Assembly (NCBI GenBank): GCA_025463055.1
Contig: JAOAPV010000114.1
Coordinates: 62,001-126,000 of the forward strand
DNA length: 64,000 nucleotides
Source: Candidatus Acidiferrum typicum
Lineage (GTDB): Bacteria; Acidobacteriota; Terriglobia; Acidiferrales; UBA7541
Direction: 5' to 3'
Below the pieces are notes generated by a model. It searched no databases and was not told the DNA's origin. It saw only the letters and a program-made list of their open reading frames with translations. The first letter of the stretch is position 1. Every line of letters begins with the position of its first letter. The translations under genes were made by a program, and so were the position numbers. Positions 1 through 64,000 of the stretch are shown one piece after another.

Positions 1-26
1 AGGGGCGACCGGATCGCCCCTCTTTT
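1..26 (+). terminator. Rho-independent terminator of a gene left of the window
   Basis: An 8-bp perfect stem (bases 1-8 with 14-21, AGGGGCGA/TCGCCCCT) with a 5-nt loop is followed by CTTTT. The T-run lies on the plus-strand side, so it would end a plus-strand gene that lies outside the window. It could also limit read-through into the convergent catalase gene. Confidence 0.6.
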
Positions 27-43
27 GGCCAATACCTAATTGT

Positions 44-805
44 CTATCGATGTGCGGAACGAGACTTGCCTTCTGCTCTCCCTCCCTCGCCCGCGCGAAT
101 CTCTCCGAACGCCGGCGCCTCCACGAACTCCCAGCCATTACCCGAGTTCCAGGGACCGCGCGCATCGCGTTCGCCGTGGTCGCCGACACCCGTTGAATCG
201 TTGAAGTATTGATCGACGAGTTCCGGCGTGGGCGGAATCTGGCCGATCGAAAACGGCTTTTTGCCCAGGCTGTCCAGCGCGAACGCGAAGGACTTCATGT
301 GCGCAATCTCGCGGGTCATCAAGAATTGGAGAGCATCTTTCGTTCCTGGATCATCGCAAAAGTTGATGAGCCGCTCGTAGACAATCTTCGCGCGCGCTTC
401 CGCGGCGATATTGCTGCGCAGATCGACGTCTAGCTCGCCGGTGATCTTCAAATAGTCGGCCGTCCATGGCGTGCCCATGGAATTGCAGAGCGTCGCGCCA
501 CCACCGCCGGCGATGGCCACCAAGGGGTCGGATTCGGCGGCAGTAGCGGACTTCTTCATAGGCTTCAGATGCATGCGCGCCAGTGTGCCGACGATTTCCA
601 AGTGGCTTAGTTCCTCGGTGCCGATGTCCATTAGCAAATCTTGCCGGTCAGGATCATCGCAATTCAGACCCTGAATGGAATATTGCAGAGCTGCGGCCAG
701 CTCGCCGTTCGCGCCGCCAAACTGCTCGAGCAGCATGTTGCCAAACCGGGGTTCGGGCGTGCCGACGTTCACGGTGTACATCAATCTTTTCACGTGGTGA
801 TACAT
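44..805 (-). CDS. Manganese catalase (non-haem, ferritin-like)
   Basis: Predicted 253-residue dimanganese catalase, which would convert hydrogen peroxide to water and oxygen in the cytoplasm. The five expected metal ligands are visible with family spacing: E35, E65-x2-H68, then E136 and H169 (33 apart). The reading frame stays open upstream to about 1066, but that part looks non-coding. The ATG at 803-805 is preceded by AAGAAAGGAAACGAG, a good ribosome site, and starts the family-like MYHHVKRLMY. It is divergent from enolase. The last 60 residues are polar and probably a flexible tail. Family assignment is from recognised sequence; activity is inferred. Confidence 0.88.
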   Translation of the reverse strand: MYHHVKRLMYTVNVGTPEPRFGNMLLEQFGGANGELAAALQYSIQGLNCDDPDRQDLLMDIGTEELSHLEIVGTLARMHLKPMKKSATAAESDPLVAIAGGGGATLCNSMGTPWTADYLKITGELDVDLRSNIAAEARAKIVYERLINFCDDPGTKDALQFLMTREIAHMKSFAFALDSLGKKPFSIGQIPPTPELVDQYFNDSTGVGDHGERDARGPWNSGNGWEFVEAPAFGEIRAGEGGRAEGKSRSAHR

Positions 806-1015
806 CTCGTTTCCTTTCTTGAAGTTTTTGAGAGTCCCAAACACGAGGAAGGCGAGAGCATGAGGATGCAGGACCCATTGTCCCTTTATCGACGCATTTC
901 TCTGGCCGAGATATGCGGAGGAGACCGCAATTGCGAAGGGGTTTCGGTGTAGGAAGGCGCAGGGTGTGTGTGCGTGTGCAAATTTCTGTAGAATAGTCGG
1001 CTCACATTCGTTTAG

Positions 1016-2344
<1,329 letters not shown>

Positions 2345-2382
2345 GCAGTGCACTTGAGCTTGACCGCGCTTAGTTCGCGTAG

Positions 2383-2922
2383 TTAAGGTTGGCGCTGAAC
2401 CGACGTTTCGGTTGCTGCTGGGTTGTTCAACGCGATTGGCCCATTGTGGCGCACCCAGAGTGGCGGTTGAATACGGCCCCGTTTGGCCGCGACCCGCAGC
2501 AGAAGAATCGCGACACCAAGGCACGATAGCACAGCAACAACGGACGCCTCCGGGCCGAAGGAACCGCCGGTGAGAATTACTGGGCCGGTCAAGCTTCCTT
2601 GTGTGAGCGCGTTCTTTGCGGTGAAGCCGGAGACGGAAAGTCCGTAAAGGGAGCCCTCGGAAAAATTCCAGCCGGCGTGCAGGCCCATAGGAAACCATAA
2701 GCGCCCGGTGAGCACATAAGCGGCGGCGAGGAGTACTCCCGCTTCAAGCGTAATGGCGAGTGAACTTGTGACGGTGGCGCCGGGATTGAACGCGTGCGCA
2801 GCGCCGAAGAACGCCGAAGAGATAATCACAGCGATCCAGGTGCCGCCGACCATTTGCACCATGCGGAAGAGGAAACCGCGAATCAATGTTTCTTCGATCG
2901 TTGCGGCGAGAAGAGCGCTCAA
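2383..2922 (-). pseudogene. CPBP-family intramembrane metalloprotease, 5'-truncated
   Basis: 179 residues carrying the core of the CPBP (CAAX protease/bacteriocin-processing, ABI) family: EETLIRG near residue 10, FFGAAHAFNP near 40 and HAGWNF near 93, which supply the expected Glu and His active-site residues. The family normally has two or more membrane helices before the EExxxR motif. Here the frame begins only nine residues before it, with a TTG codon, and an in-frame stop lies shortly upstream (roughly 60-70 bases). Upstream bases in another frame encode a short hydrophobic run (FSIAFSGFCAFIIC), which hints at a frameshift. It is probably a relic; a short functional variant is possible. 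Confidence 0.6.
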
Positions 2923-3135
2923 TGCCCGGCACCGAGCCCGACCGTGCTTCCTCGTGCTTGCAGATGATAAACGCGCAAAAGCCAGAGAACGCTATCGAAA
3001 ATGGGCCTCGGAAGGCCACGGGAATTGAGCTTGCGCGCTGGTCACATATACGAGCCAAGAGCGCGGAAAGTCTCCGTACCACCAATCACGAGGGATTAAA
3101 GTGACGCGCAGAGGCACGCCAGCGTAACGGCCCCG

Positions 3136-3810
3136 CTATCTCGGGCCGAGGTACGTGACGTGGGCGTACGTGCCGGTTCTCGCGTTGTAGGCCAAATACC
3201 AGACCGGGTGGTCCGGATCTTCGTAGATCACGATGGGGTCGTTGTTCCAGTACCAATCAAAGACATAATCGTAGTCATACGGAGCTACGCCGAAATAAAA
3301 ATTGTTGAACCAGAAGCGATCGCGGTCTCCTCCGCCAAGATGGTACTCATGTTCGCGGCCGAAGCCGCCGGGGAAGCGCCCGTGTTCCCATGGATGATCA
3401 ATGTGATAGTGTTCGTCGCCGCGGCCGGAATCATGGCCGACCCAGGTGTCATCGTGGTGAACGTGGGGCACCTCCGGATGATTAGGCTGATCGCGGAAAG
3501 AGCGACGATCTTGCGGGCGTGCCTCTTGCGGACGCCCTTCTTGCGGACGGCTCTCTTGCGGACGACCCTCTTGAGGGCGGCCTTGAGGCGCGCGATTGTC
3601 CGCTGAGCGATTGTCCTGCGCGCGATTCTCCGGGCGGGACGGAGCGCTTCGCGCCGGAGGAGGGCCGTGCGCCGGAACGTGGCCGCCGCCGACATCGTGA
3701 GACCCACCGTGTTGCTGTTCGCCACGCGGTGCCTGGCCGCCCCTTTCCTGCGTAAAAGCTGGCGCGGCAAATGCGAAAAGTAGCGCGAAGGAAGCTATCA
3801 GAATCTTCAT
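3136..3810 (-). CDS. Secreted protein with PQEGR tandem repeats and His/Asp/Tyr-rich tail
   Basis: 224 residues, family not recognised. The start is placed at the ATG of [11 protein letters not shown], which begins a clean signal peptide (hydrophobic core ending APAFTQ) so the product is probably exported. Residues of roughly 40-110 are low complexity with five-residue tandem units of the type [15 protein letters not shown], encoded by 15-bp repeats near 3509-3592. The second half is rich in His, Asp, Trp and Tyr (for example [16 protein letters not shown]) and ends in YLGPR. Such composition may bind metal or cell-wall polymers, but that is speculation. It stands alone between the CPBP relic and the ABC operon. 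Confidence 0.6.
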
Positions 3811-3955
3811 GGAGAGACCTCTCGTACTCAATTAGCGAAGTCAATTTAGCATCGCCGTGAGCCGAAGACTTTAGGTCATTCCCTGTAATCTCAGACGTAC
3901 GGAGCGGTATCGCGCGTTTCAGTAGGGTCCCGTCAGATCAGCGTAGTCCGCTAAG

Positions 3956-4897
3956 TCATAAGGACTTAGAGGCGCGAAAGGCGCGGACCACCGCGGTCGC
4001 GTCGCGCTGATCGGCATCGACTTCGGCGTTGAGGTGGCGCATTTCCTCGGCAGAAATTCTATTCGCAAGATCTGCCAGCGCCGACCGGAGTTGCGGAAAT
4101 TTCGCGAAGGCGTCCAGGCGAACTATGGGGACCGCATCATAAGGCGGGAAATAATGCTTGTCGTCGACGAGCGGGACGAGATGGAGAGCATCAATCAAAC
4201 CGTCGGTGGAATTGCCTGCAACAATGTCGACTTTCTTATCGACGAGCGCGCGGTAAATGAGGCCGAGGTCCATCACACTCGGCGGCGCGGCAAAATGCAG
4301 GCCGTAGAGTTGGCTCCAGCCTTTAAAGCCGTCGGGACGCTCAAGAAATTCGTAACCAAAGCCGGCGCGCATTTTGGATGCGTACGGGACGATGTCACTC
4401 GTGTTGCGAAGGTGCAGCTGCTGGGCATCTTGACCACGGACGACCATGGCAAAGGTGTTTTCGAAACCGAGCGGCTCGGTGACTTCGAGATTGAAACGCT
4501 GCGCATATCCTTGTTTCACGCGGTTATAGACATCGTGCGGCTCGCGGCTCGGGGATTCGTTGAGCACGGCCGTGAGAGCGGTCCCGGTATATTCAACGTA
4601 CAAATCGAGGTCGCCGGAGAGAAGAGCTTTTTGGCAGAGGAGCGTGCCGCCGAGATTGGATTTGCGTTCGACGCGTAGGCCGGTTCGGGCCTCGATGTGT
4701 TGCGCGACAAGCTCTGCAAGAATGACTTGCTCAGTGAAGAATTTCGATCCGATGGTCAGGTGAGGCTTTTTATTTTCGCGGCAGCCGGAGAACAAACACG
4801 TAAGAATTAAGAAAAGGATAAAGCAGAAACGCAGGATACGCGGAGCAAACGCAGAGGAGAGTGGGCGGCGCATGGTGGAATTTAACATATAGTTCAT
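3956..4897 (-). CDS. ABC transporter substrate-binding lipoprotein, glycine betaine/choline (OpuAC/OsmF) type
   Basis: 313 residues. A membrane-targeting segment ends in LFSGC, a lipobox, so the mature protein is probably an inner-membrane-anchored lipoprotein. The body begins with LTIGSKFFTEQVILAEL, the hallmark of the quaternary-amine binding family, followed by GTLLCQKALLSGDLDLYVEYTGT and NSTDGLI. It would present betaine, choline or a related osmolyte to the permease encoded just upstream. It is the third gene of the operon, with 57 bases between the permease stop and this start. Exact ligand cannot be told from the sequence. Confidence 0.85.
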   Translation of the reverse strand: MNYMLNSTMRRPLSSAFAPRILRFCFILFLILTCLFSGCRENKKPHLTIGSKFFTEQVILAELVAQHIEARTGLRVERKSNLGGTLLCQKALLSGDLDLYVEYTGTALTAVLNESPSREPHDVYNRVKQGYAQRFNLEVTEPLGFENTFAMVVRGQDAQQLHLRNTSDIVPYASKMRAGFGYEFLERPDGFKGWSQLYGLHFAAPPSVMDLGLIYRALVDKKVDIVAGNSTDGLIDALHLVPLVDDKHYFPPYDAVPIVRLDAFAKFPQLRSALADLANRISAEEMRHLNAEVDADQRDATAVVRAFRASKSL

Positions 4898-4954
4898 GGA
4901 GAGCGGAGCGCAGACGGTTGCAGACTAAACGAGACGAGTTTGAGCGGAACGGCG

Positions 4955-5587
4955 CTAAACGATTTTGAGGCGGCGCTCTAACCAGCCGAGTAGGAGGTCC
5001 GCAGCAATGGCCAGGAGTGCAGCGGGAATCGCGCCAGCGAGAATTACAGCGTCGCTGACCATGGCTACACCACGGAAGATGAACGTGCCGAGCCCGCCTG
5101 CGCCAATAGCCGCCGCGATCGTGGCGACGCCGATGGTGATGATTGTCGCAGTACGAATACCGGCGAGAATGACGGCGCGAGCGAGCGGTAAGCGAACGCG
5201 CCAGAGGATTTGGGATTGCGTCATGCCCATAGCTTCGGCGGCTTCGAGTACGGCGGGATCAATCCCGGTTAGGCCTACATACGTATTACGAAGTATCGGA
5301 AGCAGCGCATACAGAACGAGCGCGACGATCGCAGTGCGACGTCCGATGCCGCCGATGAACGGAATAGGAATCAGGAAGCCGAAAAGGGCAAGGCTCGGGA
5401 TCGTTTGAAAAATACTGGCAATGCCGAGCGCGAAATTGCGTAGCGTTGTACGGTGAACGATGACCATGCCGAGCGGAACAGCGATAGCAATCGCAAAGGC
5501 CATGGCGACTACGACCAGGGCCAGATGATTGGCGGTGGCTCCTAGGATTTCGGCACGATGCTCGATGAAAAATCGCCAGGCGCTCAT
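4955..5587 (-). CDS. ABC transporter permease, glycine betaine/choline (OpuB/OsmW) type
   Basis: 210 residues with five or six membrane helices and the permease EAA-type loop around AAEAMGMTQSQILWRVRLPLARAVILAGIR-like sequence near residues 115-145, which contacts the ATPase. It is the standard length for the single-domain permeases of the quaternary amine uptake family. Its ATG overlaps the upstream ATPase stop by four bases (ATGA), so translation is probably coupled. Only one permease gene is present, suggesting a homodimer. Confidence 0.87.
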   Translation of the reverse strand: MSAWRFFIEHRAEILGATANHLALVVVAMAFAIAIAVPLGMVIVHRTTLRNFALGIASIFQTIPSLALFGFLIPIPFIGGIGRRTAIVALVLYALLPILRNTYVGLTGIDPAVLEAAEAMGMTQSQILWRVRLPLARAVILAGIRTATIITIGVATIAAAIGAGGLGTFIFRGVAMVSDAVILAGAIPAALLAIAADLLLGWLERRLKIV

Positions 5588-6369
5588 GCTTTCGAACCGG
5601 CAAGCGGAGCGAGAGACGCGGTGAAAGCTCGCACCTCAGGATGGTCGATACGAGAAAATTCCTGCGGAGTGGCATCCGCGACGATGCGGCCACCTTCGAG
5701 CAAGATTATCCGCGAAGCGAGGAGCAGCGCCTCGCGGAGGTCGTGAGTGACGAACACAATTGTCTTGCCAAGGCGATGAGCGAGAGCGCTAAATTCACGC
5801 TGAAGCTCCGCCCGGGTCACGGGATCAAGTGCACCGAATGGCTCGTCCATGAGAAGAATGGGCGGATCGACCGCGAGCGCACGGGCAACGCCAACCCGCT
5901 GGCGTTGGCCGCCAGAAAGTTCGTGCGGCTTTCGCGAGGCAAATTCGGCAGGGTCAAGCCCTACCAGCATCAATAGCTCATTAACACGCGCGGTGGTCCG
6001 GGCGGCATCCCACTTTTCGAGGGAAGGAACAAGCGCGATGTTTTCGGCAACCGTGAAGTGAGGAAAAAGCCCCGCATCTTGAATGACATAGCCTATTCCC
6101 CGACGTAAGCGGATGGGGTCCCATTCGGTGGTTGGGCACCCGCGGACGATGACTTGGCCGCCCGTGGGAACGAGCAGGCGATTGATTAATCTCAAGAGCG
6201 TGGTTTTGCCGCTGCCGCTGCGGCCGAGGAGCAGGAGGGTCTGACCAGCAGCCACGGAAAAGCGGATTTGACTAACAATTGTGTGATGGGCAGTACCGTT
6301 AATACTGTATGTTACATCCTCAAAGTGAATGGTAGGGTCAGCTTTCTCTGGAACGGTTTTCGGGTTCAT
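5584..6369 (-). CDS. ABC transporter ATP-binding protein, glycine betaine/choline (OpuBA/OsmV) type
   Basis: 261 residues from the ATG at 6367-6369; the frame is open further upstream but the extension does not look coding. Walker A is [11 protein letters not shown], the signature LSGGQRQRVGVARAL, and Walker B ILLMDEPFGALD, followed by the H-loop FVTHD. No C-terminal CBS domains follow, so the osmosensing module of ProV/OpuA ATPases is absent. It is the first gene of a three-gene operon, divergent from egtB with about 130 bases between them that must hold both promoters. The DEPFGALD form is typical of osmolyte and metal importers. Confidence 0.88.
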   Translation of the reverse strand: MNPKTVPEKADPTIHFEDVTYSINGTAHHTIVSQIRFSVAAGQTLLLLGRSGSGKTTLLRLINRLLVPTGGQVIVRGCPTTEWDPIRLRRGIGYVIQDAGLFPHFTVAENIALVPSLEKWDAARTTARVNELLMLVGLDPAEFASRKPHELSGGQRQRVGVARALAVDPPILLMDEPFGALDPVTRAELQREFSALAHRLGKTIVFVTHDLREALLLASRIILLEGGRIVADATPQEFSRIDHPEVRAFTASLAPLAGSKA

Positions 6370-6501
6370 TTGGATTGACACTCGGCGCACCCGCGAGCGA
6401 ACATAATATAGTTCACTCAGCCTCCTGACCGTCGAGATTTCGCAGACGAATCTTGATGCATCGGAGCAGCGGATGCCGCATCCAATGGGAGGAGCATACG
6501 C

Positions 6502-7833
6502 ATGGGAGCCTCGGCTAGCGCTGTCCGCATTCGGCACGACCTTCACACCCGCCTTATAAACGCGCGCAAACGTACAGACGATGTATTCCGCATAGTGCGG
6601 GAAGATGCTCTATACGATCGGCCGATTGCCGAGCGGCATCGGATTATTTTTTACATTGGCCACGTCGAAGCTTTCGATTGGAATTTGCTGGCGCAGCGCG
6701 CGTTTGGCCTGCAATCGTTTCACCCTTCCTTCGATCAACTTTTTGCCTTTGGAATCGATCCAGTTGGCGGAGGCTTGCCTACAGACGCGCCATCGGACTG
6801 GCCGACGCGCGAAGAGGTTGATCGCTATACCGATCAACTGAAGAGCGAATTGGATCAAGCGATCGCTCACGCTCTGCGACGTCCCTCGGATGGGCATCCG
6901 CAACTGGCGGCGATGCTGGAAGTGGCCGTAGAGCATCGATTGATGCACGCGGAGACGCTGGCGTACATGCTGCACCAGCTTCCGGCGGAGAAGAAGATTC
7001 CTGCGGCGCACGAAGCGGTGTGGAAGACGCCGCGGGCGAAGTCACACCTCATTGAAATTCCAGCAGGGCGCGCGACCCTCGGACTTCGGCGAGTGAATGG
7101 TGACGAGTTTGGCTGGGACAATGAATTCGAAGCGCACGAAGTGCGCGTGGCGGACTTCGCGATCGACAACTACAACGTAAAGAACCGCGACTTCATATCG
7201 TTTGTACAGGCCGGCGGATATTCCGAGCCATCACTGTGGGATAAAGAATCGTGGGAGTGGAAAGAAAAAGAAGGCGTGAAGCATCCGGCTTTTTGGCGGC
7301 GGGCAGGAAATTTGTGGGTATATCGCACGATGTTTGGGGAGATTCAACTCCCGATGGACTGGCCGGTGTACGTGAGTCACGCGGAGGCCACAGCGTACGC
7401 AAAATGGCTCGGGCGCAAGCTGCCAACCGAGGAACAGTTTCATCGTGCGGCGTACGGGACGTCAGACTCTGAGGTAGAGCGGAATTATCCCTGGGGCGAC
7501 GAAGCGCCGGACGGGCGCTACGGGAATTTTGATTTTGGTCATTGGGATCCCAGCCCAGTGGGATCGTATCCACGCGGGGCGAGCGCATGTGGCGTTCATG
7601 ATCTGCTCGGCAACGGCTGGGAATGGACACGCACGGAATTCAAACCATTTCCCGGATTTGCGGCTATGCCGTTTTATCCCGGATACTCGGCGAATTTTTT
7701 CGATGGCAAGCATTACGTTATGAAGGGCGGTTCGCCGCGCACGGCTGCTTGCATGCTGCGGCGATCGTTCCGCAACTGGTTCCAGCCGCATTACCCGTAT
7801 GTGTACGCAACCTTCCGTTGCGTCGAGGACTAA
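6502..7833 (+). CDS. egtB: Ergothioneine sulfoxide synthase EgtB-like (DinB + FGE-sulfatase domains)
   Basis: 443 residues. The N-terminal DinB-like helical bundle carries the iron-binding His set: H54 in YIGHVEAFDW and H145-x3-H149-x-E151. The C-terminal half is a formylglycine-generating-enzyme/sulfatase-modifying fold (GRATLGLRRVNGDEFGWDNE near 185; GNGWEWT near 370). EgtB joins a thiol donor to trimethyl-histidine using iron and oxygen. RBS GGGAGGAG lies seven bases before the ATG. egtD follows after 43 bases. No egtA or egtC is nearby, which fits the type II EgtBs that can take cysteine directly; donor choice is inference. Confidence 0.9.
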   Translation: MGASASAVRIRHDLHTRLINARKRTDDVFRIVREDALYDRPIAERHRIIFYIGHVEAFDWNLLAQRAFGLQSFHPSFDQLFAFGIDPVGGGLPTDAPSDWPTREEVDRYTDQLKSELDQAIAHALRRPSDGHPQLAAMLEVAVEHRLMHAETLAYMLHQLPAEKKIPAAHEAVWKTPRAKSHLIEIPAGRATLGLRRVNGDEFGWDNEFEAHEVRVADFAIDNYNVKNRDFISFVQAGGYSEPSLWDKESWEWKEKEGVKHPAFWRRAGNLWVYRTMFGEIQLPMDWPVYVSHAEATAYAKWLGRKLPTEEQFHRAAYGTSDSEVERNYPWGDEAPDGRYGNFDFGHWDPSPVGSYPRGASACGVHDLLGNGWEWTRTEFKPFPGFAAMPFYPGYSANFFDGKHYVMKGGSPRTAACMLRRSFRNWFQPHYPYVYATFRCVED

Positions 7834-7876
7834 TCCAGGACTAATCCAGTAAATCCCAGGCCCTTGGGAGCCATTC

Positions 7877-8848
7877 ATGCTGACTTACCAAACTCTTCCC
7901 GCCCGACATGTGTCCGAATTTGCCGCGGCAGTGCGCGAAGGCCTGCTGAAGCCGGGGCAACGCGAGCTGCCGTCGAAATATTTGTACGACGAGGTGGGCT
8001 CGGCACTGTTCGAGACCATTTGCCTTTTGCCGGAGTATGGGTTGACGCGCGCAGACGCGCGACTGTTGCAAACACACGCGCAGGAAATTGTTGACCGGCT
8101 GCCTTCGCCGATTCACGTCGCGGAGCTTGGCAGCGGAAGCGGAAAAAAAACGCGATGGATTTTGGAGGCGCTCTCGCGCCGTCAACGAACGTACTATTTC
8201 CCGATCGAGATTTCGCCCGCGGCCCTGGCGGCTTGCGAGAAGGAATTGGGCCAGATCGACATGGTGAGTATGGTGGGTTATGAGCAGCCCTATTTAGAGG
8301 GCCTGCGCGCCGTGGCCCAGGGCCGCGATGAAGGTGACCACCTGCTCGTCCTTTTTTTGGGCAGCACGATTGGTAATTTCGACCGTGCGGCGGGCGAAGA
8401 TTTCTTGCACGAGGTTCGGGAAATACTGCAACCCGGCGATGCTTTGCTGCTTGGGACGGATTTGGAAAAGGATACCGCGACGCAGTTGTTGGCCTACAAC
8501 GATCCGGCTGGTGTGACTGCGGCGTTCAATTTGAATGTGCTGGCACGCATCAATCGAGAGCTGGGCGCGGATTTTGATTTATCTTTCTTCAGGCATGAGG
8601 CGCGCTGGAATTATGAGGAGCGCCGGATTGAGATGCATCTGCGTTCGATGCGCCGTCAAAGCGTAAGAATTCCTTTAGCTAACTTGCGGCTAATGCTCAA
8701 TGAGGGCGAAACGATTTGGACCGAAAGCTCGCACAAGTACCAGCCTGAAGAAGTTGTGCGCATGGCCGAGCGCACCGGATTCCAATGCAAGGGCCAGTGG
8801 ATCGATGAAGAGTGGCCCTTCGCTCAAAATTTGCTGATTGTAGTGTAG
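7877..8848 (+). CDS. egtD: L-histidine N-alpha-methyltransferase
   Basis: 323 residues, normal length for EgtD, the SAM-dependent enzyme that trimethylates histidine to hercynine, the first step of ergothioneine synthesis. Visible motifs are LPSKYLYDEVGSALFE near residue 31, the SAM loop HVAELGSGSGKKT near 80, and LVLFLGSTIGNF near 155. RBS GGGAG precedes the ATG. It lies directly downstream of egtB and the two should be co-transcribed. The final step (EgtE C-S lyase) is not encoded in this window. Confidence 0.93.
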   Translation: MLTYQTLPARHVSEFAAAVREGLLKPGQRELPSKYLYDEVGSALFETICLLPEYGLTRADARLLQTHAQEIVDRLPSPIHVAELGSGSGKKTRWILEALSRRQRTYYFPIEISPAALAACEKELGQIDMVSMVGYEQPYLEGLRAVAQGRDEGDHLLVLFLGSTIGNFDRAAGEDFLHEVREILQPGDALLLGTDLEKDTATQLLAYNDPAGVTAAFNLNVLARINRELGADFDLSFFRHEARWNYEERRIEMHLRSMRRQSVRIPLANLRLMLNEGETIWTESSHKYQPEEVVRMAERTGFQCKGQWIDEEWPFAQNLLIVV

Positions 8849-8927
8849 CTAGACTTCTTAAGGCAGAAAACAGGTCGCGCCCGCCAGTTATCACACCTGC
8901 AGGTCCAGGTTCAGCGTTAAGGCAGGT

Positions 8928-11060
8928 TCAGAAGGATTCAATGCGCCAGAATAGATGGGCGGCCCAGGGCTTGGCGGTAGAGAGTGAGGGGCGCCAAACG
9001 GCCAGAATCTGCGAACCCTGGTAGACCCGCTCGAAGCCTTCTTCCGATTCGGAAACTGTCTCAATCGGGGAAATCCAGAACTGCTCGGCGCCTGGAGCAT
9101 GCAGAGCCACGCGAATGCGCTGCCAACCGTCTTCCACGCGGAGCGTGGGGCCAGGAATGCAACCGCTGAAGCGCAGGTTCTGAGGGCCGGAAGGCGTCTG
9201 GAAAAAACGATCCGGCTCGGTAGGCGCGAGAAAATTCAGTACGGACTCGATTCCCACCGCAAGGGGCCGATCGAGCGCTGCAGGCAATCCGATTTTCACT
9301 TCACACGCGACTTCGCAACCGCGAGGCGCGGGACCAAACGAAAACAATTTGGAGACGGAGAGACGCGGGCCAGAGTCGTCCTGCCCATGCCAGGCAAGCG
9401 GAGCCTCGCGAACCAATTCAGCTTCGCGTTCCGTAGTTCGGCCAATGCTAAACGCGCCACCGGCAAAGCCAGGATCCTCTTGCAGCTGAATATTTTCGTA
9501 ATCAGCGTGACTACGCGCAGGGTCGAACAGAAATAGACGAAATGTGTGGCGCGGCCAACGATCGTATCGCAGATAGCGTTCCAGGCCGGGTTCCTTCACG
9601 CGCGTCTGCTCATGAATCGAAGTGACGGTTCCCGATGGGTTCTTGGCGATTTCGCGAAGCCGTGCGTGATAAGCCTCCGGGCGCCGCGCGACCGAATTGA
9701 TCAAAGTCGAACCGGCCGGACGAAAATCTAGAGCGGCTAACGTACCGCCATCGGAGGGCTTCAACAGAGCCTGATATTCCGTGGACGTGAAAAGCAATTC
9801 GGGAGTACCGTCGCCATCATAATCCAGCTTCTCGACGCGAGGAGCCAGGCCACCGGGCGTTTGCTGGTCGGCAATGAGCTCCGCACGAATGAGATTGCGC
9901 CAAAGCTCGGTGCGCAGGTGAGGTGCATAGAGACCGCCGAAAACTCCGTGCCAGTAGGCGTCATTGCACTGCGCGCGCAGCAGAAGATCGCGAGCCTTCT
10001 TGAGCTCCTCGCCGGCTTTCGAGATGCTGCGTCGCGCAGGCGAGGTGTCGATGCGATTGGCAACGTGCAGCATTTTCTTGTGGAGCAGGTTCGATTCGGA
10101 GTATTTGCGGAAGAATCCGCGCCAGGAACCGCCGCGAAGAAACGAGAGTACCTCATTGCGCGAACCGAATTCCTTCAAGACTTGGTTGTACCTCTGGCGG
10201 ACGCGTGTAGGCAGCGCCCATTCCATCATCTCCGTATACGAGGCGGTGGGCAGATCGGCGCGTCCCGCAGGAGTGTGCGTCGAAAGGTATTCGCTCGGAG
10301 TGGAAGCGCGCAGCCATGAAGAGTTTTCTTCGAGAGCTACAAAGAATTTCTCGAGCCAGCCGTCTTTGTAACAGTGGTCGAACGTACCCGGCCACCCGCC
10401 AAATTTTTCCATGTCGTCGCCCATGGCGGCCATATGGTCCGGATGCGCGCCGGCGGTTTCCTTAAGATAGTTGATGACCTGCTCGACGGTGCCGAACGGA
10501 ATCAGGTAGCGAAGAGTCTTCTGTCCGGGGATCAGGCGTATGGTTTGGCCTTGGTCCTCCGCGATGTAATCAGCAAACAGCTCGTCGGGCTCGAAGCCCG
10601 CCGATAGGAAGTGAATGTCATCTAAGGCGGTGTAGCTGATATTGGCTTCCGCGAGGACGGAAGCGAGTTGGGGCTCCCATACGCGTTCCGCCAGCCAGGC
10701 GCCCGAGGGGCGCTCGCCGAAATGATGCTCGAGATAATCCGCAAGGCGGATCAACTGAACGCGCTGGTCGGCGTCTGGGATGGAGATCAGAATCGGCTCG
10801 TAGAAGCCGCCGCCGACCATTTCCACCTGACCATTTTTCACTAGAGTTCTTAAACGCTGGAAATACGCCGGGCGATTCTCTTCAATCCACGTCAGCAGTG
10901 GGCCGGAATAATGGAGGCCAACGTGAACAGTAGGGTGCTTCTCAAGGGCCTCGACAAACGGAAGATAGCAGCGCTCAAAAGACTGCTCAAAAACATGGCC
11001 GAAGTTGCCGCAAGGCTGATGCGCGTGGATGAGAAGGACCAGATGGAACTTTGGCGGCAC
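8928..11060 (-). CDS. GH57 family 4-alpha-glucanotransferase / alpha-amylase
   Basis: 710 residues with the GH57 (beta/alpha)7-barrel at the N-terminus followed by beta-rich C-terminal domains (the DUF1925/DUF1926 arrangement). Conserved regions in order are IHAHQP at 11-16, GGGFYEP at 83-89, AWLAERVWEP at 121-130 with E125 as expected nucleophile, and MGDDMEKFGGW at 213-223 with D215/D216 as expected acid. These match the Thermococcus litoralis 4-alpha-glucanotransferase layout (Glu123, Asp214). No signal peptide, so it is probably cytoplasmic and acts on glycogen or maltodextrin. It is convergent with egtD. Amylase versus transferase activity is not resolvable here. Confidence 0.88.
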   Translation of the reverse strand: MPPKFHLVLLIHAHQPCGNFGHVFEQSFERCYLPFVEALEKHPTVHVGLHYSGPLLTWIEENRPAYFQRLRTLVKNGQVEMVGGGFYEPILISIPDADQRVQLIRLADYLEHHFGERPSGAWLAERVWEPQLASVLAEANISYTALDDIHFLSAGFEPDELFADYIAEDQGQTIRLIPGQKTLRYLIPFGTVEQVINYLKETAGAHPDHMAAMGDDMEKFGGWPGTFDHCYKDGWLEKFFVALEENSSWLRASTPSEYLSTHTPAGRADLPTASYTEMMEWALPTRVRQRYNQVLKEFGSRNEVLSFLRGGSWRGFFRKYSESNLLHKKMLHVANRIDTSPARRSISKAGEELKKARDLLLRAQCNDAYWHGVFGGLYAPHLRTELWRNLIRAELIADQQTPGGLAPRVEKLDYDGDGTPELLFTSTEYQALLKPSDGGTLAALDFRPAGSTLINSVARRPEAYHARLREIAKNPSGTVTSIHEQTRVKEPGLERYLRYDRWPRHTFRLFLFDPARSHADYENIQLQEDPGFAGGAFSIGRTTEREAELVREAPLAWHGQDDSGPRLSVSKLFSFGPAPRGCEVACEVKIGLPAALDRPLAVGIESVLNFLAPTEPDRFFQTPSGPQNLRFSGCIPGPTLRVEDGWQRIRVALHAPGAEQFWISPIETVSESEEGFERVYQGSQILAVWRPSLSTAKPWAAHLFWRIESF

Positions 11061-11174
11061 GGGAACGGGGCGATCTCCAGAGAAACAGAATAACTCTGCC
11101 CCCGGTTGGATGCTTGCTGCACGTTGAATGATGCGAAACGGCGCGATACAAGGCGTACAGGCTAGGAAGTTGAG

Positions 11175-11438
11175 TTATTTCTTGACGTACCACTCGGCGT
11201 TAATAGGCGTATAACTCTGCCACTTTTCCGGCAGATCTTCGAGCGCGAAAATAGCAGTCACGGGACATACCGGCACGCAGGCGCCACAATCAATGCATTC
11301 CGTCGGGTTGATGTAGAGCTGCTTTTCGCTCTCAAATTGTGGCTCGTCCTTGCGAGGGTGGATGCAGTCCACCGGGCATACGTCCACGCAGGCTGAATCT
11401 TTCGTGCCGATGCAGGGTTCGGCAATCACGTAAGCCAT
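11175..11438 (-). CDS. Seven-iron ferredoxin (3Fe-4S/4Fe-4S)
   Basis: 87 residues. Two cysteine clusters are visible: C9 with CVDVCPVDC (spacing loosened as in 3Fe-4S sites) and CIDCGACVPVCP, a standard 4Fe-4S motif. The layout and the acidic tail match bacterial FdxA-type ferredoxins, small cytoplasmic electron carriers. The ATG follows AAAAGGAG. The gene stands 114 bases upstream of the GH57 gene on the same strand but has no obvious functional tie to it. Confidence 0.93.
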   Translation of the reverse strand: MAYVIAEPCIGTKDSACVDVCPVDCIHPRKDEPQFESEKQLYINPTECIDCGACVPVCPVTAIFALEDLPEKWQSYTPINAEWYVKK

Positions 11439-11619
11439 TCAATTCTCCTTTTGTTCAGCACGGCCCGGAGGCACCACTTACGGAGTGCGCGACGAGCGAA
11501 AGTTTTCTTATACCACGGCCCCATCGGGGGCAACAAGCGGCATACAGCGATTGTACGCGGGGGGAATAGGTTTCTCAACTTGCCGCGTCTATAGATAGAA
11601 TGGTGAAGGAAGGAACCGA

Positions 11620-12144
11620 ATGCGAATCCAGATTGGCGTTGCCGCGTTGCTACTCGCCGCTTTTTCAGCGGCTGGGGCACCCCAAGCAAAAGCGCCCACA
11701 GACCCCAAAGTCATCGACGCACCGGGCTATCAGAAATTAGTGCAGCAGCACCGCGGGAAGCCACTGCTGATCACATTCTGGGCCACGTGGTGTGAGCCGT
11801 GCCGCGATGAATATCCCATGCTCAACGAACTTGCCAAGCAGTACGGGCCCCAGGGATTGCAAGTCGTCGGTGTAAATTTTGATGACGAAGGCGATCTGAT
11901 TTTGTCTCGTCTCTTTATCGCACGATACTAACCGGTCTTTCCGTATTACCGCAAAAAGCATGGAGACGAAGCCGGATTTACTCAGGCAGTCTGGCCACAA
12001 TGGAATGGCGCTCTACCGGCATCGTTTCTCTATGACAAGGACGGGAATCAAGTCGGCCGTGTGCTTGGCGCAGGCACTCGAGAGACCTACGAAGCCGCGA
12101 TTCGCCAGTTGCTCGCTGGCGGCGGCGCGAGCGCTTCCCGCTGA
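11620..12144 (+). pseudogene. TlpA/ResA-like thioredoxin-fold protein interrupted by an in-frame TAA
   Basis: The full frame would be 174 residues. It begins with a signal peptide (MRIQIGVAALLLAAFSAAGA) and has the thioredoxin active site WATWCEPCRDEYP near residue 52. A TAA at 11929-11931 stops it at residue 103. The same frame continues without a break to TGA 12142-12144 and encodes the rest of a thioredoxin fold, including the cis-Pro strand region (GALPASFLYDKDGNQVGRV). A single C-to-T change of CAA would give the stop. The encoded family are periplasmic disulphide reductases. Sequencing error, recent nonsense mutation or readthrough are all possible. Confidence 0.8.
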
Positions 12145-12220
12145 CCTCCACCGACTTCCAGCTAACATCCGCAGCTAAAGTTTTCAGCCATCCCAGTACA
12201 TTCTCTTTCAGAGGTGCAAC

Positions 12221-12949
12221 ATGCTCGACATGAAGGGCAATCGCATAACATATTTCGGCCACAGCACATTTTCACTGACTACCGCGTCCGGACAGGTTGC
12301 GTTAATCGACCCATGGGTGATGACGAACCCGATGTGTCCGGACAAATTGAAGAAAGTCTCCAAGCTGGATGTAATCTTTCTTTCGCATGGGCATTCGGAT
12401 CATCTCGGCGATCTGCTTGCGCTCGCGAAGCAACACAAGCCGCAGATGGTGGCCATTTTCGAGACGTGTTTGTGGATCGGGAGCAAGGGATTTGAAGAGC
12501 AGACCAAGCCGATGGGGAAAGGTGGAACGCAGAAGGTTGGCGAATTTGAAGTGACCATGACCCATGCGTTTCATTCGAACTCAATCGAAGACAACGGAAA
12601 AGTAATCTATGCCGGAGAGCCGGCCGGCCTGGTGATTCGCATGCCCGGAGGCCTTACGGTGTACCATGCTGGCGACACTTCGCTGTTCAGCGACATGAAA
12701 TTGATCGGCGAGTTGTATAAGCCCGATGTCGCGCTGCTACCGATCGGCGATCATTTCACGATGGGACCGCGTGAAGCGGCGCATGCTACACGCTTCCTCG
12801 GAGTGAAGCATGTGATTCCCATGCATTACGCCACATTTCCATTCTTAACGGGAACACCGGAACAGTTGAAGCAGCAAACAAAGGATATTGCCGGACTGGA
12901 GATTCACGCCTTGAAACCCGGAGAGAGTCTGCCTGGAGACAGCCTATGA
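12221..12949 (+). CDS. Metal-dependent hydrolase, metallo-beta-lactamase fold (UPF0173 type)
   Basis: 242 residues. The metal motif SHGHSDHLGD (HxHxDH) lies near residue 66, with further ligands in HAGDTSLF near 147 and MHYATFP near 203. The start ITYFGHSTFSL is characteristic of the UPF0173/YtkL group of small MBL-fold hydrolases, whose substrates are mostly unknown. The ATG follows GAGGTGCAAC. Its stop overlaps the next ATG by four bases, so it is co-translated with the methyltransferase. Confidence 0.88.
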   Translation: MLDMKGNRITYFGHSTFSLTTASGQVALIDPWVMTNPMCPDKLKKVSKLDVIFLSHGHSDHLGDLLALAKQHKPQMVAIFETCLWIGSKGFEEQTKPMGKGGTQKVGEFEVTMTHAFHSNSIEDNGKVIYAGEPAGLVIRMPGGLTVYHAGDTSLFSDMKLIGELYKPDVALLPIGDHFTMGPREAAHATRFLGVKHVIPMHYATFPFLTGTPEQLKQQTKDIAGLEIHALKPGESLPGDSL

Positions 12950-13602
12950 TCCGCAGCGACAACTTGCGCAGCGCTTTCACCCAGGAGGATGTGGACAAAT
13001 ATATCTACGATTTGCTCCCGGAGCGCGACGCCGTCGTACAAGAGATCGAAAAGTATGCGGAGGAACATCGCACGCCGATCATTGGTCCGGCGGTGGCACG
13101 TTTATTGACGCTGCTGGTGCAGGTTTCAGGAGCGACGCGGATTTTTGAGATGGGCTCAGCCATCGGCTACTCGACGATTTGGCTCGCACGCGCGGCGGGA
13201 CCAAAGGCGCAAGTTTTTTACACAGATGGCGATCCGGAAAATGCGAAGCGCGCCCAAGAGTATTTCCGTAAGGCTGGCGTCGCCAAACGCATCAAAGTTC
13301 AAGTGGGAAACGCTCTGGAACTGGTGAAGAAGACCCCGGGGAAATTTGATTTCATTTTCAACGATGTGGATAAGCATCAGTATCCCGACGCATTACGATC
13401 AGCATTGCCTAAGCTGAAGCGTGGCGGGTTGTTCGTGACGGACAACACACTTTGGTCTGGAAAAGTGGCAAAGCCGGCGGAGCCGGACGATAAATATACG
13501 CGCGGCGTGCAAGAGTTCAATCGGCTGGTTTATTCGTCGAAGGAGTTATTCCCGGTTTTGATTCCCCTCCGCGATGGCGTAACAGTTTGCCGAAAGGTGT
13601 AG
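12946..13602 (+). CDS. O-methyltransferase, class I SAM-dependent (caffeoyl-CoA OMT type)
   Basis: 218 residues. The SAM-binding glycine motif is IFEMGSAIGYSTIWLA near residue 66, followed by the acidic loop FYTDGDPENAKRAQEYF and FDFIFNDVDKHQYPDAL, which carries metal-ligand Asp positions of the cation-dependent OMT family. It is full length and cytoplasmic. It overlaps the preceding hydrolase by ATGA. Substrate unknown; bacterial members act on catechols and other small hydroxylated aromatics. Confidence 0.85.
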   Translation: MIRSDNLRSAFTQEDVDKYIYDLLPERDAVVQEIEKYAEEHRTPIIGPAVARLLTLLVQVSGATRIFEMGSAIGYSTIWLARAAGPKAQVFYTDGDPENAKRAQEYFRKAGVAKRIKVQVGNALELVKKTPGKFDFIFNDVDKHQYPDALRSALPKLKRGGLFVTDNTLWSGKVAKPAEPDDKYTRGVQEFNRLVYSSKELFPVLIPLRDGVTVCRKV

Positions 13603-13623
13603 CAATGCATTTGTGACTGCACG

Positions 13624-14535
13624 CTAAGGGCGCAGGAAGTTGCGAGCGAAGAATGCCAAATTCGCTGGGCGCTCAGCCAACCGGCGCATGAAATACGGAA
13701 ACCAATCGCGCCCATACGGGATGTAAATCCGCAGCCGGTAGCCATCTTTTACAAGCTGGCGCTGCAAATCCGTGCGCACGCCGTAAAGCATCTGAAACTC
13801 AAAATCATCCTTCGATATTTGTTTGGTCGCCGCGAAGCGAATGGTCTGCGCGACCATACGAGGATCGTGCGTGGCGATCGCGTGGTAAAAGCCGCTAGGC
13901 AGCAGCATATGCATTAGCCGCACGTAATTGCCGTCTACGTCTTTTTTCCTCGCGAACGCTACATCGTCCGATTCCTTGTAAGCGCCTTTGCAAAGGCGAA
14001 TGCGGCAGCCGTAGCTCAGCAGCTCCTGCACGTCTTTCTCGCTCCGGTAAAGATAAGACTGGATCACCGTGCCAACGGCGGGATTGCGAGCGCGAACGCG
14101 CTTGACGATATCGATAGTCCTCTGCGTGTAATTCGAGCCTTCCATGTCCACGCGAAGGAAATTCTCGTAGCCGGCCGCACGCTCGACAATCGAAAGCAGC
14201 AGCCCTTCACAAAAATCAGCGCTGAGATCAAGGCCAAGCTGCGTCAGCTTGCAGGAAACATTGGCATGCAGGCGTTCCTCGGCAATGCGGTCGAAGATTT
14301 GCAGGTAAGAGTCGCGGGCGCGCTGCGCGTCAGCCACGGTGGCCACGTTTTCGCCAAGGTAATCGAGGCTCGTGTACATCCCCTGGCTGTTGCAAGCGCG
14401 CGCGGCAATAATGGCCTCATCCAGCGTCTCGCCGGCGACAAATCGGCGAGCCATGCGGCGCGTGGTTGGATTGGAAGTAACCCAGTGAGCGAAGCCGGGA
14501 CTCACCGAGAGTTTCAGCAGGGTCGAGCGAAGCAT
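13624..14535 (-). CDS. Proline dehydrogenase (monofunctional PRODH)
   Basis: 303 residues, the size of monofunctional bacterial PRODH, an FAD enzyme that oxidises proline to pyrroline-5-carboxylate at the membrane face. Recognisable segments are SLDYLGENV near 57, VSCKLTQLGLDL near 93, FLRVDMEGSNYT near 126, IQSYLYRSEKD near 160, RLCKGAYKE near 180 and the C-terminal YGRDWFPYFMRRLAERP, which supplies substrate-binding Arg residues. It follows trxB with 34 bases between them on the same strand. The partner P5C dehydrogenase is not in the window. Confidence 0.93.
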   Translation of the reverse strand: MLRSTLLKLSVSPGFAHWVTSNPTTRRMARRFVAGETLDEAIIAARACNSQGMYTSLDYLGENVATVADAQRARDSYLQIFDRIAEERLHANVSCKLTQLGLDLSADFCEGLLLSIVERAAGYENFLRVDMEGSNYTQRTIDIVKRVRARNPAVGTVIQSYLYRSEKDVQELLSYGCRIRLCKGAYKESDDVAFARKKDVDGNYVRLMHMLLPSGFYHAIATHDPRMVAQTIRFAATKQISKDDFEFQMLYGVRTDLQRQLVKDGYRLRIYIPYGRDWFPYFMRRLAERPANLAFFARNFLRP

Positions 14536-14569
14536 GAAGCTTCATTATGCCTGCGGGAGAGATAGCCTA

Positions 14570-15505
14570 CTAGGACAGCACTTCTTCGTTGTGCTCTTCC
14601 AGGAATCTTTCGGCGTCCAGCGCGGCCATGCACCCAGAACCAGCGGCGGTAACAGCCTGCCGATAGCGGTGGTCCTGCACGTCCCCCGCGACAAAAACCC
14701 CTGGCACCGTCGTCTTGCTGCCATTCAGCGAAATTAAGTACCCGTTGGGATCCATTTCCAGCTTGCCGCGGAAGGCCGCGGTGTTGGGATCGTGCCCGAT
14801 AGCCACGAACACCCCCTCAAGCTCAAGCTCTGTGGTGGCATTGGTCTGGGGATTACGCAAACGCACTTTCTCAACGTGCCCATTAGGATGTGGAAGAATC
14901 TCATCTACCACCGCCGGGGTGACAAACTCCACTTTCTCGTTGGCGCGCGCGCGATCGAGCATGATTTTGGAAGCGCGAAACTCCGGACGTCGATGAACGA
15001 GGTAGACCCGGCTCGCGTAGCGCGTCAGAAAAACAGCCTCCTCCATGGCAGTGTCGCCGCCGCCTACGACGGCAATAGGCTTGCCTCGAAAAAAGTAACC
15101 ATCGCATGTAGCGCACGTGGAAACGCCGCGGCCCATCAACTGGCGCTCGGAAGGCAGCCCTAGAAGCCGCGCGGAAGCCCCGGCAGCCACAATCAGCGTC
15201 TTGGTTTCATACGTGTCTTTACCGGCGACGATCTTGAATGGTCGGCGACTGAGATCGACTTCACTCACTGCACCGGATTTGAACTCCGCGCCAAACCTTT
15301 GCGCCTGCTTGCGCATATTTTCAATGAGCTCGGGGCCAAGAATACCTTCCGGGAAGCCCGGGTAATTCTCGACCACGGTCGTCAAGGTGAGCTGGCCTCC
15401 AGGTTCGTGGCCATCGATGACCAGCGGCTTGAGATTGGCGCGAGCCGCGTAAATCGCGGCGGTGAGTCCGGCGCAGCCGCTGCCGATTATGACAACGTTA
15501 TACAT
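14570..15505 (-). CDS. trxB: Thioredoxin reductase
   Basis: 311 residues, standard length. The FAD site [17 protein letters not shown] is at residues 6-22, the redox-active C131-A-T-C134 pair follows, then the NADPH site [12 protein letters not shown] near 147 and the C-terminal FAD contact [10 protein letters not shown] near 268. It would reduce thioredoxin with NADPH in the cytoplasm. It is probably co-transcribed with the proline dehydrogenase gene downstream. About 207 bases separate it from the divergent DinB gene. Confidence 0.97.
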
Positions 15506-15712
15506 TCAGATACTCCCTCACTATTGGATTCGCCATACCACCCCGCCGGTACAGAGAAACATATATTGTATCGTTGCGTTGGCGCGGCAGCCAAATTGGA
15601 CAAGCATCTTGCCGGCCCGCAATTGACTCGGAAAAGTGCGGCGCTTATATTGCCGACTACATTCAATTCAACGAAACATCTACTTTGCCGAAACGAAAAG
15701 GAAAACCGAACT

Positions 15713-16234
15713 ATGGACCCAAGCTATCCCATTGGAAAGTACACGCCGCCCCAGGAGGTTACGCCGGCTCTGCGCCAGCAAGCAATTTCTACGATCGCGG
15801 AGACACCCGCCAAATTGCGTGCTGCGATAAAAGATTTGACGGAAACGCAGTTGAACACGCCGTACCGCGAAGGTGGCTGGACCGTTCGGCAGGTGGCGCA
15901 TCACGTTCCCGACAGCCACATGAATGCGTATGTCCGCTTTCGTCTAGCGCTCACGGAGCAGGAGCCGACAATCAAACCTTACGAAGAAGCACGCTGGGCG
16001 GAGCTGGAGGACGCCAAGTACGCCCCGCCGGACGTGTCTTTGGCCCTGCTCGATTCGCTTCATGAGCGCTGGGCGAGGCTGCTTCGCGCGCTGAAGCCGG
16101 AGGATTTCGCGCGCACGTTCCGCCATCCGGATCACGGCGTGCGTACGTTGGATTGGATGCTGTTCCTATATGCCTGGCATGGTCGGCACCACACCGCGCA
16201 CGTCACAGAATTGCGCAAACAAAAGGGCTGGTAG
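15713..16234 (+). CDS. DinB/YfiT-family putative metal-dependent hydrolase
   Basis: 173 residues from the ATG preceded by AAAAGGAAAACC; the open frame upstream to 15299 lies antisense to trxB and is not counted. The four-helix DinB fold carries the metal His set: HHVPDSH near 64 and WHGRHHTAHV near 155. MDPSYPIGKY and WTVRQVAHHVPDSH are typical of the YfiT/BstA subgroup (bacillithiol transferase-like). In a genome without bacillithiol the substrate is unknown; thiol-transfer chemistry is a guess. Confidence 0.87.
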   Translation: MDPSYPIGKYTPPQEVTPALRQQAISTIAETPAKLRAAIKDLTETQLNTPYREGGWTVRQVAHHVPDSHMNAYVRFRLALTEQEPTIKPYEEARWAELEDAKYAPPDVSLALLDSLHERWARLLRALKPEDFARTFRHPDHGVRTLDWMLFLYAWHGRHHTAHVTELRKQKGW

Positions 16235-16242
16235 CGAGAGCG

Positions 16243-16782
16243 CTAGCATGCTTCCCTGCTGGACCTCAAGGCCAAGTTGGCGCTAACGACTATGTGCTGC
16301 GCCTCAATCGGGTCAATACCATGCGTTTGATTGAGCACGGTGGCAAAGTCCTGCGCCTGGGTCCACGTTTCAAAGCAGCCGTACTCCTGCTGAGGCCAGA
16401 CCGCTGATGTGTCCGCCAGGACGCGCACTACCTCGGCACCGGTTCCCGTAATAACTGCGGTAAATGCGAAACGCTCGCAGGCCTCTTGTCCCGTGGAATC
16501 ACTTCCGACCTGGTTGCCTGCATCCGCCGGCGCTGGCATCGCCAAACAACGCGCCTCGCCGGGGACTAATCCCCGGATCTGGTTGGACACTGCTGGGAGT
16601 TCCCGGAACAATTTCATCATGTTCAACTGGACGCGAACGATTTCGCGCGACGTGTGCGCCAATTCCTCGGCGTCTCCAGATCTCAGAGTCCTCTTGGAAT
16701 ACGTGTCGACGCGAGCCAAACACGTTTTTGAGTAGCGGTCCAAACGCGTCAGGCTTTTGAGCAAACTGGCGCGACCTTTCAC
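16243..16782 (-). CDS. Hypothetical protein
   Basis: About 179 residues, no family recognised. The start is placed at a GTG preceded by GGAGG at five bases; another in-frame GTG lies two codons upstream. The N-terminal 80 residues look helical and charged (KSLTRLDRYSKTCLARVDTYSKRTL), loosely phasin-like, while the C-terminal half has a more globular pattern. It is convergent with the DinB gene, only nine bases away. The antisense frames are shorter and look less protein-like, which supports this strand, but the gene call remains tentative. Confidence 0.45.
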   Translation of the reverse strand: MKGRASLLKSLTRLDRYSKTCLARVDTYSKRTLRSGDAEELAHTSREIVRVQLNMMKLFRELPAVSNQIRGLVPGEARCLAMPAPADAGNQVGSDSTGQEACERFAFTAVITGTGAEVVRVLADTSAVWPQQEYGCFETWTQAQDFATVLNQTHGIDPIEAQHIVVSANLALRSSREAC

Positions 16783-17003
16783 AGCCACCTCCGAGTCTGG
16801 TCTAGCGTCGACGTTTACGGCTTACCTGGGGCGTCTCCGGGGGGGCCAGGAACGAGACTGCCGGATAGTACGGCCAATAGTTAGTATCACTTGTATATTA
16901 CCAGTATTTATATAACCAAACACAAAAGCGTGACGGGTGCGACTGGATGCGAACTGGCGTGTTTTGCGGCCGCTCGTGTACGATTGTGGGGCGAGGAGAA
17001 AGC

Positions 17004-17531
17004 ATGAGTCGACCCACTGGCACGTACGCTGTATTCGAGACCTCTCAGGGCAATATCGTCATTCGCCTGCTTGAGAAGGAAGCGCCCAAGACGGTGGCCA
17101 ATTTCATCGGCTTGGCCGAGGGTAGCAAGGAATTCACCGATGAAATGACGGGGAAGAAACAGAAGAAGAATTATTACGATGGCCTGACGTTCCACCGCGT
17201 TATTCCCGATTTCATGATTCAAGGCGGCTGCCCGCGCGGCGATGGACGCGGCGGCCCGGGCTACACTTTCCAGGATGAGTTTCATCCGTCCCTGAAACAT
17301 TCCAAGGCTGGAAAGCTGTCCATGGCTAACTCCGGTCCAGGAACGAACGGCAGTCAGTTCTTTATCACCGTGGCGGCCACTCCATGGCTGGACAATAAGC
17401 ACACTATTTTCGGCGAGATTGTGGAAGGCCAGGACGTGGCGGACAACATTTCCAAATCTCCACGTGACGCCAGCGACCGCCCGCGTACACCGATCACTTT
17501 GAACAAGGTGAAAATCGAGCGCGTGCAGTAG
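17004..17531 (+). CDS. Peptidyl-prolyl cis-trans isomerase, cyclophilin type
   Basis: 175 residues from the ATG at 17004, preceded by GCGAGGAGA; an upstream in-frame start at 16947 is not used because it lacks such a site. Cyclophilin motifs are FHRVIPDFMIQGGCPRGDGRGGPGY near 66, NSGPGTNGSQFFITV near 113 and LDNKHTIFGEIVEG near 132, containing the catalytic Arg and the Gln/Phe/His pocket. No signal peptide, so it is a cytoplasmic PpiB-like foldase. Confidence 0.95.
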   Translation: MSRPTGTYAVFETSQGNIVIRLLEKEAPKTVANFIGLAEGSKEFTDEMTGKKQKKNYYDGLTFHRVIPDFMIQGGCPRGDGRGGPGYTFQDEFHPSLKHSKAGKLSMANSGPGTNGSQFFITVAATPWLDNKHTIFGEIVEGQDVADNISKSPRDASDRPRTPITLNKVKIERVQ

Positions 17532-17588
17532 CCGCCGCTAAATTCGATACGCGCCTCCGCGAGCGGAACATAGAGGTCTCGGAGAAGA

Positions 17589-17948
17589 ATGCTCACGCCG
17601 CAGCAAGTGCTGCGAATCACCATTGAAATAATTTTTGTGCTGCTCGGAGGGCTGGTGGTGTGGCTTGGCCTGAGCGGGCACATTTTGTTTGACCGGCGCA
17701 AGCCTGGATGGCTCGTGCTGAGCCTTGCGGTCATCTTCTGGGGTTTACGCGCCCTGTACAAACCCGTCCAGTGGTGGTCGCGTACAGAGCAGTGGACGCG
17801 GGGTCTCTCGTTGACGTTGCTGGGCGCGGTGATGCTGGCAATTTCGCGCGTCCCGTTTCAATGGGTAGGGCCACTGCTGGCCTTTGCCGGGCTCGTGCTG
17901 ATCATTCGGGGCCTAATCGGAGCTGCGCTGATCCTTCGTCCGCGGTAA
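17589..17948 (+). CDS. Small integral membrane protein, function unknown
   Basis: 119 residues with four predicted hydrophobic helices (roughly 9-30, 42-58, 72-88, 92-115) joined by short basic loops. No family recognised. It sits 57 bases after the cyclophilin gene and about 100 bases before mscL, all on the plus strand, so it may share a transcript with them. Bases before the ATG (GGTCTCGGAGAAGA) contain GGAG at good spacing. Confidence 0.7.
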   Translation: MLTPQQVLRITIEIIFVLLGGLVVWLGLSGHILFDRRKPGWLVLSLAVIFWGLRALYKPVQWWSRTEQWTRGLSLTLLGAVMLAISRVPFQWVGPLLAFAGLVLIIRGLIGAALILRPR

Positions 17949-18053
17949 TTACCTACAATCGTTCCCTTCTGGATTTACGCTCTTCGTCGGATATAATCCC
18001 GCCACACACGGCTTCTGCAAGGCCTGCGGGCAGGCCACCAACCAGGAGAACCC

Positions 18054-18488
18054 ATGTTCAAAGAGTTCAAAGAGTTCGCCCTTCGGGGCAACGTCATCGA
18101 CTTAGCTGTCGGCGTCATCATCGGGGCAGCATTCGGCAAAATTGTCTCCTCGCTGGTTCAAGACTTGATCATGCCGCCGATCGGGATGCTTCTTAAGGGC
18201 GTAAATTTTTCAAATCTGTTTATCGCTTTAGACGGCAGGCACTTCGATAACTTGCAAGACGCGCAGAAGGCGGGCGCTCCCACGCTGAACTATGGGATTT
18301 TTCTCAACAATGTGCTCGATTTCATGATCGTCGCCTTTTGCGTATTCCTCCTCGTCCAGCAAGTGAACCGCTGGACAAGAAAACCTGAGCCGGCCGCTGC
18401 GCCCGCTACCAAGGAATGTCCGCAATGTGCGATGAGCATTCCCATACAAGCCAAAAGGTGCCCCCATTGCACGACGCAAATTGGGTGA
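18054..18488 (+). CDS. mscL: Large-conductance mechanosensitive channel MscL with C-terminal zinc ribbon
   Basis: 144 residues. The first 105 match MscL: the N-terminal amphipathic helix [30 protein letters not shown] and the second membrane helix [17 protein letters not shown]. MscL opens under membrane tension to release solutes during osmotic downshock. After a Pro/Ala linker, residues 122-139 form a double CxxC module (C122, C125, C136, C139), a rubredoxin-like zinc ribbon, in place of the usual charged helical bundle. RBS AGGAGAA precedes the ATG. The ribbon suggests metal or redox sensitivity of the cytoplasmic cap; this is inference. Confidence 0.95.
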
Positions 18489-18515
18489 GGCACGCCACTG
18501 GCCGACCGCTAACTC

Positions 18516-20783
18516 TTAGACCTTTGGCTTGCGCTTGTTCTGGTTCGCGCCCAGGTGGCTGCGTAAACGGTTAACGACTTCATCTTCGTGGCCTTCTTCA
18601 ATTTCTTTTTGAACCTCCTCTAACGCGAAGTGCACCACATCGTGGTGGTGCAGCTCTTCGCGCGCGAGCGATTCGCTGAACCGCAGCCATAGGCGATGGA
18701 GCAGATTCACTTCGTTAGCTGTGAGGTTGGGCGCGTGCGGGCCCAGCACTTTGTAAATTTTGTCGCCGTTGGGCAGATGTATTTCCAGGTTGAATTGCGG
18801 CTTGGGATCAGGCAGTTTTTCCCATGCTTCCCCGATCTGGCGCGCCTGTTCCTCGGTGTTCTCCCTGGCGGACCGGCCGATCACAATCGTGCTGGACTGC
18901 AGCGCCGCAGCGGCGCGCAAAATACCATCCCACAAGTCGTTGGCCGCAACGACCGCGAGCCGAATCGATTTGCCGCGCTTCTCCGCCATAGAGAGCGCTT
19001 GCGAGAACAAATGCTGCTCGACGCTGCCGAAGAGCTGATCGGCGTCCAACTCGTTTTCGCCCGATCCAGAACGTCGTAGCAATCGCACATGAAGGAGCAC
19101 CACGTCCCTGCGCCCAGGCTTGATGCGGTCGAGAACGTTTCCAAGGTGATACAGATTGAAGTGATTGCTGACCGGTACAAGAATATTCCCGGGCCGCGCG
19201 CCGACTGCCTCGGGACTTAACTCGCCTTCCAGCTCAAGGTTGAACTGGTCCATTTCCACATGACCGCCGACACGATTCCTGGTGCGGCGCTCGGAAATGG
19301 TAAACACGATGTACAAAACCACAGAAAAAGCGCCACCGGCGATTGTTGCTATCGGCTTGGTGAACAGGTTCGTGATAGCGATCGCGAACAAGGTCAACGT
19401 GATCAGGCCCAGCCCAACGGGAATCTGCACGCCGCGAATATAGAAATTCAGGGGAACCTGGAACTCGCGTTGGCCCGGACGCGTGTAGCGCAACACTAAT
19501 ACCGCCAAGCCATTCATCGCGAAGCTCCAGATCACTCCGAACGCGTACAAGTTCGCGAGGAACGTCACATTGCCGCGGCTGATTAGGATGGTGAGAAGCT
19601 GCAAGCCGACAACGATATTGATAATCCGGTAGCTGGTACCAAAGCGCGGATGCGGTTGGCGGAACCATTCGCTGAGCACGCCATCTTCGGAGACGCGGTT
19701 CAGCACGCCGTTGGAGCCGACGATCGCGGTATTCACCGCACCGGCAAGAATCAGCGTGCCCACCACAACCACAAATCCGTGAAAAATCAGGCGGGCGATT
19801 AATGGCCCCTCGAGATTCATGGCCAAGCCGCCGATGAGGTTTTCCAGGTAATGCTGCCGGACGTCGTCCGGAATGATCATCACCGCGAAGAAGGAAACCA
19901 TCGAGGTGAATACCAGGCTGTACACGAAAATGACCAGGCCCGCCTTCTTCAGGTTTTGCAGCTTCGGGCTTTCGATTTCGCGGTACACCTGCGCCAGCGA
20001 TTCTTCGCCGCTCATCGCCAGCACCGAATGCCCTAGCGCGATAAAAATAGCCACAACGCCAATTTGGGGTAGGGCAGTATGCGCAAGCCACCCCAATGCG
20101 TTAGGGCTGAAGCGAAGATTTCGGGGATAGGGAAATGGCGGTAGCTGCGAATGTCGCAACAAGGCCGTGTAAATGCACCAGCCGATCAGGAGCACCACCA
20201 TCACGGTGACCAGCTTCATGATGTGCAGTGCTTTTTCGCTGGATTCCGGAATGCCCTTGGTGTTCTCCCACCAGAAATAGACGGTGATGACAATCGCGAA
20301 AATCGTAGCAATGCCCGCGACCGTCGACTCGGAAAAGGGACCACTTAAATGAGCATGCTGAGAAAGTTCGCTCAGCAAGCCCCCTAAGTACTGCCCAGCC
20401 GCCACGCCGCTGATTGGTCCGGTCAGGATGTAATCGAACATCAGCGCAGAGACGCTGAACTTTGCCAGGCCGCCCCCGAGAGACTGCTTGACGGCGCGGT
20501 ACACGCCGCCGCGCACGAACATGCTGCAGCTCTCGACGTACACCGCGCGCACAGCGTAAGAAAACAGCATGATCGCCAAAATGAACCAAGGCGCTGTTTT
20601 CCCGATATACCCTTCTGCTTCACCGCCGGCGTAGTAGGCCGAGGAGGCCAGGTCATTCAGCACGATGGCCGCGGCGCGCCAAAAAGAAATAAAAGTAAGT
20701 AGAGCGGTAGTGGCTACGATAACGCGGGGAACGCCGTTGCCCCGGCCGCGCGTGGCAGCGGGGTTGGTAGGAGTGCTGCTCAT
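18516..20783 (-). CDS. APC-superfamily amino acid permease with long cytoplasmic tail
   Basis: 755 residues. The first about 510 form a twelve-helix APC-type permease, starting at VPRVIVATTALLTFISFWRAAAIVLND and including GPISGVAAGQYLGGLLSEL. The last about 240 residues are soluble and include segments resembling a universal-stress-protein-like nucleotide-binding fold (NILVPVSNHFNLYHLGNVLDRI, DVVLLHVRLL, STIVIGRSARENTEEQ). Such tails are known in some APC/cation-chloride-type transporters and may bind adenine nucleotide. Substrate unknown. Convergent with mscL. Confidence 0.85.
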   Translation of the reverse strand: MSSTPTNPAATRGRGNGVPRVIVATTALLTFISFWRAAAIVLNDLASSAYYAGGEAEGYIGKTAPWFILAIMLFSYAVRAVYVESCSMFVRGGVYRAVKQSLGGGLAKFSVSALMFDYILTGPISGVAAGQYLGGLLSELSQHAHLSGPFSESTVAGIATIFAIVITVYFWWENTKGIPESSEKALHIMKLVTVMVVLLIGWCIYTALLRHSQLPPFPYPRNLRFSPNALGWLAHTALPQIGVVAIFIALGHSVLAMSGEESLAQVYREIESPKLQNLKKAGLVIFVYSLVFTSMVSFFAVMIIPDDVRQHYLENLIGGLAMNLEGPLIARLIFHGFVVVVGTLILAGAVNTAIVGSNGVLNRVSEDGVLSEWFRQPHPRFGTSYRIINIVVGLQLLTILISRGNVTFLANLYAFGVIWSFAMNGLAVLVLRYTRPGQREFQVPLNFYIRGVQIPVGLGLITLTLFAIAITNLFTKPIATIAGGAFSVVLYIVFTISERRTRNRVGGHVEMDQFNLELEGELSPEAVGARPGNILVPVSNHFNLYHLGNVLDRIKPGRRDVVLLHVRLLRRSGSGENELDADQLFGSVEQHLFSQALSMAEKRGKSIRLAVVAANDLWDGILRAAAALQSSTIVIGRSARENTEEQARQIGEAWEKLPDPKPQFNLEIHLPNGDKIYKVLGPHAPNLTANEVNLLHRLWLRFSESLAREELHHHDVVHFALEEVQKEIEEGHEDEVVNRLRSHLGANQNKRKPKV

Positions 20784-20884
20784 GTCTGGGTGAACTTGTA
20801 ACCTAGCAGATTAAAATGCTCGCATTTTTACGTCGCGAAGTCTAGCCGCCCATCGCTGGGTGAGCTTGCAATGTGCGGGCGCCT

Positions 20885-22918
20885 TTACTTAACTGCTTCG
20901 TTCCATTCCTCCTCGGCCCGATGTAGCAGGGCTGCGCGGTCCTCCTCCAAAATCCAACGCCGCTTCACTAGTTCATCCAGCGCGTGGCCGAAGCGGTTGA
21001 GATAGTCTTCGCGGCCAGCGTAGCGCTCCGCAACGGATTTCCGTGGATCACCGAGTTTTTTTCGATCGGCTGCAGTTTTCGGAAATGGAATGTACGACGC
21101 CTCGAAGGAAACGCGCTGGTCCGCCGCGCCAATCGAGCGATCGCGTAAATTCCAGCTAGCGTATGTAGCAAGAGGAACGGCTATTTCCGGCAAGCGCACT
21201 CCGTCGCGTTCATTTCCGTCGGCGTCCACTTGCGGCACTAACGCGGGAAATGACTGGCCGACTTTCGGCGGTTGAAGGGTCAATATTCCGTCGCGCCAGT
21301 TCGCGCCGAAGTCGACACGCCACGCTTCATTCGCCTCTCGCGGCTTGTTTACGGCAGGGATCGAAGGGAAAGCGTAGTCCGCCAAGGGCACCAGCGTTCC
21401 GTCCGCAATCTTCGGATAGCTGCTCTCAGGCGGAGACGTGTTGCTGCGAACCCATGCGTCCATGTTGGCGATCATCGCACGCCAGAAATATTTGATGGGG
21501 AGCGGCGACTGCGGCTGCTGGCCAAATAGATCTTCCTTGCCCTTTGTGGGTGGAAAAGGTCCGGAGAAATGCTGGAGCCCCGTGAAGTGATAAATTCGCA
21601 CCTCAGGTAAAATTACCGCGTCCCGTTTCCCGTCCGCAGTGACATGAATCAATGCCGCTACGCGTCCCCAATATTCGTACGACGTGTTCGAGAAAAAAAT
21701 CTTCGGCGCCACTTTTTCAGTCGCGGCACGCTCGAGCAGCGCTCCTTTTTCTTTTGTCACAGGATCGGTTTCGGTCTGGTCCGTAAAAGGGAAAACGTCC
21801 GTTGGAAAAAAGACGGACGAAGTGGGCTGCGCGTCCCGCGAAGGCTGCGCGAAGCGATAGTTGAAGCTGCCACGGCCTGCGCCCGCCACGTGCGCGAGAA
21901 CTCCATCCAGCGCGATTCGTCCTTCTTCATCGGCATTGAAACCTTGGTAGAGAAAGTCTCGAAGAAAGCGGCCGTTCTGCGAAATGCCTTCGCCATAGAC
22001 GCGCGCGGCCGGAGCGATGGCGTCGTTGCCGTGCTTCGCGTACGAGGCGAAGTCGCGCACAGCTGCGAAACCCAATCCGGCAATCACCGGATCAGCAACG
22101 ACGTAAACGTACTCGTAAATTTTCCCCGGCTGGAAACCACCGTTGAGATGAATGTGCCGATCGCTGGGGGTCAGCTTGCCATCTACGGCGTGCGCGAATT
22201 GCCACTCGGAGCGACGAATCACCGACCGCGGGGCATTGCGTGATGCTCGAACCGTGAGCACATTGCGCGGATCGTCTGGTGCGGCAACCGGATACTCTAT
22301 CCCGCCGATGTCACCAGTGATGAGATGCCCGAGCGGAATTTCGTCCATCACTTTCGAGGGCATCAAATCGCCGCGCAGCAGGCCCGTAATAGTGTTCCCG
22401 TTTTCTTTCGCGATGGGCGCGTAAAAACGCAGAGCGTTCTCCCCAGCGGCATCCCACTGCCACCCGACACTGACAATCGTATAGCCGTTGCGCAGCAGCC
22501 ACGCGTCTCCCGCGTCTTTGGACAGGTCCCAGCTACCGCCATCAACGACACCGATAATGCGCGCGCGCCCGCGGTTCGGAACCTCCAGCAGCATCGAGCC
22601 GTTTCCCTTACTCGAATCCTTCGGCCGCACAACAACAAAGTCCGAAGAAAACTCCACTTCGCTATCCTTGAGATTCACGGCTCTGTCGAGATCGACGATG
22701 CGCCGATTATGAGCATTGGCAACCGGAACTGAAAAATAGACACGACCAAGAATGCGTTCGTAGGCGCCAGCGTGACCGAAGCTTTGACCATTGAGCACGT
22801 CACTGCGCGAGGTGACCTCGACGCGAACGACTTTGCCCTTGAGCGAACTAGTGCTACAGATTATGCAAAACAGGACCGAAATTACTCGGAGCGAGAATAT
22901 TCTTCGGCGCAAAATCAT
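20885..22918 (-). CDS. Secreted alpha/beta hydrolase-domain protein (Abhydrolase_10 type)
   Basis: 677 residues with an N-terminal signal-like segment (MILRRRIFSLRVISVLFCIICS). The body begins VVRVEVTSRSDVLNGQSFGHAGAYERILGRVYFSV, the opening typical of a large bacterial family annotated as alpha/beta hydrolase domain (PF20091-like). It includes VEVPNRGR-type and YGEGISQNGRFLRDFLYQGFNADEEGR segments; the latter holds a GxSxxG-like nucleophile site. Substrates of the family are unknown; an exported esterase is the likely general role. It stands alone, 101 bases from the permease gene. Confidence 0.8.
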   Translation of the reverse strand: MILRRRIFSLRVISVLFCIICSTSSLKGKVVRVEVTSRSDVLNGQSFGHAGAYERILGRVYFSVPVANAHNRRIVDLDRAVNLKDSEVEFSSDFVVVRPKDSSKGNGSMLLEVPNRGRARIIGVVDGGSWDLSKDAGDAWLLRNGYTIVSVGWQWDAAGENALRFYAPIAKENGNTITGLLRGDLMPSKVMDEIPLGHLITGDIGGIEYPVAAPDDPRNVLTVRASRNAPRSVIRRSEWQFAHAVDGKLTPSDRHIHLNGGFQPGKIYEYVYVVADPVIAGLGFAAVRDFASYAKHGNDAIAPAARVYGEGISQNGRFLRDFLYQGFNADEEGRIALDGVLAHVAGAGRGSFNYRFAQPSRDAQPTSSVFFPTDVFPFTDQTETDPVTKEKGALLERAATEKVAPKIFFSNTSYEYWGRVAALIHVTADGKRDAVILPEVRIYHFTGLQHFSGPFPPTKGKEDLFGQQPQSPLPIKYFWRAMIANMDAWVRSNTSPPESSYPKIADGTLVPLADYAFPSIPAVNKPREANEAWRVDFGANWRDGILTLQPPKVGQSFPALVPQVDADGNERDGVRLPEIAVPLATYASWNLRDRSIGAADQRVSFEASYIPFPKTAADRKKLGDPRKSVAERYAGREDYLNRFGHALDELVKRRWILEEDRAALLHRAEEEWNEAVK

Positions 22919-23090
22919 GCGCGAAAGAATAGCACACGCATCTTAGTGAGTAGACCTCTATACTTCCGCAGAACAACCAACTTTCGACGACAACTTTCCA
23001 TAGCCAACTTTCGGCCTTCTTGATTTAATCCCAGTCAGAATCATTCTGGCCGCAGGTGCATTTATTTGACGGTCCAGGCGGGAGGGACAC

Positions 23091-23653
23091 ATGATCGATT
23101 CGGCGCGAGCAATTGATCGACGAAAATTCCTTGGCAAGTCCGCGGCGTTAACGGTCGGAGGTACTGGACCATCTCGAAACTCACCGCGACGCATAACGTG
23201 GAGATGAGTGCGGTCTGCGATTTGTGGCGCCTGAATCGCGACAAAGCCGTAGCGACGAACGCGAAGTACTACGGCCGGCCGCCGCGCGCCTTTCAGTATC
23301 TCGAGGATGTCCTCGCTGGAGAATATCGGCGGCGAAGGAGCCCGCACTACCAATTGGTTGAGGAAAAAGGAACGCACGAGGACAATCCAGACATTGATAA
23401 ACAGCGGAAGTCGAAATACGTTTTGCTGCCCGGTGAAACGCAGCTTCCGCCCATGGGAATTGACGACCGCACGGTGGAGCACATGGCTAACTGGTTCGAG
23501 TGCATGCGCTCGCGGCAGCAGCCCCACTGCACGGTGCAGGATGGACTTGCGCATTCGGTGGCAAACATGATGGCCGCGGAGTCTTACTGGTCCGGTAAAA
23601 AGCAGTTTTGGGATCCAGCCACTGAGACGTTTTCCGACCGGCGCCCAGCTTAG
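23091..23653 (+). pseudogene. Gfo/Idh/MocA-like oxidoreductase remnant with Tat-like signal
   Basis: An ATG at 23091 follows GGCGGGAGGGAC and starts a short frame with the Tat-like signal DRRKFLGKSAALTVGG that stops at TGA 23205. A second frame open to 23653 continues with TISKLTATHNVEMSAVCDLW and then a C-terminal block (GIDDRTVEHMANWFECMRSRQQP, AHSVANMMAAESYWSGKKQFWDP) typical of secreted Gfo/Idh/MocA oxidoreductases. The Rossmann motif and most of the central domain are missing, so at least one deletion and one frameshift have occurred. The intact family is about 400-450 residues. Confidence 0.7.
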
Positions 23654-23681
23654 CGCGGACACTCGGAGCGTTGATCTGCAC

Positions 23682-24065
23682 TCAGCTTGATGCCGCGCGG
23701 AAGGCTTTGGCGCAGTCGGCGCAAGGGCAGATGCTGCGGAGGTGATCGTAGCTGAAGATTCCGGTGGCGTGCCCGTCGGTAAAGGTGATCTGGATGGCAT
23801 AGTTGCCGACTGTTGTGGCGGCTTGTGCGCGAGCTTTGGGCTTGAACATCGGCAGCGCCGCCGCGGACGCAGGACCCGCACCGGCGAAGGCGCTTTTCCT
23901 TATACGCTCGTCATTACAAGTTGCGCACGGGCATTCTTCGCGAAGATACACGAAATCATAATGGCTCGCGTGACCGTCGGACCACGTAATGTCCACGCCG
24001 GCACCGCTGGTTACATGCACCTTTACCGTGGCCGGCTTTTTGCGGGAATCAATTGGGATTGGCAT
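23682..24065 (-). CDS. DUF971 domain protein
   Basis: 127 residues. DUF971 (gamma-butyrobetaine hydroxylase N-terminal-like) signature WSDGHASHYDFVYLREECPCATC is at about residues 28-50 and its C-terminal repeat-like segment FTDGHATGIFSYDHLRSICPCADC near 94-117. Two CPCAxC clusters suggest zinc or Fe-S binding. Related small proteins occur near Fe-S and iron-handling genes. It starts 16 bases after the ABC-DtxR stop and is the likely last gene of the iron operon. Confidence 0.8.
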   Translation of the reverse strand: MPIPIDSRKKPATVKVHVTSGAGVDITWSDGHASHYDFVYLREECPCATCNDERIRKSAFAGAGPASAAALPMFKPKARAQAATTVGNYAIQITFTDGHATGIFSYDHLRSICPCADCAKAFRAASS

Positions 24066-24081
24066 CGAGTTCTAACGCCCG

Positions 24082-25260
24082 TCAAATCTTGATCTTGCCG
24101 TTGCAGCAATCGCCGGGCGGAATGGGATTGCCGTGCGGGCACGTTTTTGGATGGCCGAGGAAGGTGCAGATGCGCTGGTCGAGCTCCGGGCTGATGATGT
24201 GCTCAAATTTGCAAGCCTGGTTGTGCACTTCGGATTCGTCGATCGCAAATGTGTCTTTAAAGAGCCGCTCGGCGAGCCGATGACGTCGCACCACGTTGCG
24301 GGCCCGTTGGCTGCCACCTGGCGTCAATTGCACTTCGCCATTGCGCAATTCCACTAACTGCAATTCCGACATGCGGCCGAGCGCGCGAGAGGCGGGCTCA
24401 TCTGGCAGCACCGGAAGATTCCCGGCTGGTCCGGTGGCGCGAAGAACCTCTACAAGCGCCGGCTTGCCTTCCTCGCCGCAAATCCAAATTTGCTCGAGCA
24501 AATGATCGAAGCGAATTTCGTCGTCGGTCGAGACATTGCTGCAGCAGTCGGCTGTGTTGACGAGCGGGCAAGCGAGCGGGTGCCCCGGACCGTGCTGCAA
24601 GGTATCGAAATGCAGGCGCCCGTGCGCGAGCTCGATGCGGCGGTCGGCTTGGCGCGCGATATCAGGGTCGTGCGTCACCATCAAGATTGTGTGCCCGGCG
24701 TTGTGCAGCTCGCGAAAAATCTGCAGCACGATCGCTTCGTTGACTTCGTCGAGGTTGCCTGTGGGCTCATCCGCCAGAATCAGCTGCGGCTCATTGATGA
24801 GCGCGCGAGCGATGGCTACGCGCTGCTGCTCGCCGCCGGAGAGCTGCGCGGGCAAATGCGTGCGGCGGTCGCCTAGGCCGACGCGTTGCAACGCATCGCT
24901 GGCCTGCTGCTCGTTCGTGACACTGTGAAAGTATTGCGCGAGCATCACGTTCTCGAGCGCCGTCAGATACGGCACGAGATGAAACTGCTGGAATACGAAA
25001 CCAACCTTTTCGGCGCGATAGCGAACCAACTCGCTTTCGCTGAGCTTCGCAAGATCGACCCCATCAACGATCACGCGCCCGGAAGTCAGCGTATCCAAGC
25101 CGCCAAGAATATTGATGAGCGTGGTCTTCCCCGAACCGGACGGTCCCATCAGTGCTACCCATTCGCCAGGAGCGATGCTAAAACTCAGGCCATCCACCGC
25201 GCAGAGCGAGCCGTATTTCTTTGCAAGCGATTCGATGGCAACCTGGGCGGAGGCACTCAC
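24082..25260 (-). CDS. ABC transporter ATPase fused to a DtxR-family metal-sensing domain
   Basis: 392 residues in one uninterrupted frame. Residues 1-225 are a MacB/LolD-type ATPase: Walker A G39-T47, signature LSGGEQQ 140-146, Walker B LILADEP 160-166, H-loop H197. Residues about 245-392 resemble DtxR/IdeR: a degenerate winged helix, then H327, E331, H346, C350, E353, H354. Their spacing is identical to DtxR ligands H79, E83, H98, C102, E105, H106, and the GNPIP motif follows. The SH3-like third domain is absent and the protein ends in a Cys-rich tail. It overlaps the upstream permease by four bases. Inferred role: ATPase of an iron exporter or importer with its own ferrous-iron sensor. The permeases are FtsX-type, so direct iron translocation is not assured. 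Confidence 0.88.
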
Positions 25261-26405
25261 GCTTCACCCCGAAAAACCGATGCCGGGCGAATATTGGCAA
25301 GCCGGCGCAGGGGATACGCGCCCGCGATTGCAACGATGATAGTCAGTGCCACAGTTACAGGATACACAATCAACCGTGGGCGCGCCGCAATGCCGAATAC
25401 CGCTTTGCCCAGCCACATCGAAAGCAAAATGCCAATCGCCGCGCCGAGAACGCCGCCAGTCAAACCCAGGAGCGCGGCCTCCGCTAGAAATAGCCGTAGC
25501 ACGCGCCGCGTCGCTCCGCCGATAGCCTTCATCAAGCCAACGTCGTTGCGGCGCTCCATCGCGACGTTCGTCATTGCCGCCATCACGCAAAGTGCGGTGA
25601 GCACGAGCACGAGCACGACTGTAGCGGAAAGAATGCCGCTGATTCGATCGTATATTTTCGCCTCGCCCTCGGTGAATTGGCGAATCGGCCGAACCTCCGC
25701 CTGCGGAAATCGCTGCGCGGCGCTGGCAACATATTTGTCAATCACGGCCGGCGTGCCTTCCACGCGAAGTTGAATCAAGCTGATTCTGCCGGGCAGTCCA
25801 GCCAAGTGTTGCGACATTCCCAAATCTACAGAGACTTGATTATCCTCAGTGCCGCCGCTCGAGGTGATCGCCAAGATCTGACATGTTGCTTGCGCTCCAG
25901 CATCGCGCAGCACTAATTTTTCACCCGCGCGCAAGCGCAACTGCTCCGCGACTTTGCTGCCTGCACTGCATTGCTGGTCATTCTGTGGCGCTGAAGCGCC
26001 GGTAACCCTATCAATAGCGTGCATTACCCGCCTGCCGGCGACCACAACCGGAACAAACTTTGCAGAACGATCCACAGAAACTTCCGCGATGACGTAGAGA
26101 AGAGCCACACCCGAGACCGGGCGCTCACCGGGCACAGTCGCAACTTGCCCCAGTTCCTGCGCAAGGGTCTCGCTGAGAGTGGCGCCATTTGGCGAGGAGA
26201 TCTGTTCGCGAGGACTGACGATCACGTTGGGACCAAATGCACGAAACTCCGTCGTTAGGCGGCGCTTGGCGTCGATTTGAAGATTCAGCAGGGCGGCAGT
26301 GACCGTGGCGCCGGCTCCTAGCGCCAGCAAAATGACCAGCAACCGCGCGCGATTGGATGCAAAAATTCTCCGGATAATCCGCCAGAACATTTTGCGGTCC
26401 GGCAT
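25257..26405 (-). CDS. FtsX-type ABC permease, P19/FTR1 iron-system-associated (second)
   Basis: 382 residues with the MacB/FtsX layout: one N-terminal helix (RARLLVILLALGAGATVTAALLNLQI), a periplasmic domain of about 220 residues and three C-terminal helices starting near 255. The C-terminus carries the ERRNDVGLMKAIGG segment common to FtsX-family permeases. Its ATG overlaps the upstream permease stop by one base (TAATG). Position and type match the second permease (Cj1662 position) of the Campylobacter P19 operon. Such permeases usually work as mechanotransmitters, moving energy to periplasmic partners rather than passing a substrate. Confidence 0.85.
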   Translation of the reverse strand: MPDRKMFWRIIRRIFASNRARLLVILLALGAGATVTAALLNLQIDAKRRLTTEFRAFGPNVIVSPREQISSPNGATLSETLAQELGQVATVPGERPVSGVALLYVIAEVSVDRSAKFVPVVVAGRRVMHAIDRVTGASAPQNDQQCSAGSKVAEQLRLRAGEKLVLRDAGAQATCQILAITSSGGTEDNQVSVDLGMSQHLAGLPGRISLIQLRVEGTPAVIDKYVASAAQRFPQAEVRPIRQFTEGEAKIYDRISGILSATVVLVLVLTALCVMAAMTNVAMERRNDVGLMKAIGGATRRVLRLFLAEAALLGLTGGVLGAAIGILLSMWLGKAVFGIAARPRLIVYPVTVALTIIVAIAGAYPLRRLANIRPASVFRGEA

Positions 26406-27706
26406 TATTCGCCCCGCAGAATCGGCGCGGGCTCATAGCGCGAGGCGCGTCGCAGAGGAATCGCGCTGCCGAGAAGTGTGACCACCGCGGCAAGTCCGAT
26501 AATGACGCTGAGCACAAGAAATGAAAATTCCGGCGCAGCACCAAAGATTTTCTGCCCTACGAGGCGAGCGAGCAGGATGCCTAGCGAATAACCGAGGCCG
26601 CCTCCAAGAAGCGCCAACAAGAGCTGCTCTGCCGCCAGCAAAAATCCAACAGTGCCAGAGCCGGCACCCAGCGCTTTCATCAACCCAATTTCCGTGCGCC
26701 GTTCAATGACGGAAGCGGCGGACGACGCACCCACCGCCAACGCAGCCGCAAGCAGCGAAGCTAATGTCACGAGCCACAGCAAAGTGCGCACCCGTGTGAG
26801 AATGGCGCCCTCGCCATCCGCCACACGGCGAATCACGCGCACGTCCGCGCCCGGCAAAACCTGCCTGATTTGCAGCGCAATGGAAGAAATGTAAGGCGTG
26901 CAGTACCAGCGGTCGTAATCCGCCTGAGCGAGCGTGGTTGGATCACGCCGCCCAAACTCATCCTCCGGCTTGGTCAGCGCGCTCACGTACAGCCGCCGAT
27001 ATTCTCCGGTTTTTCCGGCCATCTTCTGCGCCATTGTAAGCGGCGCCACAATCGAATCGTCCTCGGCACCACCACCGGACAAAATCCCCGTTACGACCAG
27101 CGACAAATTTGCCCCCGAAGCGTTTACGTTCAGAGCGCTCCCGATCTTTGCGCCCGTGCGCGCCGCAAACGATTTGCCAACAACGCACTCCTCCGCGCCA
27201 TCTTTAAACCACCGCCCATCCACCTGCCACCACGGATTCGTCTTCTCGATCCCCGTGACGTACGTTTTGCCGTCTGGAATCGAAACTGAGTGATTAGCCC
27301 AAGTGCCCATCAAAGTTGTGCGCTCTGCGATCGCAGGCGTTGAACTTGTTTGGGAGGGCTTTGTCCAAGCCTCGACGGGAACTTCGAGCGCAGGGGCAAA
27401 ACCCACAATATTGTTTCGCCAGAAAATCGTCTTCAGTTTGCCAAGATCGGATTCCGGCAGGTACGCGCCTGCGTTCACGGGCCGATAGTCGACGCCGCCA
27501 ATTTCCAACGGCAGTGAATCCGCTTGCGCCGTAACGACCAGATTCGCACCCAAGCTGCGAAACTCCCGCGCCAAGCGATCACCAACGTCCAGCGAAACGC
27601 TAATTGCCGCGGTAGCAACGGCCATTCCTAATGCAAGAGCAGCCCCGGTGAGGAGCTTGTGGCGCGGTCGGCGGCTGAAGGAATCGGCAACGAGTCTTAG
27701 AAACAT
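26405..27706 (-). CDS. FtsX-type ABC permease, P19/FTR1 iron-system-associated (first)
   Basis: 433 residues. An N-terminal helix (HKLLTGAALALGMAVATAAISVS) is followed by a large periplasmic region containing SGGGAEDDSIVAPL and then three helices, with VIERRTEIGLMKALGAG near 340. It is a paralogue of the next permease, and both share the LMKA-G helix motif. It starts 104 bases after the FTR1 stop. Together the two would form a heterodimer with the ABC-DtxR ATPase. Periplasmic domains could engage the DUF2318 domain or a P19-like protein encoded elsewhere. Confidence 0.85.
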   Translation of the reverse strand: MFLRLVADSFSRRPRHKLLTGAALALGMAVATAAISVSLDVGDRLAREFRSLGANLVVTAQADSLPLEIGGVDYRPVNAGAYLPESDLGKLKTIFWRNNIVGFAPALEVPVEAWTKPSQTSSTPAIAERTTLMGTWANHSVSIPDGKTYVTGIEKTNPWWQVDGRWFKDGAEECVVGKSFAARTGAKIGSALNVNASGANLSLVVTGILSGGGAEDDSIVAPLTMAQKMAGKTGEYRRLYVSALTKPEDEFGRRDPTTLAQADYDRWYCTPYISSIALQIRQVLPGADVRVIRRVADGEGAILTRVRTLLWLVTLASLLAAALAVGASSAASVIERRTEIGLMKALGAGSGTVGFLLAAEQLLLALLGGGLGYSLGILLARLVGQKIFGAAPEFSFLVLSVIIGLAAVVTLLGSAIPLRRASRYEPAPILRGE

Positions 27707-27810
27707 GGATTGTCAGTATCGGAAGAAACAGCGGCGAAACTAATCATGAGTGCGTGTTGTGTGCAGCGCTCCAGCGGCCCGCACAGGCACAGACAAGAGT
27801 GTCTGTGCTA

Positions 27811-29073
27811 CTACTGCGGAACCTCTTTTTCCGCCTGCCTCAGCGCACTCACATCCATCACCAAGTCGCCGCCCTCAACACGCGCGGACACGCCAACAGG
27901 ATTGCAGCCGCCAGCTTCGCCAATCGACGGCACATAAATCGCCGAGCCGCAGTGCCGGCAGACCACGTTCTGCCCATCCTGCCGGTAGCCTTCCGCACCG
28001 CAAATCCGGCAAGCATCCAGCGCCGTCCCATACCCATTCGGCTTCTTGATGACCATGAAGCGCAGCGATTGACCGTCAACATTCACGGTGAACAAATGCA
28101 TGTTCGAGTCCTGAACCTCGCTCAACGGAACGCGCACCTCGTTCCCAACCGCGGTAATTGGCCGCGCGGCCGGCGGCGCCGAATTCGCCCGCGTATAGAT
28201 AAAGTCTGCCGTGAGCACCAATATGACTGTCATGCACCCGACGGCCCCCGTCATCATCCAGCGCTGCGCCCGGCGATTCTGCGACTCGACCAGCCGCCGT
28301 TCGGCATCGCCCATCGCTTCTTTCGCCGATTTGGCGTGCGTAGCGGACTGCCATTCCCGAAAAATCAGCAGCGCCGCCGCCCCAAACACAAACACAAAGA
28401 AAAACAATTCATTCCGCACGATGGGGCCGATCAGCGCCATCTCGTGCTTGCTCGAAGGCAGCCAGCCCGCCTCGCTCAGCTCGTGCAGCCCGGTCAACGC
28501 CAATTGAAACGCCACCAGCGTCAAAATCGCGCTGGTCACTGCAAAAAATCGGTGCAATGGCACGCGCAGGGTGCCCTTGAAGAAGAAAACCCCAACAGCC
28601 ACCGCACCCGCGATGCCCAGAATGGTCCCAATCCACGTCTGCAAGCCTTCGGTGGACATCTCCACGGCACGCAAGATCAGCGCCAACTCCGCGCCTTCGC
28701 GCACGACCATCAAAAACACAAACAGAAATATTCCCAGGCCGGCGGCACGCCCCGCGCGCACAGCATAAGACTCCACTTTTTGCTCGATATCTTTTTTCAG
28801 ATGCCGCGCAACGCGGTTCATCCAAACGATCATCGTAATCACAAAGAAGGCGGCGAGGAGCAGCATCAGGCCTTCAAAACCGTCTTCGCTAATGCGCCAG
28901 TGCTGCAAAGCCATAGCAACAGCCAAGCTCAGCGCCGTAGCAGTGGCCACGCCGTACCAGGCAAAGCGCGCGAGATGCGAGCGGCCTGTACGCGACAAAT
29001 ACACGAGGATGATGCCAACAACGAGCGCAGCTTCCACACCTTCACGGAGGGCAATGAGAAAGGCAGCGAGCAA
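27811..29073 (-). CDS. FTR1 iron permease fused to DUF2318 Fe-S-like domain
   Basis: 420 residues. Residues 1-245 are the seven-helix FTR1/Fip1/EfeU permease with both iron-translocation motifs: R10-E-G-V-E14 and R125-E-G-A-E129. A membrane helix near 272-292 leads to a C-terminal DUF2318-type domain with C355, C358, C372, C375 and C390, likely an Fe-S or zinc site. In Campylobacter these two parts are separate proteins (Cj1658 and Cj1660) flanking P19. Start is TTG with GGAG eight bases upstream. First gene of the operon. EfeO/EfeB or P19 partners are absent here. Confidence 0.9.
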   Translation of the reverse strand: MLAAFLIALREGVEAALVVGIILVYLSRTGRSHLARFAWYGVATATALSLAVAMALQHWRISEDGFEGLMLLLAAFFVITMIVWMNRVARHLKKDIEQKVESYAVRAGRAAGLGIFLFVFLMVVREGAELALILRAVEMSTEGLQTWIGTILGIAGAVAVGVFFFKGTLRVPLHRFFAVTSAILTLVAFQLALTGLHELSEAGWLPSSKHEMALIGPIVRNELFFFVFVFGAAALLIFREWQSATHAKSAKEAMGDAERRLVESQNRRAQRWMMTGAVGCMTVILVLTADFIYTRANSAPPAARPITAVGNEVRVPLSEVQDSNMHLFTVNVDGQSLRFMVIKKPNGYGTALDACRICGAEGYRQDGQNVVCRHCGSAIYVPSIGEAGGCNPVGVSARVEGGDLVMDVSALRQAEKEVPQ

Positions 29074-29093
29074 GAAAACTCCAGTTGAAAATG

Positions 29094-29142
29094 AGTTGCA
29101 ACTACAAATCCAAGTTTACGCGCCGCGCCCGGCCAGCGTCAA
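29094..29142 (-). promoter_or_regulatory. Promoter and palindromic operator candidate of the iron operon
   Basis: Read on the minus strand, TTGACG (29142-29137), an 18-base spacer and TAAACT (29118-29113) form a fair sigma-70 promoter. A perfect 10-bp palindrome AGTTGCAACT (29103-29094) lies where transcription would begin and 21 bases before the FTR1 start. The half-site AGTTG recurs six bases downstream on the minus strand as CAACT. A repressor bound here would block initiation. The regulator is unknown; the ABC-linked DtxR domain or a Fur-type protein are candidates. Confidence 0.4.
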
Positions 29143-29199
29143 GCCGCACTCCCCGCGCACTTCCTCGCGTAGAATGATGGTGCCTCGAGCCAGCCATTC

Positions 29200-32100
29200 A
29201 TGAGCCCAGCCTCCCTGCGCCAAGCCGCGTCGCTTGTGTTGTCCGCGCTACTCTGCGCCTCAGCTCCCGCGCAGCAGCCACAGCTCTCGTCGACGGCTCC
29301 CAACGCCCTCGTTCGCCCTGATCCGAAACGCGCGGAAAAGCTAGTCGAGCGCGGAGAAAAGGCGGAAGCCGACGGCCGCAACGATGAAGCCCTGCTGGCC
29401 TACGACGAAGCGGCTCGCCTCGCACCGCAGAACCTCGCGCTCGCCAGCCGTGGCGCGGGCCTGCGTTCCAGGCTGATTCGCGAACACGTCGACAAGGCCG
29501 AGCAATTAGCCCTAGCCGGCAAGCTCCCGCAAGCCAGGGAAGAGCTCACCGTAGCCATGCGCATCGACCCTTCCAACAGAATCGTCGCCGAGCGCTACGC
29601 CCAAATGGAATCCATGCGAGACGATGAGCCGGCCCTGCCCGCAACCGAAATCTCCGGTATGCCACAACTAAAGCCGCAGCCGGGAAGACACAGCTTCGAC
29701 CTTCACGGCGACACGCGCAGCGCCTACGAGCAAGTTGCGCAGGCCTTTGGCGTAAAGGTTCTCTTCGACCCCGACGTCGTTTCGCGTCAAGTGCACATGC
29801 ACCTCGACAACGTGGATTTCAACACGGCCGTCTCCCTCCTGGGTTCGACAACGGCAACTTTTTGGACGCCGGTGAACGCCAGCCAAATGTTTGTGGCCCC
29901 GGACACCCTGGAAAAGCGCCGCCAGTTCGGCTTGCAGGCGGAGCAAACTTTTCCTCTGCCCTCCTCGGCGAGTCCCGAGGAAATGACCGAACTTCTGCGC
30001 ATGCTGCGTGAGATAACCGGCACAGCGCGCATCGACCTGAGCACCAGCAGCCACACCATCACCATGCGCGACGCCCCCGCTCGGTTGGCGCTGGCCGCCG
30101 AGTTGATCCACGACGTCGATCGCGCGCGCGGCGAGCTCATGCTCGATATCGAACTGCTTGAGGTCGACCGCAACAAAGCGCAGCAGCTGGGCATAACTCC
30201 GCCTTCGTCGGCGCAGGCTTTCTTGATCAACCCAAGCGACGTGCGCGCCCTGCAGAAAGCCACGGACTTAAATAATGCGCTCACGATTCTGGGACAGCTG
30301 CTCAGCGCAAAAGGACTTTCCAGCATTCCGGGTTTCACCCTGATTGGCGGCGGCTACACCACATTTTTGCTTACGTTACCCGGCGTGGCCGCCAATTTCT
30401 CTGACGCGCTCAGCCTGGTACAAAGCGGCCGCCAGGTTTTGCTCCGCGCGCAGGACGGTAAGCCCGCGACCTTCTTCGTCGGCGATCACTTTCCGGTCAC
30501 GCTCTCTCTTTTGTCAGGCAGTCTCGGCACGGCCACCAATCCGAGCGCCAGCAATCCCTCATCGTTCCTTGGCGTGCCAACTCCCACCACTTTTCCCCAA
30601 ACCTCCTTCGCAGTCGGCAGCAATCCTGTCGCGCTGGCGTCCAGTGATTTCAACAACGACAATCTCCCAGACCTCGCCGTTGCGAATCAGGGCGATAACA
30701 CCGTCAGCATTTTGCTGAATCAAGATAACGGAAACTTCGTGGCCGCCACCAAATCCCCGATCGCCTTGGCGAAAACGGAGACTGCGCCTTCGGCCATCGC
30801 CGCCGGCACGCTCGGAAACACATTCGTCACCGCTACCGGCGTGACGGCTCAGGCCGCCGATCTGATCATCGCCAATTCCACTTCTAACAACGTAACGGTC
30901 CTGCTCGGCAACGGTGATGGCACGTTTCGCGAAGCTGCCGGCTCGCCGTACGCTGTTGGGAAAAATCCCAGTTCCGTGGTCATGGCGGATTTCAACGGTG
31001 ACGGCAATCCTGATTTCGCCGTGGCCAACAAGGACGACAACACCATCTCCGTGTTCAAGGGCAATGGCCAAGGTGGCTTTACGCAATTTCCGGGCTCGCC
31101 TTTCGCGCTGACCAATACCTCTACTGTTTCCGAGAAAGGACCGGTCGCCATGGTGATCGGCAACTTCCGCAACGCCACCAATGCAACAAACAATAGCCCC
31201 CAAGTGGACATCGCGGTGGTCAATCAGACTTCCAACAATGTCGCCATCTTGCTGAGCTCCGTCGACGCTAATTCCAATATCTCTTTCACCGAGGCCACGA
31301 ATTCCCCCATTGCCGTTGGCCAGTCGCCCGTAGCCATCGCCGTCGGCGACCTGAATTCAGACACGGTTTCCGATTTCGCCGTCGTCAATCAGGGCGACAA
31401 CACGGTTTCCATCCTTCTTGGCAGCAACAATCTCAATGCAACCTTCACCGCCGCGACCGGTTCTCCGCTACCCACCGCCACGACGCCAGCGGGCATCGTG
31501 ATTGCAAATTTTACCGGCGGCAACTTTCCTTCTCTGGCGGTTACCAATAAAGGTACAGGAACATTGGGCATCTACGTCGGTCTTGGCGCGGGCACATTTT
31601 CGAATCGCATCGAGATTGGCACGCCCGCCAGCCCGAGTGGCATCCTCACCGCCGTCTTGACCTCTACCGCACTGCCGGACGTCGCCCTGACGGCACTGGG
31701 CGCCACGGCGAACCAAGGCGTAGTCACCGTCATACAGGACTCCACAGCCTTCGCGACGGGCGCGAGCACGACGCAAACTCCTTACCCGGGGTCGGAATAT
31801 ATTGACCTCGGCGTGAAGGTCAAAGCCACACCGACGCTGCACCCCCATCACGAGGTTACGCTTCAACTCGAATTTGAAATCCGCGCGCTCGCGGGCGCTA
31901 ATATCAACGGTATTCCTGTCATAACCAATCGCACGCTGACACAAACCGTGCGCGTTAAGGACGACGAAACAACGCTCATTGGTGGATTACTGGACAACGA
32001 AGAAACACGTTCGCTGGTAGGTCTGCCCGGCTTGGCCAAAATTCCGGGACTGGGCTACGCTTTTGGTAACCGGAACAATTCGCTGAAGAATACGGAATTT

Positions 32101-32241
32101 ATGATTCTCATCACGCCGCGCAGGCTGCGTGATCCGATTCGCAACGCACGCACGATCTACGCTGGACGCGGCGAGCCCGCAACTGGCCGCGGCTCGATTC
32201 GAGGCGTTCCGCAACAAGGTCCAGAGCAGCCGCAACCTTGA
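29200..32241 (+). CDS. Secretin-family outer-membrane protein with TPR N-terminus and inserted FG-GAP propeller
   Basis: 1013 residues. After a signal peptide, residues 42-140 form two or three TPR-like repeats. Residues 165-310 match secretin N-domains. The secretin core starts near 312 (LMLDIELLEVDRNKAQQLGI), reaches FVGDHFPV at 426-433, then is interrupted by about 430 residues, 468-850 of which are FG-GAP/VCBS repeats (ADFNGDGNPDFAVAN, LLGNGDGTF). The core resumes at EYIDLGVKVKATP (866) and ends with the GGLLDNEETRSLVGLPGLAKIPGLGYAF signature. It would form a gated ring channel of type II secretion or type IV pili. No other T2SS or pilus gene is adjacent. Confidence 0.85.
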   Translation: MSPASLRQAASLVLSALLCASAPAQQPQLSSTAPNALVRPDPKRAEKLVERGEKAEADGRNDEALLAYDEAARLAPQNLALASRGAGLRSRLIREHVDKAEQLALAGKLPQAREELTVAMRIDPSNRIVAERYAQMESMRDDEPALPATEISGMPQLKPQPGRHSFDLHGDTRSAYEQVAQAFGVKVLFDPDVVSRQVHMHLDNVDFNTAVSLLGSTTATFWTPVNASQMFVAPDTLEKRRQFGLQAEQTFPLPSSASPEEMTELLRMLREITGTARIDLSTSSHTITMRDAPARLALAAELIHDVDRARGELMLDIELLEVDRNKAQQLGITPPSSAQAFLINPSDVRALQKATDLNNALTILGQLLSAKGLSSIPGFTLIGGGYTTFLLTLPGVAANFSDALSLVQSGRQVLLRAQDGKPATFFVGDHFPVTLSLLSGSLGTATNPSASNPSSFLGVPTPTTFPQTSFAVGSNPVALASSDFNNDNLPDLAVANQGDNTVSILLNQDNGNFVAATKSPIALAKTETAPSAIAAGTLGNTFVTATGVTAQAADLIIANSTSNNVTVLLGNGDGTFREAAGSPYAVGKNPSSVVMADFNGDGNPDFAVANKDDNTISVFKGNGQGGFTQFPGSPFALTNTSTVSEKGPVAMVIGNFRNATNATNNSPQVDIAVVNQTSNNVAILLSSVDANSNISFTEATNSPIAVGQSPVAIAVGDLNSDTVSDFAVVNQGDNTVSILLGSNNLNATFTAATGSPLPTATTPAGIVIANFTGGNFPSLAVTNKGTGTLGIYVGLGAGTFSNRIEIGTPASPSGILTAVLTSTALPDVALTALGATANQGVVTVIQDSTAFATGASTTQTPYPGSEYIDLGVKVKATPTLHPHHEVTLQLEFEIRALAGANINGIPVITNRTLTQTVRVKDDETTLIGGLLDNEETRSLVGLPGLAKIPGLGYAFGNRNNSLKNTEFMILITPRRLRDPIRNARTIYAGRGEPATGRGSIRGVPQQGPEQPQP

Positions 32242-32247
32242 GGTCTG

Positions 32248-33222
32248 CTAGGGCAGCGGTTCGAAAACTACAATGGGTTGATACGTACGCGGCACAACCG
32301 CTTCCGCGATTGCAATAAGGCTGTTTTGCTGGCTGAATACGCGTAGCCGGGGTGGCCGCGGTTCGCCGCCATCGAGTTCCGTGGTGGCTCCAGGCACAGG
32401 CTCCACGCGTCCGGGCTGCACCTGCGCCAGTGTCACGTTGAACTTTGTCCCATGCCGCACGCGCCGCTCGATTATTGGCAGCACATTCACTTTAGGAAAA
32501 TTCGGCAGCAGATTTTCAAGCCGAATGACATACTCGGCGAACTTCCCGGCTCGCGCCCCTTCGGCCAGCTCTTCCAACTTTATCGCTTGCTCCAGCGAAA
32601 ATTCGCCAACTGCGGTTCGCTCAATTTCCGCAAGATGCGCTCCACATCCGAGCTGCTGCCCCATTTCGTGGGCCAGCGAACGAATATACGTGCCCGAAGA
32701 GCACTCGATCACAAAACGGGCGACGTTACCCTCAACTTCCTTCAATTTGTATTCGAACAACTCAACGTCCACCGCTTTTAGCTCGACCGGTTGTTTCTTA
32801 CGTGCCAGCTCATACGCTGGGCGCCCTTTTACTTTTTTCGCTGAGAAAGCCGGCGGCATCTGCTGAAAGCGCCCGACACGTTCGCCGGCTAATCTCTCCA
32901 GCACAGATTGATCCAGGGCCGGGTGGGCGTCCGTCCCTTGGGCCTCACCGTCGGAGTCGTAAGTGTCCGTAGCAAAACCGAAGCGAAATCCCGCGGTATA
33001 TCGTTTCCGGCGGCCAGAATAGAACTGCACCAGGCGGGTGGCGCGCCCCAGCAGCAGCACCAAGACACCTGTAGCCAGCGGGTCGAGCGTCCCGAGATGC
33101 CCGATCTGGCGAAAACCGGCAAGGTGCCGCACCGCATCCACTACGTCGTGCGATGTCTTTCCCTTTGGCTTGTCGATTACCAGTGCGCCGTCGAAAGGCG
33201 CAGCTTGCGGTTGTTTTGGCAT
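32248..33222 (-). CDS. truB: tRNA pseudouridine(55) synthase
   Basis: 324 residues, TruB length. It isomerises U55 in the T-loop of tRNAs. N-terminal GALVIDKPKGKTSHDVV and catalytic motif GHLGTLDPLATGVL (catalytic Asp in LDP) are at about 13 and 43. It is the last gene of the rimP-nusA-infB operon, 25 bases after rbfA, in the order known from many bacteria. Confidence 0.97.
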   Translation of the reverse strand: MPKQPQAAPFDGALVIDKPKGKTSHDVVDAVRHLAGFRQIGHLGTLDPLATGVLVLLLGRATRLVQFYSGRRKRYTAGFRFGFATDTYDSDGEAQGTDAHPALDQSVLERLAGERVGRFQQMPPAFSAKKVKGRPAYELARKKQPVELKAVDVELFEYKLKEVEGNVARFVIECSSGTYIRSLAHEMGQQLGCGAHLAEIERTAVGEFSLEQAIKLEELAEGARAGKFAEYVIRLENLLPNFPKVNVLPIIERRVRHGTKFNVTLAQVQPGRVEPVPGATTELDGGEPRPPRLRVFSQQNSLIAIAEAVVPRTYQPIVVFEPLP

Positions 33223-33247
33223 GAAGTCAGAAGGCGTAACCGAACAT

Positions 33248-33619
33248 TCAGGGCGTAGAAGAAGGCTTATCCTTCTTCATGTCGTTCAGCAGTTGCTCGA
33301 TGCGTTCAACATGCTCTTGCGAAAGATCCAGCGTGAAGTGCAGCTCCGGCAGGCGTCGCAATTGCAGCCGTTCGATGATCTCGCTGCGAATGTAACCCGA
33401 CGCGTGCTCCAGCGCTTTAATCGCGTCGGTCTGCTCTTTGCTGCTGCCCCGCATGCTCACGAACACGCGTGCATGCTTCATGTCCGGCTGGACGCGCACT
33501 TCGCTGACCACCACCATGCCCTCGAGCCGCGGATCCTTCAACTCGCCTGCCAGCATGGCGTTGATTTCATGGGCAATTTCCTCGCCCACGCGTTCATGAC
33601 GGTGATTTGTCGGACTCAT
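33248..33619 (-). CDS. rbfA: 30S ribosome-binding factor A
   Basis: 123 residues, usual size. RbfA helps the late maturation of the 30S subunit and 16S 5' processing. Recognisable features are HERVGEEIAHEINAMLAGELKDPRLEGMVVVSEV and LRRLPELHFTLDLSQEHVERIEQLL, the KH-like fold of the family. It begins directly after the stop of the DUF503 gene with no bases between, so translation is likely coupled. Confidence 0.95.
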   Translation of the reverse strand: MSPTNHRHERVGEEIAHEINAMLAGELKDPRLEGMVVVSEVRVQPDMKHARVFVSMRGSSKEQTDAIKALEHASGYIRSEIIERLQLRRLPELHFTLDLSQEHVERIEQLLNDMKKDKPSSTP

Positions 33620-33901
33620 TTAAATCATTTCCACGACGTGATTGATCAGGACCGGACCTAGCAACCGGTCCGCTTCCCTCAACACCAATTGCAGCGATTC
33701 CTCAACGTGCTGTTCGGCGGTAGACAACGTCACCACGCCGATGATCGACCGCTGCCACACTTCCTGATATTCCATCTCCGCCACGGCAACGTTGAAGTGC
33801 CGCCGCAGCCGGTCTTTCAAGCTGCGTACGATCTGCCGCTTGTCCTTCAGCGAATGTGCATGCGGGATGTGCAACTCAAGGGTAAGTAGGCCGACCGGCA
33901 T
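33620..33901 (-). CDS. ylxP: DUF503 protein (YlxP-like)
   Basis: 93 residues. DUF503 hallmarks LELHIPHAHSLKDKRQIVRSLKDRLRRHFNVAVAE are at residues 6-40. The function is not well defined; its conserved position between infB and rbfA, as in Bacillus, implies a role in ribosome or RNA metabolism. It lies 27 bases downstream of infB. Confidence 0.9.
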   Translation of the reverse strand: MPVGLLTLELHIPHAHSLKDKRQIVRSLKDRLRRHFNVAVAEMEYQEVWQRSIIGVVTLSTAEQHVEESLQLVLREADRLLGPVLINHVVEMI

Positions 33902-33928
33902 GAGCGGCTCCGCGGGGACGGAAACAGT

Positions 33929-36900
33929 TTATCTACGAGACGCGGGCGCGCTGCTCTGCGCTGCGGCTTCCGCGGCGCTCAGCTTCATCACCTGGAAGCA
34001 TTCCAGTATATCGCCAACTTTCACGTCGTTGAAATTCGCAATGCCCGCGCCGCATTCAAAGCCTGTGCGTACTTCGCTGGCGTCGTCCTTGAAGCGCTTC
34101 AGCGAACTTAGCTTGGACGTGTAGATGATCGCGCCGTCTCGCACCACGCGGATCTGCGCGTCGCGCTTGAGCACGCCATCTACTACATAGCAGCCTGCCA
34201 CCGTGCCCGCACCCTTCACGCGGAATGTATTGCGCACTTCCGCGCGTCCCACGTACGTCTCCTGAATCACCGGCTCCAGCAGGCCTTCCATGGCCTTCTT
34301 AAGCTCGTCGGAAACTTCGTAAATGATGGTATGCGTGCGAACGTCCACATGCTCTTGCTGCGCCAGCTCCAAGGCTTTGCGGTCCGGACGTACCCCAAAC
34401 GCAATCACGATTGCGCCCGATGCTGACGCCAGGAGGATGTCGTTTTCCGTCACCGCACCCACGCCCGAGCCTATAATCTTCAGCTTTACCTGATCCGTCG
34501 AAAGCTTCGGCAGCATTTCGCTGAGCACTTCCACCGAACCTTGCACGTCGGCCTTGATAACAATTCCCAATTCCTTCACGTCGCCGGACTTCAACTGTTC
34601 GTGCAGTTGATCCAGCGTGATGCGCGCACCGGAAGTGCGTGCCATCGCGGCGTCGCGCTGCTTACCTTGCCGGTATTCGACAATGTGCCGCGCTTTTGCT
34701 TCGTCCGTAACCTGGAAGTTGTCGCCTGCTTCCGGCACGCCCTGCAAACCCAACACTTCCACTGGCGTAGACGGCGGCGCGTCTGTCACCGTGCGCCCAT
34801 GATCGTCGAACATCGCGCGCACTTTGCCGAACACCGCGCCGCAAATGAAAAAGTCACTCGGCTTCAAAGTTCCGTTCTGCACAAGGATAGTCGCCACTGG
34901 CCCGCGCCCTTTATCCACGCGCGATTCCAGCACCGTGCCCGTTGCCGGCGCGTCCGGATTCGCCTTCAACTCGCGCAAGTCCGCCACCAGCAGCAGCGTT
35001 TCCAGCAACTTATCGATTCCCGTTTTTTGCTTGGCCGAAACTTCCACAAATTCCGTGTCGCCGCCCCACTCCGCGGGCAGCAACCCGTTGTCCGCGAGCT
35101 GCCGCTTCACGCGCTCCAGCTGCGCGTCCGGCTTATCAATCTTGTTGATTGCTACCACGATCGCTACGTTCGCCGCTTTAGCGTGATCGATCGCTTCTTT
35201 CGTCTGTGGCATGACGCCGTCGTCCGCCGCCACGACCAGCACTACAATGTCCGTCACCTTCGCGCCCCGCGCACGCATCCGCGTGAACGCCTCATGGCCC
35301 GGCGTATCGATGAACACTACGCTGCGATTGTTCACCTGCACTTTGTAAGCGCCGATGTGTTGCGTAATACCGCCCGCCTCGCCAGACGCCACGTCTTCGC
35401 TGCGAATCGCATCCAGCAAGCTCGTCTTGCCGTGATCCACGTGTCCCATCACGGTTACCACCGGCGGCCGCGGCTTCAGATTTTCCTTGGTCTCTTCCTT
35501 CGCAACCTCAAGCACCATCTCCTCTTCAAAGGAGACCACGCTCACAACGCCGCTAAACGCTTCCGCCAGCGTCGTTGCTGTCGGCACATCCAGCGCCTGG
35601 TTGATGCTGGCAAACACGCCCCGATCTAGCAGCGTCTTCAGCAATTCCTTTGCGCGCACGTCCAGCTTTTCCGCCAGCTCGCGAATTGTAATGCCTTCCG
35701 TAATCGTCACTTCCCGCGGAGGCCGCGGCTCTGGCGGCGCAATCACCGCCGCTACGGATCGCCCAGCTCCTGGACGCTGCCGCGTCGGGTGCAGCTTGCG
35801 CTCACCTTCAATCTCTCGCTTGTCCAACACCGGACGTTGCCGCTGTGTCGGCTTTCGCGTATAGAGCGGCTTGCCTGGCTCAGCCTTTGGAGGCGCCTTG
35901 TCCGGCGGCAACGGCGGCAACATCCCGGGGCGTCCCGGCGTACGCGGTCCCGGTCGCGTGCCGGCAGGCATCGGACCTCGTCGCTGCTCAAAAGGTCTTG
36001 GCTGACCTGCAGGTCCGCCACTTGATCCGCCCGGCCCTCCAGATCGCGAAGGATACGGACGTCCGCCTTGGCCAGCGGGCATTGGCCGCATCGGTTGTCC
36101 TGGACGCGGGCCGCCCTGACGCTGCCCTCCCTGGCCGGTATTTGGAAGGGGGCCGCGGTTACCGCCCGTCGGCATAGGTGGACGCACGGGCGCAGAAGGC
36201 CGTGTTGCCGTGCCTGGGCCCGCTCCTGGACGCGCTGCCGCCGATGGTTGTGTACCCGTGCTTTGCCCCGGCCGCGGTGGAGGACTGCCGCCCGCAGGCC
36301 GTTGCGTAGGAGACCCACTTGGTGCGGATGCTGGCGCTGATGGACCCGAAGGTCGAGCAGTAGATGGACCCGAAGGTCGAGTAGGAGCTGGACCGGAAGG
36401 TCGTGCAGCCGGCGCTGAAGGCCGAATTGGAGTCGCGGCAGGCGCACCTGTCGGAGGTGCATTCGGTGCAGGCTTTGCCGCACTAGGAACCGTAGGAGCA
36501 GGCGCCGCAGGCGTAGCTGTCGCGGGAGCCGCCGTGTTTGCTGGAGGAGCCGCAACCGCAGGTGCTGCGGGAGCAGGCGCAGTAACTGGCGCAGCCGGTT
36601 TCGGCGCCGCAGGCGCTGCCGTGCTTGTTACAGGTGTCGCAACAGGAGCTACGGGCTTCGGCGGGGCAACCGCAGGTGCCGCGGGAGCCGTCGCCGCAGA
36701 TGCAACAGCCGGACGCATACGCGCCGCCTTCGCTGCCGCATCCTTGGCGTCTTTTTCCGACTTGGCCTTGGCTTCTTCCGCCGCTTCCGCGTCCGCTACT
36801 CCCTGGATATGTTTCCGCACCTTCTCCGCAACATCCGCGGGAATGGAGCTCGAGTGCGTTTTCTTTTCCGTGACGCCGTAGCCCGCCAGCAGGTCAATAA

Positions 36901-36967
36901 TCGCCTTAGCCTTGACCTCCAGCTCGCGCGCCAGCTCATTGATTCGAACTTGATTTACGTCTGACAT
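33929..36967 (-). CDS. infB: Translation initiation factor IF-2
   Basis: 1012 residues. An N-terminal IF2_N helix domain ([26 protein letters not shown]) is followed by a low-complexity linker of nearly 300 residues rich in Ala, Pro and Gly, a second IF2_N ([34 protein letters not shown]), then the GTPase core with [31 protein letters not shown] and NKIDKP. C-terminal domains bind fMet-tRNA. The size is long for IF-2 because of the linker, as in other high-GC Gram-negative groups. It starts five bases after nusA, so no ylxR or ribosomal L7Ae-like gene intervenes. Confidence 0.97.
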
Positions 36968-36972
36968 GCTTC

Positions 36973-38517
36973 TTAAGACTTTGCCTCTTCCGGCCGCTCC
37001 GCAGCGTTCTTGTCTTTCGCGGATTCAACCTCTTCTTCATTTTCGTTTTTCGCCGGGGACTCTTCCTCAGCAGCTTGCGCGCTGTCGGGAGCTTGCTCCC
37101 CTTCAGGAGCCGCTTCGGGGGCTTCCACAACACCTGCTTCCGAAGCCGCGGCGCTCGCTTCCTCCGCCGTCGCAGCTTCTCCAGCAGAGCCTTGCTCTCC
37201 CGCGGCATCTTCCGCAAGCGCATCCGTATTCTCGACCGCTTCGCCCGCAGGCGCTTCGCCGCCTTCGTAGAAGCGGTTCACCGCCTGATAAATCTTGTCC
37301 ACCATCTTCTCGCCGATGCCCGGAATCTCCATCAACTGCTCCGGCGTCATTCCCGCGAGCTTCTCCACGTTGGTAATTCCCGCCGCCTCGATCTTCTCGA
37401 TCGTCTTCGGCCCCACGCCCGCCAGCGCAGTCAGCGGCGTAGTGGGCGCGGTCAGAGCCGTCATCTGCTCTTCAATCTCGCGCCGCTTCTCTTCTTCGCT
37501 CTTGATATCGATGTCCCAGCCAATCAGCTTGCTCGCCAGCCGGACGTTCTGCCCCTTCTTCCCAATCGCCAGCGAAAGCTGCGAATCTTCCACAATCACT
37601 TCCAGCTTCCTGGTTTCTGGGTCGATAATCTGCACGCGCGTAACTTTCGCCGGGCTCAGCGCCTTCTGCGCGAACGCCACCGTCTCTTCGCTGTACGGAA
37701 TGATGTCAATCTTTTCGCCGCGCAGCTCGCGAATAATCGACTGCACGCGCATTCCCTTCATCCCCACGCAAGCGCCCACCGGATCGACGTCTTTGTCGCG
37801 GCTCATCACCGCCACTTTCGTCCGCTCGCCCGCTTCGCGCGCCGCAAATCGGATCTGCACCGTGCCGTCATAGATTTCCGGCACTTCCATCTCAAACAGC
37901 CGTTGCACCAGACCCGCGTCTCCGCGCGAAACGATTACCTGCGGCCCCTTAGCCGCGCGGTCCACCATTTTGATCACCACGCGCAGCCGCTCGCCAATGT
38001 TGTACGTCTCCAGCTTCGATTGCTCGCGCTTCGGCAGCCGCGCTTCCGTCCGCCCCATATCGACGATCAGGTCCGGCCCTTCCGCGCGCTTCACAATCAC
38101 GGTCACCAGCTCGCCCACACGCGTGTGATACTCGTTGTAAATCGTGTCGCGCTCGGCTTCGCGCACCTTCTGCAAAATAACTTGCTTCGCCGTCTGCGCC
38201 GCAATTCGTCCCAGCACATCAGTCGGCTTCGCGGTAAGAATTTCCGTCCCGACTTCCGCCGCCGGATTTTTCTTCTTCGCATCCGCCACGCTGATCTCCA
38301 TCTTTGGATCAGCAACTTCCTCGACGACCGTCAGCACAGAAAACACATCTACCTGACCAGATTCCGCGTTGAATTTCCCGCGCAGGTTCTCTTCCGTCTT
38401 GTAATATTTCCGCGCCGCCACCACCATCGCGTCTTCAATCGCAGACACCACGATTTCCGGCTCGATGTGCTTCTCGCGGCTCAGCATCTCAATTTGTTGA
38501 TAGAGCAAATTCGCCAT
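36973..38517 (-). CDS. nusA: Transcription termination/antitermination factor NusA
   Basis: 514 residues. Domains in order: N-terminal RNA-polymerase-binding region (1-125), S1 (about 135-200), two KH domains (about 230-345), then helix-hairpin-helix repeats (PLTALAGVGPKTIEKIEAAGITNVEKLAGM and MEIPGIGEKMVDKIYQAV) and a long acidic Ala/Glu tail (about 430-514). It modulates pausing and termination of RNA polymerase. It begins 144 bases after rimP and ends just before infB. The acidic tail is probably disordered. Confidence 0.97.
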   Translation of the reverse strand: MANLLYQQIEMLSREKHIEPEIVVSAIEDAMVVAARKYYKTEENLRGKFNAESGQVDVFSVLTVVEEVADPKMEISVADAKKKNPAAEVGTEILTAKPTDVLGRIAAQTAKQVILQKVREAERDTIYNEYHTRVGELVTVIVKRAEGPDLIVDMGRTEARLPKREQSKLETYNIGERLRVVIKMVDRAAKGPQVIVSRGDAGLVQRLFEMEVPEIYDGTVQIRFAAREAGERTKVAVMSRDKDVDPVGACVGMKGMRVQSIIRELRGEKIDIIPYSEETVAFAQKALSPAKVTRVQIIDPETRKLEVIVEDSQLSLAIGKKGQNVRLASKLIGWDIDIKSEEEKRREIEEQMTALTAPTTPLTALAGVGPKTIEKIEAAGITNVEKLAGMTPEQLMEIPGIGEKMVDKIYQAVNRFYEGGEAPAGEAVENTDALAEDAAGEQGSAGEAATAEEASAAASEAGVVEAPEAAPEGEQAPDSAQAAEEESPAKNENEEEVESAKDKNAAERPEEAKS

Positions 38518-38661
38518 TGCTAGTTCCTAAACTCTTCTCCCGATCAATTTCTCTGAGGCTGCTCCAAATTCCGTCAAATCCTTTTCTTCTCTGCGTTCCC
38601 TCAGCGCTCTCTGCGTCTCTTTACCCTGAGCCTCGAAGGGGGCGTTATCTTTATGCTTGCC

Positions 38662-39201
38662 CTAAAATTCCACCACCAAGTTCGCCTTCCGAATCCCTTC
38701 CAGCGGTATCTCCACCATCCGCGGCTCTTTTCCCTGCAACTCCATCCGCACTTTCCCGTCCGCGAACCCCGCCAGCCGTCCCTCAAAAAATTTTGCTTCC
38801 CCAATCGGCTCGCTAGTAGATATCTTCGCCAGCCGCCCGGTAAACCGCTCAAAATCTCCTGGCTTTTTCAGCGCCCGGTCCAGCCCCGGTGAGCTGACCT
38901 CCAAAATGTACCCCGCCGGCCCATCAATCAGCTCTTCCACATCCAAAATCACGCTCAGTTGCTGGCTCACCCGCTCGCAGTCCGTATGACTGATCTTCGG
39001 GTCCGGGTCGCTCAAAGGAATGTTGGCGCCCGCCGTTTCCGCGGCAATCGTGCCATTCAGTGCGGGGTTTGCCTGAGGTACGCGATCAATATAGACCCGC
39101 AAAAACCTCTGCTTCCCCACTTTCCATTCCACGTCGACTACTTCCAGCCCTTCCGAGCGCGCCACCCGCTCGGCGGCTGCGCGAATGCTCTCCAAATTCA
39201 C
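38662..39201 (-). CDS. rimP: Ribosome maturation factor RimP
   Basis: 179 residues. RimP is needed for 30S maturation. Family segments are EGLEVVDVEWKVGKQRFLRVYIDR near 18-41, DCERVSQQLSVILDVEEL near 80 and YILEVSSPGLDRALKKPGDFERF near 105-127. An insertion of about 20 residues (NGTIAAETAGANIPLSDPD) sits between the first two, in the usual loop. Start is GTG after GGGGAG. First gene of the translation operon. Confidence 0.95.
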   Translation of the reverse strand: MNLESIRAAAERVARSEGLEVVDVEWKVGKQRFLRVYIDRVPQANPALNGTIAAETAGANIPLSDPDPKISHTDCERVSQQLSVILDVEELIDGPAGYILEVSSPGLDRALKKPGDFERFTGRLAKISTSEPIGEAKFFEGRLAGFADGKVRMELQGKEPRMVEIPLEGIRKANLVVEF

Positions 39202-39308
39202 GCGGAGACTCCCCGGCCGTAGCCGGTATCAACTGCACCCCAACCGGCATCAACAAAAAAGCGGGCTTGCGCCCACTCATCGGTGCGACCGCTTCAGAGT
39301 GAAAATAG

Positions 39309-39337
39309 AGTATATTCCCACGCCACGGCAAAAGCAA
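39309..39337 (-). promoter_or_regulatory. Predicted sigma-70 promoter of the rimP-nusA-infB operon
   Basis: On the minus strand TTGCTT (39337-39332) and TATACT (39314-39309) are separated by 17 bases. The start site would be about 100 bases before the rimP GTG, leaving room for a leader. Judged by eye from consensus similarity only. Confidence 0.45.
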
Positions 39338-39387
39338 GACACCGCCCCGCTAACACCGCGAGTCCCCAAGCGCGTCCGCCTCAGGGG

Positions 39388-39407
39388 GTCGGAGCTTTAG
39401 CTCCGAC
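39388..39407. repeat. Short perfect inverted repeat (REP-like hairpin)
   Basis: GTCGGAGCTTTAGCTCCGAC forms an 8-9 bp stem with a 2-4 base loop. It has no T-run on either side, so it is not an obvious terminator. Nearby GGCTTTAGCCCC at about 39426 is a similar imperfect motif. This kind of hairpin is often dispersed in bacterial genomes; copy number elsewhere is unknown. Confidence 0.5.
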
Positions 39408-39495
39408 ATTAATGTTACCCCCCAATGGCTTTAGCCCCTGCAGAAAGCTGCCACCCTTGAGTGCCCTATGCCTTGCGAATTGCAGGCTTTTTTAT

Positions 39496-39834
39496 CTATC
39501 TCTTGCCCGCAAACGTTCGCGCTATGTCCGCGACAATCTCAGCAACAACCTGCTGGGTTTTCGGTTTTGCCGTGGATTTCTCAGCAAACCCCTTGTTTGC
39601 TTTCGTTTTCGCCGGCCCCCGGCGATCCGTGCCCTTGAGTTCTTCCCGCGAATACGCTATCCACGGCAACTCGATCACCGCCTGCGTTTCTTGGCTAAAC
39701 ACGACGTACTCGCCCGGCTTATGCGTCGCGAACAATTTAATGCGTTCTCGCGCCGCTTCCAGATCGTGTGCCGTTTCAACCCACACAATTCCGCCATCTG
39801 GTAATTTTTTGAGAATATCGAAGCGATCCCACAT
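39496..39834 (-). CDS. Hypothetical protein
   Basis: 112 residues beginning MWDRFDILKKLPDGGIVWVETAHDLEAARERIKLFA, then a Lys/Ala-rich C-terminus. No defined family recognised. The opening resembles short acidobacterial proteins with a response-regulator-adjacent style of WVETAHDLE. The ATG at 39834 was chosen; the frame is open upstream to a TTG at 39897 and the ribosome site for either is weak. The C-terminal ends in AEIVADIARTFAGKR. No functional claim is made. Confidence 0.5.
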   Translation of the reverse strand: MWDRFDILKKLPDGGIVWVETAHDLEAARERIKLFATHKPGEYVVFSQETQAVIELPWIAYSREELKGTDRRGPAKTKANKGFAEKSTAKPKTQQVVAEIVADIARTFAGKR

Positions 39835-39999
39835 ATCAAAATCCAATCGAAGAATTACTATGGGAGGATGCGTTAACGCGGAAGTTACGCCCGGCAATAT
39901 CGCGGAGTCAAGCGAAATATACGAATTCCAGCCAAAAATTACATTTTCTCAGCGTAGCCTATCGAACATTACTTTCTCGCAACTCTCTCCGCCGTCACG

Positions 40000-40377
40000 T
40001 CACGCCGGCTGACTGGCCGTGGCCTCCGGCCCAGCAAATCCTTGCGCCGCCTGCTCCACCGTCGAGAAAATCTCGATCACCCGATCCACCTTCGTCAATT
40101 TCAAGCTATGGTCCACCATCGACTGCGCCGCCGCGATCCGCAACCCGCCGCCCGCGCTCTTCAGCTTCCCCAAGCACCGCACAATCGCTCCAATCGCCGC
40201 GCTGTCCGCATGCGTCACGCCCGCCATGTCAAAGATCACTCGCGTATCGCGCGCCGCAATCATCGCGTCGACTTCTCGCTCCAGCCGCGCGCATTCCGGC
40301 CCGCAGTGGATGCTGCCCTTCATCACCAGCGCGGTCACGCCCGGCTGCACCGTTCGCTTTGTGAATTCCAGAATCAT
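40000..40377 (-). CDS. STAS-domain anti-sigma factor antagonist
   Basis: 125 residues with a single STAS domain: ALVMKGSIHCGPECARLEREVDAMI, then VIFDMAGVTHADSAAIGAIVRCLGKLKSAGGGLRIAA. The Ser in DSAAIG at about 58 is the usual phosphorylation position of SpoIIAA/RsbV-type proteins. Such proteins bind anti-sigma kinases and release sigma factors. No RsbW-like kinase is adjacent, so its partner is unknown. Confidence 0.85.
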   Translation of the reverse strand: MILEFTKRTVQPGVTALVMKGSIHCGPECARLEREVDAMIAARDTRVIFDMAGVTHADSAAIGAIVRCLGKLKSAGGGLRIAAAQSMVDHSLKLTKVDRVIEIFSTVEQAAQGFAGPEATASQPA

Positions 40378-40425
40378 TTTCTTCTTGCGAGTATCATTTT
40401 GTTGCTTATCATTTTCTTGCCCGCA

Positions 40426-40758
40426 TCATTTCGTTTGTCCCGAGGACTGGGACGCCGCGCGCTCCTCGCCTTTTTCACCTTCATACGGAAACTGCCGGAT
40501 CAGCCGCACGCAATCTCCCAGCGCCGAAAATAGCGACGGCCCCCACCCGCACGGCACAAACGCAGCCGTCTTCTGATTCACCGCTTTGTCCGCCTCCGCA
40601 TAAAAACGCAGCCGCTGCCCCGGAGGCGGCACCGCAAACTCCTTCACCGTAATCGCAAACGTCACGTCACCGTCGGCCTGCTGCTTCACAATAGAGAAGT
40701 GATGCAACTGCATCAACTGCTCCCCAGAATTAGCCTGTATATGTACCCAATCGCTCAT
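40426..40758 (-). CDS. Hypothetical protein
   Basis: 110 residues, no family recognised. It is soluble, mixed charge, beginning MSDWVHIQANSGEQLMQLHHFSIVK. The pattern of alternating hydrophobic residues suggests a small beta-rich domain. The ATG follows CAGGGAATACGC, a fair ribosome site. It lies 48 bases upstream of the STAS gene on the same strand and may be co-transcribed. Confidence 0.5.
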   Translation of the reverse strand: MSDWVHIQANSGEQLMQLHHFSIVKQQADGDVTFAITVKEFAVPPPGQRLRFYAEADKAVNQKTAAFVPCGWGPSLFSALGDCVRLIRQFPYEGEKGEERAASQSSGQTK

Positions 40759-40846
40759 AAGCGTATTCCCTGCACGCCGCGGATACTAGGCCACCCCCAA
40801 CCCCAAGTCAACGCCCGACCCCTATGTCGTCATTCCCGCGCTGTAT

Positions 40847-40893
40847 TGTCATTCCGAACCCGCCGCATTTTGGTGGGTGAGGAATCCGCTTCT
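40847..40893. repeat. REP-like repeat, copy 1 (type b)
   Basis: Core TGTCATTCCGAACCCGCC, a short loop, GGTGGGTGAGGAATCCGCTT. Inner stem CCCGCC/GGTGGG with one G-T pair. First of five related copies within about 1 kb. Confidence 0.75.
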
Positions 40894-40926
40894 CTCTTAT
40901 CTTCGCTTCTCTTCGCTTCTCTTATC

Positions 40927-40987
40927 TTGTCATTCCGAACCCGTTCGCGTACTTTGCGAACGGTGTGAGGAATCTGCTTTTTCTTTT
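40927..40987. repeat. REP-like repeat, copy 2 (type a)
   Basis: Flanks TTGTCATTCCGAAC and GTGAGGAATCTGCTTTTTC surround the stem CCGTTCGC/GCGAACGG with loop GTACTTT. It lies 28 bases before the GIY-YIG ATG. Confidence 0.8.
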
Positions 40988-41014
40988 TGCTTTTGCCTTT
41001 GCCTGGCCCTTAAG

Positions 41015-41317
41015 ATGACCCATACCTACTGCGTCTACATTCTCGCCAGCCGTTCGCGAAACCTATACACCGGCGTAACCAACAATCTCGAACGCCGAAT
41101 GGTCGAACACCGCCAGGGGCTCGTCGCCGGGTTCACAACGCGCTACAAGGTCTTTCGCTTGGTCCATTTTGAATTATTCGGCGACATTCGCGACGCAATC
41201 GCGCGCGAGAAAGAAATCAAAGCCTGGCGCCGTGAAAAGAAACTAAGGCTAATCCAAAGCCACAATCCCACCTGGGCCGACCTAGCCGAACACCTCCCAA
41301 GCAAGCACAACCGCTAA
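41015..41317 (+). CDS. GIY-YIG domain endonuclease (UPF0213-like)
   Basis: 100 residues. GIY-YIG signature YCVYILASRSRNLYTGVTNNLERRMVEHRQG spans residues 5-35 with the catalytic Tyr and Arg; the later Glu is in the helix around AREKEIKAWRREKK. Single-domain proteins of this kind are structure-selective nucleases or have unknown roles. The gene is bracketed by REP-like copies 2 and 3 at 27 and 17 bases. The start is the ATG at 41015; the frame is open upstream through copy 2. Confidence 0.88.
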   Translation: MTHTYCVYILASRSRNLYTGVTNNLERRMVEHRQGLVAGFTTRYKVFRLVHFELFGDIRDAIAREKEIKAWRREKKLRLIQSHNPTWADLAEHLPSKHNR

Positions 41318-41334
41318 TCTGTTTTCGGGGGCGC

Positions 41335-41395
41335 TGTCATCCCGAACCCGTTCGCGCCGTTTGCGAACGGTGTGAGGGATCTGCTTTTTCTTTTC
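41335..41395. repeat. REP-like repeat, copy 3 (type a)
   Basis: TGTCATCCCGAAC, stem CCGTTCGC/GCGAACGG with a GCCGTTT-like loop, then TGTGAGGGATCTGCTTTTTC. It begins 17 bases after the GIY-YIG stop. Confidence 0.8.
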
Positions 41396-41478
41396 CTGTC
41401 ATCGCCCCCACCCCCGTTGACTTCCCCCTCCGCCCAGGCCTACGCTTTTACCCCCATCCCCTAAAAAGGAGACTCCTC

Positions 41479-41682
41479 ATGACAAAAGTCCTGAAATGCA
41501 GCGATCTCACCCCCGGATGTAATTTCGAAATCCGCGGCAACTCCGAAGACGAAGTCCTCAAAAAAGCCGGCGAACACGCCAAGACCGCGCACAACATGCA
41601 AAACATGCCCCCAGAAGTTCTCTCCAAAGCCCGCGCCGCAATCCACGACGAAGGCCAGTCCACAAAGAAAGCAACCGCGTAA
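41479..41682 (+). CDS. DUF1059 domain small protein
   Basis: 67 residues. The DUF1059 pattern is visible: KVLKCSDLTPGCNFEIRGNSEDEVLKKAGEHAKTAHNM, with two Cys near 7 and 14. The role of this family is unknown. RBS AAAAGGAGAC precedes the ATG. A hairpin terminator follows at 41719. Confidence 0.85.
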   Translation: MTKVLKCSDLTPGCNFEIRGNSEDEVLKKAGEHAKTAHNMQNMPPEVLSKARAAIHDEGQSTKKATA

Positions 41683-41718
41683 CCAACAAATCCGAAGCAG
41701 CATAAAAAATGTCTTGCG

Positions 41719-41746
41719 GGGCGACTCGAAACGGGTCGCCCTTTTT
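41719..41746 (+). terminator. Rho-independent terminator of the DUF1059 gene
   Basis: Stem GGGCGACTCG / CGGGTCGCCC (10 bp including a T-G pair), loop AAA, then TTTTT. It is 36 bases downstream of the stop codon on the same strand. Confidence 0.75.
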
Positions 41747-41768
41747 GTCGTGACGGCTTTGCTTTTTG

Positions 41769-41817
41769 CTGTCATTCCGAACCGCCGTATTTTGGCGGGT
41801 GAGGAATCTGCTTTTCT
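41769..41817. repeat. REP-like repeat, copy 4 (type b)
   Basis: TGTCATTCCGAACCGCCGTATTTTGGCGG..., stem CCGCC/GGCGG, then GTGAGGAATCTGCTTTTC. Same outer flanks as copies 1-3. Confidence 0.75.
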
Positions 41818-41822
41818 CTTAT

Positions 41823-41886
41823 GTTGTCATTCCGAACCCGTTGGCGTACTTCGCGAACGGTGTGAGGAATCTGCTTTTTCCTTTTT
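41823..41886. repeat. REP-like repeat, copy 5 (type a)
   Basis: GTTGTCATTCCGAAC, stem CCGTTGGC/GCGAACGG with one mismatch, loop GTACTTC, then TGTGAGGAATCTGCTTTTTCC. It is head-to-tail with copy 4. The remaining bases to 42002 hold no gene that I can support. Confidence 0.75.
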
Positions 41887-42002
41887 TGTTGTCTTTACGT
41901 CCCTGTATTTACCCGAAGGTGATGGCTCTGAAATACAACGAAGCAAACTTCTAGCGATTGATGCAAAATATCTCCCTACTCAGATTCTGAAAGGTCCAGC
42001 CC

Positions 42003-43514
42003 GTGTTTGAACAAGCGTTCAAAAACATCGACGACATCCTGCGCAAAGAGGCCGGCTGCACCACCGAGCTCGACTACACCGAGCAGACCTCCTGGCTCCT
42101 CTTCCTGAAATATCTCGACGCACTCGAGCTGGACAAGGCCGATGAAGCAGGCCTCCACGGCAAGAAATACTCGTTCATCCTCGACAAGCCCGACCGCTGG
42201 GAGGAATGGGCCGCGCCTAAAAACAAAGACGGCGAAATCGACCACAACAAAGCCAAGACCGGCGACGACCTCCGCGACTTTGTCAACGGCAAACTCTTTC
42301 CCTATCTCCACGGATTCAAGCAGAAGGCCAGCGGCCCCAATACCATCGAGTACAAAATCGGCGAAATCTTCGGCGAAATCAAAAACAAGATTCAGAGCGG
42401 TTACAACCTCCGCGAAATCATCGACCACGTTGACGAGCTGCGCTTCCGCTAGCAAGCCGAAAAGCACGAACTAAGTCACCTCTACGAAGCCAAGATCAAA
42501 AATATGGGCAACGCCGGCCGCAACGGCGGCGAGTACTACACCCCGCGCCCGCTAATCCGCGCCATCATCCAGGTAGTAAAGCCCCGTATCGGCGACCGCA
42601 TCTACGACGGCGCCTGCGGCTCAGCCGGCTTCCTCTGCGAATCCTTCGAGTATCTAAAATCCCCCGGGAACGCCAATTTCCATATTGGCGAGCGCCGGAA
42701 CGGCGCGTCAGGGAACGGTGCAGCCAAACTCAGCACCAAAGACTTCAAAACCCTCCAACAGCACACCTTCTTCGGCAAAGAAAAAAAATCCCTAGCCTAC
42801 GTAATCGCCATAATGAACATGATCCTCCACGGCATAGAAGCCCCCAACATAATCCACACCAACACGCTCACCGAAAATCTAGCCGACATCCAGGAAAAAG
42901 ACCGCTACGAAGTAGTCCTCGCAAATCCCCCCTTCGGCGGCCAAGAGCGCAAAGAAGTCCAGCAGAATTTCCCCATCCGCACCGGCGAGACCGCCTTCCT
43001 CTTCCTCCAGCACTTCATCAAAATCCTAAAAGCCGGCGGCCGCGGCGGCATCGTCATCAAAAACACCTTCCTCTCCAACACCGACAACGCCTCCGTAAGC
43101 CTGCGCAAGATGTTGCTGGAAAGCTGCAACCTGCACACCGTCCTCGACCTACCAGGCGGCACATTTCAAGGGGCAGGCGTAAAAACCGTAGTCCTCTGCT
43201 TCGAGAAAGGCACCAAAACCCGCAAAATCTGGTACTACCAACTAGAGCCCGGCCGTAACCTCGGAAAGACCAACCCGCTAAACGACGCCGACCTATCCGA
43301 CTTCGTCGCGCTGCAAAAAACTTTCGCCAACTCGCCCAAATCCTGGAGCGTGGACGCCAAAACCATCGATCCTGCGAAGTTTGACCTCTCCGTGAAGAAC
43401 CCCAACGGCGGCGAGACCCTAGCCCACCGCAGCCCGCAGGACATCATGGACGAAATCGCCGCCCTCGATGCCGAAAGCGCGCAGGTCCTGCAAACCATTA
43501 AGGGGCTACTGTGA
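42003..43514 (+). pseudogene. hsdM: Type I restriction-modification DNA methyltransferase subunit, amber-interrupted
   Basis: The frame of 503 codons has HsdM layout: N-terminal helical domain (FEQAFKNIDDILRKEAGCTTELDYTEQTSWLLFLKYLDALE), SAM motif IYDGACGSAGFLCE near 200 and catalytic LANPPFGG near 306. A TAG at 42450-42452 interrupts it at codon 150, where homologues read RFRSQ-EKHELSHLYE, so TCG to TAG is the simplest change. An ATG at 42504 could restart the C-terminal 336 residues. A REP hairpin (42661-42717) adds about 20 residues after KSPGN in the methylase domain. It modifies adenine as part of the HsdMS complex if read through. Stop overlaps hsdS by four bases. Confidence 0.85.
42661..42717. 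repeat. REP hairpin inserted in hsdM coding sequence
   Basis: CCCGGGAACGCCAAT..ATTGGCG with loop TTCCAT, followed by a second hairpin GCGCCG-GAA-CGGCGC and GGGAACGG. The first half matches the repeats around the RAYT gene (44735, 45404). It keeps the hsdM frame open. Confidence 0.75.
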
Positions 43515-44725
43515 AAAGCGGTTGGGTTTCCAAGAAGTTGGGCGCTGTGACGACCAAGATTGGAAGCGGGGCGACGCCACTGGGGGGAGCGGAAGCTTAC
43601 AAAGAAGCGGGCATCTCCCTGATCCGTAGTCTGAACATTCATGACTGGGGCTTCAAAGAAGATAATCTCGCTCATATCGACGACGCTCAAGCTTCGCGAC
43701 TTTCTAACGTTGTGGTCGAGCCGAACGATGTACTGCTAAACATCACCGGCGCTTCCATCGCAAGATGCTGCTTAGTGCCTCCCGACATCTTGCCCGCTCG
43801 CGTCAATCAACACGTCTCAATCATCAGACCCGTGACACATCAACTCTCGCCAGTCTTCCTCTATTATTTGCTCACCTCGAATACCTACAAGAATCGCTTG
43901 TTACAAACAGGCGAAGATGGCGGTTCCACAAGGCAGGCGATAACCAAAGCACAAATCCAAGAATTCCAGGTCACCTACCCGGAATCGCTCGCCGAACAGC
44001 AGCGCATCGTCGCCATCCTCGACGAAGCCTTTGACGCCGTCGCCACCGCCAAAGCCAACGCCGAAAAAAACCTCCAAAACGCCCGCGCCCTCTTTGAAAG
44101 CCACCTGCAATCCGTCTTCACCCAGCGCGGCCAGTCCAAAACTGTTCCGATCGGCGACGTCGGGGAAGTGTTCGACGGGCCCCATGCGACGCCAAAGACG
44201 GTTGACGCAGGGCCGATTTTTTTGGGAATAAGCGCGCTCGAAGACGGCATTATCAATCTCAGCGAAACCCGGCATGTGACGCCCGATGATTTCCGAAAAT
44301 GGACCCGCCGCGTAAGACCCCAGGCGAATGATATTGTGTTTTCATACGAAACCCGCCTCGGTCAAGCGGCGATCATTCCCGAAGCTCTCGACTGTTGCCT
44401 TGGCAGGCGAATGGGGCTCGTCCGTCTCGACCAAAACAGAATTGAACCACGATATTTCGCCTATCAATACATTTCCCCACCGTTCCGCCAGTTTCTTAAC
44501 AGCAGAACCGTTCGGGGAGCGACGGTCGACCGCATCTCGGTGAAGGAATTCCCGTCGTTTCCGATCGTCCTGCCGCAGCTCGCCGAGCAGAAGCTAATCG
44601 CAGACCGACTCGATGCCTTTCGGGCAGAAACCCAGCGCCTCGAATCCATCTACCAGCAAAAGCTCGTCGCCCTGGAATCCCTGAAAAAATCTCTTCTACA
44701 CCAGGCGTTCAGTGGACAACTCTAA
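43511..44725 (+). CDS. hsdS: Type I restriction-modification specificity subunit
   Basis: 404 residues starting GTG, overlapping hsdM by GTGA. Two target-recognition domains of about 150 residues each (near 1-155 and 200-355) are separated by the conserved helical spacer LAEQQRIVAILDEAFDAVATAKANAEKNLQNARALFESHL, and the second is followed by its twin LAEQKLIADRLDAFRAETQRLESIYQQKLVALESLKKSLLHQAFSG. This is the classic HsdS form that recognises a bipartite DNA site. It is intact, unlike its partners. Confidence 0.93.
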   Translation: MKSGWVSKKLGAVTTKIGSGATPLGGAEAYKEAGISLIRSLNIHDWGFKEDNLAHIDDAQASRLSNVVVEPNDVLLNITGASIARCCLVPPDILPARVNQHVSIIRPVTHQLSPVFLYYLLTSNTYKNRLLQTGEDGGSTRQAITKAQIQEFQVTYPESLAEQQRIVAILDEAFDAVATAKANAEKNLQNARALFESHLQSVFTQRGQSKTVPIGDVGEVFDGPHATPKTVDAGPIFLGISALEDGIINLSETRHVTPDDFRKWTRRVRPQANDIVFSYETRLGQAAIIPEALDCCLGRRMGLVRLDQNRIEPRYFAYQYISPPFRQFLNSRTVRGATVDRISVKEFPSFPIVLPQLAEQKLIADRLDAFRAETQRLESIYQQKLVALESLKKSLLHQAFSGQL

Positions 44726-44734
44726 GAAATCTCC

Positions 44735-44839
44735 CCCGGGAACGCCAATCTCCGTATTGGCGCGTAAAGTGTCGCCACACCAAGCCGCCGACAATCCGAA
44801 ACAAATAAAAAACGCCATTATGGAAAATGGCGTTCCCGG
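44735..44839. repeat. REP pair (BIME-like) upstream of RAYT
   Basis: CCCGGGAACGCCAAT-CTCCGT-ATTGGCG at 44735-44765 and, 40 bases on, CGCCATT-ATGGAA-AATGGCG followed by TTCCCGGG at 44811-44839. The two are in inverted orientation, as in BIMEs. The second hairpin contains the likely RAYT start codon. Confidence 0.8.
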
Positions 44840-45482
44840 GTGGCACAGCCGCGGCTATCTCCCCCACTTTGAAAGCCCCGAAGCCACCCAGCACGTAACC
44901 TTTCATTTAGCAGACAGCCTTCCAAAAACCGTCCTCCTGCGGCTCGAAGCCGAACTAAAAACTCTTCCAGAAAAAAAGCGCGACGCCGAGCGCCGCAAAC
45001 GCATACACGCATGGATCGACGCCGGCCACGGCTCCTGCATTCTGCGGAATCCAGCCATCGCCGGAATGGTGCAGCAATCGTTGTTACGCTTCGATGCCCT
45101 CCGTCATCGGCTCCTGGCCTGGGTAGTGATGCCCAATCATATCCATGTCCTTTTCCAACCAATGAATGGATGGACCGTAGCCAAGATCGTAGCCTCGTGG
45201 AAGAAGTTCACCGGCAACAAAATCTGCGATCATCGCTTCCGCACCGGAGAAGGTCCCCGCCCGCCCATCTGGCACCGTGAGCATTGGGATCGCTACATCC
45301 GCAATCAAGACCACTTGCAGGAAGCAATCGACTATATCCATCTGAATCCTGTAAGGGCCGGCCTGGTCGCCGCCGCAGAGGCGTGGCCCTGGAGCAGTGC
45401 ATTTCCCGGGAACGCCAATCTCCGTATTGGCGCGGAGCGAAACGCCATTATGGAAAATGGCGTTCCCAGCACAAAACCATGA
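44820..45482 (+). mobile_element. REP-associated tyrosine transposase (RAYT, Y1/TnpA-REP)
   Basis: 220 residues from the ATG at 44820; the frame is open upstream to a GTG at 44712. Core features are HVTFHLADSLP near 27, the HUH metal motif VVMPNHIHVLFQP near 107 and the Tyr-bearing helix HWDRYIRNQDHLQEAIDYIHLNPVRAGLV near 162. The gene is bracketed by inverted REP pairs. Its start lies within a REP hairpin and its last about 25 residues are encoded by the downstream REPs. TGA 45480-45482 overlaps the hsdR ATG. RAYTs nick and move REP sequences. It splits the hsdS-hsdR junction. Confidence 0.88.
45404..45467. repeat. REP pair (BIME-like) downstream of RAYT
   Basis: CCCGGGAACGCCAATCTCC..ATTGGCGCGG, then CGCCATTATGGAAAATGGCGTTCCC. 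Bases are identical over the main stems to the pair at 44735-44839, but only about nine bases separate the two hairpins. Confidence 0.85.
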
Positions 45483-47796
45483 ACGAAGCCGAAACCAGAG
45501 CCGAGCACATCGACCCCGCCCTAAAAGCCGCAGGCTGGGCGTAGTCGAAGGCAGCCGCGTCCTTCGCGAACACGTCATCACACTGGGACGCCTCGAAGGT
45601 TACGGCCGCCGAGGCAAGCCGCTGATCGCCGATTACGTCCTGATCTATCGGAACCACAAAGTCGCCGTCATTGAAGCAAAAGCCTGGGACGAATCGCTGA
45701 CGGAAGGCGTGGCGCAAGCAAAAAACTACGCCGATAAGATGGAAATCCGCTTCGGATACTCCACCAACGGGCGCGAACTTTACGGCATCGACATGCACGA
45801 GGGTAAAGAAGGCGTCTTGGACCAGTATCCGACGCCAGAAGAACTTTGGAATCGCACCTTCGCCGAAGCCAATGCTTGGCGCGATCGTTTCGCTGCCGTC
45901 CCCTTCGAGGATAGAGGCGGCTACTTCCAGGGACGCTATTATCAGGACCTCGCCATCGAACGCGTGATGGAAGCCATCACCGCGGAGAAAGAGCGCATCC
46001 TCCTAACGCTCGCAACCGGCACCGGCAAAACTTTCATCGCGTTTCAAATCGCCTGGAAACTATTTCACAGCCGCTGGAACTTGAGCCGCGAGCCTGTGCG
46101 CCGCCCTCGCATCCTCTTCCTCGCCGACCGCAACATCCTCGCCGACCAAGCCTACAATGCGTTCTCGGCCTTTCCCGAGGATGCCATGGCGCGCATCGAG
46201 CCAGACGAAATCCGCAAAAAAGGCAAAGTCCCCAAGAACGCCAGCCTCTTCTTCACCATCTTCCAGACCTTCATGAGCGGCCCTCCCAAGGATGGAAAAC
46301 CCTCGCCCTATTTCGGCGAATATCCTCCGGACTTCTTCGATTTCATCGTCATTGACGAATGCCACCGCGGAGGCGCCAACGACGAAAGCAACTGGCGCGG
46401 CATCCTGGAGTATTTCGCGCCCGCCGTCCAACTCGGCCTCACTGCCACGCCCAAGCGCAAGGACAACGTCGACACGTATGCCTACTTTGGCGATCCGGTT
46501 TACATCTACTCGCTCAAAGAGGGCATCAATGATGGCTTCCTCACCCCCTTTAAGGTGAAGCAGATTTCCACCACGCTCGACGAGTACGTCTACACGCCAG
46601 ATGACAAGCTGATCGAAGGCGAGGTCGAAACCGGAAGACGCTACACCGAGCCCGATTTCAACAAGGTCATCGAGATTAAGGAGCGCGAAGCATATCGCGT
46701 GAAGCTCTTCATGGAGCAGATCAACCAGAATGAAAAAACTCTGGTCTTCTGCGCCACGCAGGACCACGCCCTCGCCGTGCGCGACCTCATCAACCAAATG
46801 AAGGCCAGCAAGGACCCCTACTACTGTCAGCGTGTGACCGCCAACGATGGCTCGTTAGGCGACCAGCATCTCCGGGATTTTCAGGACAACGAGAAGAGTA
46901 TCCCCACGATCTTGACGACGTCTCAAAAGCTTTCCACTGGAGTTGATGCCCGCAATATCCGCAACATCGTTTTAATGCGCTCGATACACTCCATGATCGA
47001 ATTCAAGCAAATCATCGGGCGCGGCACCCGCCTCTATGACGGCAAGGACTACTTCACGATCTACGATTTTGTGAAAGCACATCACCACTTCAACGATCCC
47101 GAGTGGGACGGCGAACCGATCGAGCCCGAGCCCAAGGGGCCGCCGCGGCAACCGGGACCACCCGTTCCGCCGGGACCACCCCCTGGGCCGGTCCCCCGCC
47201 AGGAGAAAATCAAAGTAAAACTCGCCGACGGTAAAGCTCGCGCAATACAGCACATGATGATGACCAGCTTCTGGCATCCGGACGGCACGCCTGTGTCCGC
47301 GCAGCAATTCATGGAAATGCTCTTTGGCAAGCTTCCCGAGTTTTTCAAGAACGAGGCCGAACTACGCGCGCTATGGAGCGCCCCAGACACCCGCGCCAAG
47401 CTGCTGAGCGGATTGGCGGAAAAAGGCTTCGGCGCCGAGCAGATGGGGGAAATGCAAAAAATCATCAACGCCGAGAAAAGCGATCTCTTCGACGTGCTCG
47501 CTTACGTTGCGTACGCGCTTCCCACTTTGACGCGCGCGGAACGCGCCGCCAACGCCAAAATTCGCTTTGACGGTAACTTCAATACCAAGCAGCAGGCCTT
47601 CCTCGATTTTGTCCTCGCTCACTACATCAAGGAAGGAGTTCACGAACTAGACCAAGAGAAACTGACCCCGCTACTTCGTCTCAAATACAACGACTCCATC
47701 GCCGATGCGCTAGCAGACCTACGCAAGCCGGAAGAGATTGGCACTGTGTTCGCCGGATTCCAAAAGTACCTTTACCAGCACCAGCCAGCAGCCTAG
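45479..47796 (+). pseudogene. hsdR: Type I restriction endonuclease subunit R, frameshifted near its 5' end
   Basis: ATG 45479 starts MNEAETRAEHIDPALKAAGWA, then hits TAG at 45542. Removing one base shift at GGGCG (45538-45541) joins AAGW to GVVEGSRVLREHVITLGRLEGYG, the normal HsdR opening, in the frame that runs to 47796. One missing G in a GGGG run explains it. The long frame has nuclease residues (IADYVLIYRNHKVAVIEAKAW), Walker A LATGTGKTFIAFQIAWKL, IVIDECHRGGAND and RGTRLYDGKDYF helicase motifs, and a Pro-rich linker near 610-630. It would translocate and cleave DNA with HsdMS. About 770 residues are encoded in total. Confidence 0.85.
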
Positions 47797-48365
47797 TTCA
47801 ATTCAAAATAATCGTTCACCTACACTCGAACCGTCCCTCCGACCAGTTGTCCCGGCGTACTCCCCCTGCTATCGTTTGCCTCGAATAAGTTGAGGGGTCA
47901 GCCGTGAAAATCGAGATGCCCGCCCCGGCGCATTCCCCGCGACCGCCCGCACTCCGCGAAGGCGGACACCCCGACCGCATCCCGCTAACTCCCTTTAGAA
48001 TGAACACTTGCAAAAGTGTAACAAAACAAACTACTTTAAGTACCTTTAGAATGAACACTTATGCAAAAACCGGGGGAGGGGGTACCTACTACCGCATTGC
48101 TCGGAACCGCCGCAACGCGCCAAGTCCTTTGCCTCCTATCACATCCCTGTAACCCTTGCACTTTCATGCGATTACGCACTCTTTGGCGCAACGGCGGCCC
48201 GCCAAACCCTTTCGCATCAAGAGGCTACGCACTCTTTCTATCGCAACGGGGGCGGTACCCCCCACCCCCGCTGCACAAAAACAAAACGCCCCGGGTTGAG
48301 TTGGTGATCGCTCAACGCCGGGGCGTGGACAGCTATGAGACTTGAGACTAAATCCCGATCCGTTA
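47797..48365. other. Gene-poor intergenic region with an 18-bp direct repeat
   Basis: No convincing gene. CCTTTAGAATGAACACTT occurs at 47992-48009 and 48043-48060, with a 33-base spacer. The first copy continues into AACACTT-GCAA-AAGTGTT-like inverted repeat. G-rich runs follow at 48061-48090 and 48248-48260. The end holds the ompH terminator. Confidence 0.5.
48276..48325 (-). terminator. Rho-independent terminator of the OmpH/Skp gene
   Basis: Minus-strand stem CGCCCCGG(C)GTTGAG / CTCAACCCGGGGCG: 14 bp with one bulged base, 10-base loop, then TTTTGTTTTT. It lies 41 bases after the ompH stop. Confidence 0.8.
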
Positions 48366-49067
48366 CTACTGCTCGGGCGGCTTCGCGGCAGGAGGCTGCT
48401 GCGTCGTCGGCTTTGGCGTCGTCCGTGGCGCCGCGGGCTTGGTTGGAGTCGTGGTCGCCGCTGGCGCACCACCCTTCGCCGGGTACGCTGTGTCGTAGAG
48501 CTTCACGATGTCTTGCGTCACATCAATATTGGTGGACGCAAACAGGACCGGCGTGTTCTGCGCCGAAGTGTCCAGGATGGCCACGTACCCGTTCTCGCGC
48601 GCGTACCGGTCCAGCACATCGATCATCTTGCGCCCCACGCGGTCGAACACTTCCGCTTGCGCCGCGTTCACGTCTTCCTGGTATTCGTCCTGTTTCCGTT
48701 GGAGTTGCCGCGCCCTGGTTTCGCCTTCGCGCTGCAAACGCACTTTCTCTTCATCGCTCAGCTTGGCGCCGCCGGTCTCCATGCGCTGCCGCAAATCGTT
48801 GATTGCTTTGTTCAGTCCTTCCAGCTCGCTCTGGCGCGGCGCAAACTGCGATTGCAGTTCCGCGCCGGCCTGCTTGCCTTCGGAGGTGCTCGCAATCGCT
48901 TGACGCACATTGATCACGCCGATTTTCGTGCCGGTAGCCGAACCCGGCGCGGGACTCTGCGCGCGCAGCCCGCTCGCGCCAAAAGCGCAAGCCGCCGCAA
49001 TGATTGCAATCTGAAATGTCTTTTTAAACGGCCCCGAGCGGGTCAGGGTCAAAATTCTGGAATTCAC
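48366..49067 (-). CDS. OmpH/Skp-family periplasmic chaperone
   Basis: 233 residues. A signal peptide ends near SGLRAQ. The body matches the OmpH fold: KIGVINVRQAIASTSEGKQAGAELQSQFAPRQSELEGLN, a long coiled coil (90-140), then VFDRVGRKMIDVLDRYARENGYVAILD. Skp captures unfolded outer-membrane proteins for BamA. The last 45 residues are a Pro/Thr/Ala tail absent from E. coli Skp. It follows the bamA-lipoprotein block on the same strand and has its own promoter and terminator. Confidence 0.88.
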   Translation of the reverse strand: MNSRILTLTRSGPFKKTFQIAIIAAACAFGASGLRAQSPAPGSATGTKIGVINVRQAIASTSEGKQAGAELQSQFAPRQSELEGLNKAINDLRQRMETGGAKLSDEEKVRLQREGETRARQLQRKQDEYQEDVNAAQAEVFDRVGRKMIDVLDRYARENGYVAILDTSAQNTPVLFASTNIDVTQDIVKLYDTAYPAKGGAPAATTTPTKPAAPRTTPKPTTQQPPAAKPPEQ

Positions 49068-49375
49068 TTTTTTCTCCTTATTTCTAGTCGCTCAAACTCT
49101 AAGCCGGCGACTGCCGGCTTAAAACTCTCTCTCGGCATGCCAAGCGGCGTGCCACTGGGACCACTAACCGGAACCTCTCACCGGGACTACCGATGCCCTG
49201 TGGGCTCCGCGGTCCCCACACAAACGTTGCAGTATAGCCGAGCCCACAATGACTCGCAACCAGAGACCGGAAAAGTTCCCTCGCTTGCGCTCGGACTGGG
49301 ACGCGCCCTTCGAAGCTCAGGATAAACTAAAGCACGCCCCTACAACTGCAAAGTACGTCCCCTACAACAGCAAAA
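49068..49375. other. Intergenic region upstream of ompH
   Basis: About 308 bases with no gene. It contains the ompH promoter (49231-49259). The rest shows no repeat or hairpin that I can support. Confidence 0.5.
49231..49259 (-). promoter_or_regulatory. Predicted sigma-70 promoter of the OmpH/Skp gene
   Basis: Minus-strand TTGCGA (49259-49254), 17-base spacer, TATACT (49236-49231). The distance to the start codon is about 160 bases, giving a long leader. Confidence 0.5.
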
Positions 49376-52300
49376 TCAATTCGGCATCGGGAAAATCAAA
49401 ACGCGATTGTGGGCCTGGTCCACAATCACCGCAAGATTCGTGAACTGGTCGATCGCCACGCCAAACTGCGCCGACCCCGGCAAACCAAGTGTCTGCACCG
49501 TCTTCACCTGCGAAACCGTATCCACGATGGACGCGGATTTGCCCGCAAAATTTGAAGTCAGAATCGCGCCACTCTGCGGATTCACCGCAAGCGCCATAGG
49601 ATTGATTCCAACTCGAGTCTGACTCGACCCGCCAGTGTCCGGATTGAAAGACGAGATCACATTCCCGCCACTCGAATTCACGTAGAACAATCCAGGATTC
49701 GAGGTGCCAGTAACCACCGCCGGATTGAAAACAATTCCCGTCGGAGTAGAAGTAACGCTTCCCAGCGTAACCGTAGTGCTAAGTGCCGGACTAGCTAATC
49801 CAATGTCCACCGGATACAAAGCACCAATCGGCGCATTCCCGGAAACCAATTGCAACCCGGTGACCACGGCGAGGCCCTGATTATTTGTGCCGCGATCCGG
49901 ATCGATGGCTACGGCAATGGGCTCCTGCACACCGCCAATGGACGTGGCGGTGAGAGTCGTTGCGGGCGAAGATCCTAGCAAGAGGCCGAGGTTGATCTGC
50001 GAAACCGTGTTCGAACCGAAGTTGGCGACGAGAGCGACGCCGGTGGATTCATTAATGGCGACTCCGATCGGCCCCGTCCCAGTAGCGACGTCCGGAACGG
50101 CCTCGGCGTTGGTCATCAGATTTACGATGGATGCGGTGCCGGCGCCATTATTCGCAACAACGGCCAGGCCAAGATGCGAGCTCACAGCTACGCCCTGCGG
50201 ACCCGCGCCGATGGAGATTGTGTGGAGCACGGAGCCGAAAGTTGCGCTCGACGGATTGATATCGATCGTCGAAATGTTGTTGCAGCCGCTGTTGCTGACC
50301 ACAGCGATGGGCGAGAAGGGACCATTTTTGAGCTGGTCGGCAATGGCAACGGAGCTGGGCATGGGCGTGGCGCAGGCCACAGTCATGTCAACGGACTTAA
50401 TGACAAAGAAATCGGAAGGGTTGGATTGCACGCCGTTGCTCACAACGTCGAGAGCAAACTTGTGTGGCAGCGACAGGAAGGAAGCCGGAATCGTCGCGAC
50501 GATTTCCCTATTGCTGACTACCTGCACATTCGCCGATGGAATAGGCGTGCCATCAAGGCGCACTTGCGCGCCCGCGATAAAGCCGGAGCCAAAGATCTGC
50601 ACACCCGCCAAATCGGCTGCGGAGGTAAGCGCTGCTTGCGGAACAAATGCGCCCGGAATTCCGCCAATCGCGCCCGCGCCAGGATTGGGACTCGGGACAA
50701 CGATTTCCGTGATTTCGGCGGACTTGAAGGCGCCAAGATTAATGACTTCGACCTGTCCGGCATTGGTGCTGCCGGCCGTGGTACTGCCGGATTCGACTAC
50801 GAAAGCCTGATTCGTGGCCGGATCGACAGCGACGCCGCCCCAGAGACGGAGAGATCCGGTGGTGCCGTTCTGAACGGGTAGCGTGGCCGTGCTGGGCCCA
50901 TTCACGTGAACGATGGCGTATCTCTTTCGAGTAACCGGATCGGAGATGGAGACTTGCTGCTGATCGGGGTTGTACGAAACGATGGAATTCGTGTACGGCT
51001 GCCACGCGACGTCCGCAGTGTGCAGGAACTCAGGCGCATTGGTGCAGCTAACTGTGAACGCAGTGCAGCCGGAAAAGAAACTGATGGAAGAAACGGACTG
51101 ATCGAGTTGATTCAGTATGTCGATCTGCGGACCGAATTGGCTGGCGGAGGCTATTCCCGTTGCGTCGGCGTCAGCGAGCGCGGCCGTGTGCGTGATGGGA
51201 TTGATGGCGATGCCTTGCGTGGTTGAGGACACGCCACCGAAAATCACATTGGGACTGCCAAAGAAGACCGTTCCACCGTTGGCAGTGCCGCTCCCCGTGA
51301 CATTCGGCCCCAAAAAGAAAGTAAAGGATGTGCTGCTCGTGACGCTGATGGTGAACACGCCATTGAAGTTAACCGGCGTGGGGTTGCCGGAGGTGTTGGG
51401 GGCGGGAACGCCAGTGATCAGGACAGTAGACGGAATTCCAGGGACGAGCCCTGCGAGTGTGCTCCCGGAAGCCGTGGTCGCGGTGACAGTGCCAGCTGTC
51501 AATGTGAGAGTGCTGAGCCCGACGGAGGTGGAGGGCTGCGTGACGTCAATCGCGCTGACTACGCCCGAGCCGCCAGGGGACACGTATGCGATGTGGCCGT
51601 GGGGAGCAACGGCGATCTGAGGGAACGCACCGCTGTTCAGCGTAACCTGAGAAAAGACACAGGGCGGAGTTTGGCCCGAGTTAGCCAGGCAACCGAACGG
51701 AGCACCGGCGCCTTGGTTGAGATTCACAACAAAGCCCAGATTGGCGGCCGAGGAAGTGGAGGTGGAAGAGTACGCCACTAGAGCAAGATTGGTGTCCGGG
51801 TCAACTCCGATTGCGTACGGCAGCGGAGCTGGAGAGACCTGGCCTTGCAAAACGCCGGAGAGACTGACGGTCGCCGGAGTAACGGGATTCGGAGCCCCGG
51901 GAATGGGCAGGATAGAAACGCTCTGGCTTCCATAATTAACCACAGCGACGGAGTGATTGGTTCGATTCACAGAGACGCCGGTAGGAATCTGGCCGACAGC
52001 AACCGGGCCACCCAGGGCAGAAAGCGTTCCATTGCCAATGGTGTAAAACTGCACCGCGTTCGAACCGGTTTCCGCGACGACAACAACGCCGAGGACGGGA
52101 TCGATATCGATTGCGCTGGGATTCGTACCCGCCGGAATAGCGCCTACAGTTGCAGGAGGCCCGGCAGAATAGTCTGGAAACACAGCCAGAGTGGTCACTG
52201 CCGGATTGTTTGGATTCGGCGCCGGCGGAGTTGTGCGTGAAACGGAGAGAGGGTACAGGCCAGGGGGGCCAACGGCGCTGGCTGGAAAATTGGCGGAGAG

Positions 52301-53635
52301 AAAGCGCGAGTTGGACGAAGAAGCATTCTGCGAAATCTGGTTACCTTGAAAATTAATAGGAGCGAATGTGCCGTGCGGCCCGAAATATCCTCCATCGATG
52401 AAGAGTGGGAATTCACCGGGGTTTCCGCCCTGAACAACACCGGTCGGAGAAGAGGTCACTATAGTGGGCCTAACGGGCATAAGAGTAAACGTAAACTGGC
52501 CGCCGGCGGTTGGCGTAACAGGCTCAGCAGGATCGGTGACGGAAACCGTATAAGTAATTGGTGTTGTCGTATTGCCGGTATTCACAACCCCGAGGTCGGA
52601 CTCCAACAATCGCAAGCGAGCGCCGCTGGAGGGAGGATTGGCGGTCGTAGAGTTGGGAATCGGAAAGATCACCTTAATCTGACCGGTGTCGGAGGTGAAA
52701 CTCTTGGTTCCGCCATTCTGATCTGTAAGAGTAATGATGGAAGCGGAGGAGATATTGGGAGCGTCGAGATAAATATCCCAGAGTGCGGCACCTTGAGGAG
52801 CGATAGTGGGAGTGATGCCATTAAAGACGATCGGTCCGCCCTGAATGATGGTGATGGTTCCGGTGGCGAAGCGCGTGTTGTCGGCCTTTGCGATGGCGAC
52901 CACGGTGACGTTGGCAGGCGTAGTGCTCAGATTGGTGGCTCCGGCAGGGGCCGCAGCGGTGGGAATCGCGGCCGGGGCTGTGTAGACACCACTTGCATCG
53001 ATAGAGCCACAGTTGGGACTGCAGGTGGCGAGATTGGGTACGGTGATGGTGGAAGTGGGGGTTGATTGGGTAATCAACCAGGTGACACCTTGAGTCTGCA
53101 GGTCATTGGCAAGAACAACATTGAATTTCTGCAGCTCTTTGGTAGGGACCGTAGCGGTGGTTGGAGTCAGTGTGACACCGATACCTGAGTCAAGAACGAG
53201 CTTCACACTGCCAGTCTTGGTGGTGTCTTGTTGAGACTGCGCGGTGATGACGATCTGGAGGTTGGGATATTTGGTTTGGTCGGGAACTTTGATGGGGGCA
53301 GTGTACGTTGCGGTGCCGGTGGTCTGTTGATTGGAGATAGTACCGAGAGTGCCGTCCGTGGGGCAATTAGCGGGAGTCGAGACGGTGGTGGTGGTTCCCG
53401 AGACGGTCGTGGTTGTGAACTGACAGGGCTGCCAATTCACAGCGGTGTTGGTCGTGGTACCTCCGACTACTGATGCGGTGAGGGTGGTGGACTGGCCCAC
53501 GATAATAGCGCTACCCACGGAGGAGATGACGGAAACAGTCACGGTATTCGTGTTACTGCTGCTGCCGCACCCCGCGGCGAGCCATGCCGCCGCGACCGCG
53601 GTAGACAGGCACGTTAGAATTGTTCGCAACTTCAT
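49376..53635 (-). CDS. Giant lipoprotein with Ig-like and YVTN-type beta-propeller repeats
   Basis: 1419 residues from the ATG after GGAGGAAGTGGG. The signal ends in the lipobox LAAGC-GSSS, so it is a lipoprotein. The N-terminal third has Ig-like/IPT-style Thr/Val-rich domains. The rest has repeated propeller blades of the type IDPDTNLALVAYS, VGVNRTNHSVAVVNYGSQSVSIL and AVNPQSGAILTSNFAGKSASIVD. An IPT-like segment LAGVQIFGSGFIAGAQVRLDGTPI lies near 1020. Such proteins bind surface ligands or polymers; the true role is unknown. It sits between bamA and ompH. Very low Cys content and repeated Ser/Thr/Asn are typical of exported repeats. Confidence 0.75.
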   Translation of the reverse strand: MKLRTILTCLSTAVAAAWLAAGCGSSSNTNTVTVSVISSVGSAIIVGQSTTLTASVVGGTTTNTAVNWQPCQFTTTTVSGTTTTVSTPANCPTDGTLGTISNQQTTGTATYTAPIKVPDQTKYPNLQIVITAQSQQDTTKTGSVKLVLDSGIGVTLTPTTATVPTKELQKFNVVLANDLQTQGVTWLITQSTPTSTITVPNLATCSPNCGSIDASGVYTAPAAIPTAAAPAGATNLSTTPANVTVVAIAKADNTRFATGTITIIQGGPIVFNGITPTIAPQGAALWDIYLDAPNISSASIITLTDQNGGTKSFTSDTGQIKVIFPIPNSTTANPPSSGARLRLLESDLGVVNTGNTTTPITYTVSVTDPAEPVTPTAGGQFTFTLMPVRPTIVTSSPTGVVQGGNPGEFPLFIDGGYFGPHGTFAPINFQGNQISQNASSSNSRFLSANFPASAVGPPGLYPLSVSRTTPPAPNPNNPAVTTLAVFPDYSAGPPATVGAIPAGTNPSAIDIDPVLGVVVVAETGSNAVQFYTIGNGTLSALGGPVAVGQIPTGVSVNRTNHSVAVVNYGSQSVSILPIPGAPNPVTPATVSLSGVLQGQVSPAPLPYAIGVDPDTNLALVAYSSTSTSSAANLGFVVNLNQGAGAPFGCLANSGQTPPCVFSQVTLNSGAFPQIAVAPHGHIAYVSPGGSGVVSAIDVTQPSTSVGLSTLTLTAGTVTATTASGSTLAGLVPGIPSTVLITGVPAPNTSGNPTPVNFNGVFTISVTSSTSFTFFLGPNVTGSGTANGGTVFFGSPNVIFGGVSSTTQGIAINPITHTAALADADATGIASASQFGPQIDILNQLDQSVSSISFFSGCTAFTVSCTNAPEFLHTADVAWQPYTNSIVSYNPDQQQVSISDPVTRKRYAIVHVNGPSTATLPVQNGTTGSLRLWGGVAVDPATNQAFVVESGSTTAGSTNAGQVEVINLGAFKSAEITEIVVPSPNPGAGAIGGIPGAFVPQAALTSAADLAGVQIFGSGFIAGAQVRLDGTPIPSANVQVVSNREIVATIPASFLSLPHKFALDVVSNGVQSNPSDFFVIKSVDMTVACATPMPSSVAIADQLKNGPFSPIAVVSNSGCNNISTIDINPSSATFGSVLHTISIGAGPQGVAVSSHLGLAVVANNGAGTASIVNLMTNAEAVPDVATGTGPIGVAINESTGVALVANFGSNTVSQINLGLLLGSSPATTLTATSIGGVQEPIAVAIDPDRGTNNQGLAVVTGLQLVSGNAPIGALYPVDIGLASPALSTTVTLGSVTSTPTGIVFNPAVVTGTSNPGLFYVNSSGGNVISSFNPDTGGSSQTRVGINPMALAVNPQSGAILTSNFAGKSASIVDTVSQVKTVQTLGLPGSAQFGVAIDQFTNLAVIVDQAHNRVLIFPMPN

Positions 53636-53725
53636 CCCACTTCCTCCCAAGCAGACACGCGATGCAGGCGCGCGGTCAGTAGCATAGACTTCACCCACCT
53701 CAAGCAAGCTTCCAATGGCCGGGCA

Positions 53726-56659
53726 TCAGAAAGTCCGGCTAACCGTAAAACGAAAAGTCGTCTTCGGCTCGAAATAGTCGAGCCGGCCCGGGTTGTTCAA
53801 GATGTTGTTGAGCTGCGGCTGTATCTGCAGCGGAAAAATCGTCGGATCGATGCCATTGAAGGCGTTTTTCAAGAAATTGATATCGCCGGGATTGAGGAAC
53901 GGCGTTGGGGCAATGATCTGTTCGTGGAGGCGGTTGACATTATAAGCGTAGTAGATACGGAACGGTGCCTGAACGATGGGCAATTGCACGACAAACTCGA
54001 TACCGGCTGAGCCGCGCAAACGGAAATTCGTATGTGGCGCGATGGAGAGTTGCTGTTGCAGGTTTGCCGTTGGAAACTGTTGGGTTAGTTGCTGGAAGCC
54101 TGTGGGGTTCAGCTTAAGCGCGCTGGGTCGCGCAACTCCGTCGGTTCCGCCGTCGAAGAAGAGCGCGGCGGTAACCGGGCCGATGATGGGAATACGGTAT
54201 TCGACGTTGCCGGAAGTTTGAACGTCGCCGCCGGGCAATGTGGCGGTATAGGTGAGCACTGGAACTGAAAAGGAACGAATAGCTCCGCCGGCGGTAGGAT
54301 CGTGAAAGAAGATGGGCTGCGAGGAGGCTTGCGGGATAAAAGTAACCGGGGAAATGGAGCGAATATCAAAGCCGCGCAAATCATTCTCGCCGCCCATATA
54401 GAAGCGGCTGAACGGCGGCACTTCTCCGCCGCCATAACCAGTCGTGTAAGCCGCAGAGGCGTGAAAGCCAATGACATTGCGACGTTTCTGAATGGGATGG
54501 AAATACTTCCAATCAAATACATTGGTAATGGTTTTGACATTGCCGCCCAGCGGGCCGCCCGTGAAACCCAAGGAATAGAAGTAGCTTTTTCCGGAATGCT
54601 CATTGGTGGGATTGTCGATCGTGTTGTAGGTGATGGTGGGCGTGATGGTGCTAGAGACTATGCCTTGCAGGGCGCTGGGACCGGAAATGCTGCGGAACTG
54701 CAAGTCTTCAAACAGGAATTTGGAAGCGTCGTTAAAAGGGGTGATGCTGGTGCGGGTAAGGCCGTAGGTGACTCCGAAGCGCGTGAACGAAAGCTTTTTC
54801 ACCGGGTAGCTGGCGAAGAGTGTGAACCCGGTGCTGTTCTGATTGTAATTCTGGATGAATTGCGGATTGATGCTGACGGACTGGCCCTGCAAAAGCGCCA
54901 GCTGCCGAGCTTGATTGAAACTGTATTTGCTGGAGAAAATTGTGAAACCGGTGGAAATCGGGCGGTCGAAAAGGTAGGGCTCGGTGAAGCCGAACATGAA
55001 GCTGCGTTGAATATCGCCAAACTGCGCAGAGAAGGTTAACGTTTCGCCGAGGCCAAGGAAATTGTTGGTCTGATAGGTGAGTCCGATGAAGGTGCCGGCG
55101 AGGCCGCTGACGCCGCCCTGCAGCCCGATGGACTGCTTGCCCTTTTCCTTTAGCTTGAGCGTGAGATCGACAGTGCCTTCTTTTTGATTGCGCTTGATCT
55201 GGACGGCCTTGTCTTCCTCGATGCGGTCAAAATAATCGAGTTGGTTCAAGCGCAGGATGCTGATTTCCCAGGCGCGCTTGTTGAAGAGCTGGCCTTCGTC
55301 GAGAAGGAGCTCGCGGCGGATAACTTTGTCGCGCGTGGTGGTGTTGCCAACGAAATCGATGCGGCGGACGTAGTATTGCTTTTCTTCGTTGAAGCGCATG
55401 GTGATGTCGATGCGCTTGGCGGCCTCGTCGATATCGGTCTGCGGTTCGGCGGTGAAATCGATGAAACCGTACTGGCCATATGCTTTGCGGTAGTCATCCA
55501 GGGCCTTGCGGATTTTGGACGCCGAGAAGATATCGCCTTCCTTGAGCGGGAAAATGGCCTTGAGAGCATCGACTTTCAGAGAGAGAGCTTTATCGGGATC
55601 GGCGCTTACGATTTTCAGCGTGCCCATCTTGTAGCGCTCGCCCTCTTCGATGGGGATGGTCATATTGACGGCTTTGCCGTGGCTGCGCCCGGCGACGGGG
55701 ACGCCCATGCGGAAACCGGTGGTATCGATATTCTCGAGAATTGGATCTTTCACGACGACTTTGAAGTAGCCGTTGTCCTGATACAGACCGCGAACGCCGA
55801 CTTCGAGATCTTCGTTGAGCTTTTCGCGATCGTACGTCTTGGTGAGGACGGGAATGTACCAGAAGTAGAGAGGAATGGAGTACGGACGATCGTGGCGCAT
55901 GGCGCGGATGAGCTTGCGATCGCTAAATGCGTGATTGCCAGTGAATTTTATCTTGCCGACTTTTACCTTAGGACCTTCCTCGACTTTGAAAACCAGAATG
56001 ACCGCATTGCTGGCCGCTATGCGCTCGTACTGCGGCGTGACTTTGGCAAATTGACGGCCGTGCTCGCCAAGCAATTCTTTCAGGACGACTTCCGCTTTCT
56101 TGATGCGCGTAGGATCGAACTGGCTTTCTACGGTCAGGCCGACTTTGCGTTCCTTGAAACGATCGAGAATGTCCGATTCGGAAACGGAATGGATATTGTC
56201 GTAACGGATGCGGCGGATGACCGGGCGCTCTTTGACTTCGAAGATGACGTTCTTGTGATTGGGGCCTTCGGGAGAGTCCTCGACGCGCAACTTAACGTCT
56301 TCGAAGAATTGCGTATTCCATAGCGCCTGAAAATCGCGGCGCAGCGTCTCTTCATTATAAGGATCGCCGTCGCGGCTGAAAATTCGCGCTTTCAGCGTGT
56401 CACTGCGCACGCGGCGGTTGCCGATGAAAAGGATGCGGTCGATTATAGTTCCGGGCGGCTGAGGAGGAGGATTCTGGAAGGGGTGTTCGGAATCGGCAGG
56501 GGCGTCAGATTCCGCCGTAACCTTTGCGAAGTACGTTGAATCAAAAGGAGCAGAGAACGAAGACGGCGATGCAGCCGCATTAGGATGGTGCTGCGCAGCA
56601 GCAACGACAGAGGACGCGAGCAATAACACAATTGCCGCAGCCGACAGCACTACGCGCAT
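53726..56659 (-). CDS. bamA: Outer-membrane protein assembly factor BamA (Omp85)
   Basis: 977 residues from the ATG of MRVVLSAAAIVLLLASSVVAAAQ, a clean signal peptide; a longer in-frame start at 56800 is not used. Five POTRA-like segments (about 75-510; for example IIDRILFIGNRRVRSDTLKARI) precede the 16-strand barrel, with the lid-loop ENDLRGFDIRSISP near 775 and a terminal Phe (RFTVSRTF), the usual outer-membrane signal. It inserts barrel proteins into the outer membrane. It is longer than E. coli BamA (810), chiefly from the N-terminal linker and barrel loops. Confidence 0.93.
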   Translation of the reverse strand: MRVVLSAAAIVLLLASSVVAAAQHHPNAAASPSSFSAPFDSTYFAKVTAESDAPADSEHPFQNPPPQPPGTIIDRILFIGNRRVRSDTLKARIFSRDGDPYNEETLRRDFQALWNTQFFEDVKLRVEDSPEGPNHKNVIFEVKERPVIRRIRYDNIHSVSESDILDRFKERKVGLTVESQFDPTRIKKAEVVLKELLGEHGRQFAKVTPQYERIAASNAVILVFKVEEGPKVKVGKIKFTGNHAFSDRKLIRAMRHDRPYSIPLYFWYIPVLTKTYDREKLNEDLEVGVRGLYQDNGYFKVVVKDPILENIDTTGFRMGVPVAGRSHGKAVNMTIPIEEGERYKMGTLKIVSADPDKALSLKVDALKAIFPLKEGDIFSASKIRKALDDYRKAYGQYGFIDFTAEPQTDIDEAAKRIDITMRFNEEKQYYVRRIDFVGNTTTRDKVIRRELLLDEGQLFNKRAWEISILRLNQLDYFDRIEEDKAVQIKRNQKEGTVDLTLKLKEKGKQSIGLQGGVSGLAGTFIGLTYQTNNFLGLGETLTFSAQFGDIQRSFMFGFTEPYLFDRPISTGFTIFSSKYSFNQARQLALLQGQSVSINPQFIQNYNQNSTGFTLFASYPVKKLSFTRFGVTYGLTRTSITPFNDASKFLFEDLQFRSISGPSALQGIVSSTITPTITYNTIDNPTNEHSGKSYFYSLGFTGGPLGGNVKTITNVFDWKYFHPIQKRRNVIGFHASAAYTTGYGGGEVPPFSRFYMGGENDLRGFDIRSISPVTFIPQASSQPIFFHDPTAGGAIRSFSVPVLTYTATLPGGDVQTSGNVEYRIPIIGPVTAALFFDGGTDGVARPSALKLNPTGFQQLTQQFPTANLQQQLSIAPHTNFRLRGSAGIEFVVQLPIVQAPFRIYYAYNVNRLHEQIIAPTPFLNPGDINFLKNAFNGIDPTIFPLQIQPQLNNILNNPGRLDYFEPKTTFRFTVSRTF

Positions 56660-56818
56660 AACCCCAAACGGCAAAGAAATTCTTGCGTGAGCGGCCACAG
56701 AGGTGGTCAAGGCCGCGCCCCCAAACCCAAGATGTTCTTCTCCCGCCGAACCACGGTACAGGCCGGCCGTGCGTTGACCCGGTAAATTCCGGGGCCACAC
56801 ATGTTGGTGTCAGATTCC

Positions 56819-59245
56819 CTAGTGGACGACCGGGGTTGCCTCACCGACAGGACGGAACGAAAGACCTTCCCCTGCGACGTAAATTTGCAACGTCGCTGGC
56901 CTTTGGATTCCACCCTGAATGAGCGCCTCGGACAGCGGGTCTTCCACATATTTCTGAAGAGCTCGCCGCAGAGGTCGTGCCCCGTAACTGCGGTCTGCAC
57001 ACGTTTTTTCGAGGATCCACTGGCGTGCTTCCGGAGAAACAACAACCTGGACTTGCCGGTGGATGAGCGTGTCGTTCATCTGACCCACAAGCAGATCGAT
57101 AATGCGCAACAGGTCGTCGTCGCCGAGCGGGTTGAAGATAATGACTTCGTCCAAGCGGTTGAGAAACTCCGGATTGAACGCCCGCTTTACTTCAACCATC
57201 ACCATATCTTCCATGCTCTTGAGACCGGCTTCATCGACGCCGGACTGGAAGCCGATGGAAGTGCGCTTTTGCAAATGGCGCGCACCCAAGTTGGAAGTCA
57301 TGATGATGATGGTGTTGCGAAAATCCACGGTATTGCCGAGCCCGTCCGTCAACTGACCGTCTTCAAAGACTTGCAGCAGGATATTGAAAACGTCCGGATG
57401 CGCCTTCTCGATTTCATCCAGCAGGATGACCGAGTACGGCGTGCGGCGAACGCGCTCCGTCAACTGACCGCCTTCTTCATAGCCTACGTATCCTGGAGGG
57501 GCGCCGATCAGCTTCGAGACGGAGTGCTTTTCCATAAACTCCGACATATCGAAGCGAACCAGCGACTTCTCCGAACCGAACAAAAATTCCGCGAGGCGGC
57601 GGGCGACTTCTGTCTTGCCGACGCCGGTGGGACCGAGGAAAAAGAAGCAGCCGACGGGACGCGCAGGATTTTTGAGTCCGGCGCGACTGCGGCGAATGGC
57701 GCGCGCGAGGGCAGTGATCGCTTTGTCCTGGCTGATGACGCGCTTGTGCAACTCGGGCTCGATGCGCAGCAGCTTCTGCTGCTCGTCTTCCTTGATGGAG
57801 GTAACGGCGATGCCTGTCCAGCGGGAGACGACTTCCTCGATGTCCTCACGAGTAACGATGCCGGTGGATGCGTCGTCGAGCTTGTAACGCTCGCGTAGGC
57901 CGCGGAGATTTTCTTTTTCTTTGCGCTCTTCTTCAGAGTAGAAGCGCGCTTTTTCGAATTCGTGGGCGGCGATAGCGCTTTCCATGCGGTGGGTGATGAA
58001 CTTCACGCGCTTCTGCACTTCGCCAACTTCTTCAGGGACGCTGGCTTGACGGAGCTTGACGCGGGCGCCGGCTTCGTCGATCAGGTCGATCGCTTTGTCT
58101 GGGAGGAAGCGATCGGGAATGTAGCGGTTCGAAAGATAAACCGAGTACTTTAGCGCGTCATCGGTGTAACTGACGGCGTGGAATTTTTCGTAGCGCTCGC
58201 GCACGCCGCTGATGACCTGGACGGCTTCCTCTTCGTTGGGCGCGGGAACTTTCACGGATTGGAAGCGGCGCTCGAGGGAGCGATCTTTCTCGACGGACTT
58301 GCGATATTCGCCGGGCGTGGTGGCGCCGATGCACTGAATTTCGCCGCGGGAAAGCGCGGGCTTGAGAATGTTGGCGGCATCGAGCGAACCTTCGGCGGAG
58401 CCTGCGCCGACGAGCGTGTGCAACTCGTCGATGAAGACGATGGCGTTCTGGCTCTCCATCAATTCTTTCATGATGGTCTTGAGGCGCTCTTCGAACTGGC
58501 CGCGATATTTTGTGCCGGCAACGATGAGCGAGAGGTCGAGAGAAAGGATGCGCTTGTCTGCGAGGAACGATGGAACATCGCCATCAGAAATGCGCTGGGC
58601 CAAGCCCTCAACAATGGCGGTCTTGCCTACGCCGGGCTCGCCGATGAGAACAGGATTATTTTTTGTGCGGCGGCAGAGGATTTGGATTACGCGCTCGACC
58701 TCGCCTTCTCGGCCGACCAGGGGATCGAGGGAGCCTTCGGAAGCGGCTTGCGTGAGGTCGCGGCTGAATTCGGCGAGAAGCGAAGTTTCTTTGGGGCGCG
58801 CGGCGGTGGTTTTTTCGCCGGAGGTGCGCGCGAGCTCTTCACGCAGCGTGGAGAGGCGCAGGCCGCGTTCCATCAGGATTTCGGCGCCGAAACATTTTTC
58901 TTCGCGGAGGATTCCGAGGAGCAGGTGCTCGGTGCCGACGTGCTTTACACCGAGGCGCTCGGCTTCTTCACCGGCCATGTTCAAAATTCGTTTGCATTCC
59001 GCGCTCAGAGGGACTTCAACAGATGTTGAAATTCGCTCGCGGATGGTGATGCGCGCTTCAATTTCTTTGCGGATGGATTCAATCGAGCCCTGCTGGCGCA
59101 GGAAGCGATTGGCCAGGGCTTTGTCTTCGCGCATCAAGCCGAGCAGAAGATGCTCGGTTTCAATGTACGGACTGCCGTACTGGCTGGCTTCATACCTCGC
59201 AAAGAAAATGACGCGTCGCGCTTTCTCTGTATACCGTTCAAACAC
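56819..59245 (-). CDS. clpC: ClpC-type AAA+ unfoldase (Clp protease ATP-binding subunit)
   Basis: 808 residues from the GTG at 59245, which begins [20 protein letters not shown], the standard ClpC start. The N domain has two Clp repeats. AAA-1 has [15 protein letters not shown]; a UVR-type mid region ([25 protein letters not shown]) follows near 440; AAA-2 has [15 protein letters not shown]. The protein feeds substrates to ClpP, which is not in the window. The GTG lies two bases after the stop of the lolD-like gene, so translation is probably coupled. The upstream extension to 59431 in frame is antisense-like and not counted. Confidence 0.95.
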
Positions 59246-59247
59246 GA

Positions 59248-60033
59248 TTAGCTCGCTTCTCCCCCGGGGGTCCCCATCGCAGCGGCCGTAGCCGCGCGAG
59301 TACGTAAAACGCCATGTTCTAGAGTGAGGATGCGGTCGCAACGCGCGGCGAGCGCCAAGTTGTGCGTCGCGATCAATGACGTCAACTGGTACGCGCGGTG
59401 CAGCCGCTGCAACAACTCGAACACGGCCCAAGCATTCTGCTCGTCCAAGTCTCCGGTCGGTTCATCAGCCAGCAGCACGGCCGGCCTGGTGACGAGCGCC
59501 CTGGCAATAGCGACGCGCTGCTGTTCCCCGCCCGAAAGCTCCCCTGCGCGGTGCTCGGTCCGGTCTTGCAGGCCGACTTCCGCGAGCCACTTGCGCGCTG
59601 TGATCATGGAGGGCGAGAAACTCTCGCCTCGCAGCAGCAGCGGCATGGCTACGTTTTCCGTGGCAGTAAAATCCGGCAATAATTGATGTCGCTGCCACAA
59701 AAATCCCACGATGCGATTTCTAAACTCAGCGACCGTGGTGTCTTGATTCGTTTCAATGGGCTTGGAAGCGAAGTATACTGCACCGCTCGTTGGCGTGTCT
59801 AGCGCAGCGAGCAGATGCAGCAGAGTGCTTTTGCCCGCTCCAGATGGGGCGACAATGGCCACCATCTCTCCGCGACGCAAAGTCAGATTCGCATCAGCCA
59901 AGACGGTCAAAGATCGCGCGCCAGCGCCATACGTTTTCCGCAAACTTCGCGCTTCCAGCACAATCTGCGCCTCGGGCAGGGCGGTGGAACTCACTGCGCC
60001 TGCGACCGCCCCCGAATTGGCTTCAGAATTCAT
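59248..60033 (-). CDS. lolD: LolD-type ABC ATPase (lipoprotein export)
   Basis: 261 residues. Walker [15 protein letters not shown], signature [15 protein letters not shown] and Walker [17 protein letters not shown] fit the LolD/MacB/FtsE subfamily. The position between a LolC/E-like permease and clpC suggests it powers release of lipoproteins from the inner membrane. The N-terminal 20 residues are Ala/Ser-rich. The first residue (the third base of Walker A normally GPSGSGKST) is A, a mild departure. Substrate assignment rests on context. Confidence 0.82.
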
Positions 60034-60446
60034 CCTAGGTCCACATTCCCCTTACTTGTTACGGCTGCCAGTCCGGCGCTTCTACATATTCCCGAGCGCC
60101 CACTCTGTTTAGATGCAGGAACGGCAGTTACAGTGCCGAATGTCGTCCATAATCGGTCCCTTAATCCCTCCGCATCTGGCCCATCTGCTTCCCATTTATG
60201 CCGCGGCATTGCCTAGCCAAAAAGCAGAACCAAAAGGGGCAATTTGTTAAGCGGTTAATTGCTTTTAATTCAGGCATTTATGACCGCCACTTTTCCGCGC
60301 CGAGATGAAGCGAGATTCCTGGATTCTGCCGACCCGCCCATGCTGAAAATAGGAGCAACCTGCACTCCAAAGCTCGCATTGCCGCTGAAAAATCGTTCTT
60401 CTCGGGTATTTGCGCTCGGCTGCTCCACGATTTCCCTTCATTTCCT
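60034..60446. other. Intergenic region between lolD-like and lolC/E-like genes
   Basis: 413 bases with no gene I can support; open frames on both strands are short and lack ribosome sites. It contains AT-rich stretches (around 60240-60285). No clear promoter or hairpin. The gap implies that the lolD-clpC unit has its own promoter. Confidence 0.4.
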
Positions 60447-61673
60447 TTATTCATAACGCAGGATCTCGACGGGTAAGAGCCCTGCCGCTGCGCGCGCAGG
60501 CAGGAGGGTTGCGCCCACGGAAATGCCCATGGATACGGCGGCGATCCACAGGGCATCGAGGAGGCTGGGATGAAAGGGCACGTACGGAACGGCATAGACC
60601 TGTGGGTCAAGCGGAATCAGATGATACGTGCCGGCGATCCAGGCGAAAGCATACCCGATGCATAAGCCGGCGAAAGTGCCTGTGGCGCCGATGGCAATTC
60701 CTTGCCAGAGGAAAATGCGTCGAATTTGCTGACTGCGTGCACCCATGGACATGAGGACCGCGACGTCGCGCGCCTTGTCCGTCACGGTCATGGACAAGAC
60801 TACGAGAACGTTTAATCCCGCAACGAAGGTGATCAGCCCAATAAAGATGGCGGTGACTAGCTTTTCGAGGTGCAAAGCGCGAAACAGAGCGCGATTTTCT
60901 TCCATCCACGTGGTCGCTGCGAACCCGGGGCCTGCGGCTTGTTCCAACTTGCGCGCAATGTCCGCGGCTTGTTCAGGTTTATACAATCGGAATTCGAGGA
61001 CGCTCACTCTGTCACCAACGCCGGAGAGGGCTTGTGCGGCAGGCAAGCTCAAGAAACACCAATTCTCATCGTAATCGTAGAAGCCGGAATCAAAAACGGC
61101 CGCTACGCGGAAGCGCCGGCTTCGCGGCAGCATGCCGAACGGCGTCAATCGCCCTTGCGGACTGGTCAAGGTCACGTAATCGCCCGGCGAAAGCTTCCAC
61201 TCCTGCGCTAACTGTTTGCCGACGACGACTGCGTCGATACCGTCCGCATCGGGCGAAAAATCCAAGCGGCCCACGATAATTCGTTGCAGCGCTTCGTCGC
61301 TGCGGCGCTCGCGTTCCAGATCGATTCCCTTTGTTACGACGCCGCGCGCTTCGTGCGCAAAGGTGAATAATACGGTCTGATAGACGGCGGGAGTCACGGA
61401 CCGCACGCCCGGCATCGCAGCGAATTTGGAAGCCAGTGCTTCGTAGTCGCGGATGCCGCCCGCGCCCGGCCGCGTGAGCGACACGTGTGCCGTGACGCCC
61501 AGCAAGCGGTCCTGCAGCGTCTCGCGAAAGCCTGTGTTCATCGACAGAGCGACAACGAGCGTTGCGACGCCGGCGGCAACTCCGATCACAGAGAAAGCCG
61601 TCACCAGACGCAGCACCGCTGGGCGGTACGGCGACCGCAAGTACCGCCTGGCGACGAACCATTCAAATTTCAT
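60447..61673 (-). CDS. LolC/LolE-type lipoprotein-releasing permease
   Basis: 408 residues. N-terminus MKFEWFVARRYLRSPYRPAVLRLVTAFSVIGVAAGVATLVVALSMNTGF is the LolC/E hallmark: helix 1 then a large periplasmic domain (about 50-265) and three C-terminal helices from about 270. The segment VTDKARDVAVLMSMGARSQQIRRIFLWQG is the typical cytoplasmic coupling loop. A single Lol permease of the LolF/LolCE type would form a homodimer. It begins 10 bases after lysS. Confidence 0.88.
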   Translation of the reverse strand: MKFEWFVARRYLRSPYRPAVLRLVTAFSVIGVAAGVATLVVALSMNTGFRETLQDRLLGVTAHVSLTRPGAGGIRDYEALASKFAAMPGVRSVTPAVYQTVLFTFAHEARGVVTKGIDLERERRSDEALQRIIVGRLDFSPDADGIDAVVVGKQLAQEWKLSPGDYVTLTSPQGRLTPFGMLPRSRRFRVAAVFDSGFYDYDENWCFLSLPAAQALSGVGDRVSVLEFRLYKPEQAADIARKLEQAAGPGFAATTWMEENRALFRALHLEKLVTAIFIGLITFVAGLNVLVVLSMTVTDKARDVAVLMSMGARSQQIRRIFLWQGIAIGATGTFAGLCIGYAFAWIAGTYHLIPLDPQVYAVPYVPFHPSLLDALWIAAVSMGISVGATLLPARAAAGLLPVEILRYE

Positions 61674-61683
61674 GCTGAACTCT

Positions 61684-63237
61684 TTAGGGCTTCGTGCCTT
61701 GCTCCGGATTCGATGGGGCTTCCGGCCGCAATTGCGGGAATAAGATTACGTCGCGAATGGACGGCGAATCCGTGAAGAGCATCGTCAAGCGATCAATGCC
61801 GATGCCTTCGCCCGCGGTGGGCGGCATCCCGTGGCAGAGCGCGCGGATGTAGTCCAAGTCGACCTGCTTCGGAGCTTCCTCTCCGCCTTGCGCTACCTGC
61901 GCGCGAAAGCGGCGCTCCTGTTCTATCGGATCGTTCAATTCGGAAAAGCCGTTGGCAATTTCCATTCCGGCAACGTAAATCTCAAAGCGCTCGGTCACGC
62001 TTGGATCATCCGGTTTTTGCTTAGACAACGGAGAAATATCTGTGGGGAATTCGTACAAAATAGTTGGCTGGACCAATTTATCTTCGGCCATGGTCTCAAA
62101 CAATAGACCAGTCCATTCTCCGTCTGAGAGAGTTCCCTTCGAGGCCGCATAGGGGGCGCCCGCGCTCTTCGCCCAAGCGTTATATCGCTCTGTAATCGCG
62201 CGCGGTCCCCCGGACGCACTTAGTTCGCCCACCGTAGGAGCAGCACCTGCTTCAGGCGGCCAGTACTTCACAATGGCCTCGCGCATGGAGAGCCGCTCAA
62301 ACTTTCCGAAATCGAGATCGACATCTCCGTAACGCACCACGGTCGACCCAGTGATCTTCTTTGCCAATTCCGCGAATAGTTGCTCGTTCATATCCATCAG
62401 ATCGCGGTAATTGCTGTAGGCCTCGTAGAATTCCAGCATGGTGAATTCCGGGTTGTGCTGCGTGGAGATGCCTTCATTGCGAAAATTGCGATTGATTTCG
62501 TAAACGCGATCAAATCCGCCTACAGTCAACCGTTTCAAATACAACTCCGGGGCGATGCGCAGATAAAGGTCGATGTCCAACGTGTTGTGATGAGTGACAA
62601 AAGGGCGCGCGGCCGCTCCGCCCGGCAGCGGGTGCATCATCGGCGTTTCTACTTCGATGTAGCCACGTGCGTCCAGAAAGCGCCGCAATTCCTGGATAAT
62701 GCGGGGCCGCGTGACGAAAACCTCGCGCGACTTCTCATTGGCTATTAAATCGAGGTAACGCTGGCGATAGCGCAGCTCAACATCGGTGAGGCCGTGCCAC
62801 TTCTCCGGCAAAGGCAGCAGCGCTTTTGCCAGGAAAAATATTTCCTCGACGCGAACCGTGAGTTCGTTGGTCTTTGTGCGGAAAAGGTGTCCGCGGACGC
62901 CGATCGAATCGCCGAGGTCCAACAATTTAAAAAGCTCGAACCCGCGCTCTCCTACCACGTCCTTTTTCACATAAATTTGGATGCGCTTTCCCGAACCTTG
63001 CAGGTGCGCAAAGCCGGCCTTGCCCATCAGGCGCAGCGAAACGATTCGCCCGGCGACTCGGACTTCCCGCTGGTTGGCCTCCAAATCGGCGCTGGGAGTC
63101 TCGGCAAACTTGGTGGCGAGATCCGCGATCGTATCGCTCCAGCGGAATTCGTGCGGATACGCCCGCATGCCGAGAGCTTGAATTTGCTCCAACTTTTTCT
63201 GACGCTGTTCAAATTGCTCGCGCGGCTCAAATTGCAA
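61684..63237 (-). CDS. lysS: Lysyl-tRNA synthetase, class II
   Basis: 517 residues. An OB-fold anticodon domain (about 40-150; VRVAGRIVSLRLMGKAGFAHLQGSG) is followed by the class II core: motif 1 near 185, motif 2 NRNFRNEGISTQHNPEFTMLEFYEAYSNY, motif 3 GEGIGIDRLTMLFTDSPSIRDVILFP. Start is a TTG at 63237 with AAGGA eight bases upstream; an ATG-type start in the same frame at 63297 lacks a ribosome site and precedes the normal SLQFEPREQFEQR opening. An internal insertion near 345-390 is present. Confidence 0.95.
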   Translation of the reverse strand: MQFEPREQFEQRQKKLEQIQALGMRAYPHEFRWSDTIADLATKFAETPSADLEANQREVRVAGRIVSLRLMGKAGFAHLQGSGKRIQIYVKKDVVGERGFELFKLLDLGDSIGVRGHLFRTKTNELTVRVEEIFFLAKALLPLPEKWHGLTDVELRYRQRYLDLIANEKSREVFVTRPRIIQELRRFLDARGYIEVETPMMHPLPGGAAARPFVTHHNTLDIDLYLRIAPELYLKRLTVGGFDRVYEINRNFRNEGISTQHNPEFTMLEFYEAYSNYRDLMDMNEQLFAELAKKITGSTVVRYGDVDLDFGKFERLSMREAIVKYWPPEAGAAPTVGELSASGGPRAITERYNAWAKSAGAPYAASKGTLSDGEWTGLLFETMAEDKLVQPTILYEFPTDISPLSKQKPDDPSVTERFEIYVAGMEIANGFSELNDPIEQERRFRAQVAQGGEEAPKQVDLDYIRALCHGMPPTAGEGIGIDRLTMLFTDSPSIRDVILFPQLRPEAPSNPEQGTKP

Positions 63238-63460
63238 CGAAAAATCCTTTCCGCATAATCGCAGGCGAGTATAGCGGCCAGCGCAGCCGGAGGGCAAGAA
63301 AGTGACGCCGCGTACAGGCGCGCGTTGACAAATTCCGCCAGCAAGCTACAGAGGCTGACTTTTTGATAACTGCTTTATAATAAAACTGTTATTTAAAATA
63401 TCGTTTGGTAGAAACAGGAATTAAGTTCCTCTAATAAATTGTCCCGCTATGGAACTATTT

Positions 63461-63475
63461 TGGTATACTCCCCGG
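63461..63475 (+). promoter_or_regulatory. Extended -10 promoter candidate
   Basis: TTTTGGTATACTCC contains TGG-TATACT, an extended -10 element, about 25 bases before the GTG at 63492. A TATAAT also occurs at 63376-63381 but has no good -35. AT-rich DNA surrounds both. Confidence 0.4.
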
Positions 63476-63491
63476 CCTTAGGAGAGACTCT

Positions 63492-64000
63492 GTGCGGGTT
63501 CGCGCCCACGCCCTTCCTTCCAGGTTTTCATCGGTGCAAGAGGACTGGAGCGCTTGGCTGCCCCCAGCCAAGGCAGAAGTCTTTGACTCATGCGTGCACC
63601 AGTTGGAGCTCTTCTACGGAATGTTCAGCGTTTCGTTGAATGAAGCTCTGGAGCTCCGCCGGACGGGAAAATCGGGGCACTCCTGCCGCGTCATCTTCGT
63701 TATACCGGGTCTATGCGCGCGGTTAGCGGTTCCGTTGGAGCGAGTGCTCCACACTTTGGGCGAGCACGCGAAACACTTCGGGATTGTTCCGAATATCGCG
63801 CCCCTGGACGCCTCGAACTTCCGCGGCGCCCGGGAGCAGCACACCGCGCGCATGAGCGACCTCTTAAGTCACGTCCTCCTTACGCAACGCTCGCAGTTTC
63901 TGCACAAGATCGAGACACTGGAAGAAATGGTACTGAGCATCCGCAAGGAATTCTACGAAGTAGCCTCCGATCTCGGCAGCGGGGTCTCTGAGGCGCCCTC
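63492..64000 (+). CDS. Uncharacterised protein, C-terminus beyond the window
   Basis: A frame of at least 169 residues runs off the right edge. It starts at GTG after TTAGGAGAGACTCT, a good ribosome site. The sequence reads as a coherent helical protein: VQEDWSAWLPPAKAEVFDSCVHQLELFYGMFSVSLNEALELRR near 15-57, then LGEHAKHFGIVPNIAPLDASNFRGAREQH near 100 and KIETLEEMVLSIRKEFYEV near 145. No family name can be given. The other plus-strand frames here (63439-63639 and 63713-63991) are shadows of it. Confidence 0.65.
   Translation, partial: MRVRAHALPSRFSSVQEDWSAWLPPAKAEVFDSCVHQLELFYGMFSVSLNEALELRRTGKSGHSCRVIFVIPGLCARLAVPLERVLHTLGEHAKHFGIVPNIAPLDASNFRGAREQHTARMSDLLSHVLLTQRSQFLHKIETLEEMVLSIRKEFYEVASDLGSGVSEAP

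Follow-up and report, generated by a model that had tools for sequence, protein, structure and literature searches.

The 64,000-nucleotide window, by which we mean the whole stretch of DNA that was analyzed, carries on its minus strand (24082..25260) a single open frame with a GTG start that encodes a 392-residue protein followed by a stop codon, in which an ABC ATPase is joined to a DtxR-type domain. Residues 1–217 (24610..25260, minus strand) were assigned by Pfam and alignment to an ATPase domain of the MacB/LolD/FetD type: ABC_tran was placed at 23–167 (2.2e-36), Walker A, the signature LSGGEQ, Walker B (LILADEP), and the H-loop are all present, and the best NCBIfam models, LolD and MacB, scored below their cut-offs. 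The remainder, on the same strand, consists of a linker containing CPL..T.DCC (residues 218–246; 24523..24609), a degenerate winged-helix region (residues 247–318; 24307..24522), a DtxR metal-binding and dimerization core (residues 319–371; 24148..24306), and a Cys/His tail (residues 372–386; 24103..24147) that reads C374, P, H376, G, then IPPG, D, C385, C386. The linker varies among lineages, with a mean conservation of 63% and 0 invariant positions in the alignment. Its Cys block is missing from several relatives, which speaks against an essential role for the linker cysteines.

Pfam identified Fe_dep_repr_C (PF02742) at residues 313–381 (5.6e-29; 100 bits against a cut-off of 27), and in a sequence search of the PDB the C-terminal half matched DtxR/IdeR chains (best 1.7e-18). 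The ligand residues H327, E331, H346, C350, E353, and H354 keep DtxR spacing, and C365 and H370 also lie within the core. Of the features that define DtxR repressors, the protein has the primary-site ligand domain and lacks both a conserved DNA-binding helix-turn-helix (HTH; PF01325) and the C-terminal SH3/FeoA-like domain, neither of which Pfam matched at E<=1. This agrees with the original prediction of a degenerate winged helix and a missing SH3-like domain. Some MntR-type repressors also do without the latter, so its absence alone is not decisive.

An AlphaFold2 model of the fusion, built from 26 sequences, was weak (mean pLDDT 53.6), with values of 75–90 only at about 251–270 and 291–330, 56–65 in the metal region (331–370), and below 50 in the tail. 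VIA-align nevertheless superposed residues 246..384 of this model on DtxR 3..139 (Z 15.2, rmsd 2.7 over 123 aa), which gives the DtxR fold that had been predicted and indicates that the winged-helix region is still DtxR-like in fold despite the lack of a PF01325 match. Foldseek with the whole fused model returned ABC chains only among the 50 matches listed; the DtxR match comes from VIA-align. Provided that it is gap-free in between, the same alignment places H253 at the position of DtxR Met10, the equivalence proposed at the outset; E256 we take to occupy the position of MntR Glu11.

The fusion is the last gene of an operon core, transcribed from the minus strand, in which it follows an FTR1 iron permease fused to an FtrD-like (DUF2318) domain (27811..29073; PF03239 1.1e-37, PF10080 1.3e-24), a first permease of MacB_PCD plus FtsX type (26405..27706; PF02687 1.7e-16, PF12704 4.5e-11), and a second FtsX-family permease (25257..26405; PF02687 1.5e-12) whose stop overlaps the GTG start of the fusion by 4 nt. 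FTR1, DUF2318/FtrD, two FtsX-type permeases, and one ATPase occur together in the window and in 52 of the 57 fused loci for which we obtained flanks, the operon being cut by contig ends in the remaining 5; the FTR1 frame is broken in one locus (L042), and another (L053) has its first permease divided between two frames. No P19/FetP or thioredoxin-like FetE/F gene was found among the operon ORFs scanned with Pfam. Downstream lies a GBBH-like_N (DUF971) gene (23682..24065, minus strand; PF06155 6.7e-25), a member of a family linked elsewhere to Fe-S carrier proteins. Such a gene follows the fusion in 34 of the 57 flanked loci, all 34 being among the 36 order-level ones, and the two order-level loci without it (L043 and L057) end at contig edges. 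Divergent from the operon, on the plus strand, 29200–32241 encodes a secretin-type protein (PF00263) with an unusual mix of domains: FG-GAP repeats precede the secretin domain, and a weak TPR match lies near the start.

The best reading of this arrangement is that the fusion supplies the ATPase to an iron-uptake system of FTR1/Fet type that resembles FetM-FetABCD. The FetMP-FetABCDEF system of Campylobacter jejuni likewise clusters an FTR1 permease, DUF2318/FtrD, two permeases, and one ATPase; in the window, by contrast, FTR1 and FtrD are one protein and the ATPase carries a DtxR domain. FetMP-Fls of enterobacterial plasmids is reportedly a related iron-uptake system. The best E. coli plasmid ATPases among the matches listed are 60.8% identical to the ATPase of the fusion; the 15 plasmid matches listed, which we compared without their operons, cover only residues 6–215, whereas the window ATPase continues into the DtxR domain. 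C. jejuni grows less well at low iron once fetA, B, C, or D has been deleted, according to the part of the report available to us (PMC10783030), and the accessible text of another study gives the substrate of the ABC part as not known (PMC6083913).

Distribution and conservation of the fusion

We read 88 fused ORFs (63 distinct over the last 300 aa; four with masked stretches). Because these come from many genomes and each occupies a single frame, artefactual joining of frames can be dismissed; a frame break between the two halves, one of the outcomes that would have refuted the original prediction, is not seen. Together with the Pfam assignment of both ABC_tran and Fe_dep_repr_C to 24082–25260, this confirms the central claim of that prediction: the fusion of an ATPase and a DtxR metal domain in one protein is real, neither a chance event nor an assembly artefact. 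All fused ORFs are from Acidobacteriota except one in a record titled Betaproteobacteria bacterium (BOG_genome_mining.134; L046), which holds an Acidobacteriota-type fusion at 79% identity and is probably a mislabelled MAG.

Within the window's order, 86 of 95 genomes matched the C-terminal 172 aa; by a hand count, 54 of the 95 did so at >=54% identity, the level of the fused type, and weaker matches (<54%) were mostly ordinary DtxR. All 30 order loci that were returned and read as ORFs proved to be fused. A search of genome contigs with two peptide patterns gave 47 loci, comprising 37 fused (L033–L068 and the cut L078), one contig-edge piece (L079), and nine standalone relatives (L069–L077) whose hosts include Myxococcota, KSB1, and Fidelibacterota. 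In a draw across the phylum, 68 of 396 genomes matched, and the 40 places taken with flanks divided into 21 fused and 19 standalone. The fused rows span nine Acidobacteriota family codes (f1, f4, f22, f26, f47, f52, f64, f70, and f84). Presence outside Acidobacteriota was probed through the two peptide patterns in genome contigs, a scan of viral contigs, and plasmids. The viral scan yielded 12 pattern matches with no relative among them. On plasmids, the whole protein matched at least 5000 records, at least 26 of which covered at least 80% of the query, and the DtxR half matched 82, all at <60% identity, the 15 listed being annotated as metal-dependent transcriptional regulators.

Conservation was assessed over 87 distinct rows: 59 fused (38 order-level and 21 deeper) and 28 standalone. 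The order-level rows number 60 with one genome's copies from two collections included, and the 38 distinct ones were used. We left out of the counts L005, L032, L034, and L057 (masked X), L078 (contig ends inside), L079 (contig edge), L229 (no motif match), and the pair L022/L049, which share a tail, are probably one genome, and diverge after CPH with the CC missing. The equivalents of DtxR E83, C102, E105, and H106 (E331, C350, E353, and H354) are invariant in all 87 rows. Position 10 is H, E, or D, always a possible ligand, in each of the 81 rows that cover it, six f4 rows having been trimmed short. The six-ligand set that the original prediction recognized stands at DtxR spacing in the window protein, but two of its members vary among relatives: H346 (DtxR H98) is retained in 30 of the 38 rows at order level but in none of the 21 deeper fused rows (E in 18, A in 2, S in 1), and H327 is replaced by R in 3 of 38 order-level rows and by Q in 5 of 21 deeper fused ones. 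In five fused proteins of family f4 (L112, L114, L115, L117, and L120), the wing is extended by some 30 inserted residues that include His and Cys (for example HPPHPHDHKP...NPCHDA) and could form a further metal site.

A second set of residues, C365, H370, C374, H376, C385, and C386, is invariant across the 87 fused and standalone-subfamily rows. In 29 ordinary paralogs, by comparison, position 102 is Glu, and C365, H370, and the CC pair are missing; C374 and H376 are present in 29/29, so that only part of this Cys/His signature is special. The original prediction had the architecture right and overlooked both this extra invariant tail and the feoB-linked subfamily described below.

In several Acidobacteriota (L180–L185, L194, and L195), the ATPase that goes with the same or a similar operon is unfused; that of L183 lies at a distance of about 4 kb, and L195 encodes FTR1 as an ORF of its own. 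In the ATPase tree, L180–L185 are sister (98/86) to the fused ATPases of the same family, inside the fused group, for which loss of the domain is the simplest history, and L194 and L195 were placed near the base without resolution. The position of L180–L185 inside the fused group indicates that the DtxR domain is dispensable, as expected of a regulatory add-on. The unfused FetD-type ATPase of L194 (122–1135, minus strand) ends in a Cys/His extension of another kind, HKSDACPNCGMNLFKKH, which may be a metal-binding addition of independent origin. In L196 (9212–10240, plus strand) the fused domain has diverged strongly: CC replaces the ACxFEH block, with the loss of the C102/E105/H106 set, and CPHG is kept. 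A change of metal or a loss of sensing is possible there.

Relatives beside feoB and drift of the DNA reader

The standalone relatives are DtxR_C plus FeoA proteins in 28/28 cases, and in 24 of the 28 loci (all except L075, L077, L123, and L144, where no FeoB ORF lies directly upstream) a FeoB ORF directly precedes them on the same strand, as confirmed by Pfam for six. The FeoC family was absent from the Pfam matches listed for the FeoB-neighbor loci, in which the neighbors are PF02742/FeoA proteins. For a FeoB-linked protein, the predicted structure resembles two-domain IdeR (TM 0.73–0.78 on target, about 2.2 Å). In a maximum-likelihood tree of the domain, whose bootstrap is rough and had not settled, fused and standalone forms separate from ordinary paralogs with support of 100/100, and the standalone rows form one group (93/97). 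The fused rows are left paraphyletic in this tree (2 changes), which gives a single origin of the fusion no clear support. For mutual exclusion with FeoB no clear pattern emerged: FeoB_C occurs in 10 of the 95 order genomes, 5 of which, counted by hand, also have the fused type. Among five proteins scanned, no NCBIfam model above cut-off names the subfamily. In the accessible portion of a survey of Feo systems (PMC8749426), FeoA proteins are noted that carry a further domain of unstated type.

In 13 genomes that encode both a fusion and an ordinary DtxR paralog, the mean pairwise identity of the HTH, with gaps counted against, was 0.49 for the fusion and 0.93 for the paralog; that of the metal domain was 0.89 and 0.87. 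Distinct order-level sets gave the same contrast (HTH 0.42 versus 0.84; metal domain 0.86 versus 0.76). The deep fused set scored 0.27 in the HTH, 0.21 in the wing, and 0.66 in the metal domain, and the standalone set, for which there is no matched paralog control, 0.18 in the HTH and 0.53 in the metal domain. Within the domain, conservation is lowest in the HTH for the order-level and standalone sets; in the deep fused set the wing falls lower still. PF01325 scored above cut-off in 80 of 95 genomes, mostly at ordinary DtxR paralogs; comparison by eye found no fused locus among the places listed, which extend to about E 0.003. For 49 fused members, PF01325 is not among the 25 families listed, so at most 10 can match it, and 7 of 28 standalone proteins match at E<=1 (best 6e-4).

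As read from these alignments, the drift of the HTH in the fused form is a loss of constraint and not proof that DNA is no longer bound; the fused domain has probably given up DNA reading. The suggestion in the original prediction that the ATPase might double as a DNA-binding regulator fares poorly here, the HTH being much less conserved than the metal domain, unlike that of ordinary paralogs. We further entertain, as an idea whose chances we put a little below even, that the entire DtxR subfamily bearing the signature C-x(4)-H-x(3)-CPH-x(3)-IP-x-G-x-CC no longer acts on DNA and now senses iron for importers post-translationally, being tethered through FeoA to the FeoB GTPase in Acidobacteriota, Myxococcota, and other phyla, welded to the Fet ATPase in Acidobacteriota, and bearing a second metal or Fe-S site in its tail.

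Candidate transcriptional control and the alternatives

Discussion of iron importers usually centers on transcriptional control, and the operon has candidate elements for it. A palindrome, GTTGCAACTCATTTTCAAC (29084..29102), lies 11–29 bp upstream of the FTR1 start; it is conserved and is an operator candidate. Within 60 bp of the FTR1 start, 23 of 52 loci have GTTG-N11-CAAC, whereas shuffled sequence would lead one to expect 0.025, and the consensus at <=2 mismatches has one other site in the genome. An E. coli-type Fur box was considered and rejected: the window palindrome matches that consensus at 11/19 positions, a score reached by 13 of 200 shuffles, and the conserved motif is GTTG-N11-CAAC. 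Given this poor fit and the single other genomic site, Fur can be attached to the window operon only as a presumptive label. Loci of family f4 have related TTGAAA-type palindromes, identified by eye. In 6 of 9 loci examined from other families, a FUR-family ORF (Pfam) ends within 120 bp of the FTR1 start, with none ending near FTR1 in L110, L112, and L119, and fur also lies upstream at two feoB loci. The palindrome or the upstream fur gene suggests that transcription of the operon is controlled separately. The window's genome has one Fur-family match, no FeoB_C, seven FeoB_N matches that look like other GTPases by frame size, and a single ordinary member of the DtxR family, whose ligands at positions 10 and 102 are Asp/Glu and which by its ligand set we presume to be MntR-like.

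These observations bear on the reading in which the ATPase carries its DtxR part as a transcription factor, one that represses the operon while tethered or is cut off, as YtgR is from YtgC in Chlamydia. A dedicated repressor would want just such a palindrome immediately upstream and nearly unique in the genome, the winged-helix fold is still DtxR-like, and permease-repressor fusions in 11 phyla as well as YtgR cleavage are reported in the available part of one study (PMC5599777). We nonetheless judge this reading very improbable, the lowest of those we weighed, in view of the drifted HTH, the missing fused loci among the PF01325 matches listed, the variable linker with its Cys block gone in several lineages, and the fur gene directly before FTR1 in most of the other-family loci examined. 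Nor is there a conserved internal start: in the region of residues 218–262, some in-frame start codon occurs in 54 of 82 loci, and one with an SD-like site in 11 of 82 (2 more loci had no motif match). A separately translated DtxR protein was rejected for the window, where residues 218–262 contain only TTG, at 221 and 254. YtgC-YtgR (CT069) resembles the fusion in carrying a DtxR-type domain C-terminally on an iron ABC transporter subunit; its partner, however, is a permease, and its domain binds DNA and is cleaved off, as far as the text at hand describes (PMC5599777), whereas Pfam places the DtxR domain here on the ATPase.

The remaining alternatives concern what the domain does with metal. 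That the Cys/His signature holds an Fe-S cluster or an extra metal beyond the DtxR site draws on the invariance of its six residues and on the absence of C365, H370, and the CC pair from ordinary paralogs, and FeoC, a winged-helix protein with an O2-sensitive 4Fe-4S cluster that shields FeoB from FtsH according to the accessible parts of two reports (PMC5519574, PMC10710835), offers a precedent; since C374 and H376 are shared with those paralogs and the DtxR primary ligands are equally invariant, we regard this reading as unlikely. A structural dimerization or assembly relic that senses no metal, or a buffer or chaperone for incoming iron, would be compatible with the ATPases that lack the domain in other lineages. 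It appears to us quite improbable, given ligand invariance over nine family codes while the HTH drifts and the recurrence of the same module beside FeoB, a second and unrelated iron importer.

A proposed iron-dependent control of uptake

Among these readings, the gating idea of the original prediction, in which iron acts through the fused module to control the ATPase allosterically, is the best-supported mechanism, and on the strength of sequence comparison we lean modestly toward it. Strict conservation of the ligands and dimer core, the drifted DNA reader, linkage to the energy units of two importers, and dispensability all favor a regulator. Rising cytosolic Fe(II) would bind the module at the DtxR primary site, formed by C350, E353, and H354 with H253, and E256 and the Cys/His tail might assist. 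The bound module would then change or lock its dimer. The ATPase subunits lie opposite one another in the transporter, so such a change would affect how they open and close and would halt ATP-driven work, a feedback inhibition resembling that by the C-terminal domains of MetN and ModC. That iron acts as a brake on uptake is a guess as to direction, and activation by iron would fit equally. Against a role as iron sensor, deep fused members have lost H98 of the ancillary site, the SH3 ligands are missing, L196 lacks the C102/E105/H106 block, and L022/L049 lack the CC of the tail.

MetNI and ModABC are trans-inhibited by C-terminal domains of their ATPases, which sense the transported nutrient in the cytosol, according to the portion of a review available to us (PMC10710835). 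The fusion shares the placement of a C-terminal domain on the ATPase with MetN (C2 domain) and ModC; the domains are nevertheless unrelated, the permeases here are of FtsX/MacB type, and sensing by the fusion is our proposal. With DtxR/IdeR/MntR repressors it has in common the fold, the primary metal ligands, and a DtxR-type Cys102, and it differs in its drifted HTH, the missing SH3/FeoA domain, the new Cys/His tail, and the covalently attached ATPase. Standalone members of the subfamily might do the same job for FeoB, docked by their FeoA domain instead of by covalent fusion, and FeoA is a plausible dock because it contacts NFeoB in a nucleotide-dependent manner, as stated in the accessible part of one study (PMC8980893). 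FeoA and FeoC, both small and cytosolic, themselves work on an iron importer through contact with it, and FeoC, in the sources at hand, combines a winged helix with a 4Fe-4S cluster. The FeoB-neighboring relatives, however, are DtxR_C plus FeoA proteins homologous to DtxR, and FeoC is an analogy only.

Searches of open-access literature, which leaves out most subscription papers, turned up neither a DtxR-ATPase fusion nor a DtxR subfamily that sits beside feoB and does without DNA. In the fusion family, direct allosteric control of iron uptake by cytosolic iron can be put to a concrete test, as can the conversion of a transcription-factor domain into a transporter regulator. The family also gives access to two questions, namely the task of FetBCD-type ATPases and the way in which FeoB activity is sensed and shut off. 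Within one bacterial family, fused and unfused FetD form natural pairs. If the proposal for the wider subfamily is true, cytosolic iron would directly throttle two unrelated importers via one module.
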